From an uncultured Carboxylicivirga sp. (GTDB lineage: Bacteria > Bacteroidota > Bacteroidia > Bacteroidales > Marinilabiliaceae), in NCBI GenBank assembly GCA_947503525.1, contig CANNEA010000001.1:744001-808000 (forward strand): 64,000 nt of DNA, given 5' to 3'. The translations under genes and the position numbers were made by a program. The notes beneath the pieces are model-generated. The model saw only the letters and a list, made by a program, of their open reading frames with translations, had not been told where the DNA came from and made no database searches. This document shows positions 1-64,000 of the stretch, piece after piece. The number at the start of each line of letters is the position of its first letter. The first letter of the stretch is position 1.

Positions 1-2427
1 CATGCGGATGGAGAGGCTCCTGTTCCAACTGTTAAATACACTGGATCACGTGATTATACTACTAATTATACAACGCCTAAACTGGAAGATGTTTTACCAT
101 ACATGGATGACGAAAGAGGTGTGTATCTGCCCAATAAATCTAAAGAAGGCCAGCCCTTTGAATGGGTTGAAATTGCTCAGACTGGAGGTATTCTTCATCG
201 AATTAACGAAAATATAATTGGTCTGGCGCGTGATGCAGCTTTTATCTACTGGCTCGAAGGAGATGAACGCTATGCTAAGTTTGCTTACGATGTGTATGAT
301 ACTTATATGACAGGTATGTATTATCGAAACGAACCAATTGATTTACTGAAAGGACATATTCAAACGCTGGTTGGTTTAACCTGTTTTCAGGTGATTCATG
401 AAAAGAATTTGAGAAATGTTTCTGAGCTATACGATTTCTTGCATCCGTATATTGAAGCTAATCACCAGGAGAATATCACCAATTACGATACGACCATTAA
501 AAAATGGACTGATTTAGTTATTAAGAATGGTGTCCCTCAAAATAACTGGAATCTTCATCAGGCAAATATAATTTTGAAAGCTGCTATGGTGTTGCAGGAT
601 GATAAAAATTATGATGACGGAAAAGGCCGGGAGTTTTACATCAATCATATTTTAAATGTGACTTCACCTCGCCAATGGTCAATGACCAAATTAATGGATT
701 ATGGTTACGATGAAAATACTGGTGTGTGGGCAGAATGTCCGGGTTACTCCATGAGTGTAACTAAAGAGTTGATGCATTTTATCAAAGATTTTGACAATAC
801 CTTCGATCATAATGTTTTGCCGTACACGCCTGTGATGGATAAGGCAGTTAAGATGTTGCCGCAATACTTATTTCCAAATGGTCAGACTGTAGGCTTTGGA
901 GATACTTATTACGATCATGTGTCAACAGAGCCCATGGGAGATATGATTCGTTTTGCGCAGAAATATAAGGACGAAGCAAAGGAGAAAGATTTTACCGCCA
1001 TGTATCGTTTGTTTGAACCTAATGCCGACCACCCAAAACAAGAAATGAGACGAAGAGCTAATGTGTCTTCATTTTTTGCAAGTAAACCACTAGAAATTAA
1101 TACCGAATATGATAAGGCGAAGTTAAGCGACTATATTACTCAAACCTTTTATGCACCAAATGTAAGTTGGCATGTGCAGCGAATGGGAGAAGGTAAAAAT
1201 GGTATGATGCTGTCGCTAAATGGCTCGTTGGGTAACCATATGCATGCTAATGGTATAAATATGGAGTTGTATGGAAAAGGCTTTGTACAAGGAGCCGATC
1301 CCGGCAAAGGAGCTGGGTATCTGCAACCAATATATTTGGAATATTACTCGCAATTTCCGGCACATAATACGGTTATGGTCGATGGCATTTCTTCCTATAC
1401 CGAAATGTACAGCAGTCATGCCTTTGATTTAATGGGCGAGTATCCTGCATCTGAGCAAAAGGATGGCTATTACGCGGACATTACCTATTCAGATGTTTTC
1501 TTTTTAGAACCAGAGACACGTAGTGACCAGAACAGAACCGTGAGTATTGTTAAAACAGGGGCAGAAACAGGTTATTATGTAGATGTTTTCCGTTCGAAGA
1601 AGCAGCGAAAAGGCGATAAGTTTCACGATTATTATTATCACAACCTTGGGCAAAGTATGCAGGTAATGGATGCGCAAGGAAAGCCATTAGAATTGGTACC
1701 AAGTGAAGAGTTTGCTTTTGCCGGTGGCCATTTATATGCTTTGGATTACATGTGGGATAAAAAATCGATACGTAGTGATAAAGACTATCAGGTAGAATGG
1801 GAAATAGATATGCCCGAAGGTGAGGACAATGTTTATATGAACCTGTGGATGAAAGGCACTGAAGGGCGTGAAGTTTTCACCATGAAATCGCCACCCTGTA
1901 AATCGTTTAGAAATAAAGGAGCAATTCCTTATGACGTGAGTCATGAGCCATACTTGACTTTAGCAGCACGCCAACATGGTGAAGCTTGGGAGCATCCATT
2001 TATTTCGGTTTACGAGCCCTATACATCAGCTGAAGGAAAAAGCATTGCTTCCATTAAAGCATTTGAAGATGAAAATGGGGCAAAAGATTTTGCTGGTTTA
2101 CACATTACTAATAAGTCCGGTCGAGAAGATTTTATATTCTCATCGTATGGTGGTCGAATAGCAAAGTATACGGATAAATCATCGGATGCCAGCTATGCTT
2201 TAATTGCAAAAGAAAAAGATGCCGATTTTGTGCTGTTTATGGGGAATGGGACACAGCTAAGGGCGAACAAATATCAATTGCTGACAGCGGAGAAGGGCAA
2301 TGTCGTTTTAGAACAAAAAGAAGGAAAGTTATTCTTACATAATAACGTGGCTGTAACTATATTCTACGGTAAAAAGAAGACTCGTTTTGAAAGTGGTGAA
2401 TTAAGAGAAATAGAAATTAAAAAATAA
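1..2427 (+). CDS. heparinase II/III-like polysaccharide lyase, 5' end cut by window
   Basis: The reading frame is open from base 1, so the gene begins upstream; 808 residues are visible. The layout is an N-terminal alpha/alpha-toroid (roughly the first 350 visible residues, with N-N-W-N-L-H near 181) followed by a beta-sandwich region. The region with H-M-H-A-N (His413 and His415, numbered from base 1), a G-A-D-P-G turn and A-H-N-T-V (His455) matches the conserved C-terminal signature of the heparinase II/III superfamily, where such His and Asp residues form the metal and active-site cluster. The family cleaves uronic-acid polysaccharides by beta-elimination. The stop lies four bases before the next sulfatase, so the two are co-transcribed. 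It is a paralogue of the gene at 29099. Which polysaccharide it cuts, and which PL family it belongs to, I cannot tell; an ulvan-, glucuronan- or glycosaminoglycan-type substrate is possible. Confidence 0.8.
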   Translation, partial: HADGEAPVPTVKYTGSRDYTTNYTTPKLEDVLPYMDDERGVYLPNKSKEGQPFEWVEIAQTGGILHRINENIIGLARDAAFIYWLEGDERYAKFAYDVYDTYMTGMYYRNEPIDLLKGHIQTLVGLTCFQVIHEKNLRNVSELYDFLHPYIEANHQENITNYDTTIKKWTDLVIKNGVPQNNWNLHQANIILKAAMVLQDDKNYDDGKGREFYINHILNVTSPRQWSMTKLMDYGYDENTGVWAECPGYSMSVTKELMHFIKDFDNTFDHNVLPYTPVMDKAVKMLPQYLFPNGQTVGFGDTYYDHVSTEPMGDMIRFAQKYKDEAKEKDFTAMYRLFEPNADHPKQEMRRRANVSSFFASKPLEINTEYDKAKLSDYITQTFYAPNVSWHVQRMGEGKNGMMLSLNGSLGNHMHANGINMELYGKGFVQGADPGKGAGYLQPIYLEYYSQFPAHNTVMVDGISSYTEMYSSHAFDLMGEYPASEQKDGYYADITYSDVFFLEPETRSDQNRTVSIVKTGAETGYYVDVFRSKKQRKGDKFHDYYYHNLGQSMQVMDAQGKPLELVPSEEFAFAGGHLYALDYMWDKKSIRSDKDYQVEWEIDMPEGEDNVYMNLWMKGTEGREVFTMKSPPCKSFRNKGAIPYDVSHEPYLTLAARQHGEAWEHPFISVYEPYTSAEGKSIASIKAFEDENGAKDFAGLHITNKSGREDFIFSSYGGRIAKYTDKSSDASYALIAKEKDADFVLFMGNGTQLRANKYQLLTAEKGNVVLEQKEGKLFLHNNVAVTIFYGKKKTRFESGELREIEIKK

Positions 2428-2431
2428 AAAT

Positions 2432-3895
2432 ATGAGATCGTTAACAAAATTAGTTTTCATTACACTTAGTGTTCTGGTAGTGTTTAGCTCTTGTCAAAAG
2501 AAAGAGGTAAAGAAACCCAACTTCCTTTTTGTGGTAGTTGATGATCAAACACCCTTTGATTTAAAGCAATACAATCCAAATTCGATATTGGAGACGCCTA
2601 ACATTGATAAATTAGCCGAGGGAGGAATGGTGTTTGAAACGGCCAGACACATGGGCTCAATGAATGGAGCCGTCTGTACACCATCACGACACATGATAAT
2701 GAGTGGTCGCACGGTTTGGCATTTACCTCCTAGTGCTATAAATCAGAAACAAATTGATCCACACCCGATTGATACCATGACAATTGCTGCAGTTTTTAAC
2801 AGGGCTGGCTATAAAACCATGCGTACTTGTAAAAAAGGAAATTCATATCCGGGGGCTAACAAACAGTTTTCTGTGGTACATGATAAAACCAAGCGTAAAG
2901 GAACTGAGGATGGAGGAAGTGCTTGGCACTCAAAACAAGTACTCGAGTATTTAAGTGTCAGGGAGCAGGAAAAGGAAGAAACGCCGTTTATGATTTATTT
3001 TGGCTTCTCACATCCACACGATGTGCGTGACGGAACGCCCGAATTATTAGCCAAATACGGAGCTGCCAATCATCGCGATAAAGAGTCGCTACCAGTATTA
3101 AATGAAAAACAACCTGAGCTGCCTGAAAACTACTTGGAGACGCATCCATTTTTTCATGGACATCCAAATTTGAGAGATGAGGATCGTGTAAGTGGTGTAT
3201 GGAAGAATCGTGATGTGCAAACCATCAGAAATGAACAGGGGCGCGAATTGGCTTGCTCAGAAAATATCGATATCCAATTGGGTAAGGTATTGACGAAACT
3301 CGAAGAGATGGGAGAATTGGAAAACACCTATATAATTTATACATCCGATCATGGTATTGCAATTGGGCGACATGGTTTAATGGGTAAACAAAACCTATAT
3401 GAGCACAGTTGGCGTGTGCCTTTTATTGTAAATGGTCCTGGTATTGATGCTGGACAGCGTGTTGAAGGAAATGCCTACTTACTGGATGTGTTACCAACCT
3501 TATGCGATTTAGCTGATATTGAAATTCCCAAGACGATTGAAGGTTTAAGCTTAAAACCTGTACTTGAAGGAGAGCAAAAAAGCATACGCGAAGTGATGTA
3601 TGGTGTTTATTGTGGTGGAACAAAACCAGGAATGCGCTCGGTGACGAAAGGCGATTGGAAGCTCATTAAATACGATATGATGGATGGCGAAGTTCGAGAA
3701 ACGCAATTATTTAACTTAGCTAAAAATCCACATGAATACTTGCCTGAACACGGTAAATTAGATGAGATGGAAACTGATTTAGCTGAGAATCCTAAATATG
3801 CTGCCAAGCTTAAAGAAATGGAAGCATTGCTATTGGAACAAATGGTGCAACATGATGATCCGTATCGTTTTTGGGATCAGGAAATCATAGAATAA
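2432..3895 (+). CDS. S1 family sulfatase lipoprotein (C-T-P-S-R)
   Basis: Formylglycine-dependent sulfatase that hydrolyses a sulfate ester on a sugar. The N-terminus is a lipoprotein signal ending L-V-V-F-S-S-C, so the enzyme is probably anchored in the outer or inner membrane facing the periplasm or exterior. The K-P-N-F-L-F-V-V-V-D-D metal-binding motif follows, with the signature C-T-P-S-R (Cys82), then T-S-D-H-G near residue 305. The length of 487 residues is normal for S1. The region after the signature reads H-M-I-M-S-G-R-T-V-W-H, unlike the other sulfatases here, so its sulfate position probably differs. It sits directly between a lyase and a small concanavalin-like protein. Exact S1 subfamily not assignable by eye. 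Confidence 0.92.
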   Translation: MRSLTKLVFITLSVLVVFSSCQKKEVKKPNFLFVVVDDQTPFDLKQYNPNSILETPNIDKLAEGGMVFETARHMGSMNGAVCTPSRHMIMSGRTVWHLPPSAINQKQIDPHPIDTMTIAAVFNRAGYKTMRTCKKGNSYPGANKQFSVVHDKTKRKGTEDGGSAWHSKQVLEYLSVREQEKEETPFMIYFGFSHPHDVRDGTPELLAKYGAANHRDKESLPVLNEKQPELPENYLETHPFFHGHPNLRDEDRVSGVWKNRDVQTIRNEQGRELACSENIDIQLGKVLTKLEEMGELENTYIIYTSDHGIAIGRHGLMGKQNLYEHSWRVPFIVNGPGIDAGQRVEGNAYLLDVLPTLCDLADIEIPKTIEGLSLKPVLEGEQKSIREVMYGVYCGGTKPGMRSVTKGDWKLIKYDMMDGEVRETQLFNLAKNPHEYLPEHGKLDEMETDLAENPKYAAKLKEMEALLLEQMVQHDDPYRFWDQEIIE

Positions 3896-3919
3896 GAAAT
3901 AACATTAAACGATAAACAT

Positions 3920-4594
3920 ATGAATTCATTAAAATATTTATCATTGATAGGTTTAGTGCTTATGCCATTGCTTATCAAAGCACAAAATATAAAGTTAACA
4001 CCTGAAGATTTAAACACCTGGTCTTTTTACGGACAAGGTGAAAAGTTGGTTGAAAGTCACAACATGTTCTTTATGAAAGAAGATCCTAAAGAAAGCAATG
4101 GAGTGATGATTGTGAGTCCCGAAAGCTACGATGAAAATGTAGTAGTGAAGTACGATGTAATGACCTTAACACCAGCATCTGTTCTGGTCGCTATTTTATC
4201 TGCATCTAACAAAGGTGATGATTCTCGTTTAAGCATCCCATCTAACTATGATGGCTCAATGAGTTTATGGATTAATGATGTGGAAAGCTATTTTTATGCA
4301 TTCCGAAATGGCCCGCATAATTTCACACCTTTTATTCGAAAATACCCGGTGCCTGAAGGCCAGGATCCAGCTTTAGTGTCGTATGAGAAAAATATTATGC
4401 ATCCAGGTGTTTTCTATTCAATCGAAATTGGGCGTAAAGGCGATTTACTTTGGTTAAAAGTGGATGGTAAAACAATATTGGAAACGAAAGATGAAAACGC
4501 ATGGGGAGGAGGACATATTGCATTTCGAATAAGAGGAACTGCAGGAGAGTATGCGGCATGTTTAATACGAAATGTGGAGATAATTAAACAGTAA
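3920..4594 (+). CDS. secreted concanavalin-like protein (DUF1961/YesU-like or LamG-like)
   Basis: A 224-residue protein with a signal peptide (L-M-P-L-L-I-K-A-Q) and no membrane segment after it. The rest is beta-rich and ends in a strand pattern (W-L-K-V-D-G-K-T-I-L, then I-A-F-R-I-R-G and R-N-V-E-I) typical of jelly-roll carbohydrate-binding or lyase-associated domains. The overall pattern resembles the DUF1961 family, to which Bacillus YesU of the rhamnogalacturonan region belongs, but this is a visual impression only. A role in binding or trimming oligosaccharides is inferred from its position 24 bases after a sulfatase. No catalytic residue can be named. Confidence 0.6.
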   Translation: MNSLKYLSLIGLVLMPLLIKAQNIKLTPEDLNTWSFYGQGEKLVESHNMFFMKEDPKESNGVMIVSPESYDENVVVKYDVMTLTPASVLVAILSASNKGDDSRLSIPSNYDGSMSLWINDVESYFYAFRNGPHNFTPFIRKYPVPEGQDPALVSYEKNIMHPGVFYSIEIGRKGDLLWLKVDGKTILETKDENAWGGGHIAFRIRGTAGEYAACLIRNVEIIKQ

Positions 4595-4687
4595 GTTCTT
4601 AGTGTTGTCCAATGCATTATTGGTAATTTGCTAATAATTGTCAGTTGCTATTTGTTTAAAACAGATACAAACCAATTATTTCTGTGC

Positions 4688-4723
4688 ATTTTAAAATTGC
4701 TTAAGAATGAGCAATTTTAAAAT
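4688..4723. terminator. 14-bp perfect hairpin between genes
   Basis: The arm ATTTTAAAATTGCT at 4688-4701 is exactly complementary to 4710-4723, with an 8-base loop. It lies in the 144-base gap between the small concanavalin-like gene and the next sulfatase, ending 15 bases before that start codon. The stem is AT-rich and has no strong T tract, so it could be a weak terminator, an mRNA-processing site, or a structure affecting translation of the following gene. Confidence 0.45.
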
Positions 4724-4738
4724 TTGAAAATTTAAGAA

Positions 4739-6184
4739 ATGAAAAAATCTTATGTGTTAGCTGCAGTTGTTGCGGTAATGACTTTGTTGTCAGCTTGTAA
4801 TAATGAAAATAAACAGCCGAATTTTGTAGTCATCTTATGTGATGACTTGGGATATGGGGATTTATCTTCGTATGAACATCCGATAATTCAAACTCCTCAC
4901 CTCGACCAGATGGCAGAGGAAGGAATCAAATTGACCAACTGTTACTCTGCTGCACCGGTTTGTTCACCATCGCGTGCCGGATTATTAACCGGTCGTAGCC
5001 CTAATCGTGCAGGAATTTACGATTTCATACCTAGCCCAAAGTTTAGCCCTGATTGTCGTGATTTGGTACACTTGCAAAAGCATGAACAAACCATACCTGC
5101 TGTGTTAAAAAAAGCTGGTTATTCCACGTGTTTGTCAGGGAAGTGGCACTGTAGCTCTCGTTTCAACAGCGATAAGCAACCAAAACCTGGTTATTTCGGC
5201 TTTGATCATTGGTTTGCTACGCATAATAATGCAGCGCCAAGCCACGAAAATCCTAAGAACTTTGTTCGTAATGGCGAAGATGTTGGTGTTCTTGAGGGAT
5301 TTAGTTGTCAATTGGTGGTTGATGAGACACTTAACTGGTTGTCAAATCGAGAAGATAATAATCCGTTTTACTTGCAAGTGTGTTTTCACGAACCGCATGA
5401 ACCGATAGCATCGCCAAAGGAAATGGTTGATAATTATATGCCGAATTCTGAAAATGAAAATCAGGCTCAATATTTTGCTAATGTTGAAAATATGGATGCA
5501 GCGGTAGGGCGATTAGTTAATTATCTTAAGCAACAACATGGTGATAATACCTTGATATTTTTCACTTCGGATAATGGACCGGAAACATTAAACCGTTATC
5601 ATCGTGCTAAAAATTCCTATGGTTCACCGGGACCTTTAAAAGGGATGAAACTTTGGACTTCAGATGCCGGTTTTCGTGTGCCGGGGATAATACAATGGCT
5701 AGGAAAAGAAACTTATAAAGGTGAATCAGATGTAGTTATTTCATCTTTGGATCTAATGCCAACATTTGTAGAGTTAAGTGGAGCTCAATTGCCTGATCGA
5801 ATTTTAGATGGCGAATCCATAACATCCTTTATTGAGAATGGTGATATGGATCGTGAAAAACCATTGACATGGGCCTTTTATGATGCCCTTAATCAGCACA
5901 AGGTAGCAATGCGTACTAGCGAATGGAAAATACTATGTCGTTTAAAAACGGATACCGCTTATTTACCAAATTTGCATAATCTGCATAGTGGTAACGAATT
6001 GTTTGTTAAGAATGCTGAACTGGTTGATTTTGAATTATACAATATGAAGATAGATGTGTCAGAATCTCAGAATTTGGCCAATGAGTATCCAGAGGTATTT
6101 AATCAGATGAAAGCAAAATTAAAGAAAGAATATTCCGATCTTCTTGAAGGAAGTCATATCTGGGAAAGAGAATCAACGAAATAA
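4739..6184 (+). CDS. S1 family sulfatase lipoprotein (C-S-P-S-R)
   Basis: A 481-residue arylsulfatase-type enzyme. The lipoprotein signal ends T-L-L-S-A-C, the metal motif is L-C-D-D-L-G-Y-G-D, and the signature is C-S-P-S-R (Cys75), followed by A-G-L-L-T-G-R. G-K-W-H near residue 137 and T-S-D-N-G near 280 supply further active-site residues. The short linker after the signature (S-P-N-R-A-G-I-Y-D-F-I-P) is typical of exo-acting carbohydrate sulfatases. It follows a hairpin-containing gap, and its stop is three bases before the next sulfatase start, so 4739-7987 is probably translated from one message. Substrate position unknown. Confidence 0.93.
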   Translation: MKKSYVLAAVVAVMTLLSACNNENKQPNFVVILCDDLGYGDLSSYEHPIIQTPHLDQMAEEGIKLTNCYSAAPVCSPSRAGLLTGRSPNRAGIYDFIPSPKFSPDCRDLVHLQKHEQTIPAVLKKAGYSTCLSGKWHCSSRFNSDKQPKPGYFGFDHWFATHNNAAPSHENPKNFVRNGEDVGVLEGFSCQLVVDETLNWLSNREDNNPFYLQVCFHEPHEPIASPKEMVDNYMPNSENENQAQYFANVENMDAAVGRLVNYLKQQHGDNTLIFFTSDNGPETLNRYHRAKNSYGSPGPLKGMKLWTSDAGFRVPGIIQWLGKETYKGESDVVISSLDLMPTFVELSGAQLPDRILDGESITSFIENGDMDREKPLTWAFYDALNQHKVAMRTSEWKILCRLKTDTAYLPNLHNLHSGNELFVKNAELVDFELYNMKIDVSESQNLANEYPEVFNQMKAKLKKEYSDLLEGSHIWERESTK

Positions 6185-6187
6185 ATT

Positions 6188-7987
6188 ATGAAACAGAGCC
6201 TGTATATTGTTTTAAGTATTGTGTTTGTTGCACAAATGTTTGCCGGTTGTCAACCGGCAAAAGACAAACCTAATGTTATATTGATAATGGTGGATGATCA
6301 AGGCTACGGCGACATTGCTGCCCATGGAAATGAATGGATTCAAACACCTCATATTGATGAACTCCATTCAAAGAGTACTCGACTGACCGATTATCATGTC
6401 AGTCCAACTTGTGCGCCAACAAGAGCGGCTATTATGACGGGGCATCATAACTACCGTACCGGTGTATTTTTTACTATTAAAGGGCGTTCGCTGATTCTAG
6501 AGAAGGAAACATTAATGCCTCAGATCTTCAAAGATAATGGCTACAATACAGCAATGTTCGGGAAATGGCATTTGGGTGATAATTACCCATTTCGTCCACA
6601 GGATAAAGGTTTTGATGAGGTGTTAATGCACGATGGAGGAGGTGTTGGTCAAACAATGGATTATTGGGATAACAACTATTTTGACGATATGTATAAGCAC
6701 AACGGAGAATTAAAGCAATACGAGGGCTATTGCACCGATGTGTGGTTTGAGCATGCCAAGCAATATATTACGGAAAAAAAAGATGAGCCTTTTTTCTGCT
6801 ATTTATCAACTAATGCAGCACACTCGCCTTATTGGGTGGCCGATAAGTATTCTGATCCATATAAAGACAACGAAAATATTCCCAATGCCGCTTTTTATGG
6901 TATGATTGCAAATATTGATGAAAATCTTGGTAAGCTGGTTGATCATTTAAAAGCGATCGACTTGATGGATAATACCATTTTGATTTTCACAGCCGATAAT
7001 GGTTCTGCACAGGGTGCAAAAGTTGAAGGGCATCGCCTGGATGGATTTGTGGTAAAAGGAAACAACGATGGAATGCGAGGTATCAAAGCCAGTATGTACG
7101 AAGGGGGTCATCGTGTACCATTTTTTATCCATTGGAAAGACGGAGGTATTAATGTGGGAAAAGACATTAATCAGTTGACAGCTCATTACGATGTATTACC
7201 AACTTTGATTGACTTATGTGGCTTGGAGCTTAAGAAGGATTTGAATTTTGACGGACAAAGTTTGGTGCCATTAATGAATGGTGATAAAACAGAATTTGAG
7301 GATAGAGTGATGTTTGTTAATACTCAATTTTCAACAGATCCGGTACCTTGGGTACGAACAGCTCTCTTGCATAAAAACTGGAGATTGGTTGAAGGAACAG
7401 AGTTATACGATTTAAGTTCAGACCCGGAACAACGTACAAATGTTGCCGATCAATATCCAGATAAAGTTGAGGCTTATAAAGCAGCCTATGATAATTGGTG
7501 GAAAGAAATATCATCAACCTTTGAGGAAAAACCATTTTTTATTATTGGTGATAAACTTGAGAATCCAATGACATTGTTTTGTCACGATTGGCATTCAGAA
7601 CAATTTACACCTTGGCATCAGAAACACATCCGTGCGGGATTGGTGAACAACGGTTTTTGGAGAATAAAAGTGGCTGAAGCAGGAACTTACAATTTAAAAC
7701 TGCGCAGATGGCCAAAAGAACTTGGGCTGGCATTAAATGATCCGGCACCAATTCGCCCGGCTCTGGAAGGAACCAGTGTAACAGCTAGTAAGATAGGTAA
7801 GGCACTTGACATCAAAAAAGCGCGCATAAAAGTGCAGGATATTGAGATGACAACTGATGTTCAGGGGGATGAAGAGTATATTGAGTTCAATGTTGAACTA
7901 AAGAAGGGGGAATCGCACCTTCAAACCTGGTTTACATTAGGTGATGACGTGGAGATTGGAGCTTATTACGTTGAGGTGGAGAAGTAA
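6188..7987 (+). CDS. S1 sulfatase with C-terminal accessory domain (C-A-P-T-R)
   Basis: A 599-residue sulfatase lipoprotein (F-A-G-C lipobox). The catalytic part has M-V-D-D-Q-G-Y-G-D, signature C-A-P-T-R (Cys75), G-K-W-H-L-G-D-N and T-A-D-N-G. About 120-150 residues beyond the normal S1 end form an extra beta-rich domain, containing K-L-R-R-W-P-K-E and ending in an acidic strand-rich tail. The same architecture is seen in the sulfatase at 13336, and the two are clearly paralogues. The extra domain may bind substrate. The Thr in place of Ser in the signature is a common, functional variant. The start is three bases after the previous stop. Confidence 0.92.
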   Translation: MKQSLYIVLSIVFVAQMFAGCQPAKDKPNVILIMVDDQGYGDIAAHGNEWIQTPHIDELHSKSTRLTDYHVSPTCAPTRAAIMTGHHNYRTGVFFTIKGRSLILEKETLMPQIFKDNGYNTAMFGKWHLGDNYPFRPQDKGFDEVLMHDGGGVGQTMDYWDNNYFDDMYKHNGELKQYEGYCTDVWFEHAKQYITEKKDEPFFCYLSTNAAHSPYWVADKYSDPYKDNENIPNAAFYGMIANIDENLGKLVDHLKAIDLMDNTILIFTADNGSAQGAKVEGHRLDGFVVKGNNDGMRGIKASMYEGGHRVPFFIHWKDGGINVGKDINQLTAHYDVLPTLIDLCGLELKKDLNFDGQSLVPLMNGDKTEFEDRVMFVNTQFSTDPVPWVRTALLHKNWRLVEGTELYDLSSDPEQRTNVADQYPDKVEAYKAAYDNWWKEISSTFEEKPFFIIGDKLENPMTLFCHDWHSEQFTPWHQKHIRAGLVNNGFWRIKVAEAGTYNLKLRRWPKELGLALNDPAPIRPALEGTSVTASKIGKALDIKKARIKVQDIEMTTDVQGDEEYIEFNVELKKGESHLQTWFTLGDDVEIGAYYVEVEK

Positions 7988-8027
7988 TATTAGCTTATAG
8001 AAATATTACAATAATTTTTAATTAGCT

Positions 8028-8918
8028 ATGAAAATGAAGGAAATTAGTAAAAATCAAGTGACAAGTTTATCGATTGGTATCAGTTTTTTATTGATATCTT
8101 TCATAATTGGTCCCCAATGTAGTAGTGTAAAAAACTATAGTGAAGATTCAAACACACTAATAAGTAAGTCAATTATTGAAGACGATGGTTTTGTTAGTCT
8201 TTTTAATGGAAAGGACTTTGATGAATGGTATCTGAAAATTCGAAGTGGAGATGAAGCAATGGCTCGAAAAGTATTTGCAATTGAAGATAGCATGATACAC
8301 GTATTCAATGATTCATTCCCTAGTGAATACAAACTTGGGACGGGAGAGAATGATACTCATGGCCTATTCTATACAGAAAAATCGTATAGTAAATATATTC
8401 TAAAATTCGAATACAAATGGGGAAGTAGAATTGCCAATAATTTTGAAAGATGGCAATACGATGCAGGAGTTTATTACCATGTAATTAACGATTCCATTTG
8501 GCCTACGGGCATTGAATATCAAATTCGTTTTGACCATAATACATCGCGCAATCACACAGGTGATTTAATTAGACCAAAGGGTACAGATTATACTTGGTAT
8601 TGTGTTGAAGGTGGGGATACTTATTTGCATCCGGAAGAGGGTGGCATTAAAGAAGATAAAGGATGGCTACATTATGCATCACCAACAACTAATTTTAATG
8701 GACTTAATGATGTGTGGAATCAATGCGAAATTATCGTCATGGGAGATAAATATACTATTCATAAAATGAATGGGGAGGTAATTAATATGGCTTTTAACTT
8801 AAGTCCAGGAGCTGGAATTATTGGATTTCAATCGGAAACTGCTGAAATTTTCTATAGGAATATAATGATTAAGGAGATGGATGAGTTTATTCCATCTGAA
8901 GAATTTTTAAAGAAATAA
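8028..8918 (+). CDS. DUF1080 family protein (3-keto-disaccharide hydrolase-like)
   Basis: A 296-residue exported protein; a hydrophobic N-terminal segment with a Cys near residue 32 may act as a lipoprotein signal. The opening of the mature part, F-V-S-L-F-N-G-K-D-F-D-E-W, is the hallmark of DUF1080, a concanavalin-like jelly roll. It is followed by G-L-F-Y-T-E-K-S-Y-S and the D-A-G-V-Y-Y-H and T-G-I-E-Y-Q-I-R strands typical of the family. Some DUF1080 members cleave 3-keto-glycosides, while others act as binding modules. Its place between two sulfatases suggests action on desulfated oligosaccharides, but this is inference. Confidence 0.8.
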   Translation: MKMKEISKNQVTSLSIGISFLLISFIIGPQCSSVKNYSEDSNTLISKSIIEDDGFVSLFNGKDFDEWYLKIRSGDEAMARKVFAIEDSMIHVFNDSFPSEYKLGTGENDTHGLFYTEKSYSKYILKFEYKWGSRIANNFERWQYDAGVYYHVINDSIWPTGIEYQIRFDHNTSRNHTGDLIRPKGTDYTWYCVEGGDTYLHPEEGGIKEDKGWLHYASPTTNFNGLNDVWNQCEIIVMGDKYTIHKMNGEVINMAFNLSPGAGIIGFQSETAEIFYRNIMIKEMDEFIPSEEFLKK

Positions 8919-9010
8919 TGTTTAGTAGGGTATGGCTTTCAAACATATTCAGCTATTAAGGTATTGTTAACTGTATTGATATCATGGTAAAGGATCTTTA
9001 TTCATTCCAA

Positions 9011-10495
9011 ATGAAATATTCTAAAATTTTTAATTCATTGATAGTTGGTTTACTGTTTTGTTTAGGAGTATGTAACGCCAAAAGTCAGAATGAAGGTAAA
9101 CCCAATATCGTCATTGTTCTTTGCGATGATTTAGGTTATGGTGATGTTCAAATACTGAATCCGGAACGGGGTAAAATTCCAACACCTCAAATAGATAACT
9201 TTGCTAAAGAAGGAATGATTTTTACTGATGCGCATTCAGGCTCATCGGTGTGTACACCTACTCGCTATGGATTATTAACGGGACGATATAGCTGGCGTAC
9301 TCGACTGCAGAAAGGGGTCGTTCAAGGTTATTCGCCTTGTCTGATTGCTCCGGATCGACCTACTATAGCCAGCTTTTTAAAGGAGCAGGGATATAATACT
9401 GCAATTATTGGTAAATGGCATCTTGATTTTGACTATGTTAATTCTTTAACTGGTGATACGTTAAAACGACCGAAGAAGAAGGCTTTACCACCAATAGGAA
9501 GTGTAATTCCAGATGGGCCTCTTACACGAGGATTCGATTACTATCATGGCTTTCATCATGCAAGAGATATGAAAGCAGTTATTGAAAATGATCGAGTTAT
9601 CGAATATGATGAGGAGATAAATATGTTGCCACGTATTACCTCTAAGGCTATTGAATACATCGACCAACAAGCATCTGATAAAAATGAGCAACCATTCTTC
9701 TTGTATTTGGCATATGGTTCGCCACATACGCCAATTGTTCCATCTGCCGAGTGGCAAGGGAAAAGTAACATAAGTCCGTATGCTGATTTTGTAATGCAAA
9801 ACGATGCAAGCTTTGGTGCTGTGCTAAATGCATTGGAAAAGAATGGATTCGGACAAAATACTTTGGTCGTGTTTAGTAGTGATAACGGTTGCTCTAAAGC
9901 AGCTAAAATACAACAACTTCAAGAAGAGTTTGGTCATTACCCAAGTGCCGATATGCGAGGCTCTAAAGCCGATATCTGGGATGGAGGCCACCGAGTTCCG
10001 TTTATCGTTCGATGGCCGGACCAAGTTGAAGAAGCGACAAGTAATAATCAGCTGATTTGTCTTACCGATTTGTTTGCAACAACAGCTGAAATGTTAGAAG
10101 CTAAAGTAGCTGATATCTCATGTGAAGATAGTTATAGCTTTTTAGCGGCCTTAAAAGGAAATTCGATTCCAGAAGGACGAAAAGGTATTATTCATCATTC
10201 CATAGATGGCTATTTTGCGTACCGTTCGGGGCCATGGAAATTGTGCCTGGCAAAAGGTTCTGGTGGATGGAGCTTCCCAAGAGAAAAGGATTTGCCAAGT
10301 GATGCATTAGCTGCCCAGCTTTATAATCTTGATGATGATCCAACGGAAAGTATCAATTTGTATGAAAAGCATCCCGAGGAGGTTAAGAGGCTTTTAAAAC
10401 AACTTGAGTATGAAGTTGAACATGGGCGTACGACACCTGGTGATGATTCAAAAAATGATTTGGATAAAATCGTTTTATGGAAAGGTATTGAGTAA
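9011..10495 (+). CDS. S1 family sulfatase, GALNS/arylsulfatase A-like (C-T-P-T-R)
   Basis: A sulfatase of 494 residues from the ATG at 9011. An in-frame ATG at 8984 would add nine residues, but the second start puts basic residues directly before the hydrophobic signal (I-V-G-L-L-F-C-L-G-V) and is preferred. It has L-C-D-D-L-G-Y-G-D, signature C-T-P-T-R (Cys81 from 9011), then Y-G-L-L-T-G-R-Y-S-W-R-T, G-K-W-H and S-S-D-N-G-C. The G-R-Y-S-W-R-T segment is shared with the next gene, so the pair arose by tandem duplication. This segment is also found in galactose- and N-acetylgalactosamine-sulfatases, hinting at a galactose-type sulfate ester. Confidence 0.9.
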   Translation: MKYSKIFNSLIVGLLFCLGVCNAKSQNEGKPNIVIVLCDDLGYGDVQILNPERGKIPTPQIDNFAKEGMIFTDAHSGSSVCTPTRYGLLTGRYSWRTRLQKGVVQGYSPCLIAPDRPTIASFLKEQGYNTAIIGKWHLDFDYVNSLTGDTLKRPKKKALPPIGSVIPDGPLTRGFDYYHGFHHARDMKAVIENDRVIEYDEEINMLPRITSKAIEYIDQQASDKNEQPFFLYLAYGSPHTPIVPSAEWQGKSNISPYADFVMQNDASFGAVLNALEKNGFGQNTLVVFSSDNGCSKAAKIQQLQEEFGHYPSADMRGSKADIWDGGHRVPFIVRWPDQVEEATSNNQLICLTDLFATTAEMLEAKVADISCEDSYSFLAALKGNSIPEGRKGIIHHSIDGYFAYRSGPWKLCLAKGSGGWSFPREKDLPSDALAAQLYNLDDDPTESINLYEKHPEEVKRLLKQLEYEVEHGRTTPGDDSKNDLDKIVLWKGIE

Positions 10496-10518
10496 GGTAT
10501 TATTTTAAACGAGATAAA

Positions 10519-12120
10519 ATGTATAATCGTAAGCGTGTAATAAATTTGGTTTGGGCTGTTGCTGCCATTACTATGTTATTGGGGTGTAAAACAAGGCCTG
10601 AGTTTAAGAATGCCAAACCTAACATTGTTATTGTTTACACCGATGATCAAGGTTGTGGTGATGTAAGCGCATTAAACCCAGATGCGAAATTTAAAACACC
10701 AAACATTGACAAATTAGCCAATGAAGGGATTGTTTTTACCGATGGTCATAGTAGCGATGGAGTTTGTACGCCATCGCGTTATACATTATTGACTGGTCGA
10801 TATAGCTGGCGAACATCATTAAAGAAAGGTGTGTTAAGAGCCGATGGTCCTTGTTTAATAGAAAAAGACCGAATGACTATTGCATCATTACTTCGCGATA
10901 ATGGCTATAGTACGGCTATGGTGGGTAAATGGCATCTGCAGATGGATTTTGTTGGAGAGCCTGGTAAGAATCGTGATTGGTCTAAGCCATTCGTAGATGG
11001 GCCAATTGAGAAGGGTTTTGATTACTTCTTTGGAATTCCGGCTTCTATGAATTTTGGCGTCTTAACTTATCTGGAGAATGATAAGGTGTTGGATCCACCT
11101 GTACTATGGACAAAGAAAAAGAAGAATACCAATCCACGAACCTATAAAGATGCCAGACCTGCGGATTATCGTATGACACCTCCTTTTGAGGAAGAAAAGA
11201 TGAGAGGTGGTGTTGAGGCTGCACCTTCATTCAATGATGAGTTTGTGCTGGAAACATTTGCCGCCATGGCTGTGGATTATATCAACAAAAAGGCTGAAGA
11301 TGCTAAAGATGGCAAACCTTTCTTTTTGTATATGCCACTAACAAGTCCTCATTTACCACACTGTACACATAAAGATTTTCAGGGGCGAACGGAATGTGGT
11401 AATTATGGCGATTTTATGGAAGAGACGGACTTTAGAGTGGGACAGGTATTAGATGCCTTGGAAGCAAACGGATTAACTAATAATACATTGGTGATATTCT
11501 CATCTGATAATGGTGCCGAGACCAATTATACTTATCAGCGCGATACTTACGGACATTATAGTAATTTACACTTCAAAGGTGGTAAGCGCGATATCTACGA
11601 AGGAGGACACCGTGTACCATTTTTAATGCGATGGCCAAATGGTATTAATGCGGGATCTAAGGTTGATGAGCCGGTTTGTCAATCGGATATTTTAGCCACA
11701 ATTGCCGATGTAATTGGAGCAAGTATTCCGGATAATGCTGCAGAAGATAGTTATAGTCTATATCCGTTTCTAAAGAATAATGCAGAAGCTTATTTTTCAG
11801 AACGTGCAGTTATCCATCATGCGGCATCAGGGCATTTTGCTATTCGAAAGGGTAAATGGAAGTTAAACATGTTTCGTGGTTCAGGAGGTTCGTTACAACC
11901 AGCCTTTGTTGATGTAGAAGAAGGTGATGCCATTTACGAGTTGTATAATATAGCAAACGATCCGGGTGAAACGACTAATCTTTACTTCGAGCATCCTGAA
12001 ATAGTCGAAGAGCTTAAAGCAGAAATTTCAAGCATAATTAAAAATGGAAGGTCTACAGATGGTTCACCTCAGCCCTATGTAAAAGAAAACTGGGAACAGG
12101 TGACTTGGATGGACTTATAG
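10519..12120 (+). CDS. S1 family sulfatase lipoprotein, GALNS/arylsulfatase A-like (C-T-P-S-R)
   Basis: A 533-residue lipoprotein (M-L-L-G-C lipobox) with Y-T-D-D-Q-G-C-G-D, signature C-T-P-S-R (Cys83), L-L-T-G-R-Y-S-W-R-T, G-K-W-H and S-S-D-N-G. It is the tandem paralogue of the gene 23 bases upstream. It carries an insertion of roughly 40 residues after G-F-D-Y-F-F-G, rich in Lys, Pro and Thr, which the upstream copy lacks, so substrate pockets have probably diverged. Likely an exo-sulfatase on a galactose-configured residue, by family resemblance only. Confidence 0.92.
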   Translation: MYNRKRVINLVWAVAAITMLLGCKTRPEFKNAKPNIVIVYTDDQGCGDVSALNPDAKFKTPNIDKLANEGIVFTDGHSSDGVCTPSRYTLLTGRYSWRTSLKKGVLRADGPCLIEKDRMTIASLLRDNGYSTAMVGKWHLQMDFVGEPGKNRDWSKPFVDGPIEKGFDYFFGIPASMNFGVLTYLENDKVLDPPVLWTKKKKNTNPRTYKDARPADYRMTPPFEEEKMRGGVEAAPSFNDEFVLETFAAMAVDYINKKAEDAKDGKPFFLYMPLTSPHLPHCTHKDFQGRTECGNYGDFMEETDFRVGQVLDALEANGLTNNTLVIFSSDNGAETNYTYQRDTYGHYSNLHFKGGKRDIYEGGHRVPFLMRWPNGINAGSKVDEPVCQSDILATIADVIGASIPDNAAEDSYSLYPFLKNNAEAYFSERAVIHHAASGHFAIRKGKWKLNMFRGSGGSLQPAFVDVEEGDAIYELYNIANDPGETTNLYFEHPEIVEELKAEISSIIKNGRSTDGSPQPYVKENWEQVTWMDL

Positions 12121-12452
12121 ATGCAATCCATTAAGAGAAAAACTCCAGAAATTATAGTTAACTAATGATGAGAGATTGCAATGCAAAATATTTAAAAATG
12201 ATCGTTGGTGTTTATGTGTTTGCGTTTGTAAGTTTTTCATTGGATGCTAGAACAGTCCTAAATGACACGGTTTTTAATAAATCATTTACAGACCTAACTA
12301 CAAGAGTTAATTGTAAAGTTTAGGGTTTTATTAAAGTAGTATATAACAATTGGTATGTCCTTTAAAATTGGCAGTATGGTCAATGATTGTACACTTAAAA
12401 CCAATTGTAAAGTAATAGAGAATAATGGTAAAAATATTAACCTAATAAAGTT
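12121..12452. other. 332-base gap between sulfatase and esterase
   Basis: The longest non-coding stretch inside the main cluster. It contains one short signal-peptide-like reading frame (listed separately) and otherwise AT-rich sequence. I see no clear terminator. The gap may carry an internal promoter for the genes from 12453 onward, but no convincing TAnnTTTG element was found. Confidence 0.4.
12165..12323 (+). pseudogene. 52-residue signal-peptide-bearing remnant
   Basis: An open frame from the tandem ATGs at 12165 to a TAG at 12321-12323. It encodes a basic start (M-M-R-D-C-N-A-K-Y-L-K), a hydrophobic stretch (V-Y-V-F-A-F-V-S-F-S-L), a plausible cleavage site after D-A, and about 25 further residues. 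It looks like the 5' end of a gene for an exported protein, the rest of which has been lost. It could also be a genuine small secreted protein or a chance frame. It lies in the only large gap of the cluster, which fits deletion of a former gene. Confidence 0.35.
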
Positions 12453-13331
12453 ATGAGACAGTTAATTTTTTCAACAATAATCAGCTTACTTATATCTTCT
12501 AGTTCTTTCGCTCAGAAAACTGAGCTCATTCAACTAGATCATAAGCAAGAGCAGTCTTTCGAATTATGTTATAAAGTATTAGACAGTATAGAGCTGAATA
12601 TGACTTTGATATATCCGGCTAAATTTAAAAAGAGTAAAAAGTATCCTTGCATCGTTTTCTTTTTTGGTGGAGGATGGAATGGAGGCACTGTAAAACAATT
12701 TCAACCTCAGGCAGAGTATTTCGCATCAAGAGGAATGGTAACAGTATTGGCTGATTATCGTGTGAAATCCAGACATAAAACTACGCCATACGAATCGGTA
12801 AAGGATGCCAAATCTGCCATTAGATATATCCGAAAGCATGCTAAGGAGTTAAATGTTAATCCAGAAAAGATAGTGGCTTCCGGAGGATCGGCAGGAGGAC
12901 ACTTGGCAGCAGCTACAGGTGTATTGCCAGGTTTGGATGAAGAAGGTGAGGATTTATCGATTAGTTCCAAAGCCAATGCCTTGGTATTGTTTAATCCTGT
13001 TTTTGATAATGGTCCTGAAGGCTTTTGCTATGAACGAATGGGAGAACGTTGGCAAGAGATTTCTCCAGCACATAATATAACTAAAGATGCTCCACCAACA
13101 ATTGTGTTTCTAGGTCGCGAAGATCACTTAATACCAGTTTCGATTGCTGAGAATTACAAAGCAAAAATGGATAAGGCTGCTTGTCGTTGTTACCTACATT
13201 TGTACGAAGGAGCAGGACATGGTTTTTTTAACAATTATAAGTACGATGGAAAGTTCTATGAACTTACTGTTAGAGAAACTGATCTGTTCTTAAAATCAAT
13301 CGCTTACATAAAAGGAAAACCTCAAATATAG
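12453..13331 (+). CDS. secreted alpha/beta-hydrolase, carbohydrate acetylesterase-like
   Basis: A 292-residue protein with a signal peptide ending S-S-S-F-A-Q. The oxyanion-hole motif F-F-G-G-G-W-N-G-G at about residues 70-78 and the nucleophile elbow G-G-S-A-G-G (Ser146) are those of hormone-sensitive-lipase/BD-FAE-type esterases. An Asp near R-E-D-H (about 228) and a His in G-A-G-H-G-F (about 257) complete the triad. Such enzymes remove acetyl or feruloyl groups from polysaccharides. It overlaps nothing and ends five bases before the next sulfatase. Substrate inferred from context only. Confidence 0.85.
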   Translation: MRQLIFSTIISLLISSSSFAQKTELIQLDHKQEQSFELCYKVLDSIELNMTLIYPAKFKKSKKYPCIVFFFGGGWNGGTVKQFQPQAEYFASRGMVTVLADYRVKSRHKTTPYESVKDAKSAIRYIRKHAKELNVNPEKIVASGGSAGGHLAAATGVLPGLDEEGEDLSISSKANALVLFNPVFDNGPEGFCYERMGERWQEISPAHNITKDAPPTIVFLGREDHLIPVSIAENYKAKMDKAACRCYLHLYEGAGHGFFNNYKYDGKFYELTVRETDLFLKSIAYIKGKPQI

Positions 13332-13335
13332 AATC

Positions 13336-15144
13336 ATGAAAACTCCAAGGTCTATTTATCTATTGTCATTTACTCTTTTGTGGCTTGTTATAAGTCCAAT
13401 ACTAATCCAAGCTCAAGACAAAGCAAATCAAAAGCCTAATATCATATTTATTATTACCGATGACCAGGGTATGGGTGATTTGGCATGCACAGGAAATCCT
13501 TTTATTAAAACACCCAATATCGATAAGTTCTACGATGATGCGATTCGTCTAAGTAATTATCATGTTTCAACGACTTGTGCACCAACACGAGCATCAATAA
13601 TGTCCGGGCGTCATTGTAACCGGGTTAATGTGTTTCATACCATTGCAGGGCGTTCAATCCTATTCGAAGATGAGGTGATTTTACCACAGGTCTTGGCTCA
13701 AAATGGTTATACCAATGCGATGTACGGAAAGTGGCATTTAGGCGATAATTATCCTTATCGTCCCGAGGACAGAGGCTTTCATGAGGTTATTCGTCATGGA
13801 GCAGGAGGTATTGGCCAAGGTCCGGATTTCTGGATGAATGACTATTTTGATGATACTTATTATCACAATGGAGTAGAACAGAAATATGAAGGTTTTTGTA
13901 CAGACGTTTTCTTTTCGGAAGCCATGGATTTTATTGAAACGAATAAAGATAATCCATTCTTTTGTTACATATCTACAAATGCGCCTCATGCACCTTATAA
14001 TTTACCGATTGATTATTACAAGATGTATGAGGGTAAAAAGTATGAAGACATTCATCCACGTTGCCGTCGTTTTTATGGTATGATTACCAATATTGATGAT
14101 AATTTCAAGAAGCTGGAAAAGAAGTTAGATGAGCTGGAATTGACCGATAATACAATTCTTATTTTTACTACAGATAATGGTACTTCGGCCGGAAGAAGTG
14201 TGTATAATGCCGGACTAAAAGGAGGCAAAGGCAGTCAATACGATGGCGGTCATCGCGTACCATTTATTATCCGATGGCCCAATGGTGAGTTAACAGGAGG
14301 GAAAGATATTGACCAATTGGTGGCACATTACGATTTATTACCAACCTTCGTAGATTTATTAGGCTTGGATTTTAATCCGATAAAACCATTGGATGGCAAA
14401 AGTTTAAAGCCTCTTTTAAGTGATGAAAATCCTGTATGGCCAAATCGTATTTTGTACATGGATACACAGCGCGAACAAAACCTTATCAAGTATAAGAAAT
14501 ACACGGTTATGGATGACAATTGGCGCTTGGTGGATGGTGATAAATTATACAATATTAATGAAGATCGAGGTCAGGAAACGAATATTATTGAGCAGCAACC
14601 CGAAACTGCTGCTCGTTTAGCAGAAGGTTACGAGCGCTGGTGGCAATCATTTATTGATGAAGGTGTTGATGAGAAATATGCCTATATTAAAGTTGGTTCA
14701 AAATACGAAAATCCGACGAAGATTTGCTCACATGACATGTTGATTGGGCGTTATAGGGGTGTATGGCATCAAAATGGGGCCATAGAAGGAACGCCATCAG
14801 GTGGAACATGGAAAATTGAGTTTGTGCAGGACGGTGATTATACCATTACCTTGCGTCGTTTTCCACGCGAAAGTAAGTTAGGTATCAATGCAACATTCCC
14901 TGCTCAGGAAAAACGCATAGAATTGGATAAAACAGCACCTGCAGGAATTAAAAACGATTTTACAGAAGCCCGAATGTATGTGGCTGGATTAACTAAATCT
15001 GAAGAAATAAAAGAGGGTGATGAAGAAATAACATTCAATTGTAAAGTGCCGGCAGGTAAGTACGACTTGGAGGCTGAGTTACTCGACAGCGCTGGAAGAG
15101 TCCACCCGGCCTATTATGTTTATATCGAAAAAATAGAAAAATGA
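13336..15144 (+). CDS. S1 sulfatase with C-terminal accessory domain (C-A-P-T-R), paralogue of 6188
   Basis: A 602-residue exported sulfatase; the signal peptide ends P-I-L-I-Q-A-Q, not a lipobox. Signature C-A-P-T-R (Cys81), metal motif I-T-D-D-Q-G-M-G-D, G-K-W-H-L-G-D-N-Y-P and T-T-D-N-G are all present. From about residue 430 it continues into an extra beta-rich domain (T-L-R-R-F-P-R-E and a final strand Y-Y-V-Y-I-E-K), matching the C-terminus of the sulfatase at 6188. The loss of the lipid anchor relative to its paralogue suggests a different location, periplasmic rather than membrane-bound. Its TGA stop overlaps the ATG of the following lyase. Confidence 0.92.
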   Translation: MKTPRSIYLLSFTLLWLVISPILIQAQDKANQKPNIIFIITDDQGMGDLACTGNPFIKTPNIDKFYDDAIRLSNYHVSTTCAPTRASIMSGRHCNRVNVFHTIAGRSILFEDEVILPQVLAQNGYTNAMYGKWHLGDNYPYRPEDRGFHEVIRHGAGGIGQGPDFWMNDYFDDTYYHNGVEQKYEGFCTDVFFSEAMDFIETNKDNPFFCYISTNAPHAPYNLPIDYYKMYEGKKYEDIHPRCRRFYGMITNIDDNFKKLEKKLDELELTDNTILIFTTDNGTSAGRSVYNAGLKGGKGSQYDGGHRVPFIIRWPNGELTGGKDIDQLVAHYDLLPTFVDLLGLDFNPIKPLDGKSLKPLLSDENPVWPNRILYMDTQREQNLIKYKKYTVMDDNWRLVDGDKLYNINEDRGQETNIIEQQPETAARLAEGYERWWQSFIDEGVDEKYAYIKVGSKYENPTKICSHDMLIGRYRGVWHQNGAIEGTPSGGTWKIEFVQDGDYTITLRRFPRESKLGINATFPAQEKRIELDKTAPAGIKNDFTEARMYVAGLTKSEEIKEGDEEITFNCKVPAGKYDLEAELLDSAGRVHPAYYVYIEKIEK

Positions 15145-17087
15145 TTCATCGAAGAATGAGCCTTTGGCTTTCTATTTTTGTTTTGGCTCTGAGTATTAGT
15201 TGTAGTACTCAAAAGGAGAAGTCTGTATTGCATATAAATACCTACTTGCAGGAGGCAAATCCCGATCTGATTCATCCAACGCCAGCGCAAATTGAAATGC
15301 TTAAAAAGGTAATACCAAACAAGGCTTTTCAACCTGCACCTTCACTTTATGATCGTGCATATTGGGATAGAGTCGGAAGCTTATCATCAGGGCAAGCTTA
15401 TGTAAGAGCTGCTATGGAATCTTTTGATAAGGCACCAGAGGTTCCCATTTCTGACGAAATTTATCGAAGGGCCAACCTTGAAGGAAATCGACCTATATAC
15501 AAGCCACGCTACTATCGCACAATGCAGCGCTTGGAAGAATTTATTATAGCGGAGTGTATTGAGAATAAAGGACACTTTATACCACAGATTGAAGTATATA
15601 TTGATTCTATAATGGCCATGAAATCGTGGTTGCATCCCAATCATGATGATGATGAAAATACAGTTCTCGAAGGAAAGCGCGTTTCTATCGATTTGGGGGC
15701 GCGTAAATTCGGTTTGGTTTTAGCTTTGGCTGATGCATTGTTGGAAGATAAACTATCGGAACAGACCCGAAGAAATATAGCGGGGCATCTGCAATGGCGT
15801 ATTACCGATTCGTATTTGCAAAGTTGTCGAGGAGAAGATAAAATACGAAGCAACACATGGATTAGAAGTACCAGTAATTGGAACTCGGTTTGTAATAGTG
15901 GCACTGTTTTTACCACCATTGTGTCTTCTGACAGTTATGAGAAGCGAATAAATACAATTGGTTGTGCTCTTAATAGTATGGTTTATTATCTATCGGGTTT
16001 TGGCGATGATGGCTACTGCTCCGAAGGTACGGGCTATTGGCGATACGGTTTTGGACATTACTTGTATCTGGCTGAGATCCTATATGATTATTCAAATGGT
16101 AGCATCAATCTGTTTGAGTTTAACAACCCAGAAAAGTTAAAGAATGTAGCTCATTTTCCGGAGCGTTTTCTACTGAATGATGGGATGTATGCACCTTTTT
16201 CAGATGGTGTGACGCGTGTGAAGGCGGGAGAAGATAATTTTGCGTATCTGATGTGTGCCAAATATTATAATGCTCAAAAACCAACTGAATTTATTTCGGA
16301 CGAAGCTGTACAAAGTATTATTGGCTGGTCAGGACTTGAAGCATTTATTGCAGATAGTAAAGATCAGAAGACACTACCTTCCTATACTTATTTTGATGAT
16401 CAGGGTATTGTTATTTCTCGCGGTTCACAAAATAAGCCATTATCAATTGCCATTAAAGCTGGACATAATGCTGAAAATCACAACCACATGGATGTGGGGA
16501 GTTATGTATTGGTCTATGGTGAGGAATATTTGGCGGGCGACATTGGAGCCCCTTCATATCGTGCAGGTGCTTTTTCAAATGATAATCCGGCACGTAGTTC
16601 GTGGGGGCATCCATTGCCACGTATTAATAATCAGCTTCAAAAACCCGGTAAAGAATTTGCCGGTAAAGTTCTAGAAACAGAATTTGGAGAAACAAGTGAT
16701 AAAGTTGTAATGGATATTCGTTCAGCTTATGATGTTGAGGAATTGACGCAGCTTCAGCGTACTATGTCGAATGATAAGACTAATTATGGAAGCATCACAA
16801 TTATTGATGAATTTAAGGCGGATTCTCCTATAAATATTGGAACAGCCATTTCTACTTTTTCTAATATTGAGATGGTAGATGCGAAGTCGTTTATTCTGAC
16901 CGGAGTGCACTTTAATGAGAAAGTGAGAGTGGAGATTGAAAGTCAGGGAGGTGATTTGAAGATTAATACAGAACCTGTTCCTGTCGAGCATTTGCGAAGT
17001 GGTAAGAATGCTAAGCGAATAGGGATTGATTTTATAAAACCAATTGAAGAAGGTTCCATTACTGTTCGTTACTTTCCTGTTAATTAA
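15141..17087 (+). CDS. heparinase II/III-family polysaccharide lyase lipoprotein
   Basis: A 648-residue lipoprotein (S-I-S-C lipobox) starting in an ATGA overlap with the upstream sulfatase. The N-terminal two thirds look like an alpha/alpha-toroid, with R-S-T-S-N-W-N-S-V-C-N near 242-252 and Y-W-R-Y-G-F-G-H-Y near 300. The C-terminal beta-domain carries H-N-H-M-D (His447, His449, Asp451), G-D-I-G-A-P-S-Y and W-G-H-P-L-P (His490), the signature heparinase II/III cluster with every histidine in place. It should depolymerise a uronic-acid polysaccharide by beta-elimination, probably after the paired sulfatase has acted. PL family not assigned. Confidence 0.85.
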   Translation: MIHRRMSLWLSIFVLALSISCSTQKEKSVLHINTYLQEANPDLIHPTPAQIEMLKKVIPNKAFQPAPSLYDRAYWDRVGSLSSGQAYVRAAMESFDKAPEVPISDEIYRRANLEGNRPIYKPRYYRTMQRLEEFIIAECIENKGHFIPQIEVYIDSIMAMKSWLHPNHDDDENTVLEGKRVSIDLGARKFGLVLALADALLEDKLSEQTRRNIAGHLQWRITDSYLQSCRGEDKIRSNTWIRSTSNWNSVCNSGTVFTTIVSSDSYEKRINTIGCALNSMVYYLSGFGDDGYCSEGTGYWRYGFGHYLYLAEILYDYSNGSINLFEFNNPEKLKNVAHFPERFLLNDGMYAPFSDGVTRVKAGEDNFAYLMCAKYYNAQKPTEFISDEAVQSIIGWSGLEAFIADSKDQKTLPSYTYFDDQGIVISRGSQNKPLSIAIKAGHNAENHNHMDVGSYVLVYGEEYLAGDIGAPSYRAGAFSNDNPARSSWGHPLPRINNQLQKPGKEFAGKVLETEFGETSDKVVMDIRSAYDVEELTQLQRTMSNDKTNYGSITIIDEFKADSPINIGTAISTFSNIEMVDAKSFILTGVHFNEKVRVEIESQGGDLKINTEPVPVEHLRSGKNAKRIGIDFIKPIEEGSITVRYFPVN

Positions 17088-17104
17088 TAATTTTATAACT
17101 TTTA

Positions 17105-18541
17105 ATGATGAATAGATTAAATTCAATTTATAAAAGAGGAAGTCTCGTATTTACTCTGTTTTTTGTGTCACAGTTCATTTTTTCTGCTGTAAAAGTTAAT
17201 TCTTTGCATGAGCTAAAGCCATATCTTAGTCAGGATAATGTTGAGGTAAAATTGGCACCGGGGAAGTATTCTATTTCGGCTGAAGATGCAAAAGCTGGTT
17301 TATTTGGAAAGACAGATTTTGAAGACAAAGCCAAAATACTCTTGCACTTTTCCGGCAACAACAGTATATATGATTTTACAGGTGTCACCATTGAGTTTGA
17401 CACTGAGTTGTTTAAGTGCTTTGGGAATTATAGAGTACACGAAGTGGTAGTGACAGGTAGCAACAATGTACTTAAAAACCTGACGATGGTTGATGTTGGC
17501 TCAGTACACACAAAGCCTAATAAAGGTGCCTTAGGTGTTTGTATGGATGGCCGTGATAATCGTATTGAAGGTTTTCATTTAACAGTTAAAGGCTCTCATC
17601 CTTATGGTTATGGCGATGCCTTTGGGAAAGGAAGAAATCACGTTATTAAACATCATAAACATTCAGCTTTTCTAATTAGAGGTTTACGTAACCATGCTAA
17701 GAATTGTAGCATCATTCATCGTTCATATGGACATGCTATGTTTATGCAAGCGGCTAGTTATCCTAAAATTGAAGGCTGCTACATAGAAGGAGAAGTGCGT
17801 AAAACAGATGATATGCTGGCCGAAACATCAGGTCCTGCTTTCGATGTTGATTTCAAAACTATTTGGGGCTACAAATTACCTAAAGGATACATGTTAAGTA
17901 CTGGAGAAGGAGGTATTAGAGCTTACGATGGAGGAACTACTATCGTTGATGGCGAGATAATAAAGCGAGGAACTGATAATCCAACGATATTAAATTGTAC
18001 CGTAAAGCATATGCGAACAGGTGTTACCATTGCTCATGCAACAGGTAAAAAATATGTTGAAGGATGCACTGCCATTGGTTGTGAGAATGGCTATTCTCTT
18101 GGATGGGGTGAAGTGGTAAATTGTAAAGCCGATTGTGCCTTTGGTCCGGTTTACGCGAGTACCTATGAGCGCGATAAAGGATATAATGCTGAAATCACCA
18201 TCATACCTGCTGAGGATGAGTATTACAATGGTTCTGGCAGTGTAGCTTATATTGGGGGTAGTGGTCATCAAATAACCTTGAAGGGTTCATCAGATGCTAT
18301 AGACAAAGGCTATAAAATTAAAGTAGGAGGAGATAAAGGTAATATCCGTTTGATGCATGGAAATCTGCCTAATCAAAATCACTTTAAAGCCTCAGACTTT
18401 GATTTGGATAATCAAACAGAATACCCTGTTTATCTATCGCAAAAAAGCTCAGGAGTAAGAGTGAAATCTGAAGGCAAAGTGGTAGATGAAGGAGAGGGAA
18501 ATAATACTAGTTTAGATGCTATAAATTTTCAGATGCTATGA
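17105..18541 (+). CDS. secreted right-handed beta-helix protein, function unknown
   Basis: A 478-residue protein with a signal peptide. It has repeated short strands ending in conserved Asn/Gly turns (for example S-N-N-V-L-K-N-L-T-M-V-D, D-N-R-I-E-G-F-H-L, N-P-T-I-L-N-C-T-V and M-R-T-G-V-T-I-A-H), diagnostic of a parallel beta-helix as in pectate-lyase-like or GH28-like folds. Charged residues cluster in G-R-N-H-V-I-K-H-H-K-H and R-K-T-D-D, which could form a catalytic groove. I do not recognise a named PL or GH signature. It lies between a heparinase-type lyase and a GH97 enzyme, overlapping the latter by four bases, so a lyase or glycosidase role on the same glycan is likely. Confidence 0.75.
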   Translation: MMNRLNSIYKRGSLVFTLFFVSQFIFSAVKVNSLHELKPYLSQDNVEVKLAPGKYSISAEDAKAGLFGKTDFEDKAKILLHFSGNNSIYDFTGVTIEFDTELFKCFGNYRVHEVVVTGSNNVLKNLTMVDVGSVHTKPNKGALGVCMDGRDNRIEGFHLTVKGSHPYGYGDAFGKGRNHVIKHHKHSAFLIRGLRNHAKNCSIIHRSYGHAMFMQAASYPKIEGCYIEGEVRKTDDMLAETSGPAFDVDFKTIWGYKLPKGYMLSTGEGGIRAYDGGTTIVDGEIIKRGTDNPTILNCTVKHMRTGVTIAHATGKKYVEGCTAIGCENGYSLGWGEVVNCKADCAFGPVYASTYERDKGYNAEITIIPAEDEYYNGSGSVAYIGGSGHQITLKGSSDAIDKGYKIKVGGDKGNIRLMHGNLPNQNHFKASDFDLDNQTEYPVYLSQKSSGVRVKSEGKVVDEGEGNNTSLDAINFQML

Positions 18542-20496
18542 AGAAAAGACGCTTGATTCAGTTTTTAATATTGCTGATGGCAATGCCTGTATTTTCGCAG
18601 AAGTATGAAGTTTTATCGCCCGATGAGAATATAAGGTTAAGTGTCTCAGTGGATAAAGTTATTTCATGGAAGGCTGAGCATAATGGGAATGTGATTATTG
18701 AAAAGGCTGAAGTCGGAATTGATTTTTTGTCATCTGAAGATTATGGTGTTGAGACCAAGGTTAAGAAGCATTTAATTGAAAAGTCCTCATCAATCCTCTA
18801 TCCTGTCATCCCTCATAAAGATTCAGAAATTAAGGATGAGTATGTAGAATTAACGTTGATAGCTAAGAATAAGTCAAAACTCAAATTTCGGGTTTATAAC
18901 GATGGTGTAGCCTATCAGTTTTCTGACAATTATAAAGGCGAACGAAAGATAGTCAACGAACGTTTATCTGTGACCTTTCCTGCGAATACAAAATCATTAT
19001 TTCCAAAGGAAGAGTCTATGTACTCGCACAACGAGCGAACTTATTTAGATTTAAAGCTCGAAGATATTTCATCGGATGATTTTTGTAGTCTGCCTGTATT
19101 ATTTAATACAGGAAAGGCTAAAGTGGTAATGACAGAAACAGCTCTGCATAATTACCCTGGTATGTTTGTCAGAGGTAATAGTAATGAAACAATGGATGTG
19201 AAATTCCCCAATTATGCATTGAAGGTAGAACCCGATCCACAAATGCCAGATCGTAATCAAACCATTGTTGAGGAAGCGAATTATATGACACAGTTATCTG
19301 GAGCATTAAAAACACCATGGAGAGTTTTTGTGATTAGCGACGATGACCGAATTTTGGTAGAAAGTAACCTGAGTTTTCAGTTGGCCAATCCTTTGGCAAT
19401 TAAAGATACAGATTGGATTAAGCCTGGTAAAGTGGCTTGGGATTGGTACAACGCCAATAATATTACGGGTGTTGATTTCCGATCAGGCTTAAATACCGAG
19501 ACTTACAAATACTACATTGATTTTGCATCGGCGAATGGTATTGAATATGTTATTCTGGATGAAGGGTGGACAAAATCAACAACCGAAATTCTTGAGTTTA
19601 ATCCAGAAGTGGATGTGACTGAACTAATTAGATATGGTAAGACAAAAGGGGTTGAGTTAATACTATGGGTACTTTGGAAACCATTGGATGAGAATTTACA
19701 TACCATACTAAAAACCTATAAAGACTGGGGCGTAAAAGGTGTAAAAGTTGATTTTATGCAACGCAACGATCAGTATATGGTTGAATCCTATGAGCGAATT
19801 GCTAAGAAATGTGCCGAGTTTGAGTTATTGGTCGATTTTCATGGTTCTTTTAAACCGTCTGGTCTGCGACGAATGTATCCCAATGTAATCAACTATGAAG
19901 GTGTTAAAGGTAGCGAAAACAATAAGTGGAGTGCGGATGCTTCACCTGAGCATAATGTTACCATCCCTTTTATCCGTATGCTTGCTGGTCCCATGGATTA
20001 TACGCCTGGTGCCATGTCAAACGGACACATGGATAATCATTTAATAAGTTTTGAACGCCCAATGAGTGTTGGGACGCGTGCCCATCAGGTAGCTATGTAT
20101 GTGGTGTACGAAGCCCCTTTACAAATGCTATGTGATTCACCATCGAGATACTACAAAGAACAAGAAACAGTTGATTTTATAGTCCAGATACCAACAATCT
20201 GGGATGAAACAAAAGTATTGCATGGTGTTGTGGGTGATTATATAGCTGTTGCCAGACGAAATGCCGACAGTTGGTATCTTGGTGCAATGACAGACTCTAG
20301 TGCTAGAGAATTGGAAATTGATTTATCCTTTCTGGATGAAGGGCAATATACCATGGTCATTTATAAGGATGGCATCAATGCGCACCGTCTAGCCGAAGAC
20401 TATAGCATCGAAACAATCGAAATTAATAAACAATCTAAGATATCAGCTCAATTAGCTGGTGGTGGTGGATGGTCAGCTATCATTACAAGAAAATAA
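18538..20496 (+). CDS. GH97 glycoside hydrolase, probably retaining alpha-galactosidase type
   Basis: A 652-residue secreted enzyme with the GH97 layout: N-terminal beta-supersandwich (to about residue 290), a (beta/alpha)8 barrel beginning near V-A-W-D-W-Y-N, and a C-terminal beta-sheet domain. The barrel has V-K-V-D-F-M-Q-R-N-D with Asp405 where retaining GH97 enzymes carry their nucleophile, and Y-E-G-V-K-G-S-E with Glu454 in the acid/base region. Inverting alpha-glucosidases of the SusB type lack that Asp. So alpha-galactosidase or a related retaining activity is more likely than alpha-glucosidase. It overlaps the upstream beta-helix gene by four bases. Confidence 0.88.
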   Translation: MKKRRLIQFLILLMAMPVFSQKYEVLSPDENIRLSVSVDKVISWKAEHNGNVIIEKAEVGIDFLSSEDYGVETKVKKHLIEKSSSILYPVIPHKDSEIKDEYVELTLIAKNKSKLKFRVYNDGVAYQFSDNYKGERKIVNERLSVTFPANTKSLFPKEESMYSHNERTYLDLKLEDISSDDFCSLPVLFNTGKAKVVMTETALHNYPGMFVRGNSNETMDVKFPNYALKVEPDPQMPDRNQTIVEEANYMTQLSGALKTPWRVFVISDDDRILVESNLSFQLANPLAIKDTDWIKPGKVAWDWYNANNITGVDFRSGLNTETYKYYIDFASANGIEYVILDEGWTKSTTEILEFNPEVDVTELIRYGKTKGVELILWVLWKPLDENLHTILKTYKDWGVKGVKVDFMQRNDQYMVESYERIAKKCAEFELLVDFHGSFKPSGLRRMYPNVINYEGVKGSENNKWSADASPEHNVTIPFIRMLAGPMDYTPGAMSNGHMDNHLISFERPMSVGTRAHQVAMYVVYEAPLQMLCDSPSRYYKEQETVDFIVQIPTIWDETKVLHGVVGDYIAVARRNADSWYLGAMTDSSARELEIDLSFLDEGQYTMVIYKDGINAHRLAEDYSIETIEINKQSKISAQLAGGGGWSAIITRK

Positions 20497-20546
20497 AGCT
20501 TATTATAAAACGCATTAAAACATATGTAGATATAATCTAGTGTTGA

Positions 20547-20575
20547 TTGGATGTTAATTGATCATTGTATATTTC
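20547..20575 (+). promoter_or_regulatory. possible Bacteroidota-type promoter before GH43 gene
   Basis: TTG at 20547-20549 and TATATTTC at 20568-20575 are separated by 18 bases. This is close to the Bacteroidota consensus TTG-N18-21-TAnnTTTG with one mismatch in the -7 box. It lies 24 bases before the GH43 start in a 103-base gap. In such AT-rich DNA a chance match is quite possible. Confidence 0.3.
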
Positions 20576-20599
20576 TTATCTATTTTATAATTCCAAACT

Positions 20600-22177
20600 A
20601 TGAAAAAAACACTACCAACTGTATTGCTTTTGATCATTATACATATACCAATGCATGGTCAATTGTGGGCGCCTGATTTAGGCAATGGTCAATTTAAGAA
20701 CCCAATTATTTATGCCGATTACTCCGATCCTGATGTCATAAAAGTCGGGGACGACTTTTATATGGTTGCCTCAAGTTTCAATTGTATGCCTGGTATTCCA
20801 ATTTTGCATTCAAAAGACTTAGTAAACTGGGAAATTATTAACCATGTGTATCAGAAGCTACCATTGGAGAAGTACGATAAAGTAGCTCATGGTCAAGGAT
20901 GCTGGGCGCCGTCAATTCGTTATCACAAAGGAAAATTCTATGTGTATTTCTGTACGCCATATGATGGCTTGTTTATGGCAACAACAGAAGATCCATTATC
21001 GGAGTGGGAACTTAATCATCTTGTAAAAACAGAAATGTGGGAAGATCCTTGTCCGCTCTGGGACGATGATGGTAATGCCTACTTGGTTCGAAGTAAATTA
21101 TGTGGAAACGTTCTTATTCTGCATAAAATGAGTCAGGATGGAAAGTCATTGTTAGACAATGGGCAATTGATATATCGGGATGTTGAGAATGACCCAACAA
21201 TTGAAGGTCCAAAATTCTTAAAAAAGAATGGTTACTATTATATTTTGGCACCAGCTGGTGGCGTTGGACCTGGTTGGCAAACCGTACTTAGATCGAAAAA
21301 TATTTACGGACCATACGAAAGAAAGACGGTTTTGCATCAGGGAAATACGGAGGTTAATGGACCGCATCAGGGTGGATTGGTGGATCTAGAGTCCGGTGAA
21401 TCCTGGTTTGCTCATTTCCAGGAATTAAAACCTAATGGACGTATCGTTCATCTTAATAAAGTAGAGTGGATTGATGATTGGCCAATGATGGGTAAAGACC
21501 TTAATGACGATGGTATTGGTGAGCCTTTAATGCAATACCATATGCCTGATATAGGTAAAAAACATCCGGTAAAAATTCCTCAGACATCTGATGAATTTGA
21601 TGGTGGTAAATTCGGACTTCAATGGCAATGGCATGCTAATCCCAAAGCAGAGTGGTATTCGCTTTCTCAGAATGCCGGAAGCTTAAGGTTACACGCAGTT
21701 CAGAATCTCACTAAAGAAGCAAATTTATGGTATGTACCTAACTTGTTATTGCAAAAGTTTCCGGGCCCTCAATTTTCGGCAACAACAAAAGTAAATTTTA
21801 AAGGTGATTTAATTGGCGATAAATGTGGCTTAGTAGTAATGGGGAAAAAATGGACTGCATTAAGTATCATAAAAAAAGCTGAAGGCTTGAAGCTGCAAAT
21901 GTTGCAAGGGGATAATAACAAATGTGATGGCATTGCTCGAGTAGCAGAAGAAACAGATGTATTAGGAGAATTTGTTTATCTCAGAGTTAAAATAGGTGAA
22001 GATTTTAGGGGTAAATACGAATATAGTTTTGATAATAAAACCTTTATTGAAATTGGAGAAGAATTTAGAGCCAAAGAAGGTGTTTGGATAGGGGCAAAGG
22101 TTGGATTATTTTGCGTTAACCCCAATATGACAACAAGTAAAGCTTATGCCGATTTTGATTGGTTTAGAGTAGAGTAA
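20600..22177 (+). CDS. GH43 family glycosidase (beta-xylosidase/arabinofuranosidase-like)
   Basis: A 525-residue secreted enzyme. The five-bladed propeller carries the three GH43 acids: Y-S-D-P-D with Asp43 as base, M-W-E-D-P-C with Asp149 as pKa modulator, and I-E-G-P-K-F with Glu202 as acid. After residue about 330 comes the concanavalin-like C-terminal domain found in the xylosidase-type GH43 subfamilies (F-G-L-Q-W-Q-W-H-A-N, then F-D-W-F-R-V at the end). It removes terminal beta-D-xylose or alpha-L-arabinose type residues, so the target glycan probably has such side chains. The start is supported by a clean signal peptide. Confidence 0.92.
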   Translation: MKKTLPTVLLLIIIHIPMHGQLWAPDLGNGQFKNPIIYADYSDPDVIKVGDDFYMVASSFNCMPGIPILHSKDLVNWEIINHVYQKLPLEKYDKVAHGQGCWAPSIRYHKGKFYVYFCTPYDGLFMATTEDPLSEWELNHLVKTEMWEDPCPLWDDDGNAYLVRSKLCGNVLILHKMSQDGKSLLDNGQLIYRDVENDPTIEGPKFLKKNGYYYILAPAGGVGPGWQTVLRSKNIYGPYERKTVLHQGNTEVNGPHQGGLVDLESGESWFAHFQELKPNGRIVHLNKVEWIDDWPMMGKDLNDDGIGEPLMQYHMPDIGKKHPVKIPQTSDEFDGGKFGLQWQWHANPKAEWYSLSQNAGSLRLHAVQNLTKEANLWYVPNLLLQKFPGPQFSATTKVNFKGDLIGDKCGLVVMGKKWTALSIIKKAEGLKLQMLQGDNNKCDGIARVAEETDVLGEFVYLRVKIGEDFRGKYEYSFDNKTFIEIGEEFRAKEGVWIGAKVGLFCVNPNMTTSKAYADFDWFRVE

Positions 22178-22207
22178 TATTTAATGGTTTCATCAGATTA
22201 ATGGCGT

Positions 22208-23131
22208 ATGAATAAAGATAAGATATTAAATATCGTATTAGGACTTATTATTCTTGTTTTAATTATTCAAATAAAGCGCTATGATACCTTGGGTTTTTCA
22301 TCAGGAAGTGTCTTTAATATATTTAAATCTTCATTAGAAAAGGAAGTCAAACTTGGCGATCGTACATTTAAGGTAGGTAGTCATCAATCCTGGGTGTCAT
22401 TAACCGTGGCCGAAAGTAAACGTCTTATTGCAATAGGATTAAGCGAATATCCTCCTGTTAAAGAATGTATGAAAAATGGAAAGTTAATTTTAACCAAGGG
22501 AACCACAAATACCTATGTAGCGGAGGAACTTCTACACGATTCTTTAACACGTGGCGAATATGTACTTGGTTATATCAGTCCTGCAAAATCATTAAAGAAA
22601 TTGGATAAAAGTATCAAGAGGAAAGAGTTGGTATTTGTTGATGGGGAGCTAATGGATGTGGATTATTCCGAGATATTACCCACAATGCGGGAAGGTGATA
22701 TTGTGATAAAAGGCGCCAATATTATCAATCATCAATCAGGACAAGCAGCTGTAATGATTGGAAGTGCAACTGGCGGAACTGTAGGTAAAGTATATCCTAT
22801 AGTTCAAGAAAAGAAACTTCGTTTAATTATCCCTGTAGGTTTGGAGAAGGAATCGTCACAGAATATCGATCTGCTAGGTGAATATAGCAAAATTAAACAC
22901 GAGCGCTTGGGGAAGAAGACACCTTGGCTATGGAGTATCAAAGGTGAATTGTTCACTGAAATAGAAGCTATAAAACAGTTTGCGGATGTAGAAGTTGTTC
23001 ATTATGGTTCGGGAGGAATTGGTGGTGCCGAAGGAGCCGTGTCATTGCTTCTGCGTGGAAGTGAGGTGGAAGTTGCTAAGGCTTTAGATCTTGTTGAAGG
23101 CATTCAAGGTGAACCGTCATTTATGAAATAA
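22208..23131 (+). CDS. conserved hypothetical membrane-anchored protein
   Basis: A 307-residue protein whose only hydrophobic stretch is N-terminal (I-L-N-I-V-L-G-L-I-I-L-V-L-I-I), with no cleavage site, so it is probably anchored in the inner membrane. The soluble part is alpha/beta in character with glycine-rich turns (K-G-T-T-N-T-Y-V-A-E-E, I-G-S-A-T-G-G-T-V-G-K, H-Y-G-S-G-G-I-G-G-A-E-G). I do not recognise the family and no catalytic motif is obvious. The glycine-rich loops might bind a phosphate or nucleotide, which is speculation. It is the odd one out among the exported enzymes, 30 bases after the GH43 gene, and is followed by a strong hairpin. Confidence 0.75.
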   Translation: MNKDKILNIVLGLIILVLIIQIKRYDTLGFSSGSVFNIFKSSLEKEVKLGDRTFKVGSHQSWVSLTVAESKRLIAIGLSEYPPVKECMKNGKLILTKGTTNTYVAEELLHDSLTRGEYVLGYISPAKSLKKLDKSIKRKELVFVDGELMDVDYSEILPTMREGDIVIKGANIINHQSGQAAVMIGSATGGTVGKVYPIVQEKKLRLIIPVGLEKESSQNIDLLGEYSKIKHERLGKKTPWLWSIKGELFTEIEAIKQFADVEVVHYGSGGIGGAEGAVSLLLRGSEVEVAKALDLVEGIQGEPSFMK

Positions 23132-23132
23132 G

Positions 23133-23174
23133 AAGTTTACCATACTTCACCTAAAAATGAAGTATGGTAAACTT
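23133..23174. terminator. 17-bp perfect inverted repeat after 22208 gene
   Basis: Arms at 23133-23149 and 23158-23174 pair perfectly over 17 bases (core GTTTACCATACTTCA) around an 8-base loop. It begins one base after the stop codon of the membrane protein. There is no T tract on the plus strand, so it may be an RNA-stabilising or processing hairpin or a factor-dependent terminator. The rest of the gap to 23400 shows no other feature I can name. Confidence 0.6.
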
Positions 23175-23400
23175 AATAATGCTGATTAATTATGCTTAAA
23201 GAATTGATGCATTTTTGTAAAATCAGTGCGCGCTTGCTTTAATTTTGCTAATCCATGCACCATTCGTGCTAATTATGGAGTCGATTATTTGCTATCCTTG
23301 TATAGAACTGTATTTGGGTTAATCTATTTAAAACAGTGACGACACAAGATGCAGTTTTATCACGCTTAAGTTGATTAAAATGTAATCGGTAATCCATCTT

Positions 23401-25935
23401 ATGAAAAAAAAACTTCTAATTTCTAAGTTAAATATAGCTCTCATTGTTTTTGCTACAAGTCTGTATCTAGCCGCATGTAATCAAAATCAAAACCAATCTC
23501 AGAGTCAGTTAAAACTTTTGTATGATGCTCCGGCTGAAAATTGGAATGCAGCATTACCAATTGGCAATGGAAGAATTGGAGCCATGGTATATGGCATTCC
23601 TGAAAAGGAAAATATACAACTTAATGAAGCTACTCTTTGGGCAGGTGGTCCTCATCGTAACGATAATCCGGATGCAAAGGGGATATTGAGCGAAATCAGA
23701 GAACTTTTGTTCAAAGGAAACTATGAGGAGGCGCATAAGATGGCCAACAATAGCATAATTTCTAAAATATCGCACGGAATGCCATATGAAACGCTTGGTA
23801 ACCTCCGATTAGATTTTGCCGGCCATAATAATTATTCAAACTATTACAGAGAGCTGGATATTCAAAAAGCAATTACAAAATCTTCTTATACTGTTGATGG
23901 TGTTAGCTTTCAGCGTGAGGTGTTTACTTCATTTGTTGATCAGGTTCTTGTAATTAAGCTCACTGCCAGCGAAAAGGGCAAAATTAGTTTTACAGCTTCT
24001 ATGGATCGGCCTGAGCCGGCCATTGTAAAAGTTTTTACCGAAGATAATAATCAGTTGGTAATGACAGGTAAGAGTGCAGATAGTAGGAATAAACGTTTTC
24101 CAGAAAGTACTCCGCCGATAGAAGGAAAAATTAAGTTTGAGTCGAGGGTAAAAGTTATTCTGGATGGAGGAGTACTGTCGTCAACCGATAATACATTGGC
24201 AGTTACCGATGCCAATAGTGTAACGCTTTATGTTTCCATGGCGACTAACTTCGTCAACTACCAGGATGTAAGTGCGGATGAAAATAAGCGGGTTAAAGAA
24301 TATCTTGCTTTAGCTGAAGAAAAAGAATACAAGCAACTCGTTATAGATCATTCTACTTATTATCAAAATCTGTTTAATCGTGTATCATTGGATCTGGGAC
24401 AAACGGATTCTATACAAAATTCAACTGATGTTCGTATTAAGGAATTCAGTCAAGGTAACGATCCGGCATTAGCGGCTTTATATTTTCAGTATGGACGTTA
24501 TCTGTTAATCTGTTCATCTCAGCCGGGCGGACAAGTTTCTAACCTGCAAGGTATCTGGTGTAAGGATTTGGTTCCACCATGGAAAAGCGCCTACACGATT
24601 AACATTAATACAGAAATGAATTATTGGCCTGCCGAGCCAACCAATCTAAGTGAAATGCACGAGCCATTGATTGATATGGTTAAGGAACTTTCGGTGGCTG
24701 GTCAACAAACTGCTCGTGATATGTACGGTGCTGAAGGTTGGGTAACACATCATAATACTGATCTATGGCGTATCTGTGGACCTGTTGATGGAGCTACATG
24801 GGGAATGTGGCCAAGTGGTGGAATTTGGTTGAGTCAGCACCTATGGGAAAGATATTTATACAATGGGGATATAAAGTACTTAAGAGAGGTTTATCCTGCC
24901 ATGAAAGGGGCTTCAGAGTTTTGCCTGAGCTTTCTAACTCCTGAACCAGAAAATGGTTGGTTAATTTTTGCTCCATCTACTTCGCCAGAAAATAGACCTG
25001 CTCACCATAAGCGTATGGTTAACATAGCGTATGCGGCAACAATGGATAATCAATTGGTGCTCGACATGTTAAGTAAGACGGCTGAAGCAGCTAAATTACT
25101 CGATAAAGATGCCAGTTTAGTAAAAGAAATAGAAGAGACAATTTCGCGATTGGCTCCCAACCAAATTGGTCAGCACGGTCAATTACAAGAGTGGATTCAC
25201 GATTGGGATGATCCAGAGGACAAGCATCGACATATATCACATTTATATGCGCTGCATCCATCTAATCAAATTTCACCTTATAGAACACCGATACTTGCTG
25301 AAGCGGCCAGAAACGTTTTGGTTTATAGAGGCGATCCTTCAACAGGTTGGTCTATGAACTGGAAAATAAATCAATGGGCGCGTTTATTGGATGGTAATCA
25401 TGCCTACAAATTAATGGGTGATCAAATAAAATTGGTTGGTCGTCCAGATTCTCCTAAGGGTGGTGGTACTTACGCTAATATGCTGGATGCACATCCTCCT
25501 TTTCAGATCGACGGTAATTTTGGTTTTACCTCTGGTTTAACCGAGATGTTGATGCAAAGCCATGATGGTGCTATTCATCTATTGCCTGCTATGCCTGATG
25601 TATGGAAAAATGGTCAGGTAAAAGGACTTAGAGCACGTGGCGGTTTTGAAATTGAACTGTTGGAATGGAAAGATGGAGAGATTGTAAAAGCTATTATCAA
25701 ATCAAACATAGGTGGTAACTGTCGAATCAGGACTTATTCTCCAATGCAAGTAGAAGGTGATCTTGTTTTACAAGAAGCGTCTGCAATTAACAGCAACCAT
25801 TTTTATCAAACACCAGAAATTAAAGAAGTATTGATATCGGAAAAAGCACAGTTAAAAGGGCTGAATCTGCCAGACGTGTTTGAATATGATGTGGAGACTA
25901 AAGAAGGCCAACGAATAACATTGCTTAAGAAGTGA
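23401..25935 (+). CDS. GH95 family alpha-L-fucosidase/alpha-L-galactosidase
   Basis: An 844-residue lipoprotein (Y-L-A-A-C lipobox). The mature part starts with W-N-A-A-L-P-I-G-N-G-R-I-G-A-M, then I-Q-L-N-E-A-T-L-W-A-G-G-P, the N-terminal signature of GH95. In the helical barrel, I-N-T-E-M-N-Y-W-P, S-T-S-P-E-N (Glu530, probable acid) and Q-I-D-G-N-F-G (Asp704, probable base) match the inverting catalytic set of the family. It releases terminal alpha-L-fucose or alpha-L-galactose, so the target glycan probably bears one of these. It begins after a hairpin-bounded gap of about 270 bases, which may hold a promoter. Confidence 0.93.
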   Translation: MKKKLLISKLNIALIVFATSLYLAACNQNQNQSQSQLKLLYDAPAENWNAALPIGNGRIGAMVYGIPEKENIQLNEATLWAGGPHRNDNPDAKGILSEIRELLFKGNYEEAHKMANNSIISKISHGMPYETLGNLRLDFAGHNNYSNYYRELDIQKAITKSSYTVDGVSFQREVFTSFVDQVLVIKLTASEKGKISFTASMDRPEPAIVKVFTEDNNQLVMTGKSADSRNKRFPESTPPIEGKIKFESRVKVILDGGVLSSTDNTLAVTDANSVTLYVSMATNFVNYQDVSADENKRVKEYLALAEEKEYKQLVIDHSTYYQNLFNRVSLDLGQTDSIQNSTDVRIKEFSQGNDPALAALYFQYGRYLLICSSQPGGQVSNLQGIWCKDLVPPWKSAYTININTEMNYWPAEPTNLSEMHEPLIDMVKELSVAGQQTARDMYGAEGWVTHHNTDLWRICGPVDGATWGMWPSGGIWLSQHLWERYLYNGDIKYLREVYPAMKGASEFCLSFLTPEPENGWLIFAPSTSPENRPAHHKRMVNIAYAATMDNQLVLDMLSKTAEAAKLLDKDASLVKEIEETISRLAPNQIGQHGQLQEWIHDWDDPEDKHRHISHLYALHPSNQISPYRTPILAEAARNVLVYRGDPSTGWSMNWKINQWARLLDGNHAYKLMGDQIKLVGRPDSPKGGGTYANMLDAHPPFQIDGNFGFTSGLTEMLMQSHDGAIHLLPAMPDVWKNGQVKGLRARGGFEIELLEWKDGEIVKAIIKSNIGGNCRIRTYSPMQVEGDLVLQEASAINSNHFYQTPEIKEVLISEKAQLKGLNLPDVFEYDVETKEGQRITLLKK

Positions 25936-25943
25936 AAAATCAT

Positions 25944-27437
25944 ATGAAAGACATTAGTAGATTTTGTAAGCTGATATTCTTTGTAGCTGGAATGTTTGTT
26001 GCTGTTTCGTGTGCTGAAAAAGTAAAAATATATCAGGCTCCCGAAGGAATTGAGTTATCCAACGCTTTTGTAGTAAAAGTAGAAGGGAGTGCCGTTCCTG
26101 TTTATAAAACAAAGATTCCACCAGCCGAACCAATTCCTCGTTTGAATCATTCGAGAAGTGTTTTCGGATTTGCTTCCATTGCTTCATTTGATATGAATGA
26201 ACAGGTAAGTGTTACCATAGATTACCCTGAACTTGTAGAGGAAGTTAAAATATTACCTACTTCTTATGGTATTCAGCCTAAGGTGGAGGGAAATAAGATA
26301 ATTTTCACCCTTGATAATCCTGGACATATAACAGTAGAAGTAAATGGTGATTGGCACGAATCATTGCACATACTAGCCAACCCTTTCGAAAAGGATGTGC
26401 CTAAACCTGACGATGCTGGTGTGATTTATTTTGGTCCCGGAGTTCATGAATTGACCAAATTAGTAGTTGAAGATAATACCACCGTTTACATTGCTGGTGG
26501 CGCCTATATAAAATGTGGAATGAACCCGGATCAGGAAAAAATGGAAGTACGTGGGAAACAACAAAATCCACCATCTTTCTTTTTAAATGGTAATAATATT
26601 ACACTACGAGGACGAGGAATTATTGACCAATCTGCTATTCCTAGATCTAAAAGACGTTATACCATCTTTTCACGCAACTCACATAATCTTCATATAGAAG
26701 GTGTAACGATTTTTGATCCAAGTAGATGGACCATTCCTATTCAAAGTTGTGATAGTGTTCATGTAGATAATATTAAGATCATTGGTTGGAGAGGAAATTC
26801 TGATGGAGTTGATATTTCAAACAGTCGTGAAGTGTTGGTTGAAAACTGTTTTATGCGAACATTGGATGATGCTGTAGTGGTTAAATCATTTGATGGCTTA
26901 GGAGAAGTTAAAAATATTCATGCTCGTAAATGTGTAATATGGAATGAATTGGCACATTCCTTAAGTATTGGTGCCGAAATACACGAAAATGTAAGTGATG
27001 TTCTTTTCGAAGACTGTGATGTTATTCATGATGTAGGACGTGAAACAGCATTGCGTGTGTACCATTGTGATGATGCAATTATCAGCAATGTCACCTTCGA
27101 AAATATCCGAATTGAGGAAGCTCGTCGATTAATTTCCTGCTGGATAGGCAAAACCCGTTGGACGGAATCCGAAGAGCGTGGTAATATCAGAAATATCTTG
27201 TTTAAAGATATTGTAGCTACTTCTGCACCTATTGATACTACATTAACGGGTTTTCAGGATGGAACAGATTGGAAACCATATATCATCAGAAATCATGCAA
27301 GTATGAATCTTGTTGGCTTTGATGAGGATCATTGTATTAAGGGTGTAAGCTTCGATAATGTGATTCTGGATGGAAAGAAGATGAGTGCTGAGAATATCAC
27401 GGTTAATGAGTTTGTAACGAATATTGAGTTTAAGTAA
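25944..27437 (+). CDS. GH28-like beta-helix glycosidase lipoprotein
   Basis: A 497-residue lipoprotein (V-A-V-S-C) from the ATG at 25944; a GTG twelve bases upstream overlaps the GH95 stop but is a poorer start. An N-terminal beta-domain (to about 150) precedes a right-handed helix. N-S-D-G-V-D (Asp287) and L-D-D-A-V-V-V-K-S (Asp308 and Asp309) correspond to the N-T-D and D-D catalytic motifs of GH28. The usual G-H-G is replaced by A-H-S-L-S-I-G, and the R-I-K motif is not obvious. It probably hydrolyses a glycosidic bond, but polygalacturonase activity should not be assumed. Confidence 0.8.
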   Translation: MKDISRFCKLIFFVAGMFVAVSCAEKVKIYQAPEGIELSNAFVVKVEGSAVPVYKTKIPPAEPIPRLNHSRSVFGFASIASFDMNEQVSVTIDYPELVEEVKILPTSYGIQPKVEGNKIIFTLDNPGHITVEVNGDWHESLHILANPFEKDVPKPDDAGVIYFGPGVHELTKLVVEDNTTVYIAGGAYIKCGMNPDQEKMEVRGKQQNPPSFFLNGNNITLRGRGIIDQSAIPRSKRRYTIFSRNSHNLHIEGVTIFDPSRWTIPIQSCDSVHVDNIKIIGWRGNSDGVDISNSREVLVENCFMRTLDDAVVVKSFDGLGEVKNIHARKCVIWNELAHSLSIGAEIHENVSDVLFEDCDVIHDVGRETALRVYHCDDAIISNVTFENIRIEEARRLISCWIGKTRWTESEERGNIRNILFKDIVATSAPIDTTLTGFQDGTDWKPYIIRNHASMNLVGFDEDHCIKGVSFDNVILDGKKMSAENITVNEFVTNIEFK

Positions 27438-27447
27438 AAATATTGAA

Positions 27448-29070
27448 ATGAGGAATTTAACTTTAAGCGTATTAGTAATTTTTGTATTGGCTGCTTGTCA
27501 AACAAAAACGCAAAAGGAAGAACAGAAAGCAAAACGTCCTAATATCATTTTTATGATGTCGGACGATCATGCTTATCAGGCCATCAGTGCTTATTCTGAT
27601 AAGTTGACGCAAACCCCAAATATTGACCGAATCGCGAAAGAAGGGATGATATTTAAGAATGCTTGTGTTACTAATTCTATTTGTGCACCATCGCGTGCAG
27701 TTATTTTAACCGGGAAGCACACGCATATTAACGGTAAAACAGATAACTATTTTCCATTTGATACCACTCAGGTTACTTTTCCTCAACTATTGCAGGAAGC
27801 CGGTTATCAAACGGCTATGTTTGGAAAGTTACATTTTGGGAACAGTCCAAAAGGTTTCGATCAGTTTAAAATTCTTCCGGGCCAAGGCGCTTACTATAAC
27901 CCTGACTTTATCACAAAAAATGATGGAACCATTCGTGTAGAAGGATATACTACCGATATCATTACCGACATGACCATTAATTGGCTGGATAAAGAGCGAG
28001 ATGCAGAGAAGCCGTTTATGTTGTTCTACTTACATAAAGCACCTCACCGCGAATGGTTACCTGCTGAGCGTCATTACAAAGAGTTTACCAAGAAGACATT
28101 TCCTGAACCTGAAACATTATTTGATAATTATGAAGGAAGAGGAACAGCTGCAAAAACGGCTGAAATGAACCTGTTAACCCACATGAACTGGGCCGGTGAT
28201 TCAAAAATAGAACCTGCATTAATGGATGAGTTGCGAATACCGGAAACATGTGATTGGGATAAATCAGCTTTTGCAAGAGAAGTTGGACGTCAAAACCCAG
28301 AACAGCGTGCCAAGTGGGATGCCGTCTACGGACCTATCAACGAGGATTTCAGAAAGAACTACAAAAATATGTCTAAAAAGGACTTGATGAAATGGCGTTA
28401 CCAGCGTTATATGCAGGATTACCTTGGGACAATAGCAGCTGTTGATGAAGGTGTAGGTACAGTATTAGATTATCTGGATGATAAAGGGCTGTCTGAAAAC
28501 ACCATTGTTGTTTATACATCTGACCAGGGTTTTTACCTGGGTGAGCATGGGTGGTTTGATAAACGTTTTATCTATGACGAATCTTTTAAAACTCCATTAT
28601 TAGTACGTTGGCCAAATGTGATAACGCCAAATACCACTAATACTCAGATGGTACAAAATCTTGATTTTGCCCAAACCTTTCTTGAAGCAGCTGGCTTAAA
28701 AGCTCCGGAAGATATGCAAGGAGAGAGTCTTGTTCCTCTTTTTAAAGGTGAAACTGAGAATTTCAGAGATGCAGCCTATTATCATTATTACGAGTACCCA
28801 TCGGTTCATATGGTTAAACGCCACTATGGTATTGTTACCGAAGAATATAAGTTGATCCATTTTTATTACGATGTAGACGAATGGGAGCTTTACGATCGTA
28901 AAAAGGATAAAAATGAAATGACCAATGTCTATGATGATCCTGCCTATGCCGAAATAGTGAAAGACTTAACTCAGCAATTAAAAGATTTACGCATAAAATA
29001 CAAAGATTCAGCAGAATTGGATAGTACCTACATTCATGATTTTTTGAATAGAGATACACCAAGTCATTAA
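27448..29070 (+). CDS. S1 sulfatase lipoprotein, GlcNAc-6-sulfatase-like (C-A-P-S-R)
   Basis: A 540-residue enzyme from the ATG at 27448 (a TTG 24 bases upstream overlaps the previous gene and would disrupt the signal). Lipobox L-A-A-C; metal motif M-S-D-D-H-A-Y; signature C-A-P-S-R (Cys79) followed by A-V-I-L-T-G-K-H-T-H. The middle has G-K-L-H-F-G rather than G-K-W-H, and H-K-A-P-H-R-E-W near 202. T-S-D-Q-G-F-Y-L-G-E-H-G-W and F-D-K-R-F are characteristic of the S1 branch that includes N-acetylglucosamine-6-sulfatases and related uronate/hexose sulfatases. The target is probably a 6-O-type sulfate, by family analogy. Confidence 0.9.
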   Translation: MRNLTLSVLVIFVLAACQTKTQKEEQKAKRPNIIFMMSDDHAYQAISAYSDKLTQTPNIDRIAKEGMIFKNACVTNSICAPSRAVILTGKHTHINGKTDNYFPFDTTQVTFPQLLQEAGYQTAMFGKLHFGNSPKGFDQFKILPGQGAYYNPDFITKNDGTIRVEGYTTDIITDMTINWLDKERDAEKPFMLFYLHKAPHREWLPAERHYKEFTKKTFPEPETLFDNYEGRGTAAKTAEMNLLTHMNWAGDSKIEPALMDELRIPETCDWDKSAFAREVGRQNPEQRAKWDAVYGPINEDFRKNYKNMSKKDLMKWRYQRYMQDYLGTIAAVDEGVGTVLDYLDDKGLSENTIVVYTSDQGFYLGEHGWFDKRFIYDESFKTPLLVRWPNVITPNTTNTQMVQNLDFAQTFLEAAGLKAPEDMQGESLVPLFKGETENFRDAAYYHYYEYPSVHMVKRHYGIVTEEYKLIHFYYDVDEWELYDRKKDKNEMTNVYDDPAYAEIVKDLTQQLKDLRIKYKDSAELDSTYIHDFLNRDTPSH

Positions 29071-29098
29071 TTCTGCTTACCAAATAACGATAAGAGAA

Positions 29099-31768
29099 AT
29101 GTTTTTCAAGAATACGTGTAAAATATTACTTGCTATTGTTTTGCTATTGCAATCTGTAATGGTGGCAGCGCAAACTCATCCTTTATTATTTGCAAATAAT
29201 ACTGAGAATGAGACAATAAAAAAGAAGATTGAAAGTGAAGACTGGGCTCAATCAGCGTGGTTAAACCTGAAAGCTGAGATTGATACGCATGTTGATCGTC
29301 ATCAGGAAGATCCGGAATGGATTACTTCCAGGTTAGCCATGTATTGGAAAGATGGTGAGCGTTATACTCAATGCTATATTAAAAAGCAGAATTGGGATTA
29401 TGGCGAAGGAAATGCGCCAATTCCTACTGTGCGACTTCCTGGAATGCGTACCTGGAATAACTATAACAATGTTCCTTTAGAAGACCGGATTCCGTTCAAC
29501 GAATCGGGTGATATGCTAGGAGTTGATCGCTCAAGCGATGATAAAACCAATGTACTGGTTCCTTACAAAGAATCTGGACATATGATCACTAAAAACAATC
29601 GCGAAATTCTTATGCTCGCTGAAAAATCGGCCTTTGCCTATTGGATTACCGATGATGAAAAGTATGCTAAGTTTTCAGCTGATATTTTTAATACTTGGTT
29701 GTTAGGTACCTATTATATGGAACCACCTCTAGATCCGGAAAAATCAACAAAAGGGCCGGGTGGTTATGAACCGGGTGGAATAATGGGGTATTACGATTAT
29801 GAGCAGATTCACGATTTCTTGCAGATACATGCAGCGCATACTTATGATTTTCTTTATGATTATCTGAAAGCCAATCCGCACGAACATTTAGTAAGTCTGG
29901 ATAAGGATGTAACCGAAGTGGCTGGTATCGTATTTAAGCGTTTTATTGATTTAGGATTAGTACGTGGAGGAAAGCGTGGTAACTGGAATGTAAATGGTTA
30001 TAAAAATATTATGCCATCTATTCTGGTGTTGGAATCCAACGAGTATTATGACGACAAGAAAGGTAAAGAATACTATATTCCTTACTATACTGAGATTACG
30101 ACGGATTACCACGAAGCCTTACCTGATTTCATTAAAAACTTTGATGCTGTAACAGGTTTGTGGCCTGAGTCACCAGGTTATGCATCTGGTATGATATCAG
30201 CTGTGCTGGATATTGGCATGCCTTTGTATAAATCGGGTGTTAATACCATAAATAATCCCCTTTTACAAAAAGCGGCTATGGCCAATCTTTCGTGGTTAGA
30301 TCCGAGAGGTAATCTGGTGGTATTTGGTGATATGCGAGGAGGGCCAACCAATTTCTCAGTATTTGAGCGTATGCTAACTTATTACACCTGGGAAGGCGAT
30401 AATGAGAGTGCCGAAAAAATGGCAACGGTAATTAATAAAGGACTGGCATCGGGACAGCATAATCGCAACGAAGCGAATTGGCAAGGCATCTGTATGTATC
30501 AGCCTCTTCCAACATCAAATGATGAATTACCTTATTACAGAGCGTCTTATTCAGCATTCCATCGTCATTTGATAATGAAAAATGGCAATAGCGAAGACAA
30601 CAGTTTAATGTTTACCTTGTATGGAGGTAAAAAAGGCGGTCACCTTACAGACAATGGCCTATGCATGCAATTTTATGGACAGGGATACGCTTTAGCGCCT
30701 GATGCATCGGCTTATGAGTCATATTGGTCAACTGATGCAAAATACCACCGTAGCATAACTGGTTCCAATACTATTTTACCTGGTTACACTGTTGGCGATA
30801 TTATCGTTAATGCCATGGAGCCATATGTTGATGGAGCCAGCGAACTAAATTGTCAAGACGCAATTTCTCCTAAATGTTCTTTTTCTGATGTTACGGCTGA
30901 TGAAAAACGAAGAGTGGTTGCTATGGTTCGTACTTCTGAAACTTCAGGGTATTATGTTGATATTTTTCGTTCAAATCAGGACGATAATGACTATTTACAC
31001 CATAACCTTGGTGATAAAATGACAATTAAAAATAGTGATGATAGTAAGATAGAGACAAAGGAAGTTGATAGTATTACTAATCATTACCATAGGGCTTATA
31101 GTTTTTTTAAGAATATTAAGAAAGCCGACTTAAATGATGACTTTGTTGTTAACTGGCAAATTGAGAAAGTAGCGCCCACGTTAAATATTGACATGTGGAT
31201 GATGGGGCAAGAAAACCGTGAAGTATACTTAATGGACGCTCCTCCAACAACTTTGCGCACGGATGTAACACCTGGCATGGTGAACAAAAGCCCGCAAACA
31301 ACACCTACAATGATTGTTCGCCAGAGTGACAATAATGCACAAGCACATCCTTTTGTTGCTGTCTTTGATTCATATAAGCAAGGTGAGAAATCAATTAAGG
31401 AAATAGTTAAAGTAGCCGATGCTGATAATATGATTGCAATTCGTGTGGTATCAAATAATAGCACACAGCAGTTAATAATAAACGCCATTGATAATCAAAA
31501 ATACAAAGTGGCTAAAAAGGTTGAATTTCAAGGAACGATGGCTATCTCATCAGAGAAGGAAGGGAGCTTTGATTACTTGTATTTAGGCCATGGAAGTTAC
31601 TTACGTAATGGAAAGTACAGTATTGAAGCAGTTGAAGGTGATGCTTCTGTAGAGTTAAGAATGGTAGATGGTAAATTGTACTACTCTGCTAATAAACCTG
31701 TTAAAATTACCATAAAAGGTAGTAAAGCAAAAGAGTATCCGGCAGGATATGAAAAAGAGATAAACTAA
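29099..31768 (+). CDS. heparinase II/III-like protein with altered metal-site residues
   Basis: An 889-residue secreted protein and a full-length paralogue of the truncated gene at the window's left edge. Shared landmarks include G-N-W-N-V-N-G, G-L-W-P-E-S-P-G-Y and the C-terminal H-N-L-G segment. The metal/active-site strip differs: G-G-H-L-T-D-N-G has His515, but the second His of the paralogue's H-M-H is Thr517. The A-H-N-T motif is replaced by G-S-N-T (Ser556). The toroid is otherwise complete and the frame is intact. It may be an enzyme with a changed mechanism or a catalytically inactive binding version. It is followed by GH88, which normally processes lyase products. Confidence 0.8.
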   Translation: MFFKNTCKILLAIVLLLQSVMVAAQTHPLLFANNTENETIKKKIESEDWAQSAWLNLKAEIDTHVDRHQEDPEWITSRLAMYWKDGERYTQCYIKKQNWDYGEGNAPIPTVRLPGMRTWNNYNNVPLEDRIPFNESGDMLGVDRSSDDKTNVLVPYKESGHMITKNNREILMLAEKSAFAYWITDDEKYAKFSADIFNTWLLGTYYMEPPLDPEKSTKGPGGYEPGGIMGYYDYEQIHDFLQIHAAHTYDFLYDYLKANPHEHLVSLDKDVTEVAGIVFKRFIDLGLVRGGKRGNWNVNGYKNIMPSILVLESNEYYDDKKGKEYYIPYYTEITTDYHEALPDFIKNFDAVTGLWPESPGYASGMISAVLDIGMPLYKSGVNTINNPLLQKAAMANLSWLDPRGNLVVFGDMRGGPTNFSVFERMLTYYTWEGDNESAEKMATVINKGLASGQHNRNEANWQGICMYQPLPTSNDELPYYRASYSAFHRHLIMKNGNSEDNSLMFTLYGGKKGGHLTDNGLCMQFYGQGYALAPDASAYESYWSTDAKYHRSITGSNTILPGYTVGDIIVNAMEPYVDGASELNCQDAISPKCSFSDVTADEKRRVVAMVRTSETSGYYVDIFRSNQDDNDYLHHNLGDKMTIKNSDDSKIETKEVDSITNHYHRAYSFFKNIKKADLNDDFVVNWQIEKVAPTLNIDMWMMGQENREVYLMDAPPTTLRTDVTPGMVNKSPQTTPTMIVRQSDNNAQAHPFVAVFDSYKQGEKSIKEIVKVADADNMIAIRVVSNNSTQQLIINAIDNQKYKVAKKVEFQGTMAISSEKEGSFDYLYLGHGSYLRNGKYSIEAVEGDASVELRMVDGKLYYSANKPVKITIKGSKAKEYPAGYEKEIN

Positions 31769-31786
31769 ACGATAAACGATATAAAG

Positions 31787-32983
31787 ATGAACAAAACAAA
31801 GATGTTGAAACCCCTAATGGTTCTCGCATTTAGTCAAGTGCTAATGTGGAGTTGTTGCGATAAAAGTGAGTTAGATCCCAATGCTGCTCTGGATCATTCG
31901 GTTGATAAAGTGCAGCAGGTTTTACCAAAGTTAACCGAATACAATATGTATCCGCGATGTGTTGAAGATGGAGAAAAAGAATGGCACACGGTTGGAGTAG
32001 ACGATTGGTGTAGTGGTTTTTGGCCAGGTGTGTTATGGTATGCTTACGAACAGTCTGGTGATGAGAAAATAAAAGAAAAGGCAGAACTGTTTAATGCCCC
32101 GCTTAAAAAGATTGCATTTTCACCAGCATACGACCACGATATTGGTTTTCAATTGTATTGTAGCTATGGAAATGGATATCGCTTAACTGGAAATCCTGAG
32201 TACAAAAAAATCTTGTTGGCAGCTGCCGATACTTTGGCAACACTTTATAATCCAAATGTTGGAACCATTTGGTCATGGCCACGCAAAAAAGAATATCCTT
32301 ATAATACCATTATCGACAACATGATGAACTTGGAATTGTTATTCTGGGCATCTAAAAATGGAGGTAGTCAAAAATTGCACGATATAGCAGTGAGTCACGC
32401 AAAAGTAACTATGGAAAATATCGTTCGTCCTGACTACTCTGCTTATCACCTGGGTTCATTTGATGATCAAACAGGAGAGTTCCTTCGAGGAGTTGCACAT
32501 CAAGGTTACAAAGATAATTCGATGTGGGCACGCGGACAAACCTGGGGTATTTATGGTTTTGCCATTGCCTATAGAGAGTCGAAAGTAGAAGAGTTCTTGG
32601 AGACATCGATTAAAATGACGGATAAGTTCTTAGAACGTTTGCCTGAGGATGGAATACCTTATTGGGATTTTGATGCTCCTGTAACTGATTCTACTCCTAA
32701 AGATGCATCGGCTGCAGCTGTTGCAGCATGTGGGATGCTTGAGTTGTATTATTTGGTTGATGATGACCAGTTAAAAACAAAATACTATAATGCCTCAGTT
32801 CAACTATTATCATTGCTGACAACCGATACTTATTTAAGTAAAGAGAAAAATGATGCCATTTTATTACGCTCAACAGGACATATGCCGAAGAATTCAGAAG
32901 TTGAGGTACCTATTGTATACGCTGATTATTACTATATGGAGGCCTTGTTGAAACTAAAGAAAATTCAGGCCACTACTAAATAG
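31787..32983 (+). CDS. GH88 unsaturated glucuronyl hydrolase
   Basis: A 398-residue lipoprotein (W-S-C-C). The (alpha/alpha)6 barrel has D-D-W-C-S-G-F-W-P-G near 72-81, D-H-D-I-G-F with Asp116/Asp118, I-I-D-N-M-M-N-L with Asp177, and W-A-R-G-Q-T-W near 249. The two aspartates correspond to the catalytic pair of Bacillus UGL. The enzyme hydrates the 4,5-double bond of the non-reducing uronate left by a lyase and releases it. Its presence is the strongest evidence that the neighbouring heparinase-like proteins really are lyases acting on a uronic-acid glycan. Confidence 0.93.
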   Translation: MNKTKMLKPLMVLAFSQVLMWSCCDKSELDPNAALDHSVDKVQQVLPKLTEYNMYPRCVEDGEKEWHTVGVDDWCSGFWPGVLWYAYEQSGDEKIKEKAELFNAPLKKIAFSPAYDHDIGFQLYCSYGNGYRLTGNPEYKKILLAAADTLATLYNPNVGTIWSWPRKKEYPYNTIIDNMMNLELLFWASKNGGSQKLHDIAVSHAKVTMENIVRPDYSAYHLGSFDDQTGEFLRGVAHQGYKDNSMWARGQTWGIYGFAIAYRESKVEEFLETSIKMTDKFLERLPEDGIPYWDFDAPVTDSTPKDASAAAVAACGMLELYYLVDDDQLKTKYYNASVQLLSLLTTDTYLSKEKNDAILLRSTGHMPKNSEVEVPIVYADYYYMEALLKLKKIQATTK

Positions 32984-32998
32984 CAACAATATGAAGAG

Positions 32999-33727
32999 AT
33001 GATAAAAAGGCTCATATTGTTATTATTAATTGTATTAAGGGTTGGCACATTAAGTGCCCGCCCTTTCTGCGATTCAATAATTGTTGTAAATAAAGGGCTT
33101 GGGGGCAATAATTCTAATGAGCTATTGGCAAGGTTAGATGCCGATGTGTTGACCTTAAAGCCAAACCTTGTGGTTTTAATGGTTGGTACTAATGACTTTC
33201 TAAATACTAAAAAGCTGGTTTCAATGGAGCAATATCAGCTGAACCTAAAAACCATTGCTACATCGATAAAAGAATCAGGTAGTCAGCTTATTGTTATGAG
33301 TTCGCCACCTGTTGACAGTACCTTTCTTTATCAGCGTCATGATAAGTCACTATATGCTGATGTACCAAATATTATGCTTCAAACAGTTAATGGTATGGTT
33401 GCCAAGATGGCTTTGGAAACTGATGTTTTTTACATTAACCTCTTTGACAAGTTTCAATCGCACAATATCCCAATTCATAATCAGGATTTATTTATCCGTA
33501 ATGAGTACAATTCAGGCTCTAATGATGGTGTTCATCCAACTGATTTAGGCTACCATTTTATTGCCAAAGTTATTCATCAATTTATAGTTAAGAACGATGA
33601 ATTAAGTTCTGTGCGCACGATTGTTTGCTTTGGCGACTCTATTACTAAAGGAGTAGGTTCTTCAAAAAGGAATAGTTATCCGGCACAGCTTGAGCAAATG
33701 CTTAATGCTGGTGTTGTCAAGCATTAA
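32999..33727 (+). CDS. circularly permuted SGNH/GDSL hydrolase, putative carbohydrate esterase
   Basis: A 242-residue secreted protein whose SGNH blocks occur in rotated order. After the signal peptide (to about A20) comes block II, V-N-K-G-L-G-G-N-N-S (Gly33-36). Then block III, V-G-T-N-D (Asn65), and block V, D-G-V-H (Asp176, His179). Block I, F-G-D-S-I-T-K-G with the nucleophile Ser214, lies at the C-terminus, followed by one helix (S-Y-P-A-Q-L-E-Q-M-L). In ordinary members block I is N-terminal. All four catalytic blocks are intact, and both breakpoints fall in the same loop, as expected of a circular permutation rather than decay. It probably removes acetyl groups from the target glycan. 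Confidence 0.8.
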   Translation: MIKRLILLLLIVLRVGTLSARPFCDSIIVVNKGLGGNNSNELLARLDADVLTLKPNLVVLMVGTNDFLNTKKLVSMEQYQLNLKTIATSIKESGSQLIVMSSPPVDSTFLYQRHDKSLYADVPNIMLQTVNGMVAKMALETDVFYINLFDKFQSHNIPIHNQDLFIRNEYNSGSNDGVHPTDLGYHFIAKVIHQFIVKNDELSSVRTIVCFGDSITKGVGSSKRNSYPAQLEQMLNAGVVKH

Positions 33728-33784
33728 AAATATGACGGATTATATTCTGCTTTTAAACCAATATTGTGCTATTTAATTAATGCT

Positions 33785-35326
33785 ATGAAAAAATATATAG
33801 TTGCGTTGTCCTTTATTTTTATCAGCCTTACAGCTTTTGCAATAGGAGATGATGTTACTGCTTCAGGACATTTCAGTGTTTTAAACTGGACAATATTAGC
33901 TGTCTTTCTTCTAGGAACCACGGTCTTTGGTGAGTTGGTTAAAAGTAAAGATAAAGGCCTGGATGGTTTTTTTAGAGGAGGTAAGCAGTTGCCCTGGTGG
34001 GCAGTATCTTTGTCATTGATTGCAACTAAAACCAGTGTGGCTACTTTTATTGCAGTACCGGCTTTTGTGTTTTCAATGCAAGGTGATTTAACCTATTTGC
34101 AAATGACAATAGGTTTTGCACTTGGAAATGTATTATTTGTATTTGTGTTACTCCGTGAATACTACAAAGAAAATATTTATAGTCCTTACGAATTTATTCA
34201 AAAACGATTGGGTGTAAAAGTCAGCCAATTGTCGCGCACCTTTTTTATGCTTGGAGCAACCATGAGCCAGGGCGTTCGTTTATTGGGAACGGCTTTGGTA
34301 CTTAGTGTAATTACAGGTCAGAGTACGATTGTATGTATTGCAATTATTGCAGGATTTGCTATAGCCTGGTCGTACATTGGAGGCATTACCACTGTTGTGT
34401 GGACCGATGCTGTTCAGTTTATCATCTTTATCTTTGGTGCTTTATTTGCCTTAATATATGCTGTTGGTGATATTCCGGGTGGCCTTGGCGAAATGATGTC
34501 CATTGCCGACCAAAAGGCCAAACTAAGCTTACTCGATCTTTCTTTAGATCCTCATAAAACCTATACTTTATGGGTGGGCGTATTAGGTTGTACCTTTTTT
34601 GAGTTTGGTTCCAATGCTGTTGATCAAGTAGTCACCCAGCGAGCGTTGTGTTGTAAAAATCTTCACGAAGCGCGCAAGGCAGTTGGTTTTTCAGTAGTTG
34701 GCGTTATTACTACCTGGATAATGGCTTTTGTTGGCATAGGTTTAGTAGCGTATTATCATGTTAATCCATTATCTCCTGAACTTAGCGAAGCCATTTCAAA
34801 AGAGCCCGATAGAATCTTTCCATATTATGTAGTCAATGCTTTGCCCGAGGGTATTTCCGGATTGATTATAGCGGCAATGTTCGCTGCTGGTATATCAACT
34901 TTAGATTCGGCTCTTACAGCCTTATCGCAAACCAGTGTTATGGGAATAGGCAGCATCCTTTTTCCTGGTTTAAAAACGATGCCTGAGAAAAAAGTAGTGA
35001 AGATTTCAAAACTAGCTATTATTGTTTGGGGCGGAATATTAGCTTTATTGGCCTATACCTTTAGTTTCTTTCAGGATGGAGGCTTGCTGGCCTTGGGTTT
35101 TAAAGTTCCCGGATATGCCTATGGAACACTCATTGGTATTGCTTTTTTGGCACTAATGCGAAAAGGAACCTTCTCAAGTATTTTAATCGGCTCAGTATTA
35201 GCTGTAATTGCCATTGCCTTAATGCATATCGAAGGCATTAGTTTCTTTTGGTGGTTCCCGGTAGGAGCTTTAATAGTTATGGCAACGGCTTTACTCAATC
35301 ACTCAATTAATAGACACAAACCATAA
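33785..35326 (+). CDS. sodium:solute symporter (SSS family), probable sugar importer
   Basis: A 513-residue inner-membrane protein from the ATG at 33785; an upstream TTG at 33764 adds only seven residues. It has about 13-14 hydrophobic segments with SSS hallmarks: F-R-G-G-K-Q-L-P-W-W-A-V-S-L-S-L-I near the start, G-T-A-L-V-L, Y-I-G-G-I-T-T-V-V-W-T-D and F-A-A-G-I-S-T-L-D-S-A-L-T near 380. The family couples Na+ entry to uptake of sugars or other small solutes. It is the only inner-membrane transporter in the window, so it likely imports the monosaccharide or uronate released in the periplasm. It is followed by a nucleoside-hydrolase-like gene and an oxidoreductase. Confidence 0.92.
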   Translation: MKKYIVALSFIFISLTAFAIGDDVTASGHFSVLNWTILAVFLLGTTVFGELVKSKDKGLDGFFRGGKQLPWWAVSLSLIATKTSVATFIAVPAFVFSMQGDLTYLQMTIGFALGNVLFVFVLLREYYKENIYSPYEFIQKRLGVKVSQLSRTFFMLGATMSQGVRLLGTALVLSVITGQSTIVCIAIIAGFAIAWSYIGGITTVVWTDAVQFIIFIFGALFALIYAVGDIPGGLGEMMSIADQKAKLSLLDLSLDPHKTYTLWVGVLGCTFFEFGSNAVDQVVTQRALCCKNLHEARKAVGFSVVGVITTWIMAFVGIGLVAYYHVNPLSPELSEAISKEPDRIFPYYVVNALPEGISGLIIAAMFAAGISTLDSALTALSQTSVMGIGSILFPGLKTMPEKKVVKISKLAIIVWGGILALLAYTFSFFQDGGLLALGFKVPGYAYGTLIGIAFLALMRKGTFSSILIGSVLAVIAIALMHIEGISFFWWFPVGALIVMATALLNHSINRHKP

Positions 35327-35348
35327 AAATTATAACCAAATATATGCC

Positions 35349-36257
35349 ATGAAAAATCTAGCTTTAGTTATTGTATTAGCTTTTATCACTTCTTCAGTTT
35401 TTTCTCAAACACCGCTTTGGCAAAGTAAAGGGCGAATAGCCATTAGCTCTGATGGTAATGAGCACGACCATGATGATTGGGCGGCCACACCACTTTCACT
35501 CGCATTACTTTCTGCCAAAGGATTACAAAATAAATTAGTACTATATACCTACAGTGATCATATTTGGGGCAGTAACCTGGCAATGCCTGTTGGGAAAGGT
35601 GGTTTAACTGCCTATGAACAGATGCGTGAGAGTGCCTTAACAGGAGCAAAACTTTTTGGTTTTGATCAATCACGTTTCTTGTGTGCTGTTGATGATCCTG
35701 AAAAAGCTTATGTTGCAATGGCTAAAGCGATAAATGCAACCTCAGAAGACAATCCACTATTTATTATTGCAGCAGGACCAATGCATGTTATTGGTGAGGG
35801 AATTAGGCGTTCAGAAAGAGATAAACGAAAGTATGTTACTGTTATTTCCCATTCCGATTGGAATAATAAGCATGCTAATGAGCCATATACTTGGGAGCCG
35901 GAACATAAAGGCTGGACCTTTGAAATGATGAAAAAGGTTTACAGCACAAAGAAAAGTGGTGAAGTTCAATTTATACGAATTGCTGATCAAAATGGAGGTA
36001 AGGACTATCTGGGGTTAAATGCAGCTATTGAGCATTTCGATTGGATAAAAACCTCTTCGGCTCAAAATAATGGGCTTTATAAAAAAGGATCATGGGAGTG
36101 GTTATACTCACGACAGGAAACATGTTTAAAGAAGAAAGGGAAAAACTTTGATCCTTCAGATGCAGGTATGGTAATTTACCTGTTAACCGGTAAAGAAAAG
36201 ACCAATCCTGAAATGGCGAAAGAGATAATGGAAAATCCTGTGCCAAAAATTAAGTAG
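35349..36257 (+). CDS. secreted nucleoside-hydrolase-like/DUF1593-like protein
   Basis: A 302-residue protein with a signal peptide (S-S-V-F-S-Q). The first strand ends in I-S-S-D-G-N-E-H-D-H-D-D-W-A-A, an acidic loop resembling the calcium-binding D-x-D-x-x-x-D-D of inosine-uridine nucleoside hydrolases. I-I-A-A-G-P-M-H-V-I and I-R-I-A-D-Q-N-G-G follow at positions fitting that Rossmann-like fold. Such folds also occur in PUL proteins that act on glycosides rather than nucleosides. A ribosyl- or glycosyl-hydrolase role on the same glycan is inferred; the identification is tentative. Confidence 0.6.
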   Translation: MKNLALVIVLAFITSSVFSQTPLWQSKGRIAISSDGNEHDHDDWAATPLSLALLSAKGLQNKLVLYTYSDHIWGSNLAMPVGKGGLTAYEQMRESALTGAKLFGFDQSRFLCAVDDPEKAYVAMAKAINATSEDNPLFIIAAGPMHVIGEGIRRSERDKRKYVTVISHSDWNNKHANEPYTWEPEHKGWTFEMMKKVYSTKKSGEVQFIRIADQNGGKDYLGLNAAIEHFDWIKTSSAQNNGLYKKGSWEWLYSRQETCLKKKGKNFDPSDAGMVIYLLTGKEKTNPEMAKEIMENPVPKIK

Positions 36258-36278
36258 CAAGACCAAACAAGATATTAG

Positions 36279-37655
36279 ATGTTCGAGATACAAAGTTCAA
36301 GTCATTACGATGTAGTCATAGTAGGAGGTGGTGTGTCGGGTACGCATGCCGCCATTGCCGCCGGTCGGCTGGGCGCAAAAACCTTGTTGATTGAGCAATT
36401 TGGCTTCCTGGGAGGTTCATTGACGGCCATGGGTGTTGGTCCAATGATGACCTTTCATAATAGAGCTGGTAAGCAATTGGTGTTTGGCACGCCCAATGAA
36501 ATGGTAGATAGGCTTATTGCCAGAGGTGCAAGTCCTGGCCATATTTTGGATAGCACTGGATATTGCTCAACGGTTACACCCTTCGATGCAGAAATACTAA
36601 AGGTGGTGATGGAAGAAATGGTGATAGAAGCAGGAGTTGATATATTATACCATACACGCTTGATTGATGTGAAACTTGAAAATGGGCAAATACTTTCTGC
36701 GATGATTCACAATCGAGGAGGTATTCAGGAGGTATGTGCTCAGCAATTTATTGATGCCAGTGGTGATTGCGAATTGGTGAAATTGGCCGGAGTGCCTTTC
36801 ACGCTTGGTCGAGAAGAAGATAATAAGTCACAACCTTTAACAATGAATTTAAAGGTTGGAAATGTTGATACGCATGTATTACGTAAATACATCGCTCAAA
36901 ACTGGGATCAATTTGACGATTCTATCCGAAGTGAAGATAAAAAGGAAGTTCTTAATCGCATAAAGCGTATCTCCTTATGGGGCTTTTACGATCTTTGGGA
37001 AAAGGCTAAGCAGAATGGAGAAGTGAGCGTTCCGCGCGATAACGTATTGTTTTTCGAAACGAATACGAAAGGAGAGTTTATCTTCAATACTTCTCGTATT
37101 CTGGGTATGAATCCAACCGATCCATTCGATATTAGTAGAGCTGAAACAATCGGACGAAAGCAATGCCTTGAGATTTTTAATTTCTTGCGAAAATATGCAC
37201 CTGGCTTTGAAAATGCTACTTTCATAAGTACAGCTCCACACATAGGTATTCGCGAATCGCGTCACCCGGTAGCCAGTTATATTTTAAAAGCCGATGACCT
37301 GGTAAATGAAGTGAAGTTTAAAAACCCAATAGCTGTTGGTGGATATCCCATAGATATTCATTCGCCGGATGGTCAAACGACTAATTCGGTTCATTTACGT
37401 GACGAGGGCATTTATTACATTCCTGCTGATGTATTACTGGTTAGTGAGTTAGATAACTTGCTTTTAGCCGGTCGTTCCATTGGGGCCGATCATTTTGCCA
37501 GTGCTGCTATACGCGTAACGCCAATAGCCATGGCAATAGGACAGGGAGCTGGTAGTTTAGCAGGACTGGCAGTTACTTCCAATAAAAACGCGAAGAATGT
37601 GTCGTACGAGCAACTAAAAAAAGTATTACAAGATAACCACGTTTATTTAGGATAA
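36279..37655 (+). CDS. FAD-dependent oxidoreductase, cytoplasmic
   Basis: A 458-residue protein without a signal peptide, one of very few non-exported enzymes in the cluster. The N-terminal dinucleotide fold is V-V-I-V-G-G-G-V-S-G-T-H-A-A-I-A with an acidic end at L-L-I-E-Q (residues about 12-40). G-G-S-L-T-A-M-G-V-G-P near 47 and the C-terminal L-L-L-A-G-R-S-I-G-A-D-H-F-A-S-A-A-I-R-V motif match the FAD_oxidored family. Members oxidise small molecules, often sugar derivatives or alpha-hydroxy acids. Sitting after the symporter, it may oxidise the imported sugar. It ends two bases before the esterase-lyase fusion. Confidence 0.85.
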   Translation: MFEIQSSSHYDVVIVGGGVSGTHAAIAAGRLGAKTLLIEQFGFLGGSLTAMGVGPMMTFHNRAGKQLVFGTPNEMVDRLIARGASPGHILDSTGYCSTVTPFDAEILKVVMEEMVIEAGVDILYHTRLIDVKLENGQILSAMIHNRGGIQEVCAQQFIDASGDCELVKLAGVPFTLGREEDNKSQPLTMNLKVGNVDTHVLRKYIAQNWDQFDDSIRSEDKKEVLNRIKRISLWGFYDLWEKAKQNGEVSVPRDNVLFFETNTKGEFIFNTSRILGMNPTDPFDISRAETIGRKQCLEIFNFLRKYAPGFENATFISTAPHIGIRESRHPVASYILKADDLVNEVKFKNPIAVGGYPIDIHSPDGQTTNSVHLRDEGIYYIPADVLLVSELDNLLLAGRSIGADHFASAAIRVTPIAMAIGQGAGSLAGLAVTSNKNAKNVSYEQLKKVLQDNHVYLG

Positions 37656-37656
37656 G

Positions 37657-40605
37657 ATGAATATCAATATTAGGTCGCAAAGAGTTGTTCTGATTCTATT
37701 TCTAATTAGTATTGGGAGTTTTGGTTTTTCAGAATCACTTAAAAGTCAGGATGTCTTTGTTTCATATGAAATAAAGGAATTTACATTTAAAGGACACGAG
37801 GCAAAAATTGTGTTCCCTAAGATAAAGAATGAGAACAATTATTGGATATGGCGAGCTAGGTTTTGGGGGCACGAACCGCAAGTTGATTTAGCTCTACTTG
37901 AAGAGGGTTTTCATGTAGCATATATCGATGTTGCTGGTTTATATGGCAATGATGAAGCGGTTGAATTATGGAATTTGTTTTACGATTTTTGTATTTCTGA
38001 GTATGGTCTCAACCCAAAAGTTGTATTGGAAGGAATGAGTCGTGGAGGTTTGATTGTGTATAACTGGGCCTCGGTTAATACCGATAAGGTAGCGTGTATT
38101 TATGCAGATGCTCCAGTATGTGATATTAAAAGCTGGCCCGGAGGTTGGTATAATGGGCAAGGCAGTGTTAAAGACTGGATAAAATGCCTGGAAGCCTATC
38201 AACTTGATTCGATTTCAGTCCGAGACTTTAAGGGTATACCGGTCAATACTAGTGTTAATGTTGCAAAGGCCGGAGTTCCTGTATTACATCTTTATGGTGA
38301 TGCCGATAAGGTTGTGCCATTTAAAGAAAATACAGCTGCGCTTGCGAGTAATTTTCAACAAGCAGGAGGTTCGATTAAGTTAATTTGTAAAGAAGGAATA
38401 GGCCATCACCCACATTGTCTGGAAAATCCAAAACCAATAGTCGATTTCATTTTAAGTAATCTGGAGTCCAACAGTGGTTATGAAAACATTTTATCATATA
38501 AAGCAATGGATAAAGAACATCCATTTCTTTTGGCCACTAATACCATTTTTGATGAGGTAAAAGATAAGGTAGAACAGCATCAGTGGGCTAAAGATAATTA
38601 TACCAGCATGTTGAGTGAATTGGATACTTATCAATTTCCAAAACAGAAGATCGTAACAAAGCCTCGACCTACCAAAGTGTGGAGTAGTTTAAATTACGGA
38701 CCTGCAGATGGCGAAAAAGCCTTTAAGCTGGCACTGGCTTATAAATTAAGTGGTAATGACAAGTACTTAACTAAGTTGCTTGATTTTGTAAGAAAACTCA
38801 CCGATAGAGAGGAGGGTTATTTATCAGTAGGTGCTGCTACGTATGGAGTTATGGTGCATGAAGGTAACTTCTTTTTACATTTAGCTGCTGCATGCGATGT
38901 CGTCTACGACGAACTGACAAGAGATGACCGACAGAATATTGAAGGCATCTTCCGACGTTATCTCAAACAAAATCGCGAGCACATGGTATCCAATGGTATT
39001 ATGAACCATCAGGCCAGTGCTAATGCCGGAGCAATTTTGGTGGCCTTATACCTTGAAGATATGGACGAAATCAATCACTTGACATATGCCGATGGAGGAA
39101 TGGCTGATCAAATCGGCAAAGGTGTGATGGCCGATGGTTGGTGGTTCGAAAGCACTGTGAACTATTGTTATTTGGTGGCACAACGTTATTGTTTGGTGGC
39201 TCAGGCTTATCAAAACTATGGTTGGGATTTATACCATAAACATTTTCCTGCCAAATATAAAGACAAGGATTTTGAAAATTGCAAAGATGGTTTTACCGGA
39301 ATGAAGTTTGAGAATTGGGGACCTACTGGAAAAAGCACACGAGGCCTGGAAGATATGGTTTCCCCTTATGTGCCATTTATGGATGAGAATGCAGTGGTGG
39401 TTTCAAGTAATGATTCAAAAGCCACAGCACCCGATCCTTATTATGAGTTAGCCTACCGTCAGTATGGCAATGAGGAGTTTGCATGGGTGTTGGATAAAAC
39501 AAAACGCGATTCATGGGTTTCATTAATGTATGGTGTACCTGAATTACCAAATGTAGCAGATCCTCGCACCGAATCTGCCTTTGCAGCTAATGTTGGTATT
39601 ACAGCATTACGTTCTCAAAAAGAGGGCGAAAGTAGTGAAGAGCAAATACAAGCCTATTTTAAATTCGGAACACATGGTGGTTGGCACGGACAGTTTGATC
39701 GAACTGGTATGTTAGCACTTGATCGCTATGGGCACAAATATTTTGGTACAGAAATGTGTTGGTATGGTTATGGCCATCCGGGTTATAAGGAGTGTGTACA
39801 AACATCTGCTACACATAACATGGTGGTTATTGACGAATTACAACAAGAAGCTGTACCAAGTGATCAACTCCTGTTTCATAAAGGTGAAATGATGCAGGCT
39901 TGCGTTACTCAAACCGTTGCCCGATGGAGACCAATTCCACGTTTTAACATCGATAAATTTCCACCTTGGAATGACTTTGATTTTGCTCCTGATTTTGAAC
40001 CTGTACTACAACGCCGTTTGTCCATTGTAACGGATGATTATGTTGTTATTGCTGATTTTGTGCAATCATCGCAGCAACATGACTATTATTGCTTAATACA
40101 TCCGGTGGGATTAAAAACCATAGACGGAGCAAAAGAAACAGGGGCGATGCAGGATAAATTAAATAAGGATGCAAATTCACCTTATAGTTATTTTGAGAAT
40201 GCCCAATGGTACAACATGAAAAAAGGTGCTCAGGCACATTTTGATGATAATGGATTTAAGTTGGATGTTCACACAGTTTGGCCTAAAAAGGCGAAGATGT
40301 TTATAGCTAACTATCCTGATGGAGGAAGAAGGCAAGGCATTAGAAATAATCCGGACAGAAGAACACTAGGTATCAGAGTAAGTGCCAAAGAAGCCGTTTT
40401 TTTCAATGTTGTTGAACCTTTTAAAGGTGAATCTGCAATTAGTAAAATTACGTCTGGTTCTCATGAAGAGTTAATTGTTTCTCTTAAAGATGGCAGAGAA
40501 CAAATAATAAAAATTGCTGGCTTTAAAGGTGATGGGAATGAAATTGAAATTGCTATTACCGAAAGCAGAAGTGGAAATATTATCACAACTGAAAAAACTA
40601 AGTAG
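37657..40605 (+). CDS. fusion: alpha/beta-hydrolase (esterase) plus heparinase II/III-like lyase
   Basis: A 982-residue secreted protein. Residues about 30-275 form an alpha/beta-hydrolase with nucleophile elbow G-M-S-R-G-G (Ser128), an Asp in Y-G-D-A-D-K-V-V (about 214) and a His in G-I-G-H-H-P (about 249). From about 290 (H-P-F-L-L-A-T-N) an alpha/alpha-toroid runs to about 600. It is followed by a beta-domain with H-G-G-W-H-G-Q-F-D (His673, His677, Asp681) and T-H-N-M-V-V (His720), the heparinase-type active-site strip. So one polypeptide carries both a deacylase-like and a lyase-like domain, which suggests that removal of an ester directly precedes beta-elimination. No linker repeats are visible and the frame is clean. 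Confidence 0.85.
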   Translation: MNINIRSQRVVLILFLISIGSFGFSESLKSQDVFVSYEIKEFTFKGHEAKIVFPKIKNENNYWIWRARFWGHEPQVDLALLEEGFHVAYIDVAGLYGNDEAVELWNLFYDFCISEYGLNPKVVLEGMSRGGLIVYNWASVNTDKVACIYADAPVCDIKSWPGGWYNGQGSVKDWIKCLEAYQLDSISVRDFKGIPVNTSVNVAKAGVPVLHLYGDADKVVPFKENTAALASNFQQAGGSIKLICKEGIGHHPHCLENPKPIVDFILSNLESNSGYENILSYKAMDKEHPFLLATNTIFDEVKDKVEQHQWAKDNYTSMLSELDTYQFPKQKIVTKPRPTKVWSSLNYGPADGEKAFKLALAYKLSGNDKYLTKLLDFVRKLTDREEGYLSVGAATYGVMVHEGNFFLHLAAACDVVYDELTRDDRQNIEGIFRRYLKQNREHMVSNGIMNHQASANAGAILVALYLEDMDEINHLTYADGGMADQIGKGVMADGWWFESTVNYCYLVAQRYCLVAQAYQNYGWDLYHKHFPAKYKDKDFENCKDGFTGMKFENWGPTGKSTRGLEDMVSPYVPFMDENAVVVSSNDSKATAPDPYYELAYRQYGNEEFAWVLDKTKRDSWVSLMYGVPELPNVADPRTESAFAANVGITALRSQKEGESSEEQIQAYFKFGTHGGWHGQFDRTGMLALDRYGHKYFGTEMCWYGYGHPGYKECVQTSATHNMVVIDELQQEAVPSDQLLFHKGEMMQACVTQTVARWRPIPRFNIDKFPPWNDFDFAPDFEPVLQRRLSIVTDDYVVIADFVQSSQQHDYYCLIHPVGLKTIDGAKETGAMQDKLNKDANSPYSYFENAQWYNMKKGAQAHFDDNGFKLDVHTVWPKKAKMFIANYPDGGRRQGIRNNPDRRTLGIRVSAKEAVFFNVVEPFKGESAISKITSGSHEELIVSLKDGREQIIKIAGFKGDGNEIEIAITESRSGNIITTEKTK

Positions 40606-40649
40606 TTATCTGAGATGTGCTTAAATTGGAGATGTTTAAATATTATGAT

Positions 40650-41468
40650 ATGATTAAAAAGATATCAATAGCCATATTGCTAGTAATTGGTCAGCAATCT
40701 GTTTTTGCTTCTAAAATAGATACTTTATTGGTGCATAGTGATGCTATGAATAAGGAATTGCCTAACCTGGTCATAACTCCGGATAGTTATTCATCTTCTA
40801 AATCCGATTTTCCTGTTTTATACCTTTTACATGGTGCCGGTGGCGATTGTCACGATTGGTTAAAGAAGGTGCCACTCTTAAAGGAATATGTGGATACCTA
40901 CAATTACATTGTTGTTTGTCCTGATGGAGGAAAAACCAGTTGGTATTTCGATAGTCCCATAGATGAATCCATGCAGTATGAAAGCTATATTACACAAGAT
41001 GTAATTAAAGCTGTGGATAATACTTATCGTACCATAGATAGTCGTTCAGGTAGAGCCATTGCTGGATTAAGTATGGGCGGACACGGTGCGTTTTATTTGT
41101 CATTTAAGCATCAGGATTTATTTGGTGCAGCCGGAAGTACCAGCGGAGGCTTGGATATTCGTCCTTTTCCTCGCAACTGGGATATTGCAAAACGCCTTGG
41201 CACCTATGCCGATAATAAGGACGTATGGGAAACTAACACTGTTATTAATTTAATTTACTTGCTAAATGGAAGAGGGATTAAATTGATTATGGATTGCGGT
41301 ATTGACGATTTCTTTTACGAAGCCAATAAGCGAGTTCATAATAAGCTGTTAGAACGCAATATTCCACATGATTACATTGAACGTCCAGGCAAGCATAACA
41401 ATGCTTATTGGGCAAATTCCATCAAATATCAAATGTTATTCTTTAAGGAGTTTTTTGAGGAGCACTAG
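40650..41468 (+). CDS. secreted esterase D/feruloyl-esterase-type alpha/beta-hydrolase
   Basis: A 272-residue protein from the ATG at 40650; a GTG at 40617 would put a poor sequence before the signal peptide (I-A-I-L-L-V-I-G, cleavage after F-A). The oxyanion region is L-L-H-G-A-G-G-D, the nucleophile elbow G-L-S-M-G-G-H-G (Ser141), with Asp in M-D-C-G-I-D-D and His in R-P-G-K-H-N-N. This matches the family of esterase D, S-formylglutathione hydrolase and xylan feruloyl/acetyl esterases. In this setting a role in de-esterifying the glycan is likely. Confidence 0.85.
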   Translation: MIKKISIAILLVIGQQSVFASKIDTLLVHSDAMNKELPNLVITPDSYSSSKSDFPVLYLLHGAGGDCHDWLKKVPLLKEYVDTYNYIVVCPDGGKTSWYFDSPIDESMQYESYITQDVIKAVDNTYRTIDSRSGRAIAGLSMGGHGAFYLSFKHQDLFGAAGSTSGGLDIRPFPRNWDIAKRLGTYADNKDVWETNTVINLIYLLNGRGIKLIMDCGIDDFFYEANKRVHNKLLERNIPHDYIERPGKHNNAYWANSIKYQMLFFKEFFEEH

Positions 41469-41591
41469 TCTTAATCATTACTCATTACAAAAACAATTCA
41501 TATGAAACGAGCCATGAGGATAGCTTATCACACAGAAGCATGATTGATTTTGGCGAGTTCCATGTCGTAATAAAAAACAAAATATAAACAC

Positions 41592-43190
41592 ATGAAAATA
41601 TACAGCATACTTATCCTTTTTATCGCATTCTTTTTATCGCATGGTCTAGATGCTCAGGTTCGATTAAATGCTTTGTTTTCTGATGGAATGGTGTTACAGC
41701 AAAAAACAAAAGTTCCTGTTTGGGGCTGGGCTAATCCTGGAGAGAAAGTAATTGTATCTACAAGTTGGGGGCAAGAAACTGAAACTGTAGCCGGTGCTGA
41801 CAGTACCTGGATGGTGAAAGTTAAAACACCAAAGGCAGGCGGACCTTTTCAGCTGACAGTTAGTGGCACAAACACCATTGAAGTAAAGGATGTATTGTGT
41901 GGTGAAGTGTGGTTGTGTACAGGTCAGTCCAATATGGATTTTGCCATGAGTAAGTTTATTAAGGATGCACGTGAGGAGCAATACCAGCCTTTGGTAGAGT
42001 TCTTTCATCAAGAAATAGAAAGGGCAAATGATCCTATGCTTCGCCATATTGAAGTGCCCCAAACTCCTTCGATAAATGCTAAGAATAAGGATTTTAAAGC
42101 TGAGTGGCGCAGTGTTAATCCTGATGAAACCGGAAAGATAACAGCTACGGGTTACTTCTTTGCCAAAGAATTGCGCAAGCATTTAAATGTTCCCATTGGT
42201 CTTGTTGAGTGTTCATGGGGAGGTACGCGTATTCAGCCATGGCTTTCTGTAGCAACTTACATGAGCGATGCAAATATGAAAGCTTACTACGAAAACGAGA
42301 TGGTAAAAGCTAAGAAGTTAAAGGCAGAAATGGAACAGCCCAACTATCAGGATACAGCTTTCCAACGAAAAAAGGCCGAATGGATAGCCAGCGGAAAAAC
42401 AATAGCTAGACCATGGCCTGCTACTCATCCTGAGAAGGATAAGCAAGTGCCTGCAACACTACATAACGGAATGATATCCGCCATTGTACCTTATGCAATA
42501 AAGGGTGCCATTTGGTATCAGGGCGAATCCAATTCGCATTATTTTGAGGAACAATATGGCATGTATCTAAAGACACTAATTACCAGCTGGCGTGAAGAAT
42601 GGAATCAAGGTGATTTCTCATTTTATTGCACGCAATTGGCGGCTTACCAGGTACCCGATGAACGTTCAGATAATGGTTGGGCCAAGGTGAATGACCAAAT
42701 GCGTCAGGCTTTTGAATTACCCAATACGGGTATGGCTGTTTTACACGATATTGGTGAAGCCAAAGATGTTCATCCTCATAATAAAATGGATGCAGGTAAG
42801 CGATTTGCTGCCTGGGCTTTGCAGAATGATTACAAGCAAAAGCAAGCAGCCGTAAGCGGACCGTTATTCAAAAAATGTAAAGCTAAAGAAGATAAGCTAA
42901 TTCTTACATTTAAGCATGTTGGCACCGGCTTAATGGTGGCTGAAAAAACATTGCAAAATGCTCCGGTGGAAGTTGAAAAGGCTTTAACATGGTTTGAAAT
43001 TGCTGGTGCCGACGGTGAGTGGAAAAAGGCAGATGCCAAAATAATTGCAAAGAACAAAATTGAAGTATCCAATCCTAATATAGAACATCCTTTGAAAGTG
43101 CGTTACGCATGGTCGTCAAACCCGAAAGGTACTAACCTATATAATAAAGAAGGTTTGCCAGCAGCCGTTTTTTCAAGTGAAAAATATTAA
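41592..43190 (+). CDS. sialate O-acetylesterase family (SASA) carbohydrate esterase
   Basis: A 532-residue secreted SGNH-type esterase. The opening beta-domain (L-F-S-D-G-M-V-L-Q, G-W-A-N-P-G-E-K-V) and the catalytic block C-T-G-Q-S-N-M-D-F with Ser113 are diagnostic. W-G-G-T-R-I-Q-P-W follows near 216, then W-Y-Q-G-E-S-N near 313 and D-V-H-P-H-N-K near 395 with the catalytic His. PUL members usually remove acetyl groups from xylan, pectin-like or sulfated glycans rather than from sialic acid. The 120 bases upstream hold no gene I can recognise. Confidence 0.92.
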   Translation: MKIYSILILFIAFFLSHGLDAQVRLNALFSDGMVLQQKTKVPVWGWANPGEKVIVSTSWGQETETVAGADSTWMVKVKTPKAGGPFQLTVSGTNTIEVKDVLCGEVWLCTGQSNMDFAMSKFIKDAREEQYQPLVEFFHQEIERANDPMLRHIEVPQTPSINAKNKDFKAEWRSVNPDETGKITATGYFFAKELRKHLNVPIGLVECSWGGTRIQPWLSVATYMSDANMKAYYENEMVKAKKLKAEMEQPNYQDTAFQRKKAEWIASGKTIARPWPATHPEKDKQVPATLHNGMISAIVPYAIKGAIWYQGESNSHYFEEQYGMYLKTLITSWREEWNQGDFSFYCTQLAAYQVPDERSDNGWAKVNDQMRQAFELPNTGMAVLHDIGEAKDVHPHNKMDAGKRFAAWALQNDYKQKQAAVSGPLFKKCKAKEDKLILTFKHVGTGLMVAEKTLQNAPVEVEKALTWFEIAGADGEWKKADAKIIAKNKIEVSNPNIEHPLKVRYAWSSNPKGTNLYNKEGLPAAVFSSEKY

Positions 43191-43208
43191 TGTATTAAGC
43201 TATTTGTT

Positions 43209-45638
43209 ATGAAAATGTCCCTGAATTATCGAGTTGTTATCTTACTTCTGATTATTATTATTATTACAAGTGGTTCAGCAAGTAAAAAGAATAAGATCTA
43301 TCATAAAAACTGGATTGATTTTAATAAAAATGGAGTCAAAGATGTGTTTGAAGATCCGCAACGTACCATTGATGAGCGAGTGTCCAACCTCGTGTCTTTA
43401 ATGACAATGGAAGAAAAGACTTGTCAGATGGCCACCTTATATGGTTATTCGAGGGTGTTAGAAGATGAGCTACCCACGGACGTATGGAAACAACGTGTGT
43501 GGAAAGATGGTATAGGTAATATCGATGAGCATTTGAATACCATAGCTAATCGCCCTTATACCTATACGCAATACTCTTTCCCTTATAGCAAACATGCCGA
43601 AGCAATTAATACGGTTCAAAAGTGGTTTGTTGAAGAAACCAGAATGGGCATTCCGGTAGATTTTACCAATGAAGGAGTTCATGGCTTGTGTCATAAAAAA
43701 GCCACACCATTGCCTGCGCCTATTGGTATTGGTTCAACATGGAACACAGACTTGGTTCGTAAGGCAGGAGAGATAGTTGGGCGTGAAGCTAAAGCTTTAG
43801 GGTATAACAATATTTATGCACCAATATTAGATGTAGCAAGGGATCAACGCTGGGGGAGAGTTGTGGAGTGCTATGGCGAAGACCCTTTTCATATTGCCGA
43901 GATGGGGGTGGAGATGTCAAAGGGTATACAATCACAAGGTGTTGCTTCCACTGTTAAGCACTTTGCTGTATATAGTATTCCCAAGGGTGCCAGAGATGGC
44001 GAGGCACGAACGGATCCACATGTTGCTCCAAGGGAAATGCATCAGCTACACTTGTATCCCTTTAAAAGAGTGATAAAGGAGGCTAAGCCAATGGGTGTGA
44101 TGAGCAGTTATAATGATTATGATGGCGAACCTGTAACGGGGAGTTATTATTTCTTAACTGAGCTATTACGTCAGCAAATGGGCTTTGATGGTTATGTAGT
44201 TTCAGATAGTGAGGCTGTGGAGTATATCTCAAATAAGCATAAGACAGCTGGTGATTACAAAGAAGCAGTTAGGCAAGCTGTTGAAGCAGGTTTGAATGTG
44301 CGTACTACTTTTCGAACACCCGAATCTTTTATAGAGCCTTTAAGAGAATTAATCAATGAAGGCAAGCTGTCAATACAAACCATTGACGAGCGCGTGGCTG
44401 ATGTTCTTAAGGTAAAAATGCGATTGGGATTATTTGATAATCCTTATGTGGAAGACATTGCTTTTGCTGATAAAATTGTCCATACCGAAGAAAATGCGGA
44501 GATCTCAAAGCAAATAAGTCTGGAGTCAATGGTGCTATTAAAGAATGAAAACAATCTACTACCATTGGATATTTCTAAATTAAAGAATGTTTTGGTAACG
44601 GGGCCTTTGGCTGATGAGGTAGCTTATACCTATAGTCGTTATGGACCAGCCGATAATCCATCTGTTTCAGTTTATCAAGGCATTAAAAACTACTCCGAAG
44701 GTAAGGCGAATGTGAGCTATGTGAAAGGCTGTGAAATAATTGATGTCAACTGGCCGCAAAGTGAGTTGATGGATGTGCCTTTGACAATAGAAGAGGAAAA
44801 GAGTATTAACGAAGCTGTTGAGGCCGCTAAACTGTCAGATGTGATTATTGCTGTTGTGGGTGAAGATGAAAAAAGAGTGGGGGAGAGCAAGTCAAGGACA
44901 AGTTTACAGTTGCCAGGTAGACAGTTGCAATTAGTTCAGGCATTATATGCTACTGGCAAGCCTGTAGTTTTAGTTTTGATAAATGGTCAGCCCCTTACCA
45001 TCAATTGGGAAAATAAATTTATCCCGGCCATATTAGAGGCTTGGTTTCCATGTTCATCGGCAGGAGAAGTCATAGCCGAAACCTTATTTGGTGATTATAA
45101 TCCCGGCGGTAAATTATCGGTTACCTTTCCAAAATCAGTTGGTCAGCTTCCACTTAATTTTCCTTTTAAAAGAGGCTCTCATGCGGGACAAACATTGAAT
45201 GCTGGAAACGGTTATGGTACTACTCGTGTCACCGGTCCATTATATCCTTTTGGTTATGGTTTAAGTTATACCTCTTTTGAATATAGCAATCTAACTCTGA
45301 GTTCGGATAAAATATATTCCCAAGCAAGTATTGAGGTAAGTTTAGATGTTACCAATGTTGGGAAAGTAGATGGTGATGAGGTGGTTCAACTTTATTTAAG
45401 CGATGAAGTAAGTAGTGTAACAACCTATGAATCTCAATTACGCGGTTTTGATCGTGTTCACCTTAAGGCAGGCGAAACAAAGAAGGTAACTTTTACTATT
45501 GGTCCCGATCATTTACAGCTATTAGATAAAGATATGAACTGGACAGTTGAACCCGGTAGCTTTAAAGTGTTGGTGGGAAGTTCATCCGTAGATATACATT
45601 TGGAGAATTCATTCGAAGTTTTAATAAATAAGCATTAA
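43209..45638 (+). CDS. GH3 family glycosidase
   Basis: An 809-residue secreted enzyme. The N-terminal (beta/alpha)8 domain contains R-W-G-R-V-V-E-C-Y-G-E-D-P, V-K-H-F-A-V-Y and the nucleophile block V-V-S-D-S-E-A-V (Asp333). The second alpha/beta domain has S-M-V-L-L-K-N-E-N-N-L-L-P-L and G-E-D-E-K-R-V-G-E, which supplies the acid Glu. The C-terminus is a fibronectin III-like domain (F-G-Y-G-L-S-Y-T-S-F, then V-T-N-V-G-K-V-D-G-D-E-V-V-Q-L-Y). Likely an exo-beta-glucosidase or beta-xylosidase finishing oligosaccharides. It lies 18 bases after the SASA esterase. Confidence 0.93.
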   Translation: MKMSLNYRVVILLLIIIIITSGSASKKNKIYHKNWIDFNKNGVKDVFEDPQRTIDERVSNLVSLMTMEEKTCQMATLYGYSRVLEDELPTDVWKQRVWKDGIGNIDEHLNTIANRPYTYTQYSFPYSKHAEAINTVQKWFVEETRMGIPVDFTNEGVHGLCHKKATPLPAPIGIGSTWNTDLVRKAGEIVGREAKALGYNNIYAPILDVARDQRWGRVVECYGEDPFHIAEMGVEMSKGIQSQGVASTVKHFAVYSIPKGARDGEARTDPHVAPREMHQLHLYPFKRVIKEAKPMGVMSSYNDYDGEPVTGSYYFLTELLRQQMGFDGYVVSDSEAVEYISNKHKTAGDYKEAVRQAVEAGLNVRTTFRTPESFIEPLRELINEGKLSIQTIDERVADVLKVKMRLGLFDNPYVEDIAFADKIVHTEENAEISKQISLESMVLLKNENNLLPLDISKLKNVLVTGPLADEVAYTYSRYGPADNPSVSVYQGIKNYSEGKANVSYVKGCEIIDVNWPQSELMDVPLTIEEEKSINEAVEAAKLSDVIIAVVGEDEKRVGESKSRTSLQLPGRQLQLVQALYATGKPVVLVLINGQPLTINWENKFIPAILEAWFPCSSAGEVIAETLFGDYNPGGKLSVTFPKSVGQLPLNFPFKRGSHAGQTLNAGNGYGTTRVTGPLYPFGYGLSYTSFEYSNLTLSSDKIYSQASIEVSLDVTNVGKVDGDEVVQLYLSDEVSSVTTYESQLRGFDRVHLKAGETKKVTFTIGPDHLQLLDKDMNWTVEPGSFKVLVGSSSVDIHLENSFEVLINKH

Positions 45639-45691
45639 GCTTTATATAAGCAGCTATGAGTTTATTGCAGATAAAATAAAAATGATTTAGT

Positions 45692-48410
45692 ATGAAGTAT
45701 ATTTTAGTATCGATATTAATTTATCAAATGGCACTAGCTGCTTTCGCTCAGACCAAATCTAAAGAAGTGCTAAGGTATCAGGATGTTAGCCTGAGCTTTG
45801 AAGAACGGGCCAAAGACTTGATTAGTCAAATGACCTTGGATGAGAAAATTGCTCAGCTCGGTGACCGTTCTCCTGCCATACCTCGTTTAGGAGTGCCAGA
45901 ATACAATTGGTGGAACGAATGTTTGCATGGTGTTGCCAGAGCTGGTGATGCAACGGTTTTTCCACAGGCCATTGGAATGGCTGCTTCATTCGATCCTGAA
46001 TTGATGAAAAAAGTAGCTGATGTAATTAGTGATGAAGCGCGTGCAAAACATCATGAAGCGCTTCGTAATGACAAGTTTAATAGGTATTTTGGCTTAACCT
46101 ATTGGTCACCTAATATTAATATCTTCAGAGATCCGCGATGGGGCCGCGGTCATGAAACCTATGGAGAGGATCCATACCTTACAGGACAAATGGGAATACA
46201 GTTTGTAAAAGGATTGCAAGGTGATGATCCGAAATACTTAAAGTTGGTTGCAACCCCCAAACATTTTGCTGTGCACAATGGTCCGGAACCCGACAGACAT
46301 ACCTTTAATGTTACACCCAACTCACGCGATCTTTGGGAAACCTATTTGCCTGCATTTGAGGATTTAATGGTTGACGCGAAAGCCTATTCCATAATGGGAG
46401 CATACAATCGGGTCGATGGCGAATCATCTTGTGCAAGTTGGTTATTGCTTGAAGATATTTTAAGGAACAAATGGGGTTTCGAAGGTTATGTGGTTTCCGA
46501 TTGTGGAGCCATTAGAGATATTCATGCTTTTCATAAAATTGTGAATACACCCGAAGAAGCTGCCGCCATTGGAGTTCGAAAAGGCTGCGATTTAAACTGT
46601 GGCGATGTGTATCAAAACTTTTTAAAAAAAAGCGGTTGAGCTGGGTTTGATTGATGAAGGTGAGATTGATTTATCCTTATACCGATTGGTATTGGCAAAA
46701 ATGAAACTGGGTATGTTTGACAAAACGGAAGACGTTCCTTATGCAAATATTCCTTTTGAGGTAAATGATAATCAAGCTCATGATGAAGTGGCCCTCAAAA
46801 TGGCTCAAAAATCAATGACTTTATTAAAAAATGATGGCATCCTACCCTTGAATAAAAGTAAACTTAAACGGATTGCCGTTGTGGGGCCAAATGCCGATAA
46901 TGTTGGTGCCTTACGCGGTAACTATTATGGCAATGCAAGTCATCCGGTTACTGTTATTAATGGCATAAAGAAGGCTGTTGGCGAAGATGTTGAAGTTAGC
47001 TATGCGAAGGGTGTGCCAATGGTTATTTATGATGTCAATGAGGAAGAATTTCCTATAGTTGATAGTAAGTATTTATCTACTTTCGATGAGAATGGAGAAA
47101 AAGTACAAGGCTTGACAGGGCATTATTTCAATAATATGAATTTTGAAGGAGAGGCGGATTTAATACGTGTTGATCCTCAAATAAAATTTCAATGGCGAAG
47201 AACCATATCTCCAACTACCACGGAAGTTGCTCAGGGGATAATAAGTCGTGAAGATGCTATTAATGATGAGGCTTTTTCCATTCGTTGGACAGGCAAGTTG
47301 CTTGCGCCTATGACGGGTAGGTATAGATTGGGAGTATCTTCTGATGATGGTTGTCGCCTTTGGATCGATGGTAAACAAATTATAGAGGGGTGGGACATTC
47401 ACAATAGGAAAGAAGCTATTTTAAGCGAAGTTGATTTGGTAGAAGGGCAAAGCTACGATATCAAGTTAGAGTATTATGAAAATTTTGCGGTAGCCGAAGT
47501 GAATCTCATATGGGAAACACCAGAACATATTGCTAATGATAAAAACCTTGATCCGACCATACTCTCTCAAGAAACGTTAGCCGACATTAAAAATGCGGAT
47601 GTGGCCATTTTTGTTGGAGGAATTGACGCTTCATGGGAAGGTGAAGAGATGGCTGGACGCGACCATGTTGAAGGCTTTAATCGTGGCGATCGCACTAAGA
47701 TTGAATTACCGCAGATTCAACTCAAGGCCCTAAAAGCCATGAAAGAAACAGGTACGCCTGTAGTCTTTGTATTGATGGCCGGTAGTTCTATGTCGTTTGA
47801 TGGATTGGAAGAAGATTTGAAAGCCATTTTAATGTCATGGTATCCGGGGCAAAGAGGTGGCGATGCAGTTGCCGATGTCTTATTTGGAGGTTATAATCCT
47901 GCCGGACGTTTACCCATTACATTTTATTCATCAACTGAGGAAATAGCAGATTTTAAAGATTATAACATGCGTGCCGGTAAAGGTTTTACTTATCGATACT
48001 ATACCGGTGAAGCATTATTCCCCTTTGGGCATGGATTAAGTTATACTCAATTTGAGTACTCAAACCTAATGATAGATAAAAGTTCAGTTGCTAGTAATGA
48101 TGAAATTATGGTTTCTGTACAAGTTAAGAATAGTGGAAAATTGGATGGGGAAGAAGTGGTGCAGCTTTACATTAAGGATGTGGAGTCGGATAAATGGATG
48201 GCCTTAAAACAATTACGCAAATTTGAGCGAGTTGCTTTGAGAAAAGGTGAGACTAAAACGCTGACTTTTAAGTTAAATGTTACTGACGATTTGCGTTACT
48301 ATGATGCTATGTGTCGCGAATATAGGGTGGAACCTGGTGAATTTGAAATTAAGCTAGGTGCTTCAAGTCAAGATATTCGCTTAAAAGAAATCGTTTCTGT
48401 AGTGGAGTAA
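45692..48410 (+). pseudogene. GH3 glycosidase with PA14 insert, split by +1 frameshift
   Basis: Two frames together make one GH3 enzyme of about 905 residues. The first (45692-46639, 315 codons) holds the signal peptide and barrel with nucleophile V-V-S-D-C-G-A (Asp270), and ends abnormally at G-C-D-L-N-C-G-D-V-Y-Q-N-F-L-K-K-S-G. The second (46647-48410) continues with the second GH3 domain, a PA14 domain (L-T-G-H-Y-F-N to L-I-W-E-T-P) and the Fn3-like end. Eight A at 46624-46631 cause the break: removing one A gives L-K-K-A-V-E-L-G-L-I-D-E-G, the expected continuation. Either a sequencing/assembly homopolymer error, a real inactivating indel, or transcript slippage. The rest shows no decay, so error or very recent mutation is favoured. 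Confidence 0.85.
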
Positions 48411-48427
48411 TTGCTAATTATGAGGCT

Positions 48428-48476
48428 TAATTTGAGGTATGCTAGTTTTATAGTAATTTGCCTCAAATTAGTTTTT
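48428..48476 (+). terminator. probable terminator closing the main cluster
   Basis: TAATTTGAGG at 48428-48437 pairs perfectly with CCTCAAATTA at 48461-48470 and is followed by GTTTTT. The loop is long (23 bases) and contains a small internal hairpin. It sits between the end of the GH3 gene and the AraC regulator, so it most likely ends transcription of the 1-48410 cluster. Alternatively it is a palindromic operator for the regulator. Confidence 0.5.
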
Positions 48477-48490
48477 GAGTAAGAAATTAT

Positions 48491-49348
48491 ATGGAAGAAA
48501 TCCCTAAACATTTATACAAAAAACAGTGGTACAAGGTTATTGAATTTAATATTGAACCATTAACAGATGTTTTTAAAAAAGTAGGGGAGAAAATATTTAG
48601 ACCTCATAAATTGGATTTTCATCAGTTCTTATTTATAACAGAAGGTGAAGCCGATCATGAGGTTGATTTTAATCGTATTAAATTAAGAAAGAATACCATC
48701 TTACCTTTGGTTGAAGGGCAGGTTCAACAATATAAAAAGCATCAAAATATTGAGGGCTTTGTAATTGTTTTTACATCCGGTTTTATCATTCACGATGAGC
48801 TTAGCTTGAGGTATCTTTTAAATTTCTCGATATTTAATACGATTCAAAAGCCTTTAGAATTAAGTTGTGACAAGGAGGTAGCTCAACTTATTGAAATGCT
48901 TTACCATACATTTATTAATAAAAATGAATTTGCCCATGAGGAGCTTTTGCGAAGCTATTTGAAACTGATCCTCTTAAAGTTGGAACAAATTAAACAAAAG
49001 CAGGTTGATGTTGCCAATACCGCTACAGTGGCGATAAGCTTAAAGTTTAATCAGGCACTGGATAAGCATGTTAACTATAACACTAAAGTGAGTGACTTGT
49101 GTAATTTTATGAATGTTGATCGAAAGAAAGTTTCAGAAGCTATAAAAAGCACAACTAACCAAACTCCGAAACAATTACTTGATGAGCGCATTGTGTTAGA
49201 GTTAAAGCGATTGTTAGCCTATACCGATTTAGCAATAAAGGAAGTGGCCAACCAATTAGGCTTTGAAGAAACCTCTAATTTCACAAACTATTTTAAACGA
49301 AAAGTTGGCTTAACACCATCTGAATTTCGTCGCGCACTAATTGACTAA
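48491..49348 (+). CDS. AraC-family transcriptional regulator
   Basis: A 285-residue cytoplasmic protein. The N-terminal half is a cupin-like sensor domain (K-L-D-F-H-Q-F-L-F-I-T-E-G-E-A-D-H-E-V-D, then N-T-I-L-P-L-V). The C-terminal ~100 residues carry two helix-turn-helix motifs (V-S-D-L-C-N-F-M-N-V-D-R-K-K-V and I-K-E-V-A-N-Q-L-G-F-E-E-T-S-N-F). The closing F-K-R-K-V-G-L-T-P-S-E-F-R is the AraC signature. It lies in the same direction just after the polysaccharide cluster and probably senses a sugar from it. No hybrid two-component or SusR-type sensor occurs in the window, so this is the only visible candidate regulator. Confidence 0.92.
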   Translation: MEEIPKHLYKKQWYKVIEFNIEPLTDVFKKVGEKIFRPHKLDFHQFLFITEGEADHEVDFNRIKLRKNTILPLVEGQVQQYKKHQNIEGFVIVFTSGFIIHDELSLRYLLNFSIFNTIQKPLELSCDKEVAQLIEMLYHTFINKNEFAHEELLRSYLKLILLKLEQIKQKQVDVANTATVAISLKFNQALDKHVNYNTKVSDLCNFMNVDRKKVSEAIKSTTNQTPKQLLDERIVLELKRLLAYTDLAIKEVANQLGFEETSNFTNYFKRKVGLTPSEFRRALID

Positions 49349-49350
49349 AC

Positions 49351-49400
49351 TTATAATTATTAGCCCATTATTTATAGGTGAAAAGCTCATGAATTTTCAC
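49351..49400. promoter_or_regulatory. possible katG control region
   Basis: In the 103-base gap before katG, TTATAATTATTA at 49351-49362 matches the first 12 positions of the Bacillus-type PerR box TTATAATTATTATAA. A perfect 7-base inverted repeat, GTGAAAA (49378-49384) and TTTTCAC (49394-49400), follows. The latter could be an operator or the terminator of the AraC gene. AT-rich sequence makes chance matches plausible. Confidence 0.3.
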
Positions 49401-49445
49401 TAATTTGTTATGATTGATTTTGAAAATATAACAACCTATAAATAA

Positions 49446-51662
<2,217 letters not shown>

Positions 51663-51686
51663 TAATCAAGTTTTGAATAATGATAG

Positions 51687-51716
51687 AGCGGGAGTTGTAA
51701 GCTTCCGCTTTTTTTT
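51687..51716 (+). terminator. rho-independent terminator of katG
   Basis: AGCGGGAG at 51687-51694 pairs with CTTCCGCT at 51702-51709 with one G-T wobble, a 7-base loop, and a run of seven T immediately after. It starts 25 bases after the katG stop. Confidence 0.85.
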
Positions 51717-51890
51717 GTAATCCGTTTCTTTTAAAAACGCTTCCCTTTTCTGGTAATTAACCATATAGCTTCGTACTAAACGTTTTTAGCCATATCGAAA
51801 TTCATTTATTATACCCACCAAACTAATCTCTATATCAATTGCAAATAGTTAAAGGATGATATAAAGAGTATTACTAGCGACATTTATTGC

Positions 51891-51921
51891 AATAAAAAAC
51901 ACCGTCCTTAATGAGGACGGT
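51891..51921 (-). terminator. minus-strand rho-independent terminator
   Basis: ACCGTCCT at 51901-51908 pairs with AGGACGGT at 51914-51921 with a 5-base loop. On the minus strand the stem is followed by GTTTTTTATT. It lies 15 bases beyond the tmRNA-like fragment in the minus direction, as expected of a terminator that once followed an RNA gene. Confidence 0.6.
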
Positions 51922-51936
51922 ATTGATATTCTATTG

Positions 51937-51961
51937 TGGAGCTGCAGGGAGGCGAACCTGG
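51937..51961 (-). other. degenerate tmRNA/tRNA 3'-end-like fragment, possible att remnant
   Basis: Read on the minus strand the segment is C-C-A-G-G, then TTCGCCTCC, CTGCAG and CTCCA, followed by CA. This resembles the T-arm and acceptor 3' end of a bacterial tmRNA (typically GGTTCGANTCC then CAGCTCCACCA), with the T-arm off by one or two bases. No 5' tmRNA half or tag reading frame is seen within 400 bases on the minus strand, so it is at most a fragment. Such 3' fragments are left behind where integrative elements insert into ssrA. Confidence 0.35.
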
Positions 51962-52373
51962 ATTCTAAAAAGCATTAAATCTTTAGTTTATGTGTGTGTT
52001 TGGAATTTGTTAACCGAATAGTTCATTACTACTTTTTGTTAAATAGCTTCTGAAACTAATAGGTTTTAGATCCGCCTTATGACCGAAAGCCAACCTTATT
52101 TTGTATTAATCACTATTTCAGTATTATGTCAACTGGCATTCGTTTTAGGTAACCGAATAGATAACTTTTTCATTAGAGGTATTCATTGGTTAATAATCTT
52201 AAATTGAGAGTAAAGAGGGTTTTATGTAAAAAGGGTTTAGCAATTGAATAAAGTTAACTTGTCTAATATTAAAAAGTTGGAGAGCAAAATATTAACATCA
52301 CACTACCACGAACCACAACTTTGCTATATTAGTTGTTCGAATTGGGATGTATTCTGCTTTACTATGAAATAAC

Positions 52374-52404
52374 AAAAATGCCCAAAGAAATCTCCTTGGG
52401 CATT
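52374..52404 (-). terminator. rho-independent terminator of the minus-strand sulfatase operon
   Basis: On the minus strand AATGCCCAAGG (52404-52394) pairs with CTTTGGGCATT (52387-52377) through a 6-base loop and is followed by TTTTTGTT. It lies 25 bases after the stop of the sulfatase gene. Confidence 0.85.
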
Positions 52405-52428
52405 AAAGTTTGCAAAACAAATTGGACT

Positions 52429-54093
52429 CTATCTCGCAGAATTGTATTTTGATATTTTGGAAGTAGCATAACCAATGCGTACTGCTCTGGCTTCTACTTT
52501 TTCATTTTTCTTCAATGTAAGAGCTTGATGATATAATTGCCAATGATCACCCCCTATTTCATCACCTATCTGATACGCAATCGAGGCGCCTTGAGTTTGG
52601 CAACTTAATTCAATTTTGTTGTTAACGAATTTAAACATAACGTCTTGTGTTGTGGGCTGAATGCCTCCCGGCCACATCATTGCAACTAAATCGTGTTCAG
52701 GGATAAAACCCATATCACCAATCTCCATCTGCCATGATGCTAAGGCAGCTCGTAACTCTTTTACTTTATGACTATATACAGGGTCGTTTGCCAAGTTATT
52801 TACTTCATCTGGATCGCTGCTTAAATCATAAAGTTCTTCTATTGGTTTACTCGGCATAAATATGTAGGCCGCATCTCCTTCAAGTTTATCCTCCTTATTG
52901 AGTTGATGCAACTCCTTGGTCATAGCAATCTGTTCGCGGTAACGCAATCTGTAAGTAAGTGGCAGTTGAGGCATGAAGTTGCGTATGTATACAAATTGAC
53001 CATCGATAACGGAGCGGCTCATATCGGTATGCTCATCAAAGCGATCGGCACTTCCAAAAGCATATCGATGTTCATCTTCATTTTTATATTCTCCCATAAA
53101 GGCCTTGCCATGCATGTATGATGGAGGCTCTATGCCAGCTAAAGAAAGAACTGTTGGACCGAGGTCCATCAATGAAACGATGTCCTTAATGATGGTACCT
53201 GCTTTTGCTTTATTTGGCATGCGAACAATCAATGGTACATGAAGTCCTGAGTTTCCAACAGCGCGCTTCTGGCGTAGTAGAGGCCCTCCGTGGTCACTCC
53301 AAAAGAAGATAATGGTCTTGTCTAACAAGTTTTCCTCTTCTAGTTTATTATACCATTCACCAATCTGTGCATCCAGCTCTTGTATGTTGGAGTATTTTCG
53401 CCCAACATCTTGACGAACTGTTTTGGTATTTGCAAAGTAACTTGGTATATGCACCTGTGATGTGTCCACTGTTAAGGCATCATCTTTCTTTTTCCATATT
53501 TGCGATTCATGTGTAATACCATGATTGAATACGGCAAAGAAAGGTTGGTCACTTTTTCTGTTCTTATAATGAGCATTGTTACCCACTTCGTCCCAAGCTG
53601 TAATGGGGCAAGAAAATTGATAATCGCATTTGGCATTATTGGTGCAATAGTAATTGGCTTCACGCAAGTATTCGGTAAAACATCGTACATAGCTTGGTGG
53701 AACAACACTATACTGCGGTACATTCCGACCTGTTTTATCCTGTACCTCGATGTAGTCCAGATAACTTTCTTCTTCGGGCGAATGATAGCCCCAATGGTTA
53801 CCTGTGCGCATATTATGGCTGCCAATACTGATGGGGTACATGCCAGTTATTATGGAGGATCGACTTGGCGCACATACGCCAACCGTTGAATAGGCCTTTG
53901 AAAAAAGAATGCCTTCCTCGGCCAAACGATCGATATGTGGTGTTTCTATACCTTCAGTACCATAACAGCTCATGATAGGCCCTATGTCTTCGCAGCTAAG
54001 CCACAAAATATTATAGCGTTCCTGTGCCATTATCGATGAAGAAAACGATAATAGAAATAGGCAGAGACTCAGAATATGGAACTTTAGTTTCAT
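52429..54093 (-). CDS. S1 sulfatase, N-sulfoglucosamine sulfohydrolase-like, with C-terminal chitobiase-like domain
   Basis: A 554-residue secreted sulfatase; the signal peptide ends S-S-S-I-M-A-Q. The metal motif is S-C-E-D-I-G-P (Glu35, Asp36) rather than the usual D-D, a variant typical of the sulfamidase-like S1 branch. The signature is C-A-P-S-R (Cys74), then S-S-I-I-T-G-M-Y-P-I-S-I-G-S-H. F-W-S-D-H-G-G-P-L near 270 is the second active-site segment. The last ~80 residues form a small beta-domain resembling the chitobiase C-terminal module. It is the second gene of a two-gene minus-strand operon, 15 bases after the giant fusion. Despite the resemblance it may act on an O-sulfate. Confidence 0.9.
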   Translation of the reverse strand: MKLKFHILSLCLFLLSFSSSIMAQERYNILWLSCEDIGPIMSCYGTEGIETPHIDRLAEEGILFSKAYSTVGVCAPSRSSIITGMYPISIGSHNMRTGNHWGYHSPEEESYLDYIEVQDKTGRNVPQYSVVPPSYVRCFTEYLREANYYCTNNAKCDYQFSCPITAWDEVGNNAHYKNRKSDQPFFAVFNHGITHESQIWKKKDDALTVDTSQVHIPSYFANTKTVRQDVGRKYSNIQELDAQIGEWYNKLEEENLLDKTIIFFWSDHGGPLLRQKRAVGNSGLHVPLIVRMPNKAKAGTIIKDIVSLMDLGPTVLSLAGIEPPSYMHGKAFMGEYKNEDEHRYAFGSADRFDEHTDMSRSVIDGQFVYIRNFMPQLPLTYRLRYREQIAMTKELHQLNKEDKLEGDAAYIFMPSKPIEELYDLSSDPDEVNNLANDPVYSHKVKELRAALASWQMEIGDMGFIPEHDLVAMMWPGGIQPTTQDVMFKFVNNKIELSCQTQGASIAYQIGDEIGGDHWQLYHQALTLKKNEKVEARAVRIGYATSKISKYNSAR

Positions 54094-54108
54094 AGTAACT
54101 TGATTAGC

Positions 54109-57100
54109 TTATTTTTTAATAATACGATGACTGGTTTTTTTGTTGTTGCTCCAAAGTTCAAGGATGTATAATCCCTTCTTAAGTTCTTGAATATTTAATA
54201 GTTTGTGTTCGATGTTATGCTCGGCCAGTAAGATACCATCAATACTATAGATTTTTGATTTTTGTATGGGGTAATTTGAAACCAAGTGAATAAAACCATT
54301 ACTCGGATTTGGGTAAATCTGATGTGTCACTTCAACATCATTAATGCTGTCATCTATATTAGTCGGTTCAGCATAGGATATTTTTAGGTCATCGATTATC
54401 ACTTCGTATTCAGTGCCCGATGTCAAGTCCATATTGTTGAAATAGATAAATAGTTTACCATTACTAAGTGTCACCGTATCGAAGAAATATTGATAGCTAT
54501 CTGTTAAGGTATGCCAATTTTCACCATTAATATCTGCTCCAATTTTTACATTATTGGCACCTGTTGTATTTGTTCTTGCTTTGTAACTTACTTTATAAGT
54601 GCTTTCATTAAAGCTACTCATATCGATGGTTCGAAGTTTAATAAGGTTGCCACCTTGTCCGGCTGCTAAGGCTGTAAAATTCACTTTAAGTGCATTGTTG
54701 CCATCATTTGCATTGTCATCAATAACTTCAGCCGAGAAATTAGATACATATGTACTTTTCCATAGGCGATCCCAAATTGAATTTTCGTGAATCCAGAAAT
54801 CGCCATTAAAGCTTGCTCCTACAGAATAATTTTCGAAATGTTCGATGTAGGGAATCTCTATGGGTTGGATATCACTCTTATGAAAGAATGCATATTGTTC
54901 GCCCCACCAAGTAGCTGCCATTGCCGTTAGGTCGCTTACTATTTGTTGATAACCACCCTCACTAGCAAGGTTTTTAGTTTCAAGAGGATCTACATCGTAG
55001 TCATATAGTTCAATAGCTTTTATTAAAGATGCATCCCATTCAATTAGGTCAGGGCGATCATTTGAACCATTAAACCATAAGCTAAGTCTGTATCTATCTG
55101 TTCTGAATGAATAGGCTGATCCTCCGCCAGCACGATATTCCGATACGGCACATGTTTTATTTATGTTTTCTCCACGTAAAGCTGGCGCTAGTGAAATTCC
55201 TTGTAAAGAATTTGATGGAACGTCTAAGCCAGCTAAGTCGCAAAGAGTAGGGTAGATGTCCGTAAATTCCACAGGGTTATCATTCGTACCTTTGTCCATG
55301 CCTGGTGATGAAATAATAAGTGGTGCGCGTACCGAGTTTTCGAATTGTGTGTGTTTGCCCCACTGATTATGGTCGCCTAAATGATAACCGTGATCACCAT
55401 AAAGAAGAATAATTGTATTATCAGCTTGCCCACTTGTTTCTAATTTATCCAATAGCTTGCCTACTTGTGCATCAATGTATGATACCGATGCATAATAACC
55501 ATGCAAAAGCCGACGTTGATGTTCGGGTTCAAGAATGTTATCACCAAGGTCAACATCATCGTATTCCCATGGGTCCGGGATGTCGTCATAACCGATTGGC
55601 TCAGGTGTGTGGTATGCGTATTCAGGACTTCCTTCAGCTATCTTCTGAAAAGGAGCTAGATCTAAAGTGCTTCTATCGTACATATCCCAGTATTTCTTAG
55701 GTGCAATAAAAGGAATATGAGGTTTTTTGAAACCAACAGCTAGAAAGAAAGGAGCATCATTAGCCAATAATTGATCTATTTTACTTAAGGCATCCAATGC
55801 AATTTGACCATCCTGATATCCATCATCGTCTATGTTGTCAGGACCTTGCTCTGTAGCTGTGTTCGCAGTTACACGATAGGCGTTGCCTTGCACAAAAGGT
55901 GGGTATTCGGCTGGATAGGTGTAATCACCCGGATCGGTGTAAGGAATGGTCCATGAAAAACTATCATGATTGTCATCAACATTACGTGGATCATATATCT
56001 TACCAACAGCAGCAGTAACAAAGCCTTTATTCAGAAAGTATTCAGGTAGTGTCACTATTTCTGGATTTTCCACCCTAAGTAAACTGCTTAAATTTCGTAT
56101 GCCTGTACCATCTGGTGTTTGACCTGACATTACACTGGCTCGTGATGGGCCACAGACGGCCCACTGGCAATAGGCTTTGGTAAATACCATTCCTTGGTTG
56201 GCCAGGCGATCGATATTGGGCGATTTTATTTGTGACTCGCCATAACAATTGAGTACTGGTTTTAAATCGTCGATGGCGATAAACAATACATTGAATTGTG
56301 GAATGAAAGTTACTATTGCACTGCTGTTGCCATCTTTGATACTAATTGCTTTGATAGTTGAGCCTGGAGGCGCATTAAAAGGATTGGCATATAACATAGA
56401 GCTAAGAGATGGTTCCGATCCATCCAGTGTGTAATAAATGCTTGCACCTGCTGTTTCTGTGCTCATACTTATTTCTGCACCTACTTGATCAATCTGTGGA
56501 GAAATAGGAGCTTCATTGGATTTTAATACAATGTAATTAACACTGTAAGCTTTGGTCTCAAAAACACTGTTTGCTTCGATGCTTGTATAATAAGGCTTAA
56601 TGGTCATGAAATCATCGGGACCACCACCTGCTGTTGTCCCACTTTCATTATTGATATAAAATTTTTTATCGCCTGCCACAATGCTGTTTCCATGCAGCTC
56701 GTACCACCAGGCCTCGGCTTGGTTAACATTCGTTCCAATACTGGACAAGTCGATATTTACACTTTTAGCATTGTCGGAGGTGTTCACAACTACCAAACCG
56801 ATTTCACCACTCGAAAAGGTAGAGGCATAAATTTTAACGTCGCTGTTATTACTAGTCGACTCGATCATTTCATCACCAAAACAACGATTGTAAAACTGAA
56901 AGGGCATATAGCTCTGACGTGGTGAATAATCAACTTGATCAGGGTCATTCCTTGCGAGGAAACCCTTGCTTTCAAGATCTGTTGTACTCCAGTTCCATTC
57001 CGAAACCCACAAATCGGCCATTCCATAGCCATTCTTAATTAATTCACCAATAACCTGAGAAACAAATAAACCATTTATCATAGTGCAGTTTAACGGACCA

Positions 57101-58089
57101 CGTGAGTTAAACTCAGTCATTGCCACCGGAAAGTGATCTCGCGTTTTATCGGTGTATTTTTCAATGCAATCACCAAGTGTGGTATGAATAGTTTCAACCT
57201 GACCTACGCTGCCTAATATGTTTTCTGCTGTTGCATCTTTAACACTTGTGAAATAGTTGTGCACTACCAAAAAGTCAGCATGATCTTTTACCTCTGGTAA
57301 TAAAGTACTGTTCCAATCGTCATCTTCGCGCGTTACCACAGCGCCTACTTTAATGTCAGGATCAATGGCTTTCATCGCTTCTGCAAATACTCTGAAATCC
57401 TCACCATATTCTTTTCCTGTTGTTATTTCACCATCAATCTCAAAGCCTTCTTCCCAAGCTCCATAACATTCGTTCCCTATTTCCCAGTAAGTTATGTTGG
57501 CGTTCAACTCTACATTCATGCGATGAACAAAACTAGCGGCATAATCAGCAGCCTGCTGTACTCGCGCTTCCCTTGTTCCTTCTGTGGTAATTCCATAACG
57601 AGCATAGAAATAATTCACAACTACCGTAGCTTCACTACCTGCATCACCAATAAACTCAACAAAGAGCTCTGGTGTCATGTAATTACTATTAACGCCATTT
57701 ATCCCATTCAATTCAATTCGAAATTCGCTTGGAATATTACCGTCATAGAAATATTTGTTTGAACCACTGCCTGCCGGAAAACGCATGGAACCAATGCCTG
57801 CATTAGTATATAAGGACGTTCGATCCAACTGATCATTACCATTTCTAAATGTGGTATTAACACCCAAATGCTGAGGCAAAACTTTTGCCAAGGAGATTGC
57901 AGTGTTAAGTGTTATCAGTGCGTCAGCCGTATTACTTGTATTAAGAGTCCGATTAGTACACTCATTTGGTACAGTGTAGTGTTTCGCTTCCCATTTATCA
58001 TGAAAAAACTGACGCCCATTATCTTCTTGTGCAAGTATGGAAATACTTAAGCATAATAATGTGCTTATTATGAGTACATGTTTATTCAT
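54109..58089 (-). CDS. giant fusion: clan GH-A glycosidase, chitobiase-like domain, S1 sulfatase, binding domain, T9SS sorting domain
   Basis: A 1326-residue secreted protein. Residues about 40-520 are a (beta/alpha)8 glycosidase with W-E-I-G-N-E (Glu207, acid/base) and M-T-E-F-N (Glu326, nucleophile), most like GH51/GH39-type enzymes of clan GH-A. At 535-590 lies a chitobiase-like module (I-Y-Y-T-L-D-G-S-E-P). Residues about 600-1065 are a complete S1 sulfatase, iduronate-2-sulfatase-like, with I-A-I-D-D-L-K-P and C-G-P-S-R (Cys646). A jelly-roll domain follows at about 1079-1241, then a type IX sorting domain (Y-P-N-P-S-N-G at about 1258 and the closing R-I-I-K-K). It is probably displayed on the cell surface. 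It starts the minus-strand operon. Confidence 0.9.
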   Translation of the reverse strand: MNKHVLIISTLLCLSISILAQEDNGRQFFHDKWEAKHYTVPNECTNRTLNTSNTADALITLNTAISLAKVLPQHLGVNTTFRNGNDQLDRTSLYTNAGIGSMRFPAGSGSNKYFYDGNIPSEFRIELNGINGVNSNYMTPELFVEFIGDAGSEATVVVNYFYARYGITTEGTREARVQQAADYAASFVHRMNVELNANITYWEIGNECYGAWEEGFEIDGEITTGKEYGEDFRVFAEAMKAIDPDIKVGAVVTREDDDWNSTLLPEVKDHADFLVVHNYFTSVKDATAENILGSVGQVETIHTTLGDCIEKYTDKTRDHFPVAMTEFNSRGPLNCTMINGLFVSQVIGELIKNGYGMADLWVSEWNWSTTDLESKGFLARNDPDQVDYSPRQSYMPFQFYNRCFGDEMIESTSNNSDVKIYASTFSSGEIGLVVVNTSDNAKSVNIDLSSIGTNVNQAEAWWYELHGNSIVAGDKKFYINNESGTTAGGGPDDFMTIKPYYTSIEANSVFETKAYSVNYIVLKSNEAPISPQIDQVGAEISMSTETAGASIYYTLDGSEPSLSSMLYANPFNAPPGSTIKAISIKDGNSSAIVTFIPQFNVLFIAIDDLKPVLNCYGESQIKSPNIDRLANQGMVFTKAYCQWAVCGPSRASVMSGQTPDGTGIRNLSSLLRVENPEIVTLPEYFLNKGFVTAAVGKIYDPRNVDDNHDSFSWTIPYTDPGDYTYPAEYPPFVQGNAYRVTANTATEQGPDNIDDDGYQDGQIALDALSKIDQLLANDAPFFLAVGFKKPHIPFIAPKKYWDMYDRSTLDLAPFQKIAEGSPEYAYHTPEPIGYDDIPDPWEYDDVDLGDNILEPEHQRRLLHGYYASVSYIDAQVGKLLDKLETSGQADNTIILLYGDHGYHLGDHNQWGKHTQFENSVRAPLIISSPGMDKGTNDNPVEFTDIYPTLCDLAGLDVPSNSLQGISLAPALRGENINKTCAVSEYRAGGGSAYSFRTDRYRLSLWFNGSNDRPDLIEWDASLIKAIELYDYDVDPLETKNLASEGGYQQIVSDLTAMAATWWGEQYAFFHKSDIQPIEIPYIEHFENYSVGASFNGDFWIHENSIWDRLWKSTYVSNFSAEVIDDNANDGNNALKVNFTALAAGQGGNLIKLRTIDMSSFNESTYKVSYKARTNTTGANNVKIGADINGENWHTLTDSYQYFFDTVTLSNGKLFIYFNNMDLTSGTEYEVIIDDLKISYAEPTNIDDSINDVEVTHQIYPNPSNGFIHLVSNYPIQKSKIYSIDGILLAEHNIEHKLLNIQELKKGLYILELWSNNKKTSHRIIKK

Positions 58090-58344
58090 AGAATTGCATT
58101 GCTTGTTATGGGATGTAAAAGTATTGTATTGATGGCGAGAAGGAGTTATTGCAATCGTTCTGCAATGGTTTAGGAATCGTTCAAGCTAGTTTTTAAGGTT
58201 TGTATTGATCTTGGTAAATTGTGTTGATTTACTGACTTATATGGTTCTTGAATGATTTTTCCACCATTGACGAACGATTATACTACCAAAGCTATTTCTG
58301 TTTGATCATACTTTAGCAAAAACTAATATTTAAATCTAATTGAT
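58090..58344. promoter_or_regulatory. divergent control region with AATCGTTC repeats
   Basis: The 255 bases between the divergent fusion and T9SS-protein genes hold three copies of an 8-base word. AATCGTTC occurs at 58153-58160 and 58175-58182 (22 bases apart, two helical turns), and its inverse GAACGATT at 58272-58279. This looks like a binding site for a dimeric regulator controlling both directions. No confident -7/-33 boxes were assigned. Confidence 0.4.
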
Positions 58345-59709
58345 ATGAAAAAACTTTTTACTCTTTTTAGTTTAGTTATTATAGTTAGTTCTCTTAATGC
58401 CCAGCTGATTTGGGAAGGTAGTTTTGAAGAACCTGGATTTGGACCGGTCACAACATCAGTGAATGGCACGGGTAGTTTCGCAAATGCTGGAATTACAAAT
58501 ACGGATGATTTTTGGTTGAATGTTTGGTCCATTGATTCCAAAGGAACAACGGTAACCATAGTTAATGACTTTTCAGATGGAGCTCAAGCTTTTTTGTTTG
58601 AGATTGATGAAACCACCACTGATATTAGAATGAGAACAAGTGCTGATGCAGTTAATTTTGTTAATGGTGAATTTGTGAAAGTTACACTTGATGCTAAAAC
58701 AGATGCACAAGGAGTTGCTGATGGAGGTAAGTTTATTAGTGTAGTTAAAAATAATTTTAAGGAAGTTTTGACCGACAGTTATAAAACGTATGAATTATAT
58801 GGGGCAATAGCTAATAATAGAATTCAAATATGGTTTCCTAGTACAGGAAGTGGCGAAAGCTATAAAGTATGGGTAGATAAGGTTAGAGTTGAAAAGGTAG
58901 ATGCAATTCCTGTTGAACCAGTCGATCCTGAATTTACAAACTTCCCATATACCGAAGATTTCGAGTCAACTGATTATACAATTGGAGCCGATATAGCTAA
59001 GAAAAATGACGTGGATGGAGAGCAGGATTTTTGGAATTCAGGCACACATCCTTTATTTGATCGTTATTGGAGAGGTAATTTTACATCAGAATACCTAACA
59101 AGCGTTGATGGTGATGCCAATGCTGGAAGTAAGGCAATGAAGTTGGCTATAACTACACTTGAAGGTAACGATTTTCGTTTGCGCTCAGTAAATGTTCCAG
59201 CTGGTAACTATACAGTTACTTTTATGGCTAAAACGGATGCTTCTAGTCTTGGTAAGGCAAAAATAGGTTTTGTGGAAGATGCCACAACATGGTCGACTTT
59301 AACTGAAACATATGCTGAGTATTCAGGTAACGTGGAAGTGGTTGTGAATCCAAATAACGGAACAACACGACTCATAATATTTTATACTTCGGATAAGGCA
59401 GTTGTTGGTTCTGAATCTTATAATCTTTGGATTGATGATATTGAAGTTAAAGAAATGGCTACTGCAATTGGTGATACTCAAATTTCTGAAATAGTGACTT
59501 TATATCCTAATCCAACAGCTTCACAATTGTTCGTTAAGTCATCTGCTCAGCTTGATAAAATTGAAGTTTTTAATTTGTCAGGTCAAAAAGTACTTGAGTC
59601 TGCTAGTATTAATAATGGTATTAGTGTAGCTCATTTACATAATGGTATTTATATCGCTTCCGTTGAAGTGAATGGTGTAAAAGTAATTAAGAAGTTTACA
59701 AAGAAATAG
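58345..59709 (+). CDS. T9SS-sorted surface protein with two jelly-roll carbohydrate-binding-like domains
   Basis: A 454-residue secreted protein with a signal peptide ending S-S-L-N-A-Q. Two beta-sandwich domains follow (about 20-190 and 198-372). The second begins F-P-Y-T-E-D-F-E and contains D-R-Y-W-R-G-N-F-T-S-E-Y, closely paralleling the domain just before the sorting tail in the 54109 fusion. Residues 380-454 are a type IX sorting domain (Y-P-N-P-T-A-S-Q-L, F-N-L-S-G-Q-K-V, I-K-K-F-T-K-K). No catalytic motif is visible. It probably binds the polysaccharide at the cell surface, alongside the divergently encoded fusion enzyme. Confidence 0.8.
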   Translation: MKKLFTLFSLVIIVSSLNAQLIWEGSFEEPGFGPVTTSVNGTGSFANAGITNTDDFWLNVWSIDSKGTTVTIVNDFSDGAQAFLFEIDETTTDIRMRTSADAVNFVNGEFVKVTLDAKTDAQGVADGGKFISVVKNNFKEVLTDSYKTYELYGAIANNRIQIWFPSTGSGESYKVWVDKVRVEKVDAIPVEPVDPEFTNFPYTEDFESTDYTIGADIAKKNDVDGEQDFWNSGTHPLFDRYWRGNFTSEYLTSVDGDANAGSKAMKLAITTLEGNDFRLRSVNVPAGNYTVTFMAKTDASSLGKAKIGFVEDATTWSTLTETYAEYSGNVEVVVNPNNGTTRLIIFYTSDKAVVGSESYNLWIDDIEVKEMATAIGDTQISEIVTLYPNPTASQLFVKSSAQLDKIEVFNLSGQKVLESASINNGISVAHLHNGIYIASVEVNGVKVIKKFTKK

Positions 59710-59731
59710 TTAGAGGGTTTGGTTTGAGGTG

Positions 59732-59769
59732 AAAATACCTCTGTGATGTAAAAGTTGCAGAGGTATTTT
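59732..59769 (+). terminator. terminator of the T9SS binding protein gene
   Basis: AAAATACCTCTG at 59732-59743 pairs perfectly with CAGAGGTATTTT at 59758-59769 around a 14-base loop, with a T-rich end inside the stem. It begins 23 bases after the stop codon. The AAAA/TTTT ends make it work in either direction. Confidence 0.75.
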
Positions 59770-59813
59770 AATATTAAAAAATAGAGTATATTCTGAAATT
59801 AAAATCATTTGGA

Positions 59814-61295
59814 ATGCAAGGGAAGAGTAAATTCGCAGTCGCTATAATAGCAATGTTGATGTTGAATCAAGTAATAATGTTGGCAGGAAATAAACCAAAG
59901 AAACAACCCAATATCGTTATATTTTATGTTGATGATCTTGGGTGGATGGATTTGGCTTGTCAGGGCTCTGAGTTTTACGAGACTCCTGCTATTGATCAAC
60001 TAGCGGCTGAAGGGGTTCGGTTTACCAATGCATATACGGCACACCCACGTTGTGTTCCTGCGCGTTATGGTGTAATGACTGGGAAATATCCTGCACGTGG
60101 ACGCGTTCCTGGAGGAGGAGGTTTAGTCCCTGAGGATCTAACCATCGCAGAAGCTCTACAAGAAGGTGGCTACTCAACATTTTTCACAGGTAAGTGGCAT
60201 TTGTTGTTTAAAGACAAGGAAGGCAATATGCCCGAAAATCAAGGTTTTGATGTGAATGTTGCTGGAGGAGCTGCTGGTGCACCATCTACCTACTGGTATC
60301 CATACCGCAAGGGAGAAGCAACACCATCAGGTAAAAAAGGTTATAAGAAAAATGAAATTCATGGTCTGGAAGACGGACAGGAAGGTGAATATATCACTGA
60401 TCGTATAACGGATGAAACTTTGGAATTTATTGATGATCACGTAAGCCATCAAAGTGAAGATCCTTTCTTTGTTTTCTTATCGCATTATGGGGTTCACACG
60501 CCATTTGAAGCTAAGCCAGAATTGGTAAAAAAGTACGAGGACAAACTTAATAAGATGGAATATGAATTGCCTGAATACGAAAAGACAATAACAGGCGATA
60601 CCAAACTTCGTCAGGATTATCCGGTTTATGCGGCTATGATTGAAAGCATAGACCAGAGTATGGCCAAGTTACAAGCTAAACTGATTGAATTAGATATAGC
60701 AGATAATACCATCATAATTTTCACTGCTGACAATGGAGGTCTTTCTACGCGAGGTAATACTCGCAAGTTAGCTACGTCAAATTATCCGCTTCGCTATGGT
60801 AAGGGTTGGTTATACGAAGGGGGTATACGCGAAGCATTCATAGTTAAATGGCCTGGGCAAACGAAGGCAGGAAGTGTATCGGATGCTTTGGTTACGGGAA
60901 CCGATATTTATCCCACAGTACTTGAAATGGCCGGATTAGATCAGCGACCTAAGGACCATCTTGATGGTATTGATGTAACGGCTTCTATAAAAGGAAAGAA
61001 ATTTGAGCGTGAAACACCAATTTTTTGGCATTCACCTCTGGCTCGACCTGGAAGTACTGGTGATGAGAATAGCTCTGCAGTAAGATTGGGTAATTACAAG
61101 CTAATTGATTGGTACGATAAAGGACGTGTTGAACTGTTTGACTTAAGCGCTGACATTGGAGAAAATAAAGACCTAAGTGAGGAATTGACAAATAAAACAA
61201 AGGAGTTACATGCTTTGGTGAAAGCTTGGAGAAAGGAAATAAATGCTAAAAAGATTGATGCGAGCAAAAGTAAGTGGAAGAAAAAGAAACATTGA
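59814..61295 (+). CDS. S1 family sulfatase (C-V-P-A-R)
   Basis: A 493-residue exported sulfatase with signal sequence I-I-A-M-L-M-L-N-Q-V. It has Y-V-D-D-L-G-W-M-D, signature C-V-P-A-R (Cys80), with Ala where Ser is usual, then Y-G-V-M-T-G-K-Y-P-A-R-G-R-V-P-G-G-G. G-K-W-H-L appears near 127 and T-A-D-N-G-G-L near 306. The Ala variant still fits the minimal Cys-x-Pro-x-Arg maturation motif. The tail is very basic (S-K-W-K-K-K-K-H). The signature resembles the large arylsulfatase A-like group acting on hexose sulfates. It starts its own unit after a terminator. Confidence 0.92.
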   Translation: MQGKSKFAVAIIAMLMLNQVIMLAGNKPKKQPNIVIFYVDDLGWMDLACQGSEFYETPAIDQLAAEGVRFTNAYTAHPRCVPARYGVMTGKYPARGRVPGGGGLVPEDLTIAEALQEGGYSTFFTGKWHLLFKDKEGNMPENQGFDVNVAGGAAGAPSTYWYPYRKGEATPSGKKGYKKNEIHGLEDGQEGEYITDRITDETLEFIDDHVSHQSEDPFFVFLSHYGVHTPFEAKPELVKKYEDKLNKMEYELPEYEKTITGDTKLRQDYPVYAAMIESIDQSMAKLQAKLIELDIADNTIIIFTADNGGLSTRGNTRKLATSNYPLRYGKGWLYEGGIREAFIVKWPGQTKAGSVSDALVTGTDIYPTVLEMAGLDQRPKDHLDGIDVTASIKGKKFERETPIFWHSPLARPGSTGDENSSAVRLGNYKLIDWYDKGRVELFDLSADIGENKDLSEELTNKTKELHALVKAWRKEINAKKIDASKSKWKKKKH

Positions 61296-61356
61296 TGACA
61301 TGTACCTTACACAAAATTAGCTTTTTAATATTACTTAGAAACTAAAAGTATCTTAC

Positions 61357-62349
61357 ATGAAAATACTACTTCACTTCATTCTTTTAATTATTCTTTTAGG
61401 GGCTTGTACAAGCAAAACCAAAGTTGTTACTGATAGCTCACAGGAAGGGATTCCCGTAGTGCATTCGAACCAAACATATCAGGTAAATGTGCAGGAGGAT
61501 ATTGTTTATGCCGAGGGTTTAAGTCATGTTTCAGTTAATAGTGCCGAAGCAAGCACGATGCCATTGAAATTAGATGTGTATACGCCTGATAATGATTTAA
61601 CGAACAGGCCTGTTTTTATTTTTATTCATGGAGGGGGATTTAGAGGTGGTTCAAAACAGCAAGGAAGAATAATCGAGTGGGCTAATTATTACAGTTCTAA
61701 AGGTTGGGTGTTTGTATCTGTTGATTACCGATTAATGAAACATAAAGGAACGATACCTCAGTTTTGGCTTGAGCGTGCGAAGAACGTTCCCCAAAATAGA
61801 GCGCCCCAATTTATGGCCATATATCCCGCTCATCGCGATGCTAAGGCTGCTTTACGTTGGGTTGTAGCCAATGCAGAAACTTATCAAATCAATACCGATT
61901 ATATTACTGTTGGTGGTGGTTCAGCCGGAGCCATTACAGCCATTAGTTTGGGTATATCAAATCCAGAGGATTTTAGAGATGAAATTAATATAGAACAAGA
62001 TCCAACTTTAAGCACTACAAACGTGGAGCAAGCCTATCAGATCCAAACCATAGTTGACCTTTGGGGCTCGAAAGTAGCTTTGGATGCACTAGAACAGATC
62101 TATGGTCACCAGCGCTTTGATAGAAATGATCCATCCTTATTTATTGCTCATGGCACTGAAGATCCTACTGTGCGCTTTAGTAATGCAGAGGATTTAAAAG
62201 CTATTTATTATGCCAATGACAGGCCGCTTGCCTATTATCCATTGGAAGGAAAAAGGCATGGAGCTTGGAGTGCTACTGTAAATAATAAACACTTGGAAGA
62301 GCTGGCTTTTGATTTTATAGTGGAGCAGCAAGGTTTAATTGTAGAATAA
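61357..62349 (+). CDS. alpha/beta-hydrolase lipoprotein, carbohydrate esterase-like
   Basis: A 330-residue lipoprotein (L-L-G-A-C lipobox). The oxyanion motif I-H-G-G-G-F-R-G-G (residues 90-98), nucleophile elbow G-G-G-S-A-G-A (Ser189) and His in E-G-K-R-H-G-A-W near 305 place it in the hormone-sensitive-lipase/BD-FAE group, like the gene at 12453. Probably removes acetyl or aromatic esters from the same glycan. It lies between two sulfatases, 61 bases after the first and 14 before the second. Confidence 0.85.
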   Translation: MKILLHFILLIILLGACTSKTKVVTDSSQEGIPVVHSNQTYQVNVQEDIVYAEGLSHVSVNSAEASTMPLKLDVYTPDNDLTNRPVFIFIHGGGFRGGSKQQGRIIEWANYYSSKGWVFVSVDYRLMKHKGTIPQFWLERAKNVPQNRAPQFMAIYPAHRDAKAALRWVVANAETYQINTDYITVGGGSAGAITAISLGISNPEDFRDEINIEQDPTLSTTNVEQAYQIQTIVDLWGSKVALDALEQIYGHQRFDRNDPSLFIAHGTEDPTVRFSNAEDLKAIYYANDRPLAYYPLEGKRHGAWSATVNNKHLEELAFDFIVEQQGLIVE

Positions 62350-62363
62350 AAATTACCATTTAT

Positions 62364-63902
62364 ATGAAGAAGATACATCGTGTTTTATTTGCCTATGCTC
62401 TATTGCTAATTGCAGTTGTTTTGCCTCTTACGGCTTGTGCACAGGGCAAAACTCAGAAGCCTAATATATTATTTATTGCTATTGATGACTTAAAACCTAT
62501 GTTAGGGAGTTATGGTGATAAGGACATTATTTCACCTAATATTGATGCTTTGGCGGCGCAAAGTGTACAGTTTAACAATGCCTATTGTCAGCAAGCCGTT
62601 TGCGCAGTTTCTCGTGTGAGTTTATTTAGTGGTTTACGCCCCGATCAAACCAAGGTGTGGGATTTAAAAACTAACATGCGCGATGTCAATCCAGATGTGG
62701 TGACTTTACCGCAATATTTCAAGCAACAAGGCTACGAAACAGTTGGATTAGGTAAGTTGATGCATGGTGCTAAAAACAATGATCCACTTTCGTGGACTAT
62801 TCCTTACAAAGAAGATAAACATTTAAATTATTCGGAGGATTACAAGTATCCTGCTAATGGGAAGTATCAAGCCAAGGAAATTCACAAAGCCTATCGACAG
62901 AGTCGGAACCAAAAGATGGGATGGAAGGAAACCAATCGGTATTTGAAGAAGTTAGGCTTATCACCTTCCGTTGAATGTTTGGATATTCCTGACGGTGCTT
63001 ACGAAGATGGTGCTGTTGCTAATGCAGGTATTGAATTATTGGATGAGCTTAGTAATAAGGATAAACCATTTTTTCTAGCCTTAGGTTTTCATAAGCCACA
63101 TTTGCCTTTTGCAGCACCTAAGAAGTATTGGGACATGTATGAGCGCCATGATATACAATTAGCTCCGTATCAAGAAAAGGTAACTGGCGCTCCCGATTAT
63201 GCTTACCATAGTTGGGGCGAATTACGTAACTACTCTGATGTACCACAAGAAGGACCTGTTTTAACCGAGCAGCAAAAAGAACTAATTCATGGCTATCGTG
63301 CTTGTGTATCATATGTGGATGCACAAATTGGTTTGGTAATGGATAAGTTGGAAGAACTGGGTATACGAGAAAACACCATTGTTGTTCTTTGGGGCGATCA
63401 TGGCTGGCATTTGGGCGATCACGGCTTGTGGTGCAAGCATTCAAACTTTGAACAAGCCACAAGAGTGCCTATGATGATTTCTGCACCGAATATGAAACAA
63501 GGACTGCAAGCAAATACCATGGCAGAGTTTGTTGATATTTATCCAACCTTATGCGAATTAAGTGGCCTACCGCTAGGTCAGCATCTGGATGGACAAAGCT
63601 TAGTGCCGGTTTTAAAAGATACTAAAGTTCAGATTAAGGATTATGCAATCAGTCAATACCCTCGAGGTAATAAGGTGATGGGTTATTCATTACGAAGCGA
63701 AAGATACCGCTTAACGGTTTGGGTGAAGGGTGAGTTTCGGAAATCAAAAGTATATGTTGATCCGGTAATTGATGGTGTGGAGTTGTACGATTATCAGAAC
63801 GATCCTTTGGAAAAGGAGTCCTTGGCTAACTCTCCAGAATATGCTGAACTGAGAAATAGCTTACAAGTCAAATTATTTGAAATCCTTAATACACAACCTT
63901 AA
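62364..63902 (+). CDS. S1 sulfatase, iduronate-2-sulfatase-like, with atypical C-A-V-S-R motif
   Basis: A 512-residue lipoprotein (P-L-T-A-C). It aligns well with the sulfatase part of the 54109 fusion: I-A-I-D-D-L-K-P-M-L, S-P-N-I-D, N-A-Y-C-Q-Q-A-V-C, H-K-P-H-L-P-F and W-G-D-H-G-W-H-L-G-D-H. The active-site segment reads C-A-V-S-R (Cys80-Arg84), with Val82 in place of the Pro or Ala normally needed in the formylglycine maturation motif; the codon is gtt. All other metal and substrate residues seem present. It could be poorly matured, matured by a tolerant enzyme, or non-catalytic. Family members act on 2-O-sulfated uronates. Confidence 0.9.
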   Translation: MKKIHRVLFAYALLLIAVVLPLTACAQGKTQKPNILFIAIDDLKPMLGSYGDKDIISPNIDALAAQSVQFNNAYCQQAVCAVSRVSLFSGLRPDQTKVWDLKTNMRDVNPDVVTLPQYFKQQGYETVGLGKLMHGAKNNDPLSWTIPYKEDKHLNYSEDYKYPANGKYQAKEIHKAYRQSRNQKMGWKETNRYLKKLGLSPSVECLDIPDGAYEDGAVANAGIELLDELSNKDKPFFLALGFHKPHLPFAAPKKYWDMYERHDIQLAPYQEKVTGAPDYAYHSWGELRNYSDVPQEGPVLTEQQKELIHGYRACVSYVDAQIGLVMDKLEELGIRENTIVVLWGDHGWHLGDHGLWCKHSNFEQATRVPMMISAPNMKQGLQANTMAEFVDIYPTLCELSGLPLGQHLDGQSLVPVLKDTKVQIKDYAISQYPRGNKVMGYSLRSERYRLTVWVKGEFRKSKVYVDPVIDGVELYDYQNDPLEKESLANSPEYAELRNSLQVKLFEILNTQP

Positions 63903-63903
63903 T

Positions 63904-64000
63904 ATGCCAATTAGAGCAATTATCCTTTTAGTATTGAGTAGTTTATTGTTGAGCTGCTCATCTGTTATTGCCCAACTGGCTTATAAGTCGATAGATGTAT
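63904..64000 (+). CDS. start of a lipoprotein or secreted-protein gene, cut by window edge
   Basis: An ATG one base after the previous stop opens a frame that runs off the right edge, encoding 32 residues. It starts with a hydrophobic signal (I-I-L-L-V-L-S-S-L-L-L-S-C-S-S) and the sequence V-I-A-Q-L-A-Y-K. A lipobox at L-L-S-C or signal-peptidase-I cleavage after V-I-A are both possible. It is co-transcribed with the sulfatase. Too little is visible to name a function; in this setting another esterase, sulfatase or glycosidase would be expected. Confidence 0.7.
   Translation, partial: MPIRAIILLVLSSLLLSCSSVIAQLAYKSIDV

Follow-up and report, generated by a model that had tools for sequence, protein, structure and literature searches.

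The window, by which we mean the whole stretch of 64,000 nucleotides from an uncultured Carboxylicivirga that was analysed, is a large glycan locus. Among the genes scanned, eight match the Pfam Sulfatase family, others match GH28, GH88, GH97, GH43, GH95, GH3 and Alginate_lyase, and two further esterase genes match SASA (sialate-type acetylesterase) and the PF00756 esterase family. The gene described here (32999..33727, forward strand, 242 aa plus stop) lies between a GH88-like gene (PF07470, 31787..32983) and a sodium:solute symporter gene (PF00474, 33764..35326), and the FAD-dependent oxidoreductase gene found further downstream (PF12831, 36279..37655) belongs to a family that recurs near its relatives; all three neighbours were assigned with Pfam and are on the forward strand. 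The ATG is separated by 15 bases from the stop of the GH88-like gene (32983), and 36 bases lie between its own stop and the next listed ORF, so that there is no room for a second SGNH copy on either side. No open frame was found opposite positions 32999-33727, where the reverse strand is full of stops. Three other features of the window were observed: a 982-aa protein (37657-40605) with a Peptidase_S9-like match in its N-terminal part and an alginate-lyase-like match further on, a seemingly split GH3 whose N-terminal domain (45692-46639) and C-terminal domain with PA14 and Fn3-like parts (46647-48410) are in separate ORFs, and, near the end of the glycan locus, a peroxidase (49452-51662; PF00141 in two stretches) that by reading is catalase-peroxidase-like.

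Translation of the ORF confirmed the block order II, III, V, I put forward in the original prediction, with all blocks intact and the motifs at the residues it had named. A hydrophobic N-terminal stretch (residues 1-20, MIKRLILLLLIVLRVGTLSA, 32999..33058), called by eye, resembles the signal peptide that had been proposed ahead of block II. Block II (33089..33109) lies in the motif VNKGLGGN, spans N31 to N37 and provides the putative oxyanion residue Gly33; block III (G63-T-N65-D66, in VGTND, 33185..33196) provides Asn65 as the second; and block V (D176-G-V-H179, 33524..33535) holds the predicted catalytic acid and base, all three being assigned from sequence and alignment. An N168-x-x-N171 motif (33500..33511), identified as family-specific when 16 permuted proteins were compared by residue with 34 canonical ones, stands just before block V. 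Beyond block V, a linker of about residues 196-206 (33584..33616; sequence, alignment and model) would connect the helix that comes last in the canonical chain with the strand that comes first there, which is followed by block I, G212-D-S214-I-T216, with the candidate nucleophile Ser214 (strand and motif 33617..33646; sequence and alignment). Residues 217-242 (33647..33724), including SYPAQLEQML, correspond by sequence and model to the canonical first helix, now the C-terminus. The chain would thus begin at canonical strand 2 and end with canonical strand 1, carrying block I, and its helix, the old C-terminal helix being connected to the old first strand by a short linker.

The protein matches two Pfam families, PF13472 (2.8e-23) and PF00657 (2.4e-20), each in two stretches, and its best stretch, which begins at profile position 36 or 44, leaves block I out. 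PF13472 as built expects one contiguous match with block I first; natively the protein scores above the cut-off without giving such a match, and a single stretch is obtained only with a rotated copy, which also scores above the cut-off. This copy, from which the signal stretch and the last five residues were omitted, covers positions 1-177 of 178 with 94.5 bits as compared to 83.7 bits natively, and the best PDB sequence match likewise moves from 7.9e-10 to 3.8e-13 upon rotation. The same operation was applied to the 16 permuted proteins using a profile of 34 canonical SGNH proteins free of permuted sequences; it is to be noted that the match to the rotated permuted profile guided both the choice of these 34, which was thus not blind, and their trimming, and that some are weak (22.9-109.4 bits). 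Rotation to block-I-first raised the score in 16/16 cases by 27.5-47.2 bits, the largest value being that of the window protein, and every rotated protein gave one match running from position 1 or 2 to position 198-201 of the 202-position profile. Chance motifs are ruled out by this test, which also suggests that the Ser, His and Asp residues would meet in space. All 15 members of the permuted-family alignment match both PF13472 and PF00657. Among the Pfam, NCBIfam and PHROGs matches listed, in which residue ranges are given for the window protein only, no family fits it in one piece.

The original prediction had proposed a search for homologues keeping the same order, and 18 further proteins sharing the order II-III-V-I were found, 15 of them on chromosomes of 14 other genomes and the remaining 3 in viral contigs, for a total of 19 with the window protein. 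Fourteen relatives that were aligned to the latter are 33-39% identical to it. The chromosomal members, 16 in 15 genomes when the window is included, are rare and patchy in distribution. A class-level search of 395 genomes recovered the window protein and three others (4/395), 37-39% identical over the matched range. A junction-spanning profile, whose genome searches were confined to the phylum of the window and whose genome samples overlap, yielded two new proteins in a phylum sample of 395 genomes (4/395 genomes permuted, two more with canonical matches), seven in 248 genomes of another order (8/248 permuted, three more with canonical matches) and three in 344 genomes of the order of the window (5/344 permuted, window counted), while a different class of the phylum, sampled with 195 genomes, contained a single permuted protein, already known. 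Within the family of the window, no second permuted gene was found among 71 genomes, its own included; besides the window gene, the matches at E≤1e-10 were one in its own genome and one in another (G007), neither of them having block I last. The permuted profile separates the family well, with 16 permuted proteins scoring at least 216 bits in one stretch, three later ones scoring 220.5-261.5 bits, and other SGNH matches remaining below 80 bits per stretch; where both parts of these other proteins match, block I comes first. One candidate, L063, has a second stretch reaching position 234 and was counted as canonical since its block I stands first.

Scans of viral contigs provided the three members found among phage-like genes, L027 (5335-6633), L028 (5251-6654) and L053 (3013-3708). 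The permuted domain forms the C-terminal portion of a larger protein in L027 and L028, where nothing in Pfam matches the N-terminal portion; L053 has it as an ORF of its own, which overlaps the end of a 588-aa protein carrying an fn3 match. A minor-tail match (PF10145) lies about 2 kb downstream of the domain in L027, upstream of it in L028 are matches to Baseplate_J and, slightly below the cut-off, to Tail_P2_I, and an amidase lies downstream in L053. Other searches returned no further members: a viral-contig scan with L028 as query recovered L028 itself only; 19 plasmid records gave matches, with no more than 80% of the query covered in any of them; the L028 domain as query matched 3 phage records, none over 80%; and a peptide-pattern scan of 84,980 genomes built from a single protein, a weak method that missed members found later, gave one locus, L009, which is canonical.

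Ser214, Gly33, Asn65, Asp176 and His179 are invariant in the 16 permuted proteins compared by residue, all of which carry the Ser, Gly, Asn and Asp-x-x-His of blocks I, II, III and V that define the SGNH superfamily. Also invariant in this set are, among others, Cys210, Asn37, Asn168 and Asn171. The last two form the N-x2-N that directly precedes block V; since the 34 canonical proteins do not conserve them, this motif is a family mark independent of the permutation itself. In the three proteins found later, read by eye, the catalytic residues and N-x2-N are all kept, and one of them (L106) has Asp at the place of Asn37. Together, the same-order homologues, the gain upon rotation and the residue conservation support the proposal that a whole domain has been naturally permuted.

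AlphaFold2 was run on the mature window protein with the three viral relatives (4 sequences; mean pLDDT 72.5, pTM 0.78) and on an alignment with L053 placed first (4 sequences; pLDDT 70.8, pTM 0.76). The window model consists of a strand (8-11), a helix, a strand (37-42), a helix, a strand (76-81), a helix, a strand (124-127), helices, a strand (187-191), a short helix and a final helix (207-216), and the L053 model has the same element order with a first strand of just two residues. With moderate confidence, both models show a three-layer flavodoxin-like fold in the permuted order, strands 2-3-4-5, helix, strand 1, helix; in the window model, protein residues 169-176 and 217-222 beside the active site have pLDDT below 50. 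Foldseek against the PDB (E≤0.001) returned 19 rows for the window model and 33 for the L053 model, and the family profile also matches every one of these entries by sequence. Most titles name GDSL/SGNH-type esterases or acylhydrolases; that of 5jd3 reads alpha/beta hydrolase, and three of the sequence-matching entries, 9hi4, 9hi5 and 9hi6, are design scaffolds. Because Foldseek follows chain order, canonical SGNH chains reach TM-scores of only about 0.5. No solved permuted relative appeared among the 60 of 63 PDB sequence matches listed, none of whose best stretches spans the whole permuted profile. In a viral structure library the best match was the esterase of Microbacterium phage Shocker.

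By the textbook route, a circular permutation arises when a gene is duplicated in tandem and both ends of the pair are then lost. In a maximum-likelihood tree of rotated and canonical sequences, from which 13 of the 34 canonical rows with long or deep branches were left out, the permuted label requires 2 changes as compared to 12.3 in shuffles (0/500 as low), and a 50-row tree likewise requires 2. The permuted proteins thus cluster, and a tree holding them as one clade, although 2.85 log units lower, is not rejected (p-AU 0.38). The N-x2-N mark common to the family speaks for one origin, and the permuted family is conserved and possibly of single origin.

The genomic surroundings of the permuted genes were compared at 13 loci in 12 genomes. 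At 10/13 of these loci the distance from the permuted gene to a PF12831 gene is 12 kb or less, as compared to 0/19 for other SGNH matches, the limit having been set after the data were seen and the nearest of the 19 controls lying at 12.8 kb; at 5 kb the counts are 9/13 and 0/19. The controls are SGNH matches other than permuted genes in ten of the same genomes, with block order confirmed by script for 8. With genes placed uniformly, 0.30 of 13 loci would be expected to have a PF12831 gene nearby, a lenient null since glycan loci cluster, which makes the other SGNH genes the better control. The flavoenzyme gene is found near the permuted gene in the window, L037, L039, L041-L045 and L047, and adjoins it in the later loci L105 and L107, L106 being a short stretch; in genome G713 its distance is 10.9 kb, which places it outside L040, and there is none near the permuted gene in G411, G432 and G946 (3/13 loci). 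By reading, SusC-like genes were named at 9 and SusD-like genes at 8 of the 13 loci, with glycoside hydrolases near some. Neither a SusC/SusD-like gene nor a glycoside hydrolase was recognised at L046, where one neighbour is an enolase-superfamily enzyme. Two observations were made in passing: a family of 710-717 aa proteins without Pfam match at E≤1e-5 is encoded near the permuted gene in three loci (L040:10984-13113, L041:10088-12238, L042:7007-9151), and a 1011-aa protein (L043:5231-8263) matches PF12831 in three stretches with two nucleotide-binding starts and is perhaps a double flavoenzyme. The suggestion that these proteins may define a new esterase family in PULs has to be widened in that the family is not limited to PULs, three viral contigs carrying it as well.

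The SGNH superfamily comprises >89,000 members (PMC9487903), and the earlier statement that known SGNH folds have block I as their first strand was too strong: AlgX, AlgJ, WssI and PatB1 are described as circularly permuted SGNH proteins of order H-S-G-N/Y/D (PMC9487903, PMC4148444, PMC10302187, PMC5697884). The window family shares a permuted fold with these AlgX and DHHW families, which differ in being cut between blocks III and V rather than between I and II and in being acetyltransferases with DxH, DHHW and an altered block II or III, whereas the motifs of the window family are canonical. Membership in either is ruled out by the order II-III-V-I with DGVH and GTND as against V-I-II-III with altered motifs (PMC9487903). 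We found no description of the G-N-H-S order in the open-access literature as far as its text was available, which bears out the claim that no named family has this layout, and the accessible parts of PMC3779223, PMC5408684, PMC12419801 and PMC13276840 make no mention of permuted SGNH proteins. Permuted SGNH proteins are already in print, and G-N-H-S is most likely a third SGNH arrangement. The closest solved relatives by profile and fold are PF13472 (GDSL-like lipase/acylhydrolase family 2) proteins and SGNH esterases such as 3p94, 4iyj, 4hf7, 7ddy and Axe2 (4oap), which have all four blocks, the oxyanion Gly/Asn and probably the same acylesterase chemistry, with block I first instead of last. 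BcCE25, a Bacteroides mannan acetylesterase raised on mannan, is likewise an SGNH glycan esterase but of canonical order, Ser37 ... Asp238-His241 (PMC13276840). SGNH-type esterases of named phages such as Shocker are detected by both sequence and fold, and L027, L028 and L053 also stand among phage-like genes; of the 17 named phage records matched, none has a place covering 80% of the query, as expected of canonical order.

We consider it probable that the window protein is a secreted SGNH-type serine hydrolase with a rotated chain that deacylates the glycan of its locus, most likely as a glycan O-acylesterase. Following established SGNH chemistry as set out in the available text of PMC9487903, Ser214, activated by His179-Asp176, would attack an ester carbonyl on the locus glycan, with the oxyanion hole formed by Gly33, Asn65 and the backbone of Ser214; removal of an acetyl or similar acyl group would make the sugar accessible to the locus-encoded sulfatases, lyases and glycosidases. 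Secretion, the geometry of the triad, esterase activity, acetyl as the leaving group and the glycan as target are all putative.

Could the gene instead be decayed or rearranged, block I having come last as a tandem-duplication leftover or through a frameshift or an assembly join? A relic of duplication and loss of both ends would look alike in a single genome, and the lack of a second permuted gene in the 71 genomes of the family would suit it, but the 18 same-order proteins spread over 14 further genomes and 3 viral contigs, the catalytic residues invariant in 16/16 and the absence of space for an SGNH fragment beside the gene leave this explanation very little probability. Divergent homologues in the same order refute a duplication relic, and the leftover without conserved homologues that had been named as counter-evidence to the permutation is not what we found. 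A TesA-type periplasmic lipase, thioesterase or lysophospholipase sitting in a glycan cluster by chance is the least improbable of the alternatives, although still unlikely: 14/15 members match a TesA-like NCBIfam model at E≤0.01 (best 6.5e-9), but 14/15 also match that of the acetylxylan esterase AxeA1 (best 6.5e-15), the window protein scoring far below both cut-offs (35.8 bits against 270 and 36.4 bits against 700), and the SusC-like and SusD-like clusters and glycoside hydrolases described above point to glycans. Somewhat less probable again is an O-acetyltransferase resembling AlgX, AlgJ, WssI or PatB1, in which the same triad would move acetyl from a donor to the glycan. The permuted SGNH proteins that we found in print are indeed acetyltransferases (PMC9487903, PMC4148444, PMC10302187), yet their cut is different, Tyr and DxH in AlgX/AlgJ (PMC9487903) stand against an intact block III Asn and DxxH here, GDSL esterase profiles match while AlgX is absent from the Pfam matches, and the locus is degradative, with no acyltransferase membrane protein among the neighbours scanned, which are part of the genes.

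A wider reading of deacylation by the rotated enzyme would be that G-N-H-S is a third natural topology which arose once, is common to bacterial glycan loci and phage tail genes, and in bacteria is the standing partner of the PF12831 flavoenzyme in an as yet undescribed oxidative pathway acting on acylated sugars; we put this forward tentatively and incline against it as a whole. It may also be speculated that a chain starting at strand 2 is well suited to being fused downstream of another domain, the arrangement seen in L027 and L028.

That a permutation placing the nucleophile close to the C-terminus has been conserved means that the SGNH fold tolerates a second natural cut point, and from the viral members it would seem that phage tail enzymes make use of this architecture too. 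In Pfam the window gene passes for a common GDSL lipase matched in two parts; the N-x2-N ahead of the DGVH block and the C-x-GDSIT near the end are marks by which such genes may be re-annotated. The permuted family, finally, ties the PF12831 flavoenzyme family to an esterase.
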